Below are positions 1-40,676 of a stretch of DNA of 40,676 nucleotides, piece by piece; the stretch's first letter is position 1, and each line of letters starts with the position of its first letter. Under the pieces are notes generated by a model that was given only the letters and a program-made list of their open reading frames with translations, did no database searches and was not told the origin of the DNA. The stretch spans positions 1 to 40,676 of the forward strand of contig JAIEPP010000191.1 of NCBI GenBank assembly GCA_019748335.1, read 5' to 3'. The translations under genes and the position numbers were made by a program. Source of the stretch: Xanthobacteraceae bacterium (lineage in GTDB: Bacteria; Pseudomonadota; Alphaproteobacteria; Rhizobiales; Xanthobacteraceae).

Positions 1-777
1 AATCTCGATCTGCAGCGCTTTACCAAGCTCGGCGAATTCGCGACCCGGCAGCAGACCGACACCCAGCGTTCCACCGTCGCCCAGCTGACGGCGCAGATTC
101 AGGCCGACGCCGCGCTGATCACCAACGCCCAGACCCAACTCGATTACGCCACCGTCAAGGCGCCGATTTCCGGCGTCGTCGGGCTGCGCCAGGTCGATGT
201 CGGCAATATCGTCAACGCCGCGACCCAAACCGGCATCGTGACCATCGCCCAGGTCGAGCCGATCGCGGTGATCTTTACCGCGCCCGAAGACCGGTTGCCT
301 GATATCAAGGCGGCGCTGGCCGCCTCCCCGCCAAAGACCATCGCGCTCTCCACCGACGGCAAGCGCGTGCTGTCGACGGGAACGCTGGCGCTGATCAACA
401 ACCAGGTCGACACCTCGAGCGGGACTATTCGGCTCAAGGCGGTGTTTGACAACAAGGACCACGCGCTGTGGCCGGGTCAGTCGGTATCGACACGGCTGCT
501 GGTCAAAACGCTGAAGGACGCCACGGTGGTCCCCGACGACGCGGTTCAGCACGGCACCGACGGTCTCTATGCGTTCTCCGTCAACCAGGAGAACAAGGCC
601 GAGCTTCGCAAGGTCAGGATTGGCCAGTCGATCGACGGGCGCTCCGTCGTTGAAGAAGGCCTGTCGCCGGGACAACAGGTGATCACGGCGGGCCAGTTCA
701 AGGTCCAGCCGGGGACGCTGGTCTCGACGGCGATGGCAAGTTCGGATCCGGCTCAGGCCAAGGTCAGCAAGGAATGA
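1..777 (+). CDS. RND efflux periplasmic adaptor (membrane fusion) protein, 5' truncated by window edge
   Basis: Open frame continues upstream of the listed ORF (238) to base 1 (NLDLQRFTKLGEFATRQQ...LDYATVKAPISGVVGLRQVDVGNIV, typical MFP motif). Its stop overlaps the RND permease start. Confidence 0.93.
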   Translation, partial: NLDLQRFTKLGEFATRQQTDTQRSTVAQLTAQIQADAALITNAQTQLDYATVKAPISGVVGLRQVDVGNIVNAATQTGIVTIAQVEPIAVIFTAPEDRLPDIKAALAASPPKTIALSTDGKRVLSTGTLALINNQVDTSSGTIRLKAVFDNKDHALWPGQSVSTRLLVKTLKDATVVPDDAVQHGTDGLYAFSVNQENKAELRKVRIGQSIDGRSVVEEGLSPGQQVITAGQFKVQPGTLVSTAMASSDPAQAKVSKE

Positions 778-3700
778 GCGAGGGAATCTCCGCACCCTTC
801 ATTCGCTATCCGATCGGCACCTCGCTGATGATGGCGGGGATTCTGTTCGTCGGCCTCGTGGCGTATCCGCTGCTGCCGGTGGCGCCGCTGCCGCAGGTCG
901 ACTTCCCGACCATCCAGGTGGCGGCCTCGCTGCCCGGCGGCAGCCCGGAAACCATGGCCTCCTCGGTGGCGCAACCGCTGGAGCGTCAGCTCGCGCAAAT
1001 TCCCGGCGTCGCGCAGATGACCTCGACCAGTTACCTCGGTACCGCGGCGGTCACGATCCAGTTCGACCTCAACCGCTCGATCGACGCCGCCGCCAACGAC
1101 GTCCAGGCCGCGATCAACGCCGCCGGCGGCCAGTTGCCGAAAAACCTGCCCTCGCCGCCGACCTATCGCAAGGTCAACCCGGCGGACTCGCCGATCCTGC
1201 TGCTGTCGGCGACTTCGGACACGCTGCCGCTGACCACCGTCAGCGACGCCGTCGACGCCCAGCTCGCGCAGCAGATCAGCCAGATATCCGGCGTCGCCCA
1301 GGTCATCATCGGCGGCCAGCAGAAGCCCGCGATCCGGGTCCAGATCGACCCGGGCAAGCTGGTCGCCAAGGGCCTGTCGATGGAGGACGTGCGCAGCGCG
1401 ATCGCGATCACCACCGTCGACAGCCCGAAGGGTAATATCGACGGCGACACCCGCGCCTATACGATTTACGCCAACGACCAGTTGCTGCAGTCCAAGGACT
1501 GGAACGACGTCATCATCGCCTATCGCAACGGCGGCCCGCTGCGGATCAAGGACATCGGCCAGGCCGTCACCGGCCCGGAAGACGCCAAGCAGGCGGCCTG
1601 GGCCAACGGCAAGCGCGGCGTGTTCCTGGTGGTGTTCAAGCAGCCCGGCGCCAACGTCATCGAGACCGTCGACAAGATCAAGGCGACGCTGCCGCGGCTG
1701 GTCGCGGCGATCCCGCCGACCATCAAGATCGAGGTCATCAGCGACCGCACCCAGACCATCCGCGCCGCGGTCGAGGACGTGCAGTTCACCCTGCTTTTGA
1801 CCATCGCGCTGGTGGTGATGGTGATCTTCGTCTTCCTGCGCAGTTTCTGGGCCACCGTGATCCCGACGGTCACAGTGCCGCTGGCGCTGCTCGGCGCCTG
1901 CGCGTTGATGTGGGTGTTCGGCTACACGCTCGACAATTTGTCCTTGATGGCGCTCACGATTGCCGTCGGCTTCGTGGTTGACGACGCCATCGTGATGCTG
2001 GAAAACATCACCCGCTATATCGAGGAAGGCGAGAAGCCGATGGCGGCCGCCTTCAAGGGCGCCAAGGAAATCGGCTTTACCATCGTGTCGATCAGCGTTT
2101 CGCTGGTCGCGGTGCTGATCCCGCTGTTGCTGATGGGCGGCATCATCGGCCGGCTGTTCCGCGAATTCGCCGTCACGCTGGCGATGACCATCTTCGTGTC
2201 GATGATCGTGTCGCTGACGCTGACGCCGATGATGGCCTCGCGATTCCTGCGCGCACATGGCGAGACCAAACACGGCCGGTTCTACCAGTGGAGCGAAAAC
2301 GCCTTCGACGCGATGCTGCGCGGCTACGAGCGCGGCCTCGACCACGCGATGCGCTGGAAGTTCACGACGCTGATGATCTTCTTCGTCACGCTCGGACTGT
2401 CGGTCTACCTGTTCGTCGTCATTCCCAAGGGATTCTTCCCGCAGCAGGACAACGGCCTGATCACCGCGACCTCGGAAGCCAATCAGGACATTTCCTTCGC
2501 CGACATGAAACGGAAACAGGAAGCGCTCGGCAAGATCGTGCAGGCCGATCCCGACGTCGCAACCGTTGCGATGGCGATCGGCGGCAGCGGCCGCGCCGGC
2601 AACAACGGCAACCTGTTCATCACGCTGAAGCCGCGCAGCGACCGCAAGGCAAGTGCGCAGCAGATTATCGCCCGGCTGCGTCCCAAGCTCGAAATGGTCG
2701 AAGGCGCCCGCCTCTACATGCAGGCCGCCCAGGACGTCCGGCTCGGCGGTCGGCCGACCCGCACCCAGTTCGAGTTCACGCTGCAGGACGCCGACCTTGG
2801 CGAGTTGAATACGTGGGCGCCGAAGATTTTATCGAAGATGCAGACACTGCCTGAGTTACGCGACGTCGCCACCGACCAGCAAACCAAGGGCACCACGCTC
2901 GAACTGAAGATCAACCGCGACACCGCCTCGCGCTACGGCATCCAGCCGCAACTGATCGACGACACGCTGTACGACGCGTTCGGCCAGCGCCAGGTGACGC
3001 AGTATTTTACGCAGCTCAACAGCTATCATGTGATCCTTGAAGTGCTGCCGGAACTTCAGGGCAGCCTCGATACCCTGAACAAGATCTACATCAAGTCGCC
3101 GCTGACCGGCGACCAGGTGCCGCTGTCGACCTTTGCGACCTGGACCAGCGTGCCGGTGCGGCCGCTGTCAATCAGCCACCAGGGCCAGTTCCCGGCGATC
3201 ACCATCAGCTTCAACCTCGGACAGGGCGTGGCGCTGGGCCAGGCGACCAACGCGGTGCAGCAGGCGATGGTCGAGCTCGGCGCGCCGACCACGCTCAATT
3301 CGAGCTTCCAGGGCACCGCACAGGCATTCCAGCAATCGCTAGGCACCGTGCCGCTGCTGATCCTCGCAGCCCTGGTGGTCGTCTACCTGATCCTCGGCAT
3401 TCTCTACGAAAGCTACATCCACCCGATCACGATCCTGTCGACGCTGCCATCCGCCGGCGTCGGCGCGCTCGCGATCCTGATGCTGTTCGGTTTCGACTTC
3501 AGCCTGATCGCGCTGATCGGCATCGTGCTGCTGATCGGCATCGTCAAGAAGAACGGCATCATGATGGTCGACTTCGCGATCTCGGCCGAACGCGACGAAC
3601 ACCTCGAACCCGAGGCCGCGATCCGCAAGGCGGCGCTATTGCGCTTCCGCCCGATCATGATGACGACGATGGCGGCGATGCTCGGCGGCGTGCCGCTGAT

Positions 3701-3920
3701 GCTCGGCACCGGCACCGGATCGGAAATCCGCCAGCCGCTGGGTTACGCGATGGTCGGCGGCCTGATCGTCAGCCAGGCGCTGACACTGTTCACGACCCCG
3801 GTGGTGTACCTCTATCTCGACCGGCTCTCGAATGCGTTTGCGAACTGGGGGCGGTCGCCACGTTCCGACGACGACGTCCATCCGGACGCGCAAGCCTCCG
3901 TCAAGCAGGCGGCCGAGTGA
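774..3920 (+). CDS. RND efflux transporter permease (MdtB/MdtC/AcrB-type)
   Basis: 1048 aa. FIRYPIGTSLMMAGILFVGLVAYPLLPVAPLPQVDFPTIQV, GFVVDDAIVMLENI and the 12-TM RND pattern. ATGA overlap with the upstream adaptor gene. Confidence 0.97.
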   Translation: MSEGISAPFIRYPIGTSLMMAGILFVGLVAYPLLPVAPLPQVDFPTIQVAASLPGGSPETMASSVAQPLERQLAQIPGVAQMTSTSYLGTAAVTIQFDLNRSIDAAANDVQAAINAAGGQLPKNLPSPPTYRKVNPADSPILLLSATSDTLPLTTVSDAVDAQLAQQISQISGVAQVIIGGQQKPAIRVQIDPGKLVAKGLSMEDVRSAIAITTVDSPKGNIDGDTRAYTIYANDQLLQSKDWNDVIIAYRNGGPLRIKDIGQAVTGPEDAKQAAWANGKRGVFLVVFKQPGANVIETVDKIKATLPRLVAAIPPTIKIEVISDRTQTIRAAVEDVQFTLLLTIALVVMVIFVFLRSFWATVIPTVTVPLALLGACALMWVFGYTLDNLSLMALTIAVGFVVDDAIVMLENITRYIEEGEKPMAAAFKGAKEIGFTIVSISVSLVAVLIPLLLMGGIIGRLFREFAVTLAMTIFVSMIVSLTLTPMMASRFLRAHGETKHGRFYQWSENAFDAMLRGYERGLDHAMRWKFTTLMIFFVTLGLSVYLFVVIPKGFFPQQDNGLITATSEANQDISFADMKRKQEALGKIVQADPDVATVAMAIGGSGRAGNNGNLFITLKPRSDRKASAQQIIARLRPKLEMVEGARLYMQAAQDVRLGGRPTRTQFEFTLQDADLGELNTWAPKILSKMQTLPELRDVATDQQTKGTTLELKINRDTASRYGIQPQLIDDTLYDAFGQRQVTQYFTQLNSYHVILEVLPELQGSLDTLNKIYIKSPLTGDQVPLSTFATWTSVPVRPLSISHQGQFPAITISFNLGQGVALGQATNAVQQAMVELGAPTTLNSSFQGTAQAFQQSLGTVPLLILAALVVVYLILGILYESYIHPITILSTLPSAGVGALAILMLFGFDFSLIALIGIVLLIGIVKKNGIMMVDFAISAERDEHLEPEAAIRKAALLRFRPIMMTTMAAMLGGVPLMLGTGTGSEIRQPLGYAMVGGLIVSQALTLFTTPVVYLYLDRLSNAFANWGRSPRSDDDVHPDAQASVKQAAE

Positions 3921-3977
3921 CTTGACTTTAACCGGCGGACGGCACATCCGAAGGCTTCACATTTCGGAGCCGGTTCA

Positions 3978-4544
3978 GTGAAAAATTCAGTCAAGCTTGC
4001 CATCGCGGTTGCCGCGACCGTTTTCCTGTCCAGCACCGGTCACGCCCAGGCTCCCAAGGCCAAGAGCGCGCCTGCAGCCCCGGTCGCGCAGGCCACGCCG
4101 GCTCCCGCGGCATCCCCGGCTGAAGCAGCGCCCGCGCCGGCCGGCTGGGTCGCGCGATGCGCCAGTGCCAGCCGCGGCGCACCGCTCGAATGCGCGGTCG
4201 AACAGACCGCCGTTCTGACCAAGACCGGGCAACTGATCGTGCTGATCAACATCCGCGTCCCCGGCGACACTCACGCCCCCGTCGCCGTCATCCAACTGCC
4301 GCTCGGGCTCAACCTGCCGGCAGGCGCCAAGCTCCAGGTCGACGACGGCAAGACGGTAGACCTGCAAATCCAGACCTGCGAACAGCGCGGCTGCTACACC
4401 AACACACCGATTGCACCTGACATGCTGGCCGCGATGAAGACCGGCAAGCAGTTGAAGGTGTCGTTCCAGAACCTGGCCAAGGAAGTGATCGCGATCCCGA
4501 TGCCGCTGACGGATTTCGCCGCGGCGTATGAGAAGATCAAGTAG
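3978..4544 (+). CDS. Invasion-associated locus B (IalB) family exported protein
   Basis: Signal peptide plus WVARCASASRGAPLECAVEQ...CEQRGCYTNTPIAPDMLAAMKTGKQLKVSFQNL, characteristic of IalB-like proteins. Confidence 0.85.
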   Translation: MKNSVKLAIAVAATVFLSSTGHAQAPKAKSAPAAPVAQATPAPAASPAEAAPAPAGWVARCASASRGAPLECAVEQTAVLTKTGQLIVLINIRVPGDTHAPVAVIQLPLGLNLPAGAKLQVDDGKTVDLQIQTCEQRGCYTNTPIAPDMLAAMKTGKQLKVSFQNLAKEVIAIPMPLTDFAAAYEKIK

Positions 4545-4557
4545 CGGCGCCGCTCCC

Positions 4558-4638
4558 GTCATTGCGAGGAGCGAAGCGACGCGGCAATCTATAATTTATT
4601 CGCGGATGAATGGGTTGATTCGCTGCGCTCGCAATGAC
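4558..4638. repeat. REP-like palindromic repeat element
   Basis: Perfect 11-bp terminal inverted repeat GTCATTGCGAG (4558-4568) / CTCGCAATGAC (4628-4638), with further imperfect pairing inside (AGCGAAGCGA / TTCGCTGCGCT), between convergent genes. Confidence 0.8.
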
Positions 4639-4652
4639 GCGGAGAGACCGAC

Positions 4653-6941
4653 CTACTGCCGCGCCATTTCCGCAGCCCCAATACCGTCGCCGTCGAGCTT
4701 CTGGTCCTCGTGCATGTCGACCGTCACCTTTAAAAGCTGCCCGGTGAACTCGAACGGCGCCTCGTAGTGCGAAACCGGACTGGAGCGGTCGCGCCCGATG
4801 TCGAGGCCGGACCACGAGATGAAATTGTTGAATCCGAGTTGGGTCTGGATTTCACCCGCGGGCTCGCCGTCGATCAGCAGCGTATAGGCGGTTACCCCCG
4901 TGCGGGAGCCCTTGGCCGGCGCTTCCTTGCGCACTAGGCGTTCGACATGGACGCCGAGCCGGTGCGCACCTGACGGCACCTTGCGGTTGGAGGTCACGAT
5001 CTCATGGCCGCCGCCGATATTGAGGTCGTGCACCAGCAGGCCGTCCTTGATGTAGAGGCTGTAGCCCGTGGTCATGTCGCCATGCGCGATCAGCACGCCC
5101 TCGGCACCTTGCTCGCCGATCTCGACATGGGCCTCGATGGTGTAGCTGCGGCTGCGGACGTCAGGCGCAACGTCGGTCGGCACATGGCCCATGCCAGCGT
5201 GGAAGGTGAACTTGCTGCGCGCGCCCTGGAACCGGGCTGCGTTCTCCGCGAACCGCGCCGCGAAGCGATCGTCGAGCGGCAGCACATTGTGCTTCTCGGC
5301 CTCGCTCCACCACAGCTTTATCATCTCGGCCAGTCGCTCCGGATGCTTCTCTGCCAGGTCGTTGGTTTCCGAAAAATCCTTGTCGAGATGGAACAGCTCC
5401 CATTTGTCGTTCTCGAACGGCGTCCCCGACGGGTGGAACGAGACCGCCTTCCAGCCGTCCTGCCAGATCCCGCGATGCCCGAACATTTCGAAATATTGCG
5501 CGGAGGATTTTGACGGCGCCAGGGGGTCGCTGATCGAGCGCACAAAGCTTTCGCCCTCCATCGGCATCTGGGCGATACCCGCGATTTCCGCCGGCGGCGT
5601 GACGCCGATCAGGTCGAGCAGCGTCGGCGTCAGATCGCTGGCGTGCACGAACTGGTGACGTAGCTCGCCCTTGGCCGCGATCTTATTGGGCCAGTTCATG
5701 ATGAAGGGATCGCGGATGCCGCCGCCATGGGTGTTCTGCTTGTAACGCCGCAGCGGCGTGTTCGACGCCATCGCCCAGCCATGCGGAAAGTTGCTGTGCG
5801 AATCCGGCCCGCCGATGTCGTCGATACGGCGGATCTTTTCCGCGATCGGCTCGGGACGGAAATTATACGGCCCCATCGCGTTGACGAAGCCGAGCGGTCC
5901 GCCCTCCTGACTGGCGCCGTTGTCCGACAGCACCAGGATCAACGTGTTGTCGCGAATGCCGGCCTTGTCGAGGAAGGTAATCAGCCGGGCAATATGCTGG
6001 TCGGCATGGTCGAGCATGCCGGCGAACGCCGCCTGCAACCGCGTGAACAGCCGCCTTTCATCGTCGCTGTAGCTGTCCCAGGCCCTGACGCCGTCGTTGC
6101 GCTCGGGCATTCGGGTCTCCTGCGGCACGATCCCCATCGCTTTCTGCCGCGCCATGCGCTGCTCGCGCTCGATGTCCCAGCCATGCGCAAAGGTCTCGTC
6201 ATAGCTCCGGATGATCTCGGCGGGCGCTTGATGCGGCGCGTGGCAGGCGCCGAGCGCGACCCAGGTCAGCCAGGGAATATCGGGCCGATCGGCGGTGTGA
6301 TCGGCAATGAAACGGATCGATTGGTCGATCAGATCGGACGTCAGGTGATAGCCCTCGGCAAAGGTGCTGGGCGGATCGATATGGGTGTTATCGGACACCA
6401 GTTCGGGCGCGTATTGGTCGGTCTCGGCATCGAGAAAACCGTAGAAGCGATCAAACCCACGCCCCAGCGGCCAGCCGTCGAACGGTCCGGTGGCGCCGCT
6501 TTCGGTCAGCGGCGTCACATGCCATTTGCCGACCATGTAATTGCGATAGCCGTGCGGCCGCAGCATCTCCGCCAAGGTCCCCGCCTCGCGCGCGATCTTG
6601 CCGCGATAGCCGGGATAACCAGAGTCGAAATTGGCGAGGCAGCCGACGCCGACCGAATGATGGTTGCGTCCGGTCAACAGCGCCGCCCGCGTGGTCGAGC
6701 ACATCGCGGTGGTATGAAAACCCGAATAGCGCAGGCCTTCGGCGGCAAGCTTGTCGATGGTCGGCGTCCTGATCGCTGAGCCGTAGCAGCCGAAGTCGGA
6801 AAAGCCGACATCGTCGAACAGCACGACCAGAATATTGGGCGCGCCCTGCGGCGGCTTTGCCGCATCCGGCCACCACGGCTTTGAGCCGGCCACCGTCTTG
6901 TCGATGATGCCGCCGAACGGCTTTGCACTGCCTGCTGCCAT
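4653..6941 (-). CDS. Arylsulfatase / sulfatase-family hydrolase
   Basis: NILVVLFDDVGFSDFGCYGS, formylglycine-type motif MCSTTRAALLTGRNHH, VLSDNGAS. Start chosen at MAAGSAKPFGG, preceded by a GGGAGGAAAG ribosome-binding site. Confidence 0.93.
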   Translation of the reverse strand: MAAGSAKPFGGIIDKTVAGSKPWWPDAAKPPQGAPNILVVLFDDVGFSDFGCYGSAIRTPTIDKLAAEGLRYSGFHTTAMCSTTRAALLTGRNHHSVGVGCLANFDSGYPGYRGKIAREAGTLAEMLRPHGYRNYMVGKWHVTPLTESGATGPFDGWPLGRGFDRFYGFLDAETDQYAPELVSDNTHIDPPSTFAEGYHLTSDLIDQSIRFIADHTADRPDIPWLTWVALGACHAPHQAPAEIIRSYDETFAHGWDIEREQRMARQKAMGIVPQETRMPERNDGVRAWDSYSDDERRLFTRLQAAFAGMLDHADQHIARLITFLDKAGIRDNTLILVLSDNGASQEGGPLGFVNAMGPYNFRPEPIAEKIRRIDDIGGPDSHSNFPHGWAMASNTPLRRYKQNTHGGGIRDPFIMNWPNKIAAKGELRHQFVHASDLTPTLLDLIGVTPPAEIAGIAQMPMEGESFVRSISDPLAPSKSSAQYFEMFGHRGIWQDGWKAVSFHPSGTPFENDKWELFHLDKDFSETNDLAEKHPERLAEMIKLWWSEAEKHNVLPLDDRFAARFAENAARFQGARSKFTFHAGMGHVPTDVAPDVRSRSYTIEAHVEIGEQGAEGVLIAHGDMTTGYSLYIKDGLLVHDLNIGGGHEIVTSNRKVPSGAHRLGVHVERLVRKEAPAKGSRTGVTAYTLLIDGEPAGEIQTQLGFNNFISWSGLDIGRDRSSPVSHYEAPFEFTGQLLKVTVDMHEDQKLDGDGIGAAEMARQ

Positions 6942-7028
6942 GCTTTCCTCCCGTTGCATCCGCGCCCGCGGTTGGTCCGCCGGTTTCGCCTGGGCTCGCG
7001 GCCAGGACGTCCCGGCGGCATTGCCATA

Positions 7029-7050
7029 AATGATAATCCGAATTATCATT
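7029..7050. promoter_or_regulatory. Candidate TetR operator in the sulfatase/TetR divergent intergenic region
   Basis: Perfect 9-bp inverted repeat AATGATAAT-ccga-ATTATCATT. Confidence 0.65.
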
Positions 7051-7082
7051 ATGGATATTTTACGCGGAGATGCAACAACCCG

Positions 7083-7736
7083 ATGCCGTCCCGATCGACC
7101 GAACTGGACCTTCCCGGCGTCACCCCGTCGCGGCAGAAGCGCAGCCGCGAAACCACGGCCGCCCTGCTCGAGGCCGGCGCCGAGCTGTTGAAGACCCACA
7201 GCCTCGCTGAATTGTCGATCGAGGCGCTGTGCCGCAGGGTCGACGCCACCGTCGGCGCCTTCTACAGCCGGTTCGAGAGCAAGGACGCCTATTTCAACGC
7301 GCTGATGGCGCTGGCCGCGCGCGACGGCGAACGGCGGGTGTCGGAAATGGCCGGCGCGGCGCTAGATGACGCCGACCTCGCGACCCGCTGCCGCCAGCTG
7401 GTCGGCGGCGTCATTGGCTGGATGCGCGCCCATGAGGGCGTGTTGCACGCAGCGTTGCAGCATGACGACGTCAGGCCTGACAAGTGGACCCCGTTCAAGG
7501 TGCTGGCGCGCGCTAACACCGAACGCGCCGTCCCTCTGTTGCTGCCGGCCATGGGCAAGGGCCGCCGCGCCGCCAAGAGCCGCGCCATTGCATTTGGTTT
7601 TCAGGTCGTGCTCGGCACGCTGGTCAATGCCATCCTCAACGACCCTGGCCCGTTGTCGCTGCACGACAAGGAGTTGAAGGAGCGGTTGAGCGGCTGTCTG
7701 TTGTTGCTGCTGGAAGCCGAGACGCAGGCGAAATAA
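7083..7736 (+). CDS. TetR/AcrR-family transcriptional regulator
   Basis: N-terminal HTH RETTAALLEAGAELLKTHSLAELSIEALCRRVDATVGAFYSRFESKDAYF. Divergent from the sulfatase. Confidence 0.92.
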   Translation: MPSRSTELDLPGVTPSRQKRSRETTAALLEAGAELLKTHSLAELSIEALCRRVDATVGAFYSRFESKDAYFNALMALAARDGERRVSEMAGAALDDADLATRCRQLVGGVIGWMRAHEGVLHAALQHDDVRPDKWTPFKVLARANTERAVPLLLPAMGKGRRAAKSRAIAFGFQVVLGTLVNAILNDPGPLSLHDKELKERLSGCLLLLLEAETQAK

Positions 7737-7788
7737 AGAGGAATGAGCTCGCCGAAGGCATAGCCCATTCCATCTTTACCGTCAGTTG

Positions 7789-8106
7789 CTAGGCTGCGGC
7801 GCCAACACGCGCGACCGATTTCGTGCGGGCGGGCTTTCCACCCGGAGGCCCTTTCGGCCCGCAGTCCAGTGCGGAGAGCGCCTCAATCACGTCATCGATG
7901 GTCACGGCCGCGTATGAGCCGGGTAGTTCCCTCAGCGCGGGGTTAGAAGCCACGCTGGCTGCGTCCGATGCCCAGGATGCAAGAATCGCCCGCTTTTCAC
8001 CGATCGATATCGCAGGATCTTCCACGACGTCGCGCGGATGATTGTAGACGGAACCGGGGTGCAGAATAGCGTTGAGATCAACAATGTTGTCATCACGGTC
8101 GATCAT
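7789..8106 (-). CDS. Hypothetical protein (105 aa)
   Basis: Complete ORF with coherent codon usage; no family recognised. Confidence 0.6.
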   Translation of the reverse strand: MIDRDDNIVDLNAILHPGSVYNHPRDVVEDPAISIGEKRAILASWASDAASVASNPALRELPGSYAAVTIDDVIEALSALDCGPKGPPGGKPARTKSVARVGAAA

Positions 8107-8223
8107 GAGTGGTGCTCCTTCTCCTTTCGTTGAACACTCGGATCAAGATTCGATTACTGCCGCGGCGCAACGCCGCCCCCGCCGGCGATCCCGGCGGGAG
8201 CGCGAAGCCATCGGGCAATGAAC

Positions 8224-8679
8224 TTACGCGGCTTTGCCTTCGAGCTGATGCACGTTGCCTGCGGTCGTGCCGTCGATGGCAATCCGCCGCGGCTTCATCG
8301 CCTCGGGGATTTCCCGGACCAGCTCGATCTTCAGCAAGCCATTCTCGAATGCGGCGCTCTTCACCTGAACATGATCCGCCAGGCTGAATTGCCGCTTGAA
8401 GTGCCGCGCCGAAATACCCCGATAAAGATATTCGCGCTCGGTCTTGTCTGCGACGCTGCCTTCGATCGTGACCACGTTCTGTTCGGCCGTCACCGCGATT
8501 TCGTTGGGCGAAAAGCCGGCCACCGCAAGCGAGATCTGGTAGCGGTCTTCGCTTAGCCGCTCGATGTTGTAAGGGGGATAGTTGTCGTCGCCGGCACGTT
8601 GGGCCGCTTCAACAAGGTCGAAAAGGCGATCGAAGCCGATGGTCGAACGCCAAAGCGGAGAAAAGTCGTAAGTGCGCAT
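8224..8679 (-). CDS. Hsp20/alpha-crystallin small heat shock protein (IbpA-like)
   Basis: MRTYDFSPLWRSTIGFDRLFDLVEAAQ...YPPYNIERLSEDRYQISLAVAGFSPNEIAVTAEQNVVTIEGSVADK. GGAGGA ribosome-binding site. Confidence 0.95.
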   Translation of the reverse strand: MRTYDFSPLWRSTIGFDRLFDLVEAAQRAGDDNYPPYNIERLSEDRYQISLAVAGFSPNEIAVTAEQNVVTIEGSVADKTEREYLYRGISARHFKRQFSLADHVQVKSAAFENGLLKIELVREIPEAMKPRRIAIDGTTAGNVHQLEGKAA

Positions 8680-8784
8680 AGCCAGATCCTCCAAAGAGCA
8701 AAATGGGTACGGGCGGCACCGGACACGACCGGTGCCCGTCTGGTCCTGACCCGTCAAGGCGCCAGGACACCGCTTCGCGGCGGC
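8680..8784 (-). ncRNA. Putative ROSE RNA thermometer in hsp20 5'UTR
   Basis: On the minus strand the leader ends TTTGCTCTTTGGAGGATCTGGCT-ATG, a UUGCU anti-SD next to GGAGGA as in rhizobial ROSE elements. It is preceded by the hairpin GGCACCGG-tcgtgt-CCGGTGCC and a second stem GTCCTG/CAGGAC. Confidence 0.75.
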
Positions 8785-8790
8785 ATCCGG

Positions 8791-8819
8791 AAAATAAAAA
8801 AACCGGATTTTGGTTTCAA
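8791..8819 (-). promoter_or_regulatory. Sigma70-like promoter for hsp20
   Basis: Minus strand TTGAAA (-35, 8814-8819), 17-bp spacer, TATTTT (-10, 8791-8796), upstream of the ROSE-like leader. Confidence 0.55.
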
Positions 8820-8898
8820 GAGGGATGTGAAAAATTTTTTGGCCGCGGCCGATCAGGTCTTAACGGAAGGTTACCGCGCTCGGCGCTCCGGGCCTGCT

Positions 8899-9615
8899 TC
8901 AGCCGCCGAGATACGCCTTCTGCACCTGCGGGTCTTCCGCCAGCGCTACGGCGGTGCCTGACAAGACGCTCTTGCCGACCTGCAGCACGGTGGCAAAGTC
9001 GGAAACTTCCAGCGCCAGTTCGATCGACTGTTCGGCGAGCAGGATGGTCAGCCCTTCCCGGTGCAGCCGCTGGAACGTGTCGTACATCGATTCCACCACG
9101 GCTGGGGCGAGGCCGAGCGACGGCTCGTCCAGCATCAGCAGTTTGGGGTCGCTCATCAAGGCGCGGCCGACCGCCAGCATCTGGCGTTCGCCGCCGGACA
9201 TGGTGCCGGCGCGCTGGTTGCGGCGCTCTTTCAGCTTCGGAAAGATTTCGTAGACGCGTTCGAGCAGCGCCGGCGCGCGGCTCTTGTCGCGCAGCGGCGT
9301 CGCGCCGAGCATCAGATTGTTTTCGACGCTTTGCTGCACGAACAGCCGCCAGCCCTCCGGCGACAGCGCCAGTCCCTTGCGCACGATCGAAAACGCCTGC
9401 TGGCCGCCGATCTCCTCGCCGCCGAAGCGGATCGATCCGGCATGGACCGGGATCAGGCCGGCGATCGCGTTGAGCACCGTGGTCTTGCCGCCGCCATTGG
9501 AGCCGAGCAGCGCCACCACGCTGCCCTCGGGCACATCGAGCGACACATCGGACACGCCGATCAGGTCGCCGTAGCGGACTTCGAGATGCTGGATGGAAAG
9601 TAGCGCCCCGGTCAT
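8899..9615 (-). CDS. livF: Branched-chain amino acid-type ABC transporter ATP-binding protein LivF
   Basis: LLGSNGGGKTTVLNAIAGL, SGGERQMLAVGRALM, LLMLDEPSLGLAP. Operon context. Confidence 0.94.
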   Translation of the reverse strand: MTGALLSIQHLEVRYGDLIGVSDVSLDVPEGSVVALLGSNGGGKTTVLNAIAGLIPVHAGSIRFGGEEIGGQQAFSIVRKGLALSPEGWRLFVQQSVENNLMLGATPLRDKSRAPALLERVYEIFPKLKERRNQRAGTMSGGERQMLAVGRALMSDPKLLMLDEPSLGLAPAVVESMYDTFQRLHREGLTILLAEQSIELALEVSDFATVLQVGKSVLSGTAVALAEDPQVQKAYLGG

Positions 9616-10379
9616 GTCGCAGGTCCGCCCATCAATTCCACTGGCGTATGACCGGCGGCGGCCTTGGCGGCGCGGGTGCCGAGATAGGCCGCGATCACGG
9701 CGGGATTGGCGGTGACCTCGCGCGGGCTGCCGCGCGCGATTTCCTTGCCCTGATGGAACACCACGACGCGGCTCGCCAGCGACATGATGACTTCCATGAT
9801 GTGCTCGACAATCACGAGCGTGATGCCGGAACGATGAATGTCGCGCACCAGGTCGATCGCAAGCCGTACCTCGCTCTGGGTCAGGCCGGCCATGGCCTCG
9901 TCGAGCAGCAGAACCTTGGGCTCGGTGGCCAGCGCACGCGCGATCTCCAGCCGCTTGCGGCCGGGCGTGCCGAGCGAACGCGCGGGCGCGTCCGAAAGCC
10001 TGACCATGCCGACGCGCTCCAGCACGGCGCGTGCCTTCGTCTCGGCTTCCGCGCGATGCGGCGTGCGCAGGAAGGCGCCGATCATGACGTTCTCCAGCAC
10101 CGTCATGCCTTCAAAGGTCTGCGGCACCTGGAATGTACGGGCCAGACCCAGCCGCGCCCTCGCCTCTGGCGTCATGGCCGTTATGTCATGGCCTTCGAAC
10201 AGCACCTTGCCCGAGGTCGAAACGAGATCGCCGGTCAGGCAGTTGAATAAAGTCGACTTGCCGGCGCCGTTCGGGCCGATGAGGCCGAGAATGTCGCCCT
10301 GCTCCAGCGTGACGCTGGCGCCGTCGACCGCCTTGAAGCTGCCAAAGGCCTTTGTGACGTTGCGGGCTTCAAGGAGCAT
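9612..10379 (-). CDS. livG: Branched-chain amino acid-type ABC transporter ATP-binding protein LivG
   Basis: GLIGPNGAGKSTLFNCLTG, RKRLEIARALATEPKVLLLDEAMAGL. Overlaps livF by 4 bp. Confidence 0.94.
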   Translation of the reverse strand: MLLEARNVTKAFGSFKAVDGASVTLEQGDILGLIGPNGAGKSTLFNCLTGDLVSTSGKVLFEGHDITAMTPEARARLGLARTFQVPQTFEGMTVLENVMIGAFLRTPHRAEAETKARAVLERVGMVRLSDAPARSLGTPGRKRLEIARALATEPKVLLLDEAMAGLTQSEVRLAIDLVRDIHRSGITLVIVEHIMEVIMSLASRVVVFHQGKEIARGSPREVTANPAVIAAYLGTRAAKAAAGHTPVELMGGPAT

Positions 10380-11358
10380 GGGGTGCTCCCTGTGCAGCGG
10401 GTGCCTCGGCAGGCTTGTGTTTCGCCCAGAGCCGGTTGATCAGCGCCAGAATGCCACCGGGCTGGAACCGGGCGATGATCACGATGATGGCGCCATAGAC
10501 GACGAAGGTGAGTCCCGCGCCCTTGCCGCCCAACACGTTGTTGGAGATTTCCTCCAGCGGCACCAGGATCGCAGCCCCCACCAGCGGACCGAACAGCAGG
10601 CCGGCGCCGCCGAGCGCCGCCATGATCAGCATCTTCACCGAAATGAGAATGCCGAGGCCGGACTCGGGATCGACGAAGCCGAACATCATCGAATAGAGCG
10701 CGCCGGCGACGCTGGTGAGCCCCGCGCTCAGCATATACGCATAGAGCTTGACCCGGCTCGCCGGCGCGCCAAGCGAACGCGCCGCGCGCTCGGAATCCTT
10801 GATCGCGCGCAGATAGAAGCCGATCCGGCTGTTGGTCATCCACCAGGTGATGCCGAGCGTGATCAGAAGCACGGTGAGGAACAGATAGTAATAAGGCAGC
10901 GCCGAGATGAAGGAGAGATCGAACACCGTGCGCGGCACGGTCGGACCGCTGAGGCCGACGGCGGCACCGAGAAATTCGGTGTTGGTCACGATCAGCCGCG
11001 CCAGTTCGGCGACCGCGATGGTCGCCATGCTGAAATAGTGCCCGGACAGCCGCAGCGTCGGCACGCCGATCACGGCCGCGATCGCAACACTGGCAGCGAT
11101 GCCTGCGGGAACGCCGACCATCGGCGGCAACGCGAAATGCGAATAGGCCGCCATCGAGGCATAGGCGCCGCAGCCAAAGAACACGACGTGGCCGACCGAG
11201 ACCTGGCCGGCATAGCCGCCGACGATATTCCAGGCCGATGCCGCGATCGCATAGAGCAGGATCAGCGCGCCCAGTCGCTGCTGGAACGGGGTCGTGAACA
11301 CCAGCGGATACAGGATGATCAGCGCGAGCGCGACCGTGGGCCAGAGGAAGCGCCGCAT
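10369..11358 (-). CDS. livM: Branched-chain amino acid-type ABC transporter permease LivM
   Basis: Polytopic. AWNIVGGYAGQVSVGHVVFFGCGAYAS and LGAPASRVKLYAYMLSAGLTSVAGALY are typical of LivM. Confidence 0.93.
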   Translation of the reverse strand: MRRFLWPTVALALIILYPLVFTTPFQQRLGALILLYAIAASAWNIVGGYAGQVSVGHVVFFGCGAYASMAAYSHFALPPMVGVPAGIAASVAIAAVIGVPTLRLSGHYFSMATIAVAELARLIVTNTEFLGAAVGLSGPTVPRTVFDLSFISALPYYYLFLTVLLITLGITWWMTNSRIGFYLRAIKDSERAARSLGAPASRVKLYAYMLSAGLTSVAGALYSMMFGFVDPESGLGILISVKMLIMAALGGAGLLFGPLVGAAILVPLEEISNNVLGGKGAGLTFVVYGAIIVIIARFQPGGILALINRLWAKHKPAEAPAAQGAPHAP

Positions 11359-12221
11359 CACATCTTGCCCATCAAGCCTTGCGGCCGGAACCAGAGGAAG
11401 CACAGGAACAGCGAATAGACCACGATGTCCTTGTAGACCGCGCCGATCCAGTAGGCCGAAACCGATTCGATGACGCCGATCAGAAGCCCCGCGACCAACG
11501 CGCCCGGCACGCTGCCGAAGCCGCCGAGCGACACCGTGACAAAGGCGACGATGCCGAGCGTCTCGCCGACGGTCGGCGCGATATAGAAGAAGGTCGCAAT
11601 CAGCGCGCCGGCAAGGCCGGTGGCGCCGGCCGCGATCGCCCAGGCGATCGCCTGCATGCTGTCGGGGCGGATGCCCATCAGTTGCGCCGCGGTGGCATCT
11701 TCGGAAACCGCCAGCATTTTTGATCCCAGCGAGGTGCGCGTCAGCAGCAGGTGCAGCCCGAGCGTCACCAGCAGCGCGACGACACCGGCCAGGAGGCGCG
11801 ACGCCTGCAGTTTGATGCCGAGCACATCATAGGTGCCGCCGACCAGATCGCCCGGCAGCGTGAGAAAGTTGGCGCCGAAAGCCCAGAACACGGAATAGCG
11901 CAGCAGCAGCGCGAGCCCGAAGGTGCCGAGAATCTGGGCCAGCATCGGCCCCTTCATCACGCTGCGGATCAATCCGAAATAGACGATGACACCGACCGTC
12001 GCCAGCACCAGCGCCGCCACCGGCGCGCCGACGAACGGTCCGACGCCGAGCAGCGTCCAGACCATGAAGGCGACGTACATGCCGAGCATGACGAAATCGC
12101 CATGGGCGAAATTGACGACGTTCATCATGCCCCAGATCAGCGTGAGGCCGGATGAAAACAGCGCATAGACCGCGCCGAGCAACAGGCCGCCGACGATCAC
12201 CTGAACGAGGATGGAGGACAT
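11358..12221 (-). CDS. livH: Branched-chain amino acid-type ABC transporter permease LivH
   Basis: ALFSSGLTLIWGMMNVVNFAHGDFVMLGMY; SLGGFGSVPGALVAGLLIGVIES. Confidence 0.95.
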   Translation of the reverse strand: MSSILVQVIVGGLLLGAVYALFSSGLTLIWGMMNVVNFAHGDFVMLGMYVAFMVWTLLGVGPFVGAPVAALVLATVGVIVYFGLIRSVMKGPMLAQILGTFGLALLLRYSVFWAFGANFLTLPGDLVGGTYDVLGIKLQASRLLAGVVALLVTLGLHLLLTRTSLGSKMLAVSEDATAAQLMGIRPDSMQAIAWAIAAGATGLAGALIATFFYIAPTVGETLGIVAFVTVSLGGFGSVPGALVAGLLIGVIESVSAYWIGAVYKDIVVYSLFLCFLWFRPQGLMGKM

Positions 12222-12277
12222 ATCAGCGGCTTGGGCTCGTGCGATCGCGACCGGGGAAAATCAAACTGGACGAAATG

Positions 12278-12304
12278 GAAAAGGGCGGGACGCCTGCCCG
12301 CCCT
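12278..12304 (-). terminator. Rho-independent terminator after livK (partial, intra-operon)
   Basis: Minus strand AGGGCGGG-caggcgt-CCCGCCCT-TTTT immediately downstream of the substrate-binding protein gene and before livH. Confidence 0.65.
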
Positions 12305-12313
12305 CAAAACCGG

Positions 12314-13567
12314 TTACCAACCCTTGTACGGCAATGCCGGGGCGGTCTTGGCGAGCTGCTTCGGCCACACCGGCACGTAGTTCTCGCCATCCTGCAACTG
12401 GATCACCAGTCCGGCGGCGAGGACGTTCTGGCCCTTGTCGTCGAACTTGACGCCCTTGTAGCCCATGATCAACTGATCGGGCTTGAGGTCGGTCGCTTTC
12501 AGCGCCGCCTGGATCTTGGCGGGATCGGTCGAACCGGCACGGTCGATCGCCTCGGCCAGCACGAAGAAGCCCTGCATCTGGCGCGCCGCGGTATCGTCGA
12601 GATCATCGCCACCGCTCTTCTTCTTGTACATCTCGTTGATCAGGAAGGTCGGCGTTCCCTTGGCCCCGATCGCGAAGGACGAGCGATTGAACAGTCCCTG
12701 CGTGAGCTTTCCTGCGGTCTTGATGAACGACGGATCGGAGAAGCCGGAATTGTCGGCGATGATCATCGGCGGCTTGTAATCCAGCGCCTGCATGGTCTTG
12801 GCGTACAGGATCGCATCCGACGTATAGCTCACCATGATCACGACATCCGGCTTCTTGTCCTTGAGCTGCAGCACCTGGCTCTGCACGTCGGTGGTGTTGG
12901 CGGCGTAGGGAATATCCAGCGCGATCGAGAGGCCGTTCTCCTTGAAGACCGAGGTGATGACGCTCGCGACGGAAGTGCCGTATTCAGTGTTCTCGTGGAC
13001 GATCGCGACATTGTCGGTCTTGATTCCACCGGCTTTCATGTCCTTGAGGAACTCAAGATAGATCTTGGCGAAATCGGACGCCACCGGGGTCACGCGGAAG
13101 AACCACTTGAAGCCGCGCTCGGTCAGGTTGGCCGCGACCGACTCGCCGTTGACGAAGGGAATGCCGTACTTCTCGGCGATCGCACTCGCGGTCAGCGTGA
13201 TGCCCGACTGATAGGCGCCCGCAAGCGCAACCACCTTTTCTTCGGTGATCAGACGAAGTGCCTGATTTTGCCCGACGGCGGGGCTGCCCTGATTGTCGGC
13301 GAAGACGACCTCGATCTTGGCGCCGCCGAGCCCCTTGAGGCCTGCGTTGCTCGTGAGCGGCAGATTGCCGAGACCGCCGCTGCCGGTGTTGATGATCTCC
13401 ACGGCGGTTTCGATCGCGGCCTTGCCGTGCACGCCGGCGCTCGCGGCGTTGCCGCTGAGGGGGAAGACCACACCGATCTTGACGGCCTGCTGGGCCGATG
13501 CGCCACCTGCTAGCGCGACCGACATGGCGGCCGCAGAAAGCAGCCCTGCGATATGCTTCAATCTCAT
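12314..13567 (-). CDS. livK: Branched-chain amino acid-type ABC transporter substrate-binding protein
   Basis: Signal peptide MRLKHIAGLLSAAAMSVALAGGASAQ then VKIGVVFPLSGNAASAGVHGKAAIETAVEIIN. The listed ORF extends upstream artefactually. Confidence 0.92.
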   Translation of the reverse strand: MRLKHIAGLLSAAAMSVALAGGASAQQAVKIGVVFPLSGNAASAGVHGKAAIETAVEIINTGSGGLGNLPLTSNAGLKGLGGAKIEVVFADNQGSPAVGQNQALRLITEEKVVALAGAYQSGITLTASAIAEKYGIPFVNGESVAANLTERGFKWFFRVTPVASDFAKIYLEFLKDMKAGGIKTDNVAIVHENTEYGTSVASVITSVFKENGLSIALDIPYAANTTDVQSQVLQLKDKKPDVVIMVSYTSDAILYAKTMQALDYKPPMIIADNSGFSDPSFIKTAGKLTQGLFNRSSFAIGAKGTPTFLINEMYKKKSGGDDLDDTAARQMQGFFVLAEAIDRAGSTDPAKIQAALKATDLKPDQLIMGYKGVKFDDKGQNVLAAGLVIQLQDGENYVPVWPKQLAKTAPALPYKGW

Positions 13568-13776
13568 TTTGAAAATCTCCTGGAGGTACCGCCCGATGTC
13601 TGGCTCTTGAGAGCTCTGGATCAGCCCGGGTATGGCAACCCGCTGCTTTCCCTGTTCTTTGGTCCGCTCAGCATCGCACGCTTGGTTGGCATCGGCAAGT
13701 TGGGCGGTCCGCCACATGTCGTCCCCCACGGCCGTCGATCGGACGGGTACGGCCGCGATGTTGCGTTCCCGGGCGG

Positions 13777-14508
13777 TCAAGCCGTGCGAGCGACATAAAC
13801 GGTGTTGGTCGCGGTGTGCTCGCCTGCGGCATTGTCGAAGGTCACGACATGGGTCGCCGAGGTTGCAAAGACATCCGACAACACACGTTCGAATAGCTGG
13901 TCCGGCGGATCGTTCGACCACAATGCAAAGACGCCGCCGGGCTTGAGGTGTTCGGTCAACCGGGCGAGCCCCGCCTTCTCGTACAAGGCGGCGTTGCTTG
14001 GATGCAGCAGCTTTCGCGGCGAGTGGTCGATGTCGACCAGCACCGCATCGAAGCGGCGCGCCGGCGTGCGCTTGTCGTAGCCATCGGCGGAAAGCGTCAT
14101 CGCAAAAAAGTCGCCATGGACCAGGCGGCAGCGCGGATCGCCGGTCAATTGCTTGCCGAGCGGCAACAAGCCCTGCTCGTGCCACTCGATCACCTCGGCC
14201 AGCGCATCGACCACGACGAGCGATCGCACGCTCGAATGTTCCAGCACGGCCTGCGCGGTGTAGCCAAGCCCGAGCCCGCCGACGACGACATCGAGATCCC
14301 GGCGCGCTGGCGCCTCGCGCGTCAGCGCCGCCAGCCCCAGCCGCGCCAGATCGATCTCGGCCGCAGTGAACTGGCTCGACATCAGGTATTCGTCGCCGAG
14401 CTTGATTTCGTAGACATCGACGCCGGAGCTGGGCGAGCGTCGCCGCCGCAGGCTGAGCGCCCCGATCGGCGTCGGGCGATAATCCAGCTCCTCGAAAAAC
14501 ACGCTCAT
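13777..14508 (-). CDS. Spermidine synthase-like / class I SAM-dependent methyltransferase protein
   Basis: MSVFFEELDYRPTPIGALSLRRRR...DVVVGGLGLGYTAQAVLEH, VLVDIDHSPRKLLHPSNAALYEKAGLARLTEHLKPGGVFALWSND. Confidence 0.85.
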   Translation of the reverse strand: MSVFFEELDYRPTPIGALSLRRRRSPSSGVDVYEIKLGDEYLMSSQFTAAEIDLARLGLAALTREAPARRDLDVVVGGLGLGYTAQAVLEHSSVRSLVVVDALAEVIEWHEQGLLPLGKQLTGDPRCRLVHGDFFAMTLSADGYDKRTPARRFDAVLVDIDHSPRKLLHPSNAALYEKAGLARLTEHLKPGGVFALWSNDPPDQLFERVLSDVFATSATHVVTFDNAAGEHTATNTVYVARTA

Positions 14509-14721
14509 TCGCCCCGCCCTGACCGCGGCGCCAAGCCGCCTGCAAAAGGCCGGCATTCAGGCCCGGCCGCCCCCCACATAGCCGGACGCTCCGCTTGCCA
14601 AAGCCGGGAGCTAGCGGGTAGAAGGGCCCCACTTGGACGCGATTTGCTGATCCGTCGCAAGCAATAGCCCAGCGACCACCCTAAGCCACTGAATAAGCTT
14701 AGGTATTATCGCTGGACCTGT

Positions 14722-14795
14722 TGGGGAATGGTGTAACGGTAGCACAACAGACTCTGACTCTGTTTGTCTAGGTTCGAATCCTAGTTCCCCAGCCA
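14722..14795 (+). tRNA. tRNA-Gln (anticodon CTG), CCA encoded
   Basis: Acceptor TGGGGAA/TTCCCCA, anticodon arm ACAGA-CTCTGAC-TCTGT, T-arm CTAGGTTCGAATCCTAG, terminal GCCA. Confidence 0.97.
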
Positions 14796-14857
14796 GACTC
14801 CGAAATAACTGAACTGCCTTAACGCTTTAGATCGACCGCTCTGAACTCCGGCAGCCG

Positions 14858-15667
14858 ATGGTCCACCATGATGGTCCACGGGAGCCCAAAATTCCATTGC
14901 CTACTTACCTGCGCCGTCGCGGCCATACATGGTTTTTGCGGTGGAAATGGCCGAGCCGCCTTGCGGCTTTCGGCTTCTCGGGGGAGCTTGTTCGCAGCCT
15001 TCTGACCAGCGACTTTCGCATCGCTCGCCGGCGGGCGCTCACGCTTGTCCTGCAAATCGAAACCATGACCGTGGCCAATCAGCTACCAAAGCGAGCCGAA
15101 CTGGAAAGCGCGATCCGGCACTGGATCGACGATTCGGTTTGGCGCCAGGAGATCAGACGAGCGGAGACCGGCGGCCTCGATTTTCTTGAGCCCCACGAAA
15201 TCGAAAAAATGGGCCGCGAGGACGCAAGGGAGCTCGACGGCCTTTTTCGGTATGCGTCGAACATGTTCGCGCCTCAGCAGAAGGCCGTGATCGGGCGCAT
15301 GCTGACCGGTGGCACCCCCGACGAGCTGCACCGCTCGATTATAACCGCGGCGGCGCGCCAAATCGGGATTACAAAGGACCCCGGTACGGTGGCCGGAAGA
15401 CTGGTCGAACGTACCATTTTGCGCGGTTACGCAACCCTGCTCGACGAGTTGCGGCATCCCATTACGGAGATCCCCAGGGTCTCTCCAACTGAAGAGAAAA
15501 CAGCCCCGCCAGCCGCGTTCATATTTACGGAGTTTTGGAGAGCCTTCGAGCGCCACAAACTGGATAATCGGGAGTGGAAGGCCGATACAGCGTCGAATGC
15601 CGAAGGCACCAAGAACATTTTTGACAAGCTTTTCCCGGCGGTCACCGTGTCGCAGTTCGCCGAATGA
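14858..15667 (+). pseudogene. Truncated phage/ICE-type tyrosine integrase (N-terminal domains only)
   Basis: PLPTYLRRRGHTWFLRWKWPSRLAAFGFSGELVRSLLTSDFRIARRRA is the N-terminus typical of tRNA-targeting integrases. The ORF stops at 269 aa with no R-H-R-Y catalytic domain; located 63 bp from tRNA-Gln. Confidence 0.78.
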
Positions 15668-15940
15668 ATGGCTTGCATCGGCCTAGGCTCCGCTGAGTTT
15701 GGGGCATAGGATTGCACGTTCGCGTTGTATCGTTCGCCGCGGCTAAAAGTTTCCATGCAAGATCACTTCCCGTCCAAGGCCCGCGGCGCAGGCACTGCGA
15801 TTTGAACGATGCTGCAGTTTTATGGTTGTTGCGCCTAGGGGCGGCCTCGATCCATCTCGGCAAAACGGTCGGGGTATACTCATCCTGCGAAGTGAGCATA
15901 ACTCCTGCCCAGAGGAGATACGTCCCGTCGTCGTCTCGCT

Positions 15941-16156
15941 TCAGTGCTTGGGCGGGGCCGAAAAGACCAACGACATATCCTCAAATTCCTCGATCGGGAG
16001 TTTGTTCGCGACGGCCGAGGTCTGGCGTTGCTGCGACGACGCCGTACCAGTTGTCGCAGTGACACGATAGCCCAGCAGCGAGTGCGACGGCAGCACGGTG
16101 ATTGCAGCAGCAAGCAGGGCGACTGCGACAAATCCAGAGATCATCAAACGGTTCAT
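15941..16156 (-). CDS. Small exported/membrane-anchored hypothetical protein (71 aa)
   Basis: MNRLMISGFVAVALLAAAITVLPSHSLLGYRVTATTGTASSQQ...; hydrophobic N-terminus and AGGTTCC-type upstream region. Confidence 0.55.
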   Translation of the reverse strand: MNRLMISGFVAVALLAAAITVLPSHSLLGYRVTATTGTASSQQRQTSAVANKLPIEEFEDMSLVFSAPPKH

Positions 16157-16253
16157 GGGAACCTCCGTTGGGAGAAGCCCACCCCGTGTTTGCCTTAGCT
16201 CAACGCCCGACGCGCAAATGTGAACTGAATCACAGACCGCGTTCACGCTTTCT

Positions 16254-17570
16254 CTAGGGTCTGGTCGCGCGCTCCAGGAACTGTACCAAGGCGGCGCGGT
16301 CCTGTTCAGAACCGATGCGCTGCTCGGGCATCTTGGTGCCCGGCGTGTAGGCCGAAGGTCCGATCTCGAACAATCGGGAAACCGTCTCCGGTGTCCAGAC
16401 AATATCGAGGCGCTTGAGGGCTTCCGAGAAATCATAGCCCGGCAAGGTTGCGATCCGTCGGCCGAACAGGCCGGCCAGCGTGGGTCCTGCTCTGTTGGCC
16501 TGATCGGCACCCAGCGTATGACAGGCAACACAGGCACGGAAAATGTTCGCGCCGTGGTCACCGGCGTAGGCGGCCAGTGGGTCTCCCGCGGTTTCCAGTA
16601 GGAGTGGATCGACGGGCTCTCCCGTCACCGCGTCCCAGCGGCGGATGATGTTGTCGGCGCCACCGGTGAGCAACGTACGGCTATCAGGCAGAAACGCTAC
16701 CGACCACACCGGCAACCCGGGACCCACCAGTGTGCGCGCAAGATTGCGCGTCTTGCGATCGATTACAGCGACTGCGCCACCAATGCTCGCGGCCGCCACC
16801 AACGCCCCATCGGGTGAGATCGCAATCGAGATCACCGGTCTCGGCCCGGCGGCAACCTCGCCCGCGCGCGTGCCGTCGCTATTGAGGAAATACAGTCTGC
16901 CGTCGGCACCACCGGTCGCGATTTCGCCATCGTGGCCAATCGCGACGGTGTTGAGCGGGCTCGGCATCGCAATGACGTCCGGTGGTGACGAACCCGCGAG
17001 CGGCCAGATACGAACGCTCTGATCGTAGCTGGCGCTGACCAGCGTGCGGCCGTCCGGGGCAAACGCGACACCGTTGACGTTTTGCGCATGCCCTTCCAGC
17101 ACGCGCGGCGCGCCGCCGCCAGTGAGCGGCCACAGCCGCACGGTTTGATCCCACGACGCCGAAGCCAATGTTGCGCCGTCGGGCGATACCGCGAGTGCTG
17201 CGATCGGCGCGGTATGGCCTTCCATCACCGCGTCGGGCTGGGTGTTGCCGGGTGTCCAGATCGCAATACGCCCGTCGGCGCCGGCCGTCGCGACACGTCC
17301 ATCATTGAACAGGACCACCGCGTTGACGGCGTCGGCGTGGAAACGAAGGACCTGCACGGCGGCATTGCGCGTCAGCGACCAGCGGATCGCGGTTGAATCA
17401 AAGCTTCCCGAGATGGCGGTTACGCCGTCGGGCGATATAGCCAATGCCCGCACCGGCCCGCCATGTCCGCGCAACTGCGCGACGGCGGCCCTGGTTCCAA
17501 GCGCCGGCAGAAGCAGCAAGGCCGCCCAGATCAGCCACGCGAACCGGAAGATTCTGTGAGTACAGACCAT
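16254..17570 (-). CDS. WD40-repeat beta-propeller fused to C-terminal class I cytochrome c domain
   Basis: Repeated LAISPDG...SGSFDSTAIRW / LASASWDQTVRLW / LVSASYDQSVRIW motifs. C-terminal GANIFRACVACHTLGADQANRAGPTLAGLFGRRIATLPGYDFSEAL with CxxCH. Confidence 0.93.
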   Translation of the reverse strand: MVCTHRIFRFAWLIWAALLLLPALGTRAAVAQLRGHGGPVRALAISPDGVTAISGSFDSTAIRWSLTRNAAVQVLRFHADAVNAVVLFNDGRVATAGADGRIAIWTPGNTQPDAVMEGHTAPIAALAVSPDGATLASASWDQTVRLWPLTGGGAPRVLEGHAQNVNGVAFAPDGRTLVSASYDQSVRIWPLAGSSPPDVIAMPSPLNTVAIGHDGEIATGGADGRLYFLNSDGTRAGEVAAGPRPVISIAISPDGALVAAASIGGAVAVIDRKTRNLARTLVGPGLPVWSVAFLPDSRTLLTGGADNIIRRWDAVTGEPVDPLLLETAGDPLAAYAGDHGANIFRACVACHTLGADQANRAGPTLAGLFGRRIATLPGYDFSEALKRLDIVWTPETVSRLFEIGPSAYTPGTKMPEQRIGSEQDRAALVQFLERATRP

Positions 17571-17703
17571 TCCCGACGATCGTTTCGCCCGTTGCTGCCG
17601 CCGTCAAGGGCCCGGTGTTCCCGGACTAGAACTCTTCGGCGTTGCACGCCGGTGCCTGGAAACAAAATCGCGAAAACAACCCCATGCAAAGTAGCCCCTA
17701 GCC

Positions 17704-18093
17704 TCACCGCATGCCCGGCCGGTCGCGGTCCAGCGCCTTGGCCTGGAGATCGTCGAGATAGGCCTGAAAGCGCCGTTCGGCGTTGACGCCGAGATCGCGC
17801 AGGAACGCCCAGGAGTAGATGCCGGTATTGTGCATGTCGTCGAAGGTGAGCCGCACGGCGTAATTGCCGACCGGGTCGACGGAGAGAATGGTCACGTTGC
17901 GCTTGCCGCCAACCGTCTTGCGTTGCGCCTCGGAATGGCCCTGCACTTCGGCGGACGGACTGGTCACCCGCAGCAGTTCGGCGGAAAGGTTGAAAGCCGC
18001 GCCGTCGTCAAATGCAACGTGAAGGGTGCGGCGGTCCTTCACCAGCCGAATTTCGGACGGCCAGGCCGGAACTGTCTTGGGTGCACTCAACAT
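17704..18093 (-). CDS. DUF971 (gamma-butyrobetaine hydroxylase-like N-terminal) domain protein
   Basis: WPSEIRLVKDRRTLHVAFDDGAAFNLSAELLRVTSPSAEVQGH...YAVRLTFDDMHNTGIYSWAFLRDLG. Confidence 0.88.
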   Translation of the reverse strand: MLSAPKTVPAWPSEIRLVKDRRTLHVAFDDGAAFNLSAELLRVTSPSAEVQGHSEAQRKTVGGKRNVTILSVDPVGNYAVRLTFDDMHNTGIYSWAFLRDLGVNAERRFQAYLDDLQAKALDRDRPGMR

Positions 18094-18104
18094 GGCTGCC
18101 CGGA

Positions 18105-18260
18105 TCAGTTCGGCCCGATCAAATTATTGCCGGGATCACCGACCCGGGCGCCGCTGGTCGTGTAGGCAACTGAGCTCGTCTGCTGAATGGTGTCGAGCAC
18201 GGACGACACACAGAACGCGGCGATCGCCGCAAACGCCAAAGCCGCCAGAAAGCTCTTCAT
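18105..18260 (-). CDS. Small exported hypothetical protein (51 aa)
   Basis: MKSFLAALAFAAIAAFCVSSVLDTIQQTSSVAYTTSGARVGDPGNNLIGPN; same strand between FDH gamma and the DUF971 gene. Confidence 0.6.
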   Translation of the reverse strand: MKSFLAALAFAAIAAFCVSSVLDTIQQTSSVAYTTSGARVGDPGNNLIGPN

Positions 18261-18294
18261 CGTATTTCCCTCGAACTGCTCAGTATCCGCACCA

Positions 18295-19305
18295 TCATTC
18301 CGCTGCCACGGGTCGCGCGGCACTTCCCGACGGCGCGCGGCCCTTAGCCTGTTCTTCCTCGACCCACAGCGAGTGATGCTCCTTGGCCCAGTTGAGGTCG
18401 ACCTCGCCGGTACCCATCGCATCGAACGCGCCCTCCATCCCGACCGAGCCGATGTAGATATGGGCCAGCATGGCAGCGATGAACAGCATCGCGATCACGG
18501 CATGGATCACAGTCCAGAACTGCAACTCCGTGACGTTGGCAGGAATATACGGGAACAGCATGAACCAGCCGGACACCGACATCAGCGCGCCGCCAATGAT
18601 CACGATCCAGAAAATGCCCTTCTGGCCAGCATTGAAGCGATGGGCCGGCGGATGCTGTCCTTTGGACAGGAGACCACCACCCTGCTTGATCCAGTCCAGG
18701 TCGAGCTTGCCGGGGATGTTATCCTTGATCCAGATCAGGAACATGATGATCAGGCCAAGCATGAAGGGAAACGCCAGATAGTCATGGGCGTATTTGCCGT
18801 AAGCCGACATGGTGGCGAAAGCGTTCGCGCCGAACAGCGGCAAAATCAGGATCCGGCCGAAGCTGATGTTGAGTCCCGACAGGGCCAATACAATGAAGCA
18901 ACTTGCCGTCAGCCAGTGGGTGAAGCGCTCGAAGCTGGCAAAGCGCAGAAGTTTGGCGCCAGAAAACCCGTGATCGATGCGAATGCGCCCGCGCACCAGC
19001 AGGAAGATTGCGAGCAGAGCCAGCATGCCGATGATGGCGACGCCGCCGATGATCGGCAGCTTGCTGCGATGAAAATCGCGCCAGTCGCGCCCCGCAGGCT
19101 GAATCAGGCTGGACGCCATGGCGTCGGGGATCGTTATCCGCCCGGTGATCTTGTCACCTTCCTTCAACGCGTTCAGGAGCTTGTCTTCCTGAACCGCTTC
19201 GGCGGTCGGCTTGAACGAAAGCTGGGCGACGGCGGGATTCGCGAACACGAACAGCAGTGCAATGGCGGCGCATAGCGCCCGGAGGTTTGAGATAGAGCTT
19301 GGCAT
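18295..19305 (-). CDS. Formate dehydrogenase gamma subunit (cytochrome b556)
   Basis: LLRFASFERFTHWLTASCFIVLALSGLNISFGR...YLAFPFMLGLIIMFLIWIKDNIP; C-terminal HAVIAMLFIAAMLAHIYIGSVGMEGAFDAMGTGEVDLNWAKEHH. Confidence 0.94.
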   Translation of the reverse strand: MPSSISNLRALCAAIALLFVFANPAVAQLSFKPTAEAVQEDKLLNALKEGDKITGRITIPDAMASSLIQPAGRDWRDFHRSKLPIIGGVAIIGMLALLAIFLLVRGRIRIDHGFSGAKLLRFASFERFTHWLTASCFIVLALSGLNISFGRILILPLFGANAFATMSAYGKYAHDYLAFPFMLGLIIMFLIWIKDNIPGKLDLDWIKQGGGLLSKGQHPPAHRFNAGQKGIFWIVIIGGALMSVSGWFMLFPYIPANVTELQFWTVIHAVIAMLFIAAMLAHIYIGSVGMEGAFDAMGTGEVDLNWAKEHHSLWVEEEQAKGRAPSGSAARPVAAE

Positions 19306-19371
19306 AGGCCGGTGACCTTCCCGTTTCTCGTGACATGAGTGCCGCCGCGCGTAGCGCGACGGCCAAATGCA

Positions 19372-19968
19372 TCAGCCGGTCGGCGAATCGCTGTAGGCGG
19401 TTTTCCAGCCCCACATGCCCGAACCGTAACCGCGCTTCATCACGCGCTCCTTGTAGATTTCGGCGATGATCGCGCCGTCGCCGGCAAGCAGCGACTTGGT
19501 CGAGCACATCTCGGCACAAATCGGCAGCTTGCCCTCGGCGAGACGGTTGGCGCCGTATTTGGCATACTCGGCCCGCGTCGAGTCCGCCTCCGGCCCACCC
19601 GCGCAATAGGTGCATTTGTCCATCTTGCCGCGCGATCCGAAGTTGCCCACCTTCGGATATTGCGGTGCGCCGAACGGACAAGCATAAAAACAATAGCCAC
19701 AGCCGATGCAGAGGTCCTTGGAGTGAAGCACCACGCCGTCGGCGGTCGTATAGAAACACGACACCGGACATACCGCCGCGCAAGGCGCATCGGTACAGTG
19801 CATACAGGCCATGGACACCGAGCGTTCGCCGGGCTTGCCGTCATTGATGGTGACGACGCGGCGGCGATTGATGCCCCACGGCACTTCATGTTCGTTCTTG
19901 CAGGCTGTCACGCAAGCGTTGCATTCGATGCAACGGTCGGCATCACAGAGAAATTTGACGCGAGCCAT
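19372..19968 (-). CDS. fdh3B: Formate dehydrogenase beta subunit (FDH3-type), polyferredoxin
   Basis: CDADRCIECNACVTACKNEHEVPWGINRRRVVTINDGKPGERSVSMACMHCTDAPCAAVCPVSCFY...CIGCGYCFYACPFGAPQ. Confidence 0.94.
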   Translation of the reverse strand: MARVKFLCDADRCIECNACVTACKNEHEVPWGINRRRVVTINDGKPGERSVSMACMHCTDAPCAAVCPVSCFYTTADGVVLHSKDLCIGCGYCFYACPFGAPQYPKVGNFGSRGKMDKCTYCAGGPEADSTRAEYAKYGANRLAEGKLPICAEMCSTKSLLAGDGAIIAEIYKERVMKRGYGSGMWGWKTAYSDSPTG

Positions 19969-19982
19969 GATCTATTCTCCCC

Positions 19983-22949
19983 TCACGCCGATTGGATCTG
20001 GCACAGGGTCACCTTGCCCTCGTGCATGCCGGTGACCGGATCGTAGCCGTAGGACGTCAGCGTATTCACGCTTTCGCCCAGCACGATCGGATCGTTGCCC
20101 TTTGGATATTTGCCGCGCTGGTCGACGCCCTGGAACCAGCCGGCGAAGTGGAACGGCATGAACGCCACGCCCTTGCCGACGCGGTCGGTGACCAGCGCCT
20201 TGACGCGGGCCTTCGAGCTGTTTTCCGGGCCGTAGACCCAGACCCAGCCGCCATCCTTGATGCCGCGCTCGCTGGCGTCCGAGGTATTGACCTCGACGAA
20301 CATGTCCTGCTGCAACTCAGCGAGCCAGCGGTTCGACCGGGTTTCCTCGCCACCGCCTTCGTATTCCACCAGACGTCCCGAGGTCAGGATGATCGGGAAT
20401 TGCTTGGCAAGCCCCTTGTCCACCGCCGCCTTTTGAATCGCGAAGCCGAGATTGGCCATGCGGAACTGGCGTCCGTCCGGCCGCGTCGGGTATTTGGCGA
20501 CGAGTTCGGGACGCGCGGTATAGATCGGCTCGCGATGAACCGGCACCGGATCCGGCAGATTCCATGCCACCGCGCGGGCCTTGCCGTTGCCATACGCCAT
20601 CACGCCATGCTCCAGCGTGACGCGAATGATGCCGCCCGACAGATCGACCGCCCAGCCGACGCCGTCGGGACTATTGCCACCGATCTTGTTGATGGTGGCG
20701 AGTTCGGCTTCTGTGAGGTCCTTGTCCCAGCCGAGTTTCTTCAGCACGCCGTAGGTAAATTCCGGGTAGCCGTCGGTCAGTTCGGAGCCCTTGCTGTAGG
20801 AACCTTCGGCCAACAAATTGACGGACTTGACCGACCCGTCCGGCTGCTTTTCCTCGTAGACCACGCCGAACCGCGCACGGAAAGTGCCGCCGCCGTCCTT
20901 GGCGTGAAGGTTGGTATTGTAGAGTGTGTGCGTCCCCGGATGCTTGATCTGCGGCGTGCCCCAGCACGGCCACGGCAGGCCGTAATAATCGCCGCCGATG
21001 TCGGGTTCGTCGGCCTTGGCGCGCAGCGTTACCAGGTCGAATTTGCCCTGGTTCTTCATGTGCGCCTTCAGCCGCTCCGGCGACTGGCCGGAATAGCCGG
21101 TCGAAAATCCGCCGCGGTTGATTTCGCGCAGCAGGTCCTCCGAAGACGGATGATTGTTCTCCACCTTGATGTTCTTGAACATCGGATCAGCGAAACCGAG
21201 CTTCTTGGAAAGTAGATAGATGATCTCGTAATCGTCCTTCGATTCGAAGATCGGCTTGACCACCTGCTCACCCCACTGCAGCGAGCGGTTCGACGCGGTG
21301 CGCGAGCCCGAGGTCTCGAACTGGGTGCAGGCCGGCAGCAGATAGGTGCCGTTCTTGCGCTCCGAGATCGCCGCGAACGTGGTCGGATGCGGGTCGGCGA
21401 CGACAAGCAACTCGAGCTTCTCGATGCCCTTCACCATTTCGGTCATGCGCGGCACAGTGTTGCCGCCGTGCCCCATGATGAACATCGCCTTCAGGCTGTC
21501 GCGCTGATCGACATCATCGGGGTTGGCGAGCGTGGCATCGAACCAGCGGGTCGACGGGATACCAGGCAGTTCCATGTTCTGCTTGCGGGTACGGGCCGGA
21601 CGGCCCGCTTTCGCCGGCACTTCGTCGAAGCGCGCCTGGAGATAATCATATTCGACTTCCCAAACCCGCGCCCAGTGCTTCCAGGCGCCTTCGACCAGGC
21701 CGTAATAGAGCGGCAGCGTCGTGATATCGAGACCGATATCGGTCGCGCCCTGCACGTTGCAGTGGCCGCGGAAGATGTTGGCGCCGCCGCCGAAGGTGCC
21801 GACATTGCCGGTTGCCAGCAGAAGATTGCAATAGGCCCGGACGTTGGCGGTGCCGACGGTGTGCTGGGTGCCGCCCATGCACCAGATGAAGGTCGAGGGC
21901 CGTTGCTTGGCAAAGGTCTCTGCGACCTTCTTCACTTGCTCGCCCGGAATGCCGGTAACGCGTTCGACCTCTTCCGGCGTCCACTTGGCGACTTCGGCGC
22001 GGATCTGGTCCATGCCGTAGACGCGCTGGGCGATGAATTGCTTGTCTTCCCAGCCATTATTGAAGATGTGGTGCAGCATACCCCAGATCACCGCGATGTC
22101 GGTGCCGCTGCGGAAGCGGACATATTCGGTGGCATGGGCCGCGGTGCGGGTGAAGCGCGGGTCGAGCACGAAGACGTTGGCGCGGTTGATCTCCTTGCCG
22201 GTCAGGATGTGCTGCAGCGACACCGGATGCGCTTCGGCAGCATTCGATCCCATGAAGACGATGGTCTTCGAGTTTCTGATATCGTTGTAGGAATTGGTCA
22301 TCGCGCCGTAGCCCCAGGTGTTGGCGACGCCGGCGACGGTAGTAGAGTGGCAGATGCGGGCCTGGTGATCCACGGAGTTGGTACCCCAGAACGCCGCGAA
22401 CTTGCGGAACAGATAACCGCCTTCATTGGAGAATTTCGCGGAGCCGAGCAGATAGACGGAATCTGCACCGGACTTGGCGCGAATCTCCAGCATCTTGTCA
22501 CCGATCTCGTTGATGGCCTGGTCCCACGACACCTTCTGCCACTCGCCGTTGACCAGCTTCATCGGATATTTCAGGCGGCGGTCGCCATGCACGAGTTCGC
22601 GCACCGACGCGCCCTTGGCGCAATGCGAGCCGCGGTTGATCGGGCTGTCCCAGGCCGGCTCCTGGCCGACCCAGACACCGTTCTGAACTTCGGCAATGAC
22701 GGTGCAGCCGACCGAGCAATGGGTGCAGATGTTCTTTTTGATTTCGGTCGGGGCGCCGACGATTTTCGGACCGGCCGCTGCCTTGCGCACCGAGCCGAGC
22801 GGCATCAACCCCAATGCCGCGCCCGCGCCTGCGGCCAGACCGGACCGGCGCAGAAACGTGCGGCGGTCGAGAACCCCCGATGCCAGGCCGGCGGCGACAC
22901 CCTGCAAACGCGCCTTGCCTGCGGATCCATCTCTTCGCTTCATCAACAT
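19983..22949 (-). CDS. Formate dehydrogenase alpha subunit, molybdopterin/tungstopterin, Tat-exported, Cys variant
   Basis: Tat motif RRTFLRRSGLAAG, [4Fe-4S] motif CTHCSVGCTVIAEVQ, and SVDHQARICHSTTVAGVANTWGYGAMTNSYNDI with Cys at the position occupied by Sec in FdnG/FdoG. ORF start trimmed to MLMKRRDGS. Confidence 0.94.
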   Translation of the reverse strand: MLMKRRDGSAGKARLQGVAAGLASGVLDRRTFLRRSGLAAGAGAALGLMPLGSVRKAAAGPKIVGAPTEIKKNICTHCSVGCTVIAEVQNGVWVGQEPAWDSPINRGSHCAKGASVRELVHGDRRLKYPMKLVNGEWQKVSWDQAINEIGDKMLEIRAKSGADSVYLLGSAKFSNEGGYLFRKFAAFWGTNSVDHQARICHSTTVAGVANTWGYGAMTNSYNDIRNSKTIVFMGSNAAEAHPVSLQHILTGKEINRANVFVLDPRFTRTAAHATEYVRFRSGTDIAVIWGMLHHIFNNGWEDKQFIAQRVYGMDQIRAEVAKWTPEEVERVTGIPGEQVKKVAETFAKQRPSTFIWCMGGTQHTVGTANVRAYCNLLLATGNVGTFGGGANIFRGHCNVQGATDIGLDITTLPLYYGLVEGAWKHWARVWEVEYDYLQARFDEVPAKAGRPARTRKQNMELPGIPSTRWFDATLANPDDVDQRDSLKAMFIMGHGGNTVPRMTEMVKGIEKLELLVVADPHPTTFAAISERKNGTYLLPACTQFETSGSRTASNRSLQWGEQVVKPIFESKDDYEIIYLLSKKLGFADPMFKNIKVENNHPSSEDLLREINRGGFSTGYSGQSPERLKAHMKNQGKFDLVTLRAKADEPDIGGDYYGLPWPCWGTPQIKHPGTHTLYNTNLHAKDGGGTFRARFGVVYEEKQPDGSVKSVNLLAEGSYSKGSELTDGYPEFTYGVLKKLGWDKDLTEAELATINKIGGNSPDGVGWAVDLSGGIIRVTLEHGVMAYGNGKARAVAWNLPDPVPVHREPIYTARPELVAKYPTRPDGRQFRMANLGFAIQKAAVDKGLAKQFPIILTSGRLVEYEGGGEETRSNRWLAELQQDMFVEVNTSDASERGIKDGGWVWVYGPENSSKARVKALVTDRVGKGVAFMPFHFAGWFQGVDQRGKYPKGNDPIVLGESVNTLTSYGYDPVTGMHEGKVTLCQIQSA

Positions 22950-22962
22950 GTGCGTGTTCCCA

Positions 22963-23187
22963 TCAATAACGGTTGACGCGGTAGTAGTTCTTGACGTGAT
23001 CGGTCTCCTTGTAGCGGGCCTTGACGCGCTCGGCCTGCGACTCGTCCGCCTTCGCCTCACCGCCCGCCAGCGGCACCACCGCCGCCGCCGCAACCACCGA
23101 TCCACTCATCATGAAGAAGCGGCGACGGTTGAGTGCCTTCGCATCCTGCGGCTTGCTGCCGGGCGCCTTTTCGGATGGCTTGCTCAT
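22963..23187 (-). CDS. Small twin-arginine signal protein of formate dehydrogenase loci (TIGR02811-like)
   Basis: MSKPSEKAPGSKPQDAKALNRRRFFMMSGSVVAAAAVVPLAGGEAKADESQAERVKARYKETDHVKNYYRVNRY; 13 bp upstream of FDH alpha. Confidence 0.85.
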   Translation of the reverse strand: MSKPSEKAPGSKPQDAKALNRRRFFMMSGSVVAAAAVVPLAGGEAKADESQAERVKARYKETDHVKNYYRVNRY

Positions 23188-23227
23188 CGCGATCTCCTCC
23201 ACATCGTTCTCACGTTTGCCTTGCGCA

Positions 23228-24013
23228 TCACTCCGACAGCGTAAAAGCCTCGGACTCCAGTTCCATAAAAACACGGCCGACGCGGCCGACGGCCCGGTAG
23301 AAGTTGGCCGCACGCGACATCTCCAGATCGGCAAACATCCGCGCTGCCCAAGGCTTCAGGTGCCGTTCGAAGAATCGCGCCTGTTCGGCCAGGTCAGCCT
23401 CAAAGTCGCCGCGCGCCAGGCCGGCCATGACCTCGAGCAGGATCGCGACATGATCTTCCGGCTCGCGCGAGGTGCCCGCTCGTTCGATCCCAAGCAGATC
23501 CAGATCTTCGCGGACGCGCGCCAGTGGGCGCTCGTGCAGGAAGCCGGTCAGGTAATAGGAGGCATAGGGCAGCAGCTCGCCGCGGCCGAGCCCGATGAAC
23601 AGGTCGAAGAATTCCTTGCTCACGGCTCGGTTATCCGCCGCTGCTGCGGCTGCGGCGAGTTCGATATGCGCTATGCCGAGATCGGAGGCGTCGCCCTTCA
23701 ATGCGGCCACCCGGGCGAGCGTGTCAGCGTCCGGCGCCTTGCCGAGCAGCAGCGACAACAGGCCGTATTCCGCGGCGCGCAGCGCATCAATCTCGTCGAT
23801 TTCGGGGTTGGATGACACCTGAGCCTCGAATCCGTAGAGATCGGGGCGAAGCACGGAACGCTGCACACGCGTCGTTGCCTCGACGGCGAGAACTCGTTCT
23901 GCCGGAATGCGCGACCACGCCGAAACCGAAGGTTGGGCAATGCCGATCGCTCGCGCCAGACGTGCGACACCACCTGCGGCCTTGATTGCCTGTTCCAGTC
24001 CGGCGTCACGCAT
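23228..24013 (-). CDS. HTH (YdaS/Cro-like) - TorD/DmsD-type chaperone fusion
   Basis: N-terminus LEQAIKAAGGVARLARAIGIAQPSVSAWSRIPAERVLAVEATT is a YdaS-like HTH. C-terminus LRAAEYGLLSLLLGKAPD...PYASYYLTGFLHERPLARVREDLDLLGIER...EPEDHVAILLEVMAGL is a TorD-family chaperone. Confidence 0.85.
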   Translation of the reverse strand: MRDAGLEQAIKAAGGVARLARAIGIAQPSVSAWSRIPAERVLAVEATTRVQRSVLRPDLYGFEAQVSSNPEIDEIDALRAAEYGLLSLLLGKAPDADTLARVAALKGDASDLGIAHIELAAAAAAADNRAVSKEFFDLFIGLGRGELLPYASYYLTGFLHERPLARVREDLDLLGIERAGTSREPEDHVAILLEVMAGLARGDFEADLAEQARFFERHLKPWAARMFADLEMSRAANFYRAVGRVGRVFMELESEAFTLSE

Positions 24014-24072
24014 GGTGCACCCGACTTCTCCCCGCCCGCTTGCGCCCCTTATTCGAGCATACGATTTGGAAC

Positions 24073-24119
24073 TGGAATTATTCCAATCCCAAATTTGTAA
24101 CATAGGGTTTGCCTATGTT
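24073..24119. promoter_or_regulatory. Paired palindromes in the AT-rich promoter region of the HTH-TorD/FDH operon
   Basis: TGGAAT-t-ATTCCA (24073-24085) and AACATAGG-gtttg-CCTATGTT (24099-24119), both perfect inverted repeats, in the 122-bp gap between the DUF3306 gene and the HTH-TorD gene. Confidence 0.65.
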
Positions 24120-24135
24120 CCCAAAAAACTTTTGT

Positions 24136-24816
24136 CTAATCAGTCGGTTTTGCCGAGCCATGGCGTCGCACCGGCTGCTGCGGTGCAATAGAACCGAGGG
24201 CCTCAGAGTCTCTCTTCTGCCCAACCTCGATACCAGCCCCCGCCTCCCGATTCGAAGGATTCTGCTCCGCCGAAAGCGGCATGCTCAATCTCAGCGGTTG
24301 GTCCGACAGGCCCGGTGGTTGCTCGCCGGTTGGCGCGCGGTCGCTCGCCAACTCTGTTGGATCCTGAGCGGTCGATGCCGAAGGCTCGACCACGGTTTCG
24401 CCAGTGCCCATGATCTGGGAAACCAGCCGCGCGACGTCCATGCCGGAGCCGATCTCACTGTTGCCCGGCACGCCCCCCGGCGTGTTCCAGTCATAGGCGT
24501 ATTCGAGCGCGGGATTGACGTAATTTCGGATGGCAGGATCCAGCGCCCAAGACTTTCGCAAGGCCGCATTACGCAGATGTTCGGGAACGCCTTTGCGCAG
24601 AAACCCGGTGATGTCGGTCGTCGGCGTCAGCTCATCGAGCGTTGGCAAGCTGGAAAGATCGAACTCCTCCGGAGCCTCAGCTTCAACGGCAGATTCGGCG
24701 GCGACGTCGGTTTCGGCAACCGGCGCGTCACGCTCCGGCTGTTTCGTCTCCTGCTTGCGCTGCGACCATCGCGCCAGAAAGCCCTTGTCTTCGTTGCCGT
24801 GGTCCGGAGCACTCAT
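24136..24816 (-). CDS. DUF3306 domain protein
   Basis: GFLARWSQRKQ...FDLSSLPTLDELTPTTDITGFLRKGVPEHLRNAALRKSWALDPAIRNYVNPALEYAYDWNTPGGVPG is typical DUF3306. Confidence 0.9.
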   Translation of the reverse strand: MSAPDHGNEDKGFLARWSQRKQETKQPERDAPVAETDVAAESAVEAEAPEEFDLSSLPTLDELTPTTDITGFLRKGVPEHLRNAALRKSWALDPAIRNYVNPALEYAYDWNTPGGVPGNSEIGSGMDVARLVSQIMGTGETVVEPSASTAQDPTELASDRAPTGEQPPGLSDQPLRLSMPLSAEQNPSNREAGAGIEVGQKRDSEALGSIAPQQPVRRHGSAKPTD

Positions 24817-25346
24817 GCGCGGCCTTTTCCTTCATCCGGGCCAGGATCCGGCCCACCATTCCCTGGGCCACGCGGGCGGTCGCCGCTGGCGCGATCGCGC
24901 TTGCGCTTATGGAACGCTCGCTCGACATGAAATTCGTCGACAAAGGCGGCGATCCAGGACGCGATCTCAGCCGACATCGGGACGGTGCCGATGACGTCGC
25001 AACCGCTTTCAAAGATCGCTTCCCCTTCGGTCGGATCGGCGGTGACCTTGGTCAGTTCGAGTTCGGCGCCGCCGTCCTGACGCCGCAGCGCGACCCAGAT
25101 GCGCGGCTCGCCGTCGGCGAGGTTGTCGCGATAATTCGCGGTGTCGGAACTGAACAGGTCGATGCTGGCCGAACCCGCGTAATATGTCGTTGCGTCGGAT
25201 TCGGCCGACAGCACGGTCCACGGCGCGGTCGCAGGTACTTCATCGAGAACCATCGCCGGCGACCACACATGGTCGATCCAGGGATTGTCGATCGCCCGGC
25301 GACGCACCACCACGCCAACTTCGCGCGATGCCTCCGTCATCGCCAT
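24813..25346 (-). CDS. DUF3305 domain protein
   Basis: VVVRRRAIDNPWIDHVWSPAMVLDEVPATAPWTVL...AELELTKVTADPTEGEAIFESGCDVIGTVPMSAEIASWIAAFVDEFHVERAFHKRKRDR. 4-bp overlap with the DUF3306 gene. Confidence 0.9.
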   Translation of the reverse strand: MAMTEASREVGVVVRRRAIDNPWIDHVWSPAMVLDEVPATAPWTVLSAESDATTYYAGSASIDLFSSDTANYRDNLADGEPRIWVALRRQDGGAELELTKVTADPTEGEAIFESGCDVIGTVPMSAEIASWIAAFVDEFHVERAFHKRKRDRASGDRPRGPGNGGPDPGPDEGKGRA

Positions 25347-25371
25347 AACAGGCCCTCCGTCCGCCGACCGG

Positions 25372-26394
25372 TCATGCCACATTCGCCTTTGGTGCAAGCG
25401 GCAGCCCGGCGAGGAGATTTTGCGGCTTCAGGCGCACGACCTTGTCCGCGCCCATAGCCAGAATGAGGTAGACCGGCCTGGTACCGACGCGTTCGTCGAC
25501 CAGCCGCGTGTCCTCAATCGTCAAACGCATCAGGGCGACGATGCGTTCCGAGGCGTTGGCGTCCACCACAGCACCGTTCCACAACGCATTGCCCAGTCTG
25601 GTGCCCTCGCTATCGAGGCCGACGAACCAGCGCCAGTCGCGGTCGTCGATCGAGGCCACCGTCTCGACGCTGACGGCCACACCGAGCAGATGGGCAATCC
25701 ATCGTTCGATCACCCGGCAGAGCCCGGCGCGCGCCTTCGGATTGCCGCCGATGTTCATTACCATCGCATGGGCGTCGGAACGCGACCAGTAGGTCCAGGC
25801 GTTCTCGTCGTCCATCACATCCATCTCGCCAAACGCCTTCGGCGGCGCCAGCATCGCCGTAAGCGGCGACGAATGCAGGTCGTGCTCGGCGTGTTGCTGC
25901 GCCTCAACGACCTCGGCATCGGCAAGCAGCAGTGTACCGTCATGCACGGTCGCCTGCTGGCTGCGATAGAACAGTTCGGCCGCGCGCAGCATATAGGGAT
26001 CGTCGCAACCCTCGAGCGCGTTACGCAGGATCAGATGGCAGAGCTGGGAGAGAAAGATAGGTGGCAGATCGCTGGCGCCATGACGGACGAGGCTCACGTA
26101 TACGGCCTCGAGCGAGGGGGCGGCGACCAGCCGGTCGCGGAAGTTGATCATGAAGGTCCAGTTCTCGCGCGCATCGGGGTCGGCGACCGCAGCGATGTCG
26201 GTTTTCGAAACCGGACGAAGGGGATCCGCCAGCAGGCCGGCGTGCAGGTTTCGCTCGGCCTCGCAAGCGTCAGCCGGCGGCATCAATTCGGGCCGCGCCA
26301 GATAGGCCATGATAAGTTCGGGGGTCGCGACCAGCCCGCCATGATCGGCGCGGCGCGTCAGGTGATGGCCCGAGGCTACCCAGAATTCCCTCAT
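25372..26394 (-). CDS. DUF6352-like protein (340 aa, uncharacterised)
   Basis: MREFWVASGHHLTRRADHGGLVATPELIMAYLARPELMPPADACEAER...; position in FDH accessory clusters. Family assignment from memory. Confidence 0.75.
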   Translation of the reverse strand: MREFWVASGHHLTRRADHGGLVATPELIMAYLARPELMPPADACEAERNLHAGLLADPLRPVSKTDIAAVADPDARENWTFMINFRDRLVAAPSLEAVYVSLVRHGASDLPPIFLSQLCHLILRNALEGCDDPYMLRAAELFYRSQQATVHDGTLLLADAEVVEAQQHAEHDLHSSPLTAMLAPPKAFGEMDVMDDENAWTYWSRSDAHAMVMNIGGNPKARAGLCRVIERWIAHLLGVAVSVETVASIDDRDWRWFVGLDSEGTRLGNALWNGAVVDANASERIVALMRLTIEDTRLVDERVGTRPVYLILAMGADKVVRLKPQNLLAGLPLAPKANVA

Positions 26395-26966
26395 TTGCGG
26401 TTCCCGGTCATGCGGTCGGCTCCCATCAATCCCAGCAGATCGACCTCCTCGGCAGGTTCATCGTCGCCTTCGACTTCGTGAAAGGTAAAGGCGCGGGCAT
26501 GCGCGGGCAACCGATCGCCATCGGCTGCAGCCTCGCGCGGCTTGAGGGTGCGAAAACGCTCGCGGATTTCACCGTCCTCGATGCTGCGTTGCACGGCGAG
26601 CAAGGTTTGGGTCGGGTGGTCGCACAACGAGGCCGCAAACGCGACCTCTTCCTCGGCGGCGCCGCGCGCGGCTTCCATATCCGGCGCGCCGAACTTCTCC
26701 AACAATTGCACGGCGAGGCGCGCAACCACGGCTTGCCGCTCCACCTCCGTCGCTTCGGTCACGATCGCGAGCGTGGACCAGCCCAGACTGTCGATCCCAA
26801 GAAAGCCGGAGCGCAGCGCCACGCGCTGCTTTTGAGCGAGCGCGACTGGATCCTGGTTCCAGAATACGAACGCGCCGGAAACAGCCCATTCGCCGGGTTC
26901 GGCGGCACGCTCGAACACGAAGGTATCCGATGGGTCGAGCCTGATGGTTCGCGGCAATTTCAACAT
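26391..26966 (-). CDS. DUF6505-like protein (uncharacterised)
   Basis: MLKLPRTIRLDPSDTFVFERAAEPGEWAVSGAFVFW...LGWSTLAIVTEA. 4-bp overlap with the downstream DUF6352-like gene. Family assignment from memory. Confidence 0.72.
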   Translation of the reverse strand: MLKLPRTIRLDPSDTFVFERAAEPGEWAVSGAFVFWNQDPVALAQKQRVALRSGFLGIDSLGWSTLAIVTEATEVERQAVVARLAVQLLEKFGAPDMEAARGAAEEEVAFAASLCDHPTQTLLAVQRSIEDGEIRERFRTLKPREAAADGDRLPAHARAFTFHEVEGDDEPAEEVDLLGLMGADRMTGNRK

Positions 26967-26973
26967 GTCCGCC

Positions 26974-27741
26974 TCATCCGAGTTTCGGACCGCGCGAATG
27001 CGGATCATACCAGTCCGCCTTCGCCAGCGCATCCACAAGGCTGGTCCGGTCGGGCGGCCCGCTGCCGGCGGGCAGCTTGACCAGAAGATCGCCGTTGAGG
27101 TCGATTTCCCGGCGCTCGCCGACTTTTCGCTTGGAAAGCCGTTCCAAATAGTCCTTGGCGATGACCTCGAAGCCGCATTCGTTCCAGCGGTCGAACGCTG
27201 TCATCAGATGGCGGGCGAAGCTGCCGATGATGGCGTCGGTGTCGATCATCTCAAAACCTGCGCTCAGCAGCGAAACGCCCGATGCAGCCTCCACCTCCTC
27301 GATATGCGCCATGTCGGCGGCGCGCAGGATCACGCCGAACACCAGCCACGCCGGCACGTCGGCCTCACCGCAATCGGGCGGCCAGCCGAGCCGCGCGCCG
27401 CCGAGCAATCCAGCGTCGAACCTGATCGCATCGGGCCAGTCGAAACTCACGTCCCGCTCGGGCGGGCAATGGGCCGCAATCGCGTCACCCATGGCGTTCA
27501 TGCCGGCGAAGAAGGCCCTGCGGGCCGAGTTCAGCGGTTCGTCGGGTTCGAGAACCACGGCGAATTCGACCAGATCGTAGCGCCGCACCCAGATCAGCGT
27601 CCCGGCACCCGATGCGGCGGCGATTTCGCATCCATGGGCGAACACGTCGCCGAGTTCGCGTAACGCGACCAAAGTATAACCGGGGGGCAGGTCGAGTGCT
27701 TGTTCCGCCCCCGCGAGACTCGACGTCATCGAAAGGCTCAT
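26974..27741 (-). CDS. Biotin/lipoate A/B protein ligase-like protein (DUF4444 type)
   Basis: LDLPPGYTLVALRELGDVFAHGCEIAAASGAGTLIWVRRYDLVEFAVVLEPDEPLNSARRAFFAGMNAMGDAIAAHCPPERDVSFDWPDAIRFD; C-terminal FEVIAKDYLERL...REIDLNGDLLVKL as in the ligase/BirA C-terminal fold. Confidence 0.78.
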   Translation of the reverse strand: MSLSMTSSLAGAEQALDLPPGYTLVALRELGDVFAHGCEIAAASGAGTLIWVRRYDLVEFAVVLEPDEPLNSARRAFFAGMNAMGDAIAAHCPPERDVSFDWPDAIRFDAGLLGGARLGWPPDCGEADVPAWLVFGVILRAADMAHIEEVEAASGVSLLSAGFEMIDTDAIIGSFARHLMTAFDRWNECGFEVIAKDYLERLSKRKVGERREIDLNGDLLVKLPAGSGPPDRTSLVDALAKADWYDPHSRGPKLG

Positions 27742-27894
27742 CCCTCTAATGCTTTGCGGTCCGCCGGTGTATGCTATCCCCCTTGGGCTCGCAACGCGAG
27801 CGGGTCCCGGTCTTGCGGAAATTTGATCCGGCAAGGTACTGCGGAACCAGAAACGAACCGCACGACCTGCGCGCCGGTTCAGGGTATTGAATTC

Positions 27895-29931
27895 ATGGGT
27901 ACGGCGCCGTCTCATCTTCTGATTTGCAGTTGCGAGAAGACCATGCCGCTCGATGCGGCGGCGATTGGCCGCGGCTGCGCGGGCAAGATAACGCAAGTAA
28001 ACCAGCTCTGCGGCCTCGAACTTGAGCGGTTCAAGGAAGCCCTCGCCGACGGCACGCCCATTACGGTGGCCTGTACGCAGGAGGCCCCGCTGTTCCGGGA
28101 AGTCGCGGAAAGTTTCCCGCAAGCCCAGCTCAGCTTCGCCAACATCCGCGAAACCGGCGGCTGGTCGAACGAGGCGGCCGCGGCCGGCCCGAAAGCCGCG
28201 GCGCTGATCGCAGCGGCCCAGGAAGGCATGCCGCCGATCTCGATGGTGACGCTGGAGAGCAGCGGCGTCGCGCTGATCTACGGCCGCGACGAGATCGCCA
28301 TCGAGGCCGCCCAGCGCCTCGCCGATCGCCTCGATATTACCGTGCTTCTGACCAGGTCCGGCGACGTCGCCCCGCGCCGGATCAATGAGTTTCCGGTTCT
28401 CAAGGGCACCATCCGCAACGCGCGCGGGCATCTCGGCGCGTTTGAGCTTGCAATCGACGACTATGCGCTGCCGCTGCCCTCCTCGCGCGCCAAACTCCTG
28501 TTCGGCCCCTCGCGCGACGGCGCGACCTCGACCTGCGACCTGATCCTCGATCTCTCGGGCGGCACTGCGTTATTCCCGGCGCCTGAATTGCGTCCGGGAT
28601 ATCTGCGCGCCGATCCACGCGACCGCGCCGCCGTCGAGCGCGCGATCGCGGATGCCGGCGGCCTGGTCGGCACCTTTGACAAGCCGCGCTTCATCCACTT
28701 CGAGGAAGCGCTTTGCGCCCATTCGCGCTCCGGCATCACCGGATGCACGCGCTGCCTCGATCTCTGCCCAACCGGGGCGATCACGCCAAACGGCAATGCA
28801 GTCGCGATCGACGCCAATGTGTGCGCCGGCTGCGGCGCCTGCGCCTCGGTATGTCCGACGGGTGCGGCTTCCTACGCGCTGCCCAGCGCCGACGCGCTGA
28901 TGCGGCGGTTGCGCACGCTGGTGCAGACCTATCGCAAGGCGGGCGGCAGTAACGCGATCGTGCTGTTTCATGACGGCGAGCACGGCGACGGATTGATTGA
29001 CGCCCTGGCCCGGTTCGGCGCCGGACTGCCGGCGCATGTGCTGCCGCTGCGGGTCAACGAGGTCACGCAGCTCGGACCGGAGAACATCGCCGCGGTCTTT
29101 GCCTATGGCGGCAGCGGCGTGGCGATCCTGACGCGCGCCCGACCCAAACACGATATTGCCGGACTGCGCCGGTCCGCCGAGACGTCCGACACCGTTGTTG
29201 CCGCGCTCGGTTTCGGCGCGGGCCTGGTGCGCATCATCGAGACCGACGACCCCGACCAGCTGCGCGTCCTGCTCGATGCTGCGCCGGTTGGCATCACGAC
29301 GCTAAAGCCGGCCGGCTTCGTGCCGCGCGGCGGCAAACGCGGCGTACTCGAAACGACGTTTCGTGAACTGCATCTCGCGGCACCCGCGCCGGTCGATGCG
29401 GTGCCGCTTGTGCCGGGTGCGCCGTTCGGTGGCGTCAATCTCAATGTCGAAGGCTGCACGCTGTGCCATGCCTGCGTCACCGCCTGCCCGACCGGCGCGC
29501 TGTCCGACAACCCCGACCGCGCCATGCTGCGCTTCACCGAAAGTCTGTGCGTGCAGTGCGGACTTTGCGAAGCGACCTGTCCCGAAAAGGTCATCACGCT
29601 CGAGCCGCGGCTGGATTTTGCGGCATGGAACGCGCCATTGCGCGTTCTGAAGGAAGAAGAACCGTTCCACTGCATCGCCTGCGGCAAGCCGTTCGGCACC
29701 AAGAGCTCGATCGATCGCGTGTTGGCAAAACTCGGCGAGAAGCACTGGATGTTCCAGGGCGCCAATGCCAAACGCATCGACGTCATCAAAATGTGCGCCG
29801 ACTGCCGGGTCGAAGCCGTGGTCAATGAGGGCTTTGACCCGCATGGCGCGCCGCAGCGGCCACCCGTGATGTCGACCGAAGATTATTTGCGTGCGCGCGA
29901 TCGGAAGAAAGGCGATCCCCTTGGATCATGA
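27895..29931 (+). CDS. Multi-[4Fe-4S] ferredoxin-domain protein of the FDH accessory cluster
   Basis: Four ferredoxin motifs: CTRCLDLCPTGAI, CAGCGACASVCPTGA, CTLCHACVTACPTGAL, CVQCGLCEATCPEKVI. Also an N-terminal Cys-rich segment LLICSCEKTM...CGLE...CTQEAPLF and C-terminal CIACGK...CADC. Confidence 0.9.
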   Translation: MGTAPSHLLICSCEKTMPLDAAAIGRGCAGKITQVNQLCGLELERFKEALADGTPITVACTQEAPLFREVAESFPQAQLSFANIRETGGWSNEAAAAGPKAAALIAAAQEGMPPISMVTLESSGVALIYGRDEIAIEAAQRLADRLDITVLLTRSGDVAPRRINEFPVLKGTIRNARGHLGAFELAIDDYALPLPSSRAKLLFGPSRDGATSTCDLILDLSGGTALFPAPELRPGYLRADPRDRAAVERAIADAGGLVGTFDKPRFIHFEEALCAHSRSGITGCTRCLDLCPTGAITPNGNAVAIDANVCAGCGACASVCPTGAASYALPSADALMRRLRTLVQTYRKAGGSNAIVLFHDGEHGDGLIDALARFGAGLPAHVLPLRVNEVTQLGPENIAAVFAYGGSGVAILTRARPKHDIAGLRRSAETSDTVVAALGFGAGLVRIIETDDPDQLRVLLDAAPVGITTLKPAGFVPRGGKRGVLETTFRELHLAAPAPVDAVPLVPGAPFGGVNLNVEGCTLCHACVTACPTGALSDNPDRAMLRFTESLCVQCGLCEATCPEKVITLEPRLDFAAWNAPLRVLKEEEPFHCIACGKPFGTKSSIDRVLAKLGEKHWMFQGANAKRIDVIKMCADCRVEAVVNEGFDPHGAPQRPPVMSTEDYLRARDRKKGDPLGS

Positions 29932-30793
29932 GGAACCCGTCGTGTCCGCCACCCAGCCAACCCCTGCAGCACATGCAACGTCGCGAGCCGTTGGCATTCC
30001 CGGCGTCAAACACGTCATCGCGGTCGCCTCCGGCAAGGGCGGTGTCGGCAAGTCCACCACCTCGTGCAATCTGGCGCTCGGTTTTGCCGCCCTCGGACTG
30101 AAAACCGGCATCCTCGATGCCGACATCTATGGCCCTTCGCAACCAAAACTGTTCGGCCTGCGTGGCAAACCCCGTCAGGTCGGCCCGCGCATGCTGGAGC
30201 CGCTGGAGCGCTTTGGCGTCAAGGTGATGTCGATCGGCTTTCTGGTCGAGGAAGACCTTGCGATGATCTGGCGCGGGCCGATGGTGATCTCGTCCATCAC
30301 GCAAATGCTGCGCGAGGTGGCGTGGGGCGATCTCGATATCCTGGTCATCGACCTGCCGCCGGGCACCGGCGATGCGCAGCTGACGATGGCGCAGCAGGCG
30401 CCGCTCGCAGGTGCGGTCATCGTCTCCACCCCGCAGGACATCGCGCTGATCGACGCGCGGCGCGGCATCGCGATGTTTGAGAAGGTGAACATCCCGATCC
30501 TGGGATTGATCGAAAACATGTCGGGCTTCTGCTGCCCCGCCTGCCAGAAGCTCACGCCGATATTCGGCCACGGCGGCGCAAGGCTGGAGGCCGAAAGACG
30601 CGGGATTCCGTTTCTGGGCGATATCCCCCTTGATATAGGTATTCGCCAGACCTCAGACGACGGACGCCCGATCGTCGCGACCAAGCCCGACGGTGTTCAT
30701 GCGCGTCACTACATCGATATTGCCAGCGACGTCTGGACCGCGATTACCTCCGGCATGGCGAGCAAGCCCCCGCCTCGCATTATCATCGAGTGA
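29921..30793 (+). CDS. Mrp/NBP35/ApbC-type ATP-binding Fe-S carrier protein
   Basis: VIAVASGKGGVGKSTTSCNLALGFAALGLKTGILDADIYGPSQPKLFGL, NMSGFCCPACQKLTPIFGHGGA (CPAC cluster-binding motif). Start uncertain (TTG 29921 or GTG 29942). Confidence 0.93.
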   Translation: MDHEEPVVSATQPTPAAHATSRAVGIPGVKHVIAVASGKGGVGKSTTSCNLALGFAALGLKTGILDADIYGPSQPKLFGLRGKPRQVGPRMLEPLERFGVKVMSIGFLVEEDLAMIWRGPMVISSITQMLREVAWGDLDILVIDLPPGTGDAQLTMAQQAPLAGAVIVSTPQDIALIDARRGIAMFEKVNIPILGLIENMSGFCCPACQKLTPIFGHGGARLEAERRGIPFLGDIPLDIGIRQTSDDGRPIVATKPDGVHARHYIDIASDVWTAITSGMASKPPPRIIIE

Positions 30794-30968
30794 ACGGAAC
30801 GGCTGCGGCATCATTGCATCGCAGCGAAGACACACGGTCGGCTGTGGCGGTCATGATGCGTTGTCCGCAGCCATTGACCAATGTGCTCACGCGCGGCCGA
30901 TTGTGCCGAGCCGGTTTTCGCGATACGAGGGAGACGCAACTATTTCTGCGAGCACAAGGGAATACGTC

Positions 30969-31475
30969 GTGCGCATATTCAGACGGTTTGGATTGGCGGC
31001 CGCGATCCTCTCGATCGGGCTGACAGCAAATGGACCCGTAGCTCGTGCGGACAGTTGGAAAGATGCCACGGCGGCGTTTGCGAAGAAGCAATACGCGACG
31101 GCGATAAAGCTCTTCCGGCCGCTCGCGGAAAAAGGCGATGCACTGGCGCAATACAAGGTCGCGGTGATGCACAAGATGGGACTGGGCGTTCCAAAGAGCG
31201 AGAAGGAAGCGCGAAAGTGGAGCCGGCTCGCCGCCAAACAGGGAAACCCTGAAGCCCAGCAGTTGCTGGGGAGCCTCTACTACGAGGCAAGTGGCGGGGA
31301 ATCGCAGGACACGCTTCGTGCCTATATGTGGTATGAAGTAGCAGCTGCGCAGGGAAATTCCGAGGCTCAGAAGGATCTCGCTTCGCTTACGAAGGAGCTG
31401 ACTCCGCAACAAGTCGCGGAAGCCCGCGAAAAGGCGCAAAAATGTAAGTCGTCAGGTTACGAGCAATGCGAGTGA
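30969..31475 (+). CDS. Sel1-like repeat (SLR) exported protein
   Basis: GTG start, signal peptide, then LFRPLAEKGDALAQYKVAVMHKMGLGVPKSEKEARKWSRLAAKQGNPEAQQLLGSLYYEASGG...AYMWYEVAAAQGN. Confidence 0.88.
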   Translation: MRIFRRFGLAAAILSIGLTANGPVARADSWKDATAAFAKKQYATAIKLFRPLAEKGDALAQYKVAVMHKMGLGVPKSEKEARKWSRLAAKQGNPEAQQLLGSLYYEASGGESQDTLRAYMWYEVAAAQGNSEAQKDLASLTKELTPQQVAEAREKAQKCKSSGYEQCE

Positions 31476-31651
31476 TCAAGCGCGGATAGAGGTCATTTCC
31501 AAGGACCGCTCCCAGACAGTTGCTTTGTTGGGGATGCACATTCTTCGCTTCACGCCTCAGCCGGCATTCACGCGCAACGCGCTGGCTGTTTGGCGTTGAT
31601 CAGCGGCGCGGTCTTGTCTTAGTCCAATGAGAGCTTGGGAAAATCCGCGAC

Positions 31652-31810
31652 CTACGGCCCGACGAGAGATGGCGCGAGGCTCTCCTCGCCGACGATAAGG
31701 CCTAGTTCCCTCAATTCGTCACGGTGTAGATCGATTTCCAGGATCGCCAGGACCAAAAATAAAGCTATCGCCGCGAAGATAAGAATCGGCGACGCCGAAG
31801 TCTCAATCAT
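31652..31810 (-). CDS. Possible small single-TM protein (52 aa)
   Basis: MIETSASPILIFAAIALFLVLAILEIDLHRDELRELGLIVGEESLAPSLVGP; coherent TM helix plus tail, no family recognised. Confidence 0.3.
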   Translation of the reverse strand: MIETSASPILIFAAIALFLVLAILEIDLHRDELRELGLIVGEESLAPSLVGP

Positions 31811-32546
31811 CGTGGCTTGCGCGGATCTTCGGCTGCGAGATGCCCGATGAAGTGAAATGACCCAAGCATACAGCCGCAAAAAGCTCTGCCTTTGCATTTC
31901 GGCTCTCCTTCGAGGAGTCCGGAGCGCGCGTCATCTTGACCTGAATAACCTATTAACACGATCAGAGGGACCTTACAGCAGAAAACTTCGAGAATTTTGG
32001 TCGAGCGAAGCCAAACTTCAAATCCGTTGGAAGCTTGCTTGGCTTGACGAAAATTACCTGGACTTCCGCATTACGTAGCCATTCATTCCACGAATTGAGC
32101 GCTTGCCAAGAATTCGCTTCACCAACTCCGGGCCTGCCAAACGACATCGCATCCAAACCATCGGCCCGCCGCTCACGCCGCAGCGCGTTCAGTTCAGTCC
32201 GCCCACACTGGCTGTCGCTGGATTTTCTTTGATCTCCCGGTGCACACGTCGTGCACATGCCGCCTTCCAACTAGTTGAAGAACTTGAACTCTCGCTCCAG
32301 TCCATCATGGGGAAGTTTGAGCTAGGTCCAGCCAATGAAAGCCAGCGAAATCTAAGTCGCACATCCCAAAGACCGCTTCGCGCCGCCATAAGCGGCCATC
32401 GCCCGCCTCTTTACAGAAGGAGCGCGAGCCTTGAAGTCGCACAGTTGTACCTGCGTTGGTCCATTTCCTGGCGAAGCCCACGCCGGATTCAGGCCTGCAG
32501 CGTTAGACCGCCTGCTTGAAGCCGCCTCAACGAACGCTCTGGAGCT

Positions 32547-33455
32547 TTATTCGGGCGCGCCTGTCTGAACTCCCGCGAAGGCTGCGATGTTGTCCCGGAG
32601 CCAATCCTCCACGGATCTCGGCTTTCGGCCAGTCAGATCAGAGAACGTGGCGGTCGTTTCAGCCAACACCGATCGCTCGAACATGAGATCGAGGCCAAGC
32701 AACAAATCAGCGATCGGCTCGGTTAGTCCCGTTCCAATCAGCACTTCGCGGTGCTCGGCCGGCGACCGATGTTCGTAGGCGACGGACCGCCCGAGCAACC
32801 GCGACAGGATGTCGGCAACATCGGGCATGCTCACGGCGCCTGGCCCCGTAAGATGATAGGCGCGCTGCGTATGGACCGACCGATCATCGAGCAGCGCAAT
32901 CCGCGCAGCCTCGGCGACATCGCGAGCGTCGACCAGGTTCACCCGCCCCTCACCTGCCGCTCCGCCCCAACGACCGGCGACCACCGGCGCCCCGGCGCGC
33001 GCAAGGGTGTCCATGAAAGTGCTTGGGCGAATGATCGTGTAGCCGATATCGAACTGCGCCAGGTGAGCCTCGATCTGCATGTGCCAATCGAAAGGATGCA
33101 GCCTGGTGGGGGGACCCATGGCCGACAGTTTGACCACGTGCGAAACGCCAGCGGCCACCGCCGCATTTGTCAACGCGATCTCGTTCTGGACTTGTCGCAT
33201 GGAGGTGCCATGAGCGAGGAAAAGCCGGTCCGCGCCGTGGAATGCGTCAGACAGAGAGGATGGCAAGTCAAAATCGACGACGCCTCGGGCGATGCCCGGC
33301 GGAAGGCGATCGTTGTCCGCATTGCGGGTCAAAGCCAAAATTTCGACTGGGTCGCTCAACAGCGTTTTGATGAGCGCGGTACCAACCCGACCGGTTGCAC
33401 CCGCGATGACGACGCGAGGTCGGGACGCTTTCTTAGAAGACTGGGCCATCGTCAT
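32547..33455 (-). CDS. NmrA-like / atypical SDR NAD(P)-binding protein
   Basis: RVVIAGATGRVGTALIKTLLSDPVEILALTRNADNDRLPPGIARGVVDFDLPSSLSDAFHGADRLFLAHG. Confidence 0.9.
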   Translation of the reverse strand: MTMAQSSKKASRPRVVIAGATGRVGTALIKTLLSDPVEILALTRNADNDRLPPGIARGVVDFDLPSSLSDAFHGADRLFLAHGTSMRQVQNEIALTNAAVAAGVSHVVKLSAMGPPTRLHPFDWHMQIEAHLAQFDIGYTIIRPSTFMDTLARAGAPVVAGRWGGAAGEGRVNLVDARDVAEAARIALLDDRSVHTQRAYHLTGPGAVSMPDVADILSRLLGRSVAYEHRSPAEHREVLIGTGLTEPIADLLLGLDLMFERSVLAETTATFSDLTGRKPRSVEDWLRDNIAAFAGVQTGAPE

Positions 33456-33542
33456 TTCCTTAATGTAATATTTATCGTCGGTTCAAAGCCTAACCCGCCG
33501 GCTGCCGACGAGCCGTACGAAGTCGTGATCTACTCGCGATCC

Positions 33543-34352
33543 TCAGGACAGGAAGTCATCCACTTCCGTCGCAAACTTTTTGAAATATTGAAAAAGAAAC
33601 GCGTGCCCGGCGTCAGGGTAGAGGACGAGCTTTCCGTCTGAAACTTCCTGCGCAAGAACATAAGAGCGATAAGCTGGGATCATGACGTCGTGCTGGCCAT
33701 TGGCGACGAGGACGGGAACCGTTAGCTCGGACAGGCGCTTGCGAACGCCTTTCCACGTCATGAATGCCTTCATCTGGTTCCTGAACGATGCTTCTGTAAC
33801 GGCAGGACCACGACCGGACATCGCCCCGAGGCGCTTGATATAGTCGCGGCCGGCCGCGCGTGCGGTCTCGGTCTCCGGAAAGAACATGAAGAGGAAATCG
33901 TCTTCGTCGTTCGACGCGTGGGACATCACCTCCGGCACACGCGGATGTTGTTGGGGACCATCCGTAATGCCGCCCGGGCTGGACCCCGCCACGATCAGGC
34001 GTCGGACGATGTCGCGGTGGTTCAACGCGACCGTCTGCGCGACCAGGCCTCCCAACGACCAGCCGAGAAGATCGATCTGCCTGATGGCGAGCGCGTTGAC
34101 GAAGGCGGCCGCCACGTCTGCCATCCCCTCGATCGAGGTCGGGACCTCTCCGCCCGATCGACCGATTCCGGCGCTGTCGAACGTGATCACGGTTCGGTTG
34201 CCTGCAAGCGCATCAATGAAGGCGGGGTCCCAGTCGTCCAGCGTTCCCCGGAACCGACTCGTCAGGAGAATCGGCACGCCTCCGTCAGCGCCTGTGATGC
34301 GATAGGCAAGCTTGCCATGCACTGTATCAACGAAGCGAGTAGTCTCCGACAT
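33543..34352 (-). CDS. Alpha/beta hydrolase
   Basis: Nucleophile elbow GWSLGG, TFDSAGIGRSGG, LVANGQHDVMIP, DAGHAFLFQ. Start chosen at MSETTRFVDT after AAAGGA. Confidence 0.92.
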   Translation of the reverse strand: MSETTRFVDTVHGKLAYRITGADGGVPILLTSRFRGTLDDWDPAFIDALAGNRTVITFDSAGIGRSGGEVPTSIEGMADVAAAFVNALAIRQIDLLGWSLGGLVAQTVALNHRDIVRRLIVAGSSPGGITDGPQQHPRVPEVMSHASNDEDDFLFMFFPETETARAAGRDYIKRLGAMSGRGPAVTEASFRNQMKAFMTWKGVRKRLSELTVPVLVANGQHDVMIPAYRSYVLAQEVSDGKLVLYPDAGHAFLFQYFKKFATEVDDFLS

Positions 34353-34544
34353 TTCATTTCCTTTCATTGGCATCGAGAAGCCGCATTGGCGGCTTGGTTC
34401 GGTTTCTTTGATTTTCCGATCGAGATCAGGCGAGAGGGGATCGACATCTGATGCCACCAATGTCGCATCAGCTGGCGACGCTACTAACGGACAATTCCGT
34501 CTTCGGCAGCAGATCTCGGCAAGACCCACATTCTGAGGACTGCG

Positions 34545-35513
34545 CTACAAACCTTCGAAGACCAGGCGGGTAAAGAGGTCTGGACCAATCACGAACTGCC
34601 CCCACTTGGCGTCGAATTCAGCCGTAGGCTTTGCGGCGACAGCCGCTTCCACCGAATGGCCGGCAGTCTTCAACCGGGCAACATTTGCACGGATGGCAAC
34701 GAGCATGTCCCGCGATGCGATTAACTGAGCACGGTTGCCGATCGCGCCGTGCCCCGGCACGATGATGGAGCTATCGGTTGTCGCGGCGATGTTCTTGTCG
34801 GCCGCGCGGATCATCCCGTCGATGCTGCCGCCGGTCGAGTAATCGATAAACGGATAGATGCCATTCCACCAGGTGTCGCCCGTGTGGAGAATATCGGGCT
34901 CGACGAAGTGCACCGAAAGATCGCTGTCGGTATGGGCCGGCTGATAGCGCTTCAGAGCGAGAGTCGTCCCGTTGTGTCGGAAGGTCCGATCCGCGACGAC
35001 AATCTCAGTCGGAAGCGCTCCGGTGGGCGACGGCGGGAACGTGAAGTTCCAGTCGTCGTCGACACGCTGCGCGCTCGAGAGATGCTTTCTGGTGTTTTCG
35101 TGCGCCATGATGGTAGCGCCCTGTTGATGGAGCCATTCGTTTCCATCGGTGTGGTCGAAGTGCCAATGCGTGTTGATGAGATTCCTGACGGGCGCAGCCT
35201 TGAGCTTGCCAAGCGCCTCCATCAACCGCGGCTTCGAGGCGGTGATCCCGCCATCGACCAGAAGCGTCCCCTCTTCGCCCTGCAGAACGGCGATATTTCC
35301 GCCCGACCCCTGCAGCACGCTAACACCTCCACGCAGCTGGACGACGTCGATCTTTGCCGTCGCTGCAGCGTCGCGAATGGTCTTGACCAGACTGCGCGCC
35401 TCGGCAAACGCCTCGCGCGGGGCCAGCCAGCCGCCGGTAGCAGCGAAAGTGGCAGAGGCGACGCAGCACAGGCAAAAGCTACGGCGCGACATGTTAGGCA
35501 CGGTTGTTTTCAT
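34545..35513 (-). CDS. MBL-fold metallo-hydrolase with Tat signal
   Basis: SRRSFCLCC signal region; metal motif LINTHWHFDHTDGN; HTGDTWWNGIYPFIDYSTGG. Confidence 0.92.
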   Translation of the reverse strand: MKTTVPNMSRRSFCLCCVASATFAATGGWLAPREAFAEARSLVKTIRDAAATAKIDVVQLRGGVSVLQGSGGNIAVLQGEEGTLLVDGGITASKPRLMEALGKLKAAPVRNLINTHWHFDHTDGNEWLHQQGATIMAHENTRKHLSSAQRVDDDWNFTFPPSPTGALPTEIVVADRTFRHNGTTLALKRYQPAHTDSDLSVHFVEPDILHTGDTWWNGIYPFIDYSTGGSIDGMIRAADKNIAATTDSSIIVPGHGAIGNRAQLIASRDMLVAIRANVARLKTAGHSVEAAVAAKPTAEFDAKWGQFVIGPDLFTRLVFEGL

Positions 35514-35628
35514 CGTTATCTCCAGAGAATGGATTGCTGCGTGGAAAACCGGATTTTCGTTCAACCTCGGTTTTGTCGTCTGGCAAACCAGGTGAGGTTC
35601 ATCTGGCTTGAACCGGCTTCCTTCGATT

Positions 35629-36360
35629 TCAGTCGACCGACCGCGGTATGGTGATCGAGAAGGTCGAGCCTTCTCCCTCGATAGACCGCACCGTGACGGG
35701 GTGCCGGAGAATGCCTGCTGTCTCCCGGACGATGTAAAGACCGAGACCGAGGCCAGTTGTCGCGCCGACACTCTCGCCGCGCTGAAACGCGTCGAATATC
35801 CTTGACAGGTCGACCTCGGATATCCCGCGCCCCTCGTCGCTGATGTCGATCATGACATCCTGGGACGTTGCGCGACAGCGCACGCTCACGCGGGATCCGC
35901 GGGACGAATACTTCACCGCGTTACCCACCAGGTTGCGTAATATCGTTCTGAGCAGGGTAGGATCGGAGCGGATCGCCACCGGATTGCGGCTGATGACCAG
36001 TTCGATGCCGCATGAATCGGCATATTCGGCCCAGTCGCTCTCGATACCATTGAGCACGCCCGTCAGATCAACAGGCTGGACCGAAGGTTGAAGGGAGGCA
36101 GCGATCTGGGAAGAGTGAGCAAGCTCGCTCAACTCGACATCGAGACGAAATAGAGCATCCAGCGCCAGCGAAAGTCGCTTCGCCGTGTGCGTTTCGATTC
36201 CGTCCAGCATCGCCCGCTCGATCGACATGACCGCAACCTGTAACGGCTGCTTCAAATCGTGGCCCGCCACGGCCATGATGCGTGCCATCCCGAGCTTGGC
36301 CGCTTCAACGCTTCCACGAGAATCCACTGAATGGGTGCTGTCGACGTTTGGATGGTTCAT
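35629..36360 (-). CDS. Sensor histidine kinase (HisKA-HATPase core only)
   Basis: H-box MAVAGHDLKQPLQVAVMSIERAM; N-box LRNLVGNAVKYSSRG; DISDEGRGIS; GLGLGLYIVRETAG. No TM or sensor domain visible. Confidence 0.88.
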   Translation of the reverse strand: MNHPNVDSTHSVDSRGSVEAAKLGMARIMAVAGHDLKQPLQVAVMSIERAMLDGIETHTAKRLSLALDALFRLDVELSELAHSSQIAASLQPSVQPVDLTGVLNGIESDWAEYADSCGIELVISRNPVAIRSDPTLLRTILRNLVGNAVKYSSRGSRVSVRCRATSQDVMIDISDEGRGISEVDLSRIFDAFQRGESVGATTGLGLGLYIVRETAGILRHPVTVRSIEGEGSTFSITIPRSVD

Positions 36361-36500
36361 GCCGTCACCGTCTGTTTGCCTGCTGTTGTTCCCAGCATCG
36401 CAACATCCTGAACGACATGTAACCATACGGACGTCTATGCCGTGGCCTCCTTAGGCAGGTGCCAGCAAAACTGTGCGGACCATACTGCGCGCCGTTCGCG

Positions 36501-36752
36501 TCAGAGGGCACCGAGCGCTTCGATCATGGCCCAGACGCCCGGCCGTCCGTCGCCTAACGCAGTCAGGCCTCCCATCGCGACGCCAAAGCGCTCATAGTCG
36601 TTCCTGAATACGCCATTCGCCTCCGCGCTTGTGTCGCCAATCGGCTCAAAACCGGGCTTTCTGATGCGTTCCACGATTTCGGGTTCGTGATCAGGCGACT
36701 TTTTGCATGCTCGACAGCGCGTGTTCCGCCGTCCGACTTCACCACCTACCAA
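36501..36752 (-). pseudogene. Possible C-terminal remnant of a TctC/Bug-type solute-binding protein
   Basis: [36 protein letters not shown] resembles the extreme C-terminus of Bug proteins; no N-terminal part present. Confidence 0.3.
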
Positions 36753-36862
36753 TGTATAGGCCGACCTACATCTGCGCTGAATGTCGCCGGAGAGGTTATT
36801 TGCACAAGGTCCCGTCTGGCGGCTGCGTCCGCGTCACGACGTCCGTCCGAGCGATGCCAACC

Positions 36863-37832
36863 ATGAACCTACATAGCGACCACCCGACTCGCCGCGACGT
36901 CCTCACCGGCGCCTTAGCTATCGCCAGCACCGTGGCTCTCCGCCCGCAATCCCCCGGGGCAATTCCCGATGATCTTCTCCCACTGAAAGGCAATCCTTAC
37001 ATGACGACCGGCTTCGTAAAAACATCCGACGGCACGCAGATTTTCTACAAGGATTGGGGATCAGGTCAGCCGATCGTGTTCCATCATGGCTGGCCGCTGT
37101 CTGCCGACGATTGGGATCCGCAGATGCTATTCTTCCTGCAGAAGGGCTATCGCGTGATCGCGCACGATCGGCGTGGACACGGGCGCTCTAGCCAGACGGA
37201 TCACGGCAACGACATGGACACCTACGCCGCCGACGTTGCGGCACTCGCAAAAGAGCTTGATCTGAGAGATGCCGTCCACGTCGGCATTCGACGGGCGGTG
37301 GCGAAGTCACGCGCTACGTAGCGCAACACGGCAAGGGCCGGGTCGCCAAGGCCGTGCTGATCGGCGCGGTACCGCCATGGTCCAATCCGAATCGAATCCG
37401 GGTGGTCTGCCCCTGGAGGTCTTCGACCGCTTCCGAAAATCGTTGGCCCTCAACCGGGGCCAGTTCTTTCTCGAAATGGCGAGCGGGCCGTTCTACGGGT
37501 TCAATCGACCGAACGCCGTCACATCCGAAGCCACTGTGCGTAACTGGTGGCGTCAGGCCATGAACGGCGGCGCCAAGGCGCATTTCGATTGCATCAAGGC
37601 GTTTGCTGAAACCGACTTCACGGCAGACCTCAAGGCGATCACCGTCCCCACGTTCTTCATGCACGGCGAGGACGACCAGATCGTGCCGATCGACGATTCC
37701 GCGCGCCTTGCGGTCCATCTTGTCGACAACGCAAAGCTCAAAAGCTATCCTGGTTTCCCGCATGGGATGTGCACCACGCATCCCCAGACGATCAACGCCG
37801 ATCTGCTGGCCTTCATTGAAGGCCGACTCTAG
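36863..37832 (+). pseudogene. Chloroperoxidase-type alpha/beta hydrolase with two frameshifts
   Basis: [42 protein letters not shown]...DAVHVG in one frame. [H][30 protein letters not shown] in a second frame. [23 protein letters not shown]...VPTFFMHGEDDQIVPIDDSA...FPHGMCTTHP in a third. Confidence 0.88.
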
Positions 37833-37878
37833 CATAGATCGCCGCGCGCGATGGGGTGCCTGCCCCACCAATCTCGGC

Positions 37879-38388
37879 ATCGTTGACCAACGTCGTGAGG
37901 TCGCGGTGTCGCCGCATTACTATTACGGTCGGGATCACCGTTGGGAGGTGCACGGACGGCTCGAGGTGTTCGAACACGATGCCGGCGCCTTCGATGGGCA
38001 GGTCCCTAGAGCCTCGACGGCTTCCGCAAAGTCGGGCGCTGACTTCATGCCCGAGCTCAAGCCCTACATCGAGGACGGCAAGACGGTAATCCGCTCTCCG
38101 CACAAGCTTTACGTGCCGCAGGCCAACGACTTGACGCTGCAGCTCCGCAAGTAGCGCGTCGATCAAGTTATCCTCGCCTGTATGCTGGCGAACATGTGCG
38201 TCGAATCCAATCTGCGCGATCTGCTCGAAAGCGGGTTTGAGGTCGCGGTCGTCTGGGATACGGTCGCGGCGCCGAAGATCCTGGAAGGCGACGGCTATCA
38301 GGCGACGATCATCAACTTCCGCTACATGGCCAGCAGGCTGTGGACCACGAAGCAAACCGTTCAATCTCTGAGCGTCGGCCAAGCCTGA
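37879..38388 (+). pseudogene. Isochorismatase-like cysteine hydrolase remnant (5' truncated, in-frame TAG)
   Basis: GIVDQRREVAVSPHYYYGRDHRWEVHGRLEVFEHDAGAFD...SGADFMPELKPYIEDGKTVIRSPHKLYVPQANDLTLQLRK-*-RVDQVILACMLANMCVESNLRDLLESGFEVAVVWDTVAAPKILEGDGYQATIINFRYMASRLWTT; TAG at 38152-38154 in the same frame. Confidence 0.75.
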
Positions 38389-38614
38389 TCCCTCCCGCGG
38401 GCAAAGCCCCGTCGAATTCTCGCTCCTTACCAGCCGAACGCTGGTGCTGCGACATCGCGATAAGGTTCGACCGCAGCACACCGAGGCGATGCAATATCTC
38501 CTTTGGTATGGCCTCACCCGACGATCGAACGGCATTGATGCACCTTGGTCGGGCTCGTCACGAGGTTTGAACTGATCCACCCTGCGGTGCGTGATCAATG
38601 AGGGAGATGAGAGA

Positions 38615-39136
38615 ATGAACAGTCGGCGCAAGATTCTGCGATTGGCCATTGCAGTGGCAACCGCCTCGGCGGCATTCGTTGGCTACGCTCATGCGAGGGA
38701 GATGGGAATGCCGGACATCAAGCGGCTACACAGTACCTATTCGTTTCAGGACACCGTCGACAAACTGCGCGCGGCGCTTGAGGGCAAAGGGTTCACGGTG
38801 TTTTCGGTGATCGACCAACGCCAAGCAGCAAACTCCGTGGGCCTCGACATGCCGCCGACGACTCTGCTGATTTATGGCAATCCAAAAGGGGGTACGCCGC
38901 TGATGCTGGCAGCTCCGGACTTCGCGCTGGAACTTCCACTGAAGGTACTGGTGCGAGAGGACAGTGACAAGAAGGTGTCAGTCGTCTTCACACCCGCCAC
39001 CGCGCTCGATGGGCGGCATGGCTTGCCCCCAGGGCTCGCCGCGAAGCTGGGCGGTGCCGAGCTGGTGATCGTCGCAGCGATCGGAGTGCCAAATACTGAA
39101 CCGCCCCAACCAGCCCCACAGGGAACGACCAGATGA
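38615..39136 (+). CDS. DUF302 domain protein, exported
   Basis: Signal-like N-terminus; IKRLHSTYSFQDTVDKLRAALEGKGFTVFSVIDQRQAANSVGLDMPPTTLLIYGNPKGGTPLMLAAPDFALELPLKVLV. Confidence 0.9.
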   Translation: MNSRRKILRLAIAVATASAAFVGYAHAREMGMPDIKRLHSTYSFQDTVDKLRAALEGKGFTVFSVIDQRQAANSVGLDMPPTTLLIYGNPKGGTPLMLAAPDFALELPLKVLVREDSDKKVSVVFTPATALDGRHGLPPGLAAKLGGAELVIVAAIGVPNTEPPQPAPQGTTR

Positions 39137-40389
39137 AGCCAGTCTCGCAAGACAAGCTGCGAAAGCTAACGCGACGCGGCATGCTCCGCGGCACCGTAGG
39201 TTTGCTAGGTGCCACCGCCGCTACGACGGTGAAGGCCGACAGCCTGCTGGACGTGCCGCCGCGCGGCCCCGGCGGACTGCTGTCGGCCACCAGCGAACGA
39301 TCGAGGTTCGTGCATCTGGCGCGTATTCCCGAGTCCACACCGGGGCGGCGCCCGGTCGACCCGAGCGAGGCCATCAACTCCAAGGCGCCAATCGACAGGC
39401 TGGTCGGATCGATCACGCCGGCGGACCTGCACTACGAGCGCAGCCATTCAGGCGTGCCCGACATCGATCCTGCCCAGCATCGCCTGCTGGTGCACGGCGA
39501 GGTGAAGAAGCAGCGGGTCTTCACCATGAACGACCTACAGGCGATGCCGACGGTGTCGCGCATCGCGTTTCTAGAATGCACTGGCAATGGCTGGGAGAAC
39601 TGGAAGGAGGCGCCCCCCGATCTCACCGTGCAGAACACCCACGGACTGATCAGCACCAACGAGTGGACCGGCGTGCCGCTGTCCTACCTGATTGACGTGG
39701 TCGGCGTTGATCCGCGCTCCACCTGGATGCTGGCGGAAGGGGGCGACGGGTCCGCCGTCGCGCGCAGCATTCCGCTCACCGACGAGATCATCGCCGAGGG
39801 TATTCTCGCCTATGGGCAGAACGGCGAGCCGCTACGCCCCGCTCACGGCTTTCCGCTGCGGCTTTTTCTACCCGGCTTCGAAGGCAACCTCAATATCAAG
39901 TGGCTCCGCCGGTTGAAATTCGGCCACCGTCCGTTCATGACGCGCTGGGAGACCGCGCGCTACACCCAGCTCCAGGCCGACGGCGAGGCCCGGCAGTTTC
40001 AACTGCACCAGGGCGTCAATTCGGTGATCACAAGCCCTTCGGGGATGATGCAGATCCGCCCAGGATACAACCGCATCACCGGGCTGGCCTGGAGCGGCCG
40101 CGGCCGCATCGAACGCGTCGAGATCAGCACAGACGGTGCCAAGACGTGGCGCGACGCTCATCTCCCCGGTTCCGCGCTGCCGAAAGCGCAAACCCGGTTT
40201 CAGGCCGATTGGGTGTGGGACGGCAAGCCGACCAAGATTGTGAGCCGCTCGACCGACGAGAAGAGGCACGTGCAGCCGGATCGGGCATCGTTCATCGCCA
40301 GGACGGGGACCAACGCGCTTTTTCACTACAATGCCCAGCAAACCTGGGCGATCGACCAGAACGGGATGGTGCGCAATGTCTTGTCCTAG
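39133..40389 (+). CDS. soxC: Sulfite dehydrogenase molybdenum subunit SoxC
   Basis: RRGMLRGTVGLLGAT signal; RLVGSITPADLHYERSHSGVPDIDPAQHRLLVHG; FLECTGNGWENWKEAPPDLTVQNTHGLISTNEWTGVPLSYL. Confidence 0.92.
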   Translation: MKPVSQDKLRKLTRRGMLRGTVGLLGATAATTVKADSLLDVPPRGPGGLLSATSERSRFVHLARIPESTPGRRPVDPSEAINSKAPIDRLVGSITPADLHYERSHSGVPDIDPAQHRLLVHGEVKKQRVFTMNDLQAMPTVSRIAFLECTGNGWENWKEAPPDLTVQNTHGLISTNEWTGVPLSYLIDVVGVDPRSTWMLAEGGDGSAVARSIPLTDEIIAEGILAYGQNGEPLRPAHGFPLRLFLPGFEGNLNIKWLRRLKFGHRPFMTRWETARYTQLQADGEARQFQLHQGVNSVITSPSGMMQIRPGYNRITGLAWSGRGRIERVEISTDGAKTWRDAHLPGSALPKAQTRFQADWVWDGKPTKIVSRSTDEKRHVQPDRASFIARTGTNALFHYNAQQTWAIDQNGMVRNVLS

Positions 40390-40600
40390 CCAAGCTGCGA
40401 TCGGCCTCACCGCCCTGCTCGCCTGCACCAGCATCGCTACTGCCGCGGAGTTCGGCCGTCCGGCCACGCCGGAGGAGATCAAAGCCTGGAACATCGACGT
40501 GTTACCGGACGGTACAGGTCTGCCAGCGGGCAAAGGCGACGTCGCCCATGGGCGTCAGGTGTTCGAGGACAATTGCGCGGCCTGTCACGGCGCGAAGGGC
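40376..40600 (+). pseudogene. SoxD-like cytochrome c, interrupted after its heme motif by an IS end
   Basis: Signal peptide, EFGRPATPEEIKAWNIDVLPDGTGLPAGKGDVAHGRQVFEDNCAACHGAKG, then non-homologous CHSACNIDPLSRGIGVQN-stop. Confidence 0.75.
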
Positions 40601-40676
40601 TGTCATTCGGCCTGCAATATTGACCCCCTAAGCCGGGGGATCGGCGTCCAAAATTGACCCCCTACAGGTTGGTCTG
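40601..40676. mobile_element. End of an IS21-family-like insertion sequence (rest outside window)
   Basis: TGTCATTCGGCCTG terminus. 34-bp-spaced repeats CAATATTGACCCCCTA (40615-40630) and CAAAATTGACCCCCTA (40649-40664), like the multiple transposase-binding repeats of IS21-type ends. Confidence 0.72.

Follow-up and report, generated by a model that had tools for sequence, protein, structure and literature searches.

Chaperones of the TorD/DmsD/NarJ type are already associated with formate dehydrogenase (FDH), and a survey of the NarJ family describes a TorDfdh clade within FDH operons (PMC4464133). A review of molybdoenzyme maturation names no regulator role (PMC10609526). The other family of relevance here is that of the YdaS/Cro repressors, which includes the Xfaso1 Cro protein 3bd1, P22 Cro and the YdaS of Rac-type prophages; YdaS is described as the equivalent of Cro and, despite its Pfam name, is probably no toxin (PMC9986795). 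How cells balance the output of an exported enzyme rich in cofactors against their capacity for assembling it is an open question.

The locus considered here lies in a stretch of 40.7 kb (the window), its closest named relatives being Bradyrhizobium, and it encodes a single protein with features of both families (Table 1). As in the described chaperones, there is a TorD-type domain in an FDH operon with sequence or fold likeness to DmsD, TorD and YcdY; what the fusion adds is a Cro-like helix-turn-helix (HTH) domain with a matching operator, whereas the text of the NarJ family survey names neither an HTH nor a fusion (PMC4464133). With the YdaS/Cro repressors it shares the sequence and fold of the HTH, including the LRPD tail, and a short site in the form of an inverted repeat, placed across the promoter in some lineages, but its HTH is fused to a chaperone domain and belongs to a metabolic operon rather than to a phage switch. 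Chaperone-linked regulatory circuits (PMC5105189) offer an analogy. As in toxin-antitoxin-chaperone modules and with type III secretion chaperones that act on regulators, the load of a dedicated chaperone could set the transcription of the client operon; in those circuits the chaperone and the DNA-binding protein are separate polypeptides of unrelated folds, whereas client sensing by HTH-TorD is a proposal. Among open-licence papers we found no published description of an HTH-TorD fusion. It would amount to a one-component regulator in which, unusually, a chaperone domain stands where the sensor would be.

Table 1. Features of the FDH locus, in positions of the window.
Feature	Position	Strand	Basis
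FDH cytochrome b subunit	18295..19305	-	PF01292 E=7.6e-25
FDH iron-sulfur subunit, four Cys-rich cluster motifs	19372..19968	-	translation read directly
FDH alpha subunit (molybdopterin), RRTFLRRS Tat-type N-terminus	19983..22976	-	TIGR01591 Fdh-alpha E=2e-138, below curated cut-off; Pfam molybdopterin domains
Second operon gene, small protein of 74 aa with a Tat signal (RRRFF motif)	22963..23187	-	translation; kept beside chaperone in relatives
HTH-TorD fusion gene (261 aa)	23228..24013	-	ORF and translation; Pfam YdaS and Nitrate_red_del
TorD/DmsD-type chaperone domain, residues 74-260	23234..23794	-	PF02613 E=1.5e-30; Foldseek YcdY, DmsD
YdaS/Cro-type HTH domain, residues 4-61	23831..24004	-	PF15943 E=1.6e-15; Cro 3bd1 (sequence and fold)
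Recognition helix stretch QPSVSAW, residues 27-33	23915..23935	-	helix 27-31 in model; residue 29 and operator base 4 vary together
Ser29 codon	23927-23929	-	inside recognition helix stretch
IR2, long imperfect palindrome ATTTGGGATTGGAATAATTCCAGTTCCAAAT	24064..24094	-	upstream alignment of clade A
IR1 ATAGGCAAACCCTAT (ATAG-N7-CTAT), probable operator	24102..24116	-	single match in window; tracks HTH across families
DUF3306 gene, directly upstream of chaperone	24136..24816	-	PF11748, PF11749 (DUF3306/DUF3305 pair); order kept in relatives
DUF3305 gene, preceding DUF3306	24813-25397	-	PF11748, PF11749 (DUF3306/DUF3305 pair)

The fusion protein and its operon

The original prediction, that a TorD-type chaperone is here joined to a DNA-binding HTH, is borne out by profile, sequence and fold alike. 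In Pfam, residues 6-61 match YdaS_toxin (PF15943) above the cut-off, with a further match of the HTH part to P22_Cro (1e-7), and residues 111-227 match Nitrate_red_del (PF02613, the TorD/NarJ family) well above it; the NCBIfam matches, to the carph-isopro domain (3e-5) for the HTH part and to the TorD equivalog (3e-16), stay below their curated cut-offs. Sequence matches in the PDB lead from the HTH part to the Cro protein 3bd1 and from the C-terminal part to DmsD/TorD. The AlphaFold model (mean pLDDT 87) has the two predicted domains, with HTH helices at 4-13, 16-23, 27-31 (the recognition helix) and 38-48, then a low-confidence linker at about 63-72 and an all-helical domain. When searched with Foldseek, the N-terminal part, anticipated to fold as an HTH, finds the Xfaso1 Cro protein (TM-score by target 0.80, rmsd 1.7 A), and the C-terminal part finds YcdY and DmsD. 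The EPEDH motif of the TorD/DmsD-type domain is invariant in our alignment. Because 27 loci of our first sample have the full-length fusion, it is no assembly artefact. An upstream ATG at 24103 was rejected as the start, since it falls within IR1 and conservation of the N-terminus sets in at 24013. A Pfam scan of nine neighbouring ORFs gave no match to a YdaT-like partner.

As had been proposed, the FDH structural operon opens with the fusion gene: the order is chaperone, small Tat protein, FDH alpha, beta and cytochrome b. The DUF3305 and DUF3306 genes lie upstream on the same strand, and 122 bp separate DUF3306 from the chaperone gene. In keeping with the TorD/NarJ family, a Tat-exported molybdoenzyme is encoded in the same operon, namely the FDH alpha subunit with its RR motif, which is the probable client of the fused chaperone. 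Genes matching the Pfam families DUF3305, DUF6352 and DUF6505, upstream on the same strand (24813-27038), cluster with the FDH operon and are perhaps FDH assembly genes. Most of the loci whose chaperone has no HTH share the order DUF3305-DUF3306-chaperone-FDH; in one same-genus pair of this kind (L028 and L029) the TorD genes follow DUF3305/DUF3306 and have no adjacent FDH alpha gene.

An inverted repeat that follows the HTH

Alignment of the regions in front of the relatives' chaperone genes revealed an inverted repeat, IR1, which in the window lies in the gap that separates DUF3306 from the chaperone gene and has a symmetry that reaches AACATAGG..CCTATGTT at 24099-24119. The pattern ATAG-N7-CTAT has one match in the window as against 0.04 expected. 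The stretch 24014-24135, proposed earlier for mobility-shift assays, does contain this probable operator.

The comparison extends to about 170 relatives in all, most of their loci having been fetched after the motif was first defined. Of the first 32 type I fused loci, other families among them, 31 had IR1, and all 26 HTH-less loci lacked it. Three held-out sets gave the same picture: the site was found in all three of L084-L086, in 59 of the 60 usable Ser-type loci among 80 named loci (the exception being L168), and, in a third set, 7/7 loci had the site expected for their helix class while 0/5 HTH-less loci had one. The two Ser-type exceptions overall are L009, with one mismatch, and L168, with no site. 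As the HTH-less loci mostly share the operon layout and have no site, IR1 is not an effect of operon context.

With regard to the YdaS/Cro family, whose members have a short palindromic site near their own promoter, the comparative evidence points to a site of the same kind here, and its symmetry suggests that the HTH acts as a dimer. In three loci (L031, L034 and L159) a site of the IR1 type occurs in two copies, exact or with one mismatch, and binding could be cooperative there. A scan for a second target of the extended site in the same genome gave four matches against two in the control, none of them convincing; those elsewhere in the genome include one beside a LysR-like gene (L059), one in a coding sequence (L061) and another (L060).

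Co-variation of residue 29 and the fourth operator base

With two duplicates and a truncated contig left out, the sequence of the site was found to vary with that of the recognition helix. Helices with Ser29 have ATAG-N7-CTAT upstream in 96/98 loci and those with Thr29 in 3/3, whereas the ATAG form occurs in 0/11 of the loci with Ala29, 10 of which have ATAA-N7-TTAT instead; the loci are related rather than independent, and two supported switches each way are too few for a paired sign test. The single Ala-type locus apart, L153, has a hybrid site. Neither form occurs in any of 40 HTH-less loci, and in letter-shuffled upstream regions each motif is found in less than 0.2%. The ATAA motif was defined on the Ala loci themselves, so that the only true held-out case is L177, which holds. 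The Ala29/ATAA variant has at least two supported origins, one of them within the clade of the window, where its neighbour is an Afipia sequence with Ser and ATAG. Phage HTH repressors owe part of their specificity to the methyl group of the thymine at position 4 (PMC3317979), and, if this can be transferred to HTH-TorD, it would be consistent with an Ala29 that recognises an A-T pair by that methyl group. In the Ser/Ala switch nature offers a clean example of a single residue altering one operator base pair.

A second class of fusion, type II, has a different recognition helix (QANVWHW, QGHVWHW or QSHxWHW), a longer loop and no IR1. Its upstream regions carry another site, ACAAA-N4-TTTGT, exact in 13/17 loci and with at most one mismatch in 17/17; the pattern was first seen in three type II loci, the later ones being held out.

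Both the presence and the sequence of the operator follow the HTH, so that DNA binding by the HTH, and autoregulation of the operon, are very probable. The predicted role in transcription of its own operon gains strong support from the tracking of IR1 with the HTH and from its co-variation with residue 29. Domain make-up, operator, residue-base co-variation and autoregulatory position are all strongly supported on comparative grounds, and we consider it very likely that the HTH-TorD protein is both a molybdoenzyme chaperone and a DNA-binding autoregulator that acts on its own FDH operon through IR1.

Gain and loss of the fusion

An AU test rejects a single clade for the fused sequences (p=1e-8), which disposes of a single origin; the fusion has therefore been gained or lost more than once. 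One group of seven Beijerinckiaceae loci (within L147-L167), nested in the fused clade, keeps the operon and has neither HTH nor operator. The refuting case named at the outset, in which homologs would keep only the TorD part and lose the recognition helix, is not borne out: that helix is among the best-conserved regions of the fusion protein (dN/dS 0.02-0.07, against 0.11-0.12 for the HTH, 0.35-0.49 for the linker and 0.10-0.16 for the TorD domain). The HTH is missing in some lineages, but the operator is missing there too. Our main sampling of loci covers one class, and a phylum sample of 399 genomes contained no full-length fusion outside it.

A possible coupling of transcription to assembly

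The arrangement suggests the following scheme. A dimer of the N-terminal Cro-like HTH would bind ATAG-N7-CTAT before its own gene and, from IR1, control the formate dehydrogenase operon, while the TorD domain would handle the Tat-tagged FDH precursor made from that same operon. Binding of the client, or its folding state, might then alter DNA binding by way of the TorD domain: free chaperone would shut the operon and apo-enzyme would release it, a titration loop that could keep chaperone and client balanced. Alternatively, it may be the client-loaded chaperone that represses, as a brake on stalled maturation. In its general form, the proposal is of a one-component regulator with a molybdoenzyme assembly chaperone as its sensor, such that the transcription of a respiratory operon is set directly by how much unassembled enzyme its own chaperone carries; within the Alphaproteobacteria the coupling would have arisen, or been re-specified, on several occasions. 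We put this forward tentatively, as a reading whose chance of being correct is a little under even.

A rival reading is that the HTH autoregulates independently of the state of the chaperone, the fusion serving to fix the level of the protein and the TorD domain contributing dimerisation or co-expression. The linker, of low confidence in the model and fast-evolving as it is, would be in keeping with this, and we regard it as a realistic possibility, if somewhat doubtful; the fusion has been kept across families and not split, and its repeated gain or loss implies some benefit, though not sensing specifically. A probable operator defined to the base and its natural specificity variants (Ser29/ATAG, Ala29/ATAA and type II/ACAAA), in a system whose chaperone itself bears the DNA-binding domain, make binding, sign and client sensing directly testable.

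Promoter geometry and the remaining alternatives

As to the sign of regulation, consensus matches in eight loci (L031, L032, L035, L084-L086, L122 and L170) place IR1 inside a 16-bp spacer between the -35 and -10 boxes, with a TTG-box to its left and a TAT-box partly built from its right arm; by eye, many type II sites are placed similarly between boxes. Repression is likely in some lineages, because the operator there occupies the spacer, where a repressor would block RNA polymerase, and this geometry in other lineages makes HTH-TorD a likely repressor. A consensus scan of the window region found no sigma-70 promoter, and none is clear in the window's own clade.

For the window's lineage an activator, perhaps client-loaded and acting from a site upstream of the -35, has also to be weighed. 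For many loci of Bradyrhizobium and Xanthobacteraceae, the strongest consensus match to a -35 is a TTG[ACG]C box whose first base lies at +14 or +24/25, counted from the start of the site, and such a downstream placement could suit an activator too. That the core promoter encloses the site in several other lineages speaks against this, and the promoter boxes are consensus matches, none of them in the window; we think activation rather unlikely. The distances from IR1 to the best -35 cluster at +14 and +24/25 (L105, L108, L014 and relatives), about one helical turn apart, a spacing that may hint at contact with RNA polymerase.

The possibility that IR1 belongs to some other regulator, such as one of the LysR type, with a coincidental link to the HTH, could draw on the T-N11-A contained in ATAG-N7-CTAT and on the similar extended site beside the LysR-like gene mentioned above. 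It is highly improbable, since IR1 occurs where the HTH does and changes at its fourth base with residue 29, and we rejected it on the absence of the site from all 40 HTH-less operons, mostly of the same layout. Least probable of all is that the HTH has no function and is merely what remains of a prophage gene that became fused to a chaperone, for while YdaS-type HTHs are typical of prophages and some lineages do without the domain, the strong purifying selection on the recognition helix and the co-variation with the operator argue against it.

Other conserved elements upstream of the chaperone gene

As the longest palindrome in the region, IR2 was our first choice for the operator of the HTH; it was set aside as restricted to one clade, while IR1 tracks the HTH in all type I lineages. 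Its core, TTGGAATAATTCCAG, is nearly invariant in the window's clade and conserved there only, and in L101 the repeat changes symmetrically to CTAGAATAATTCTAG. IR2 is probably the site of another regulator, and it may resemble the iron control element of Irr. Upstream of IR1, at 24127-24145, there is also a short palindrome-like box, TTGT[CT]TAGACAAAAG, conserved in the window's clade.
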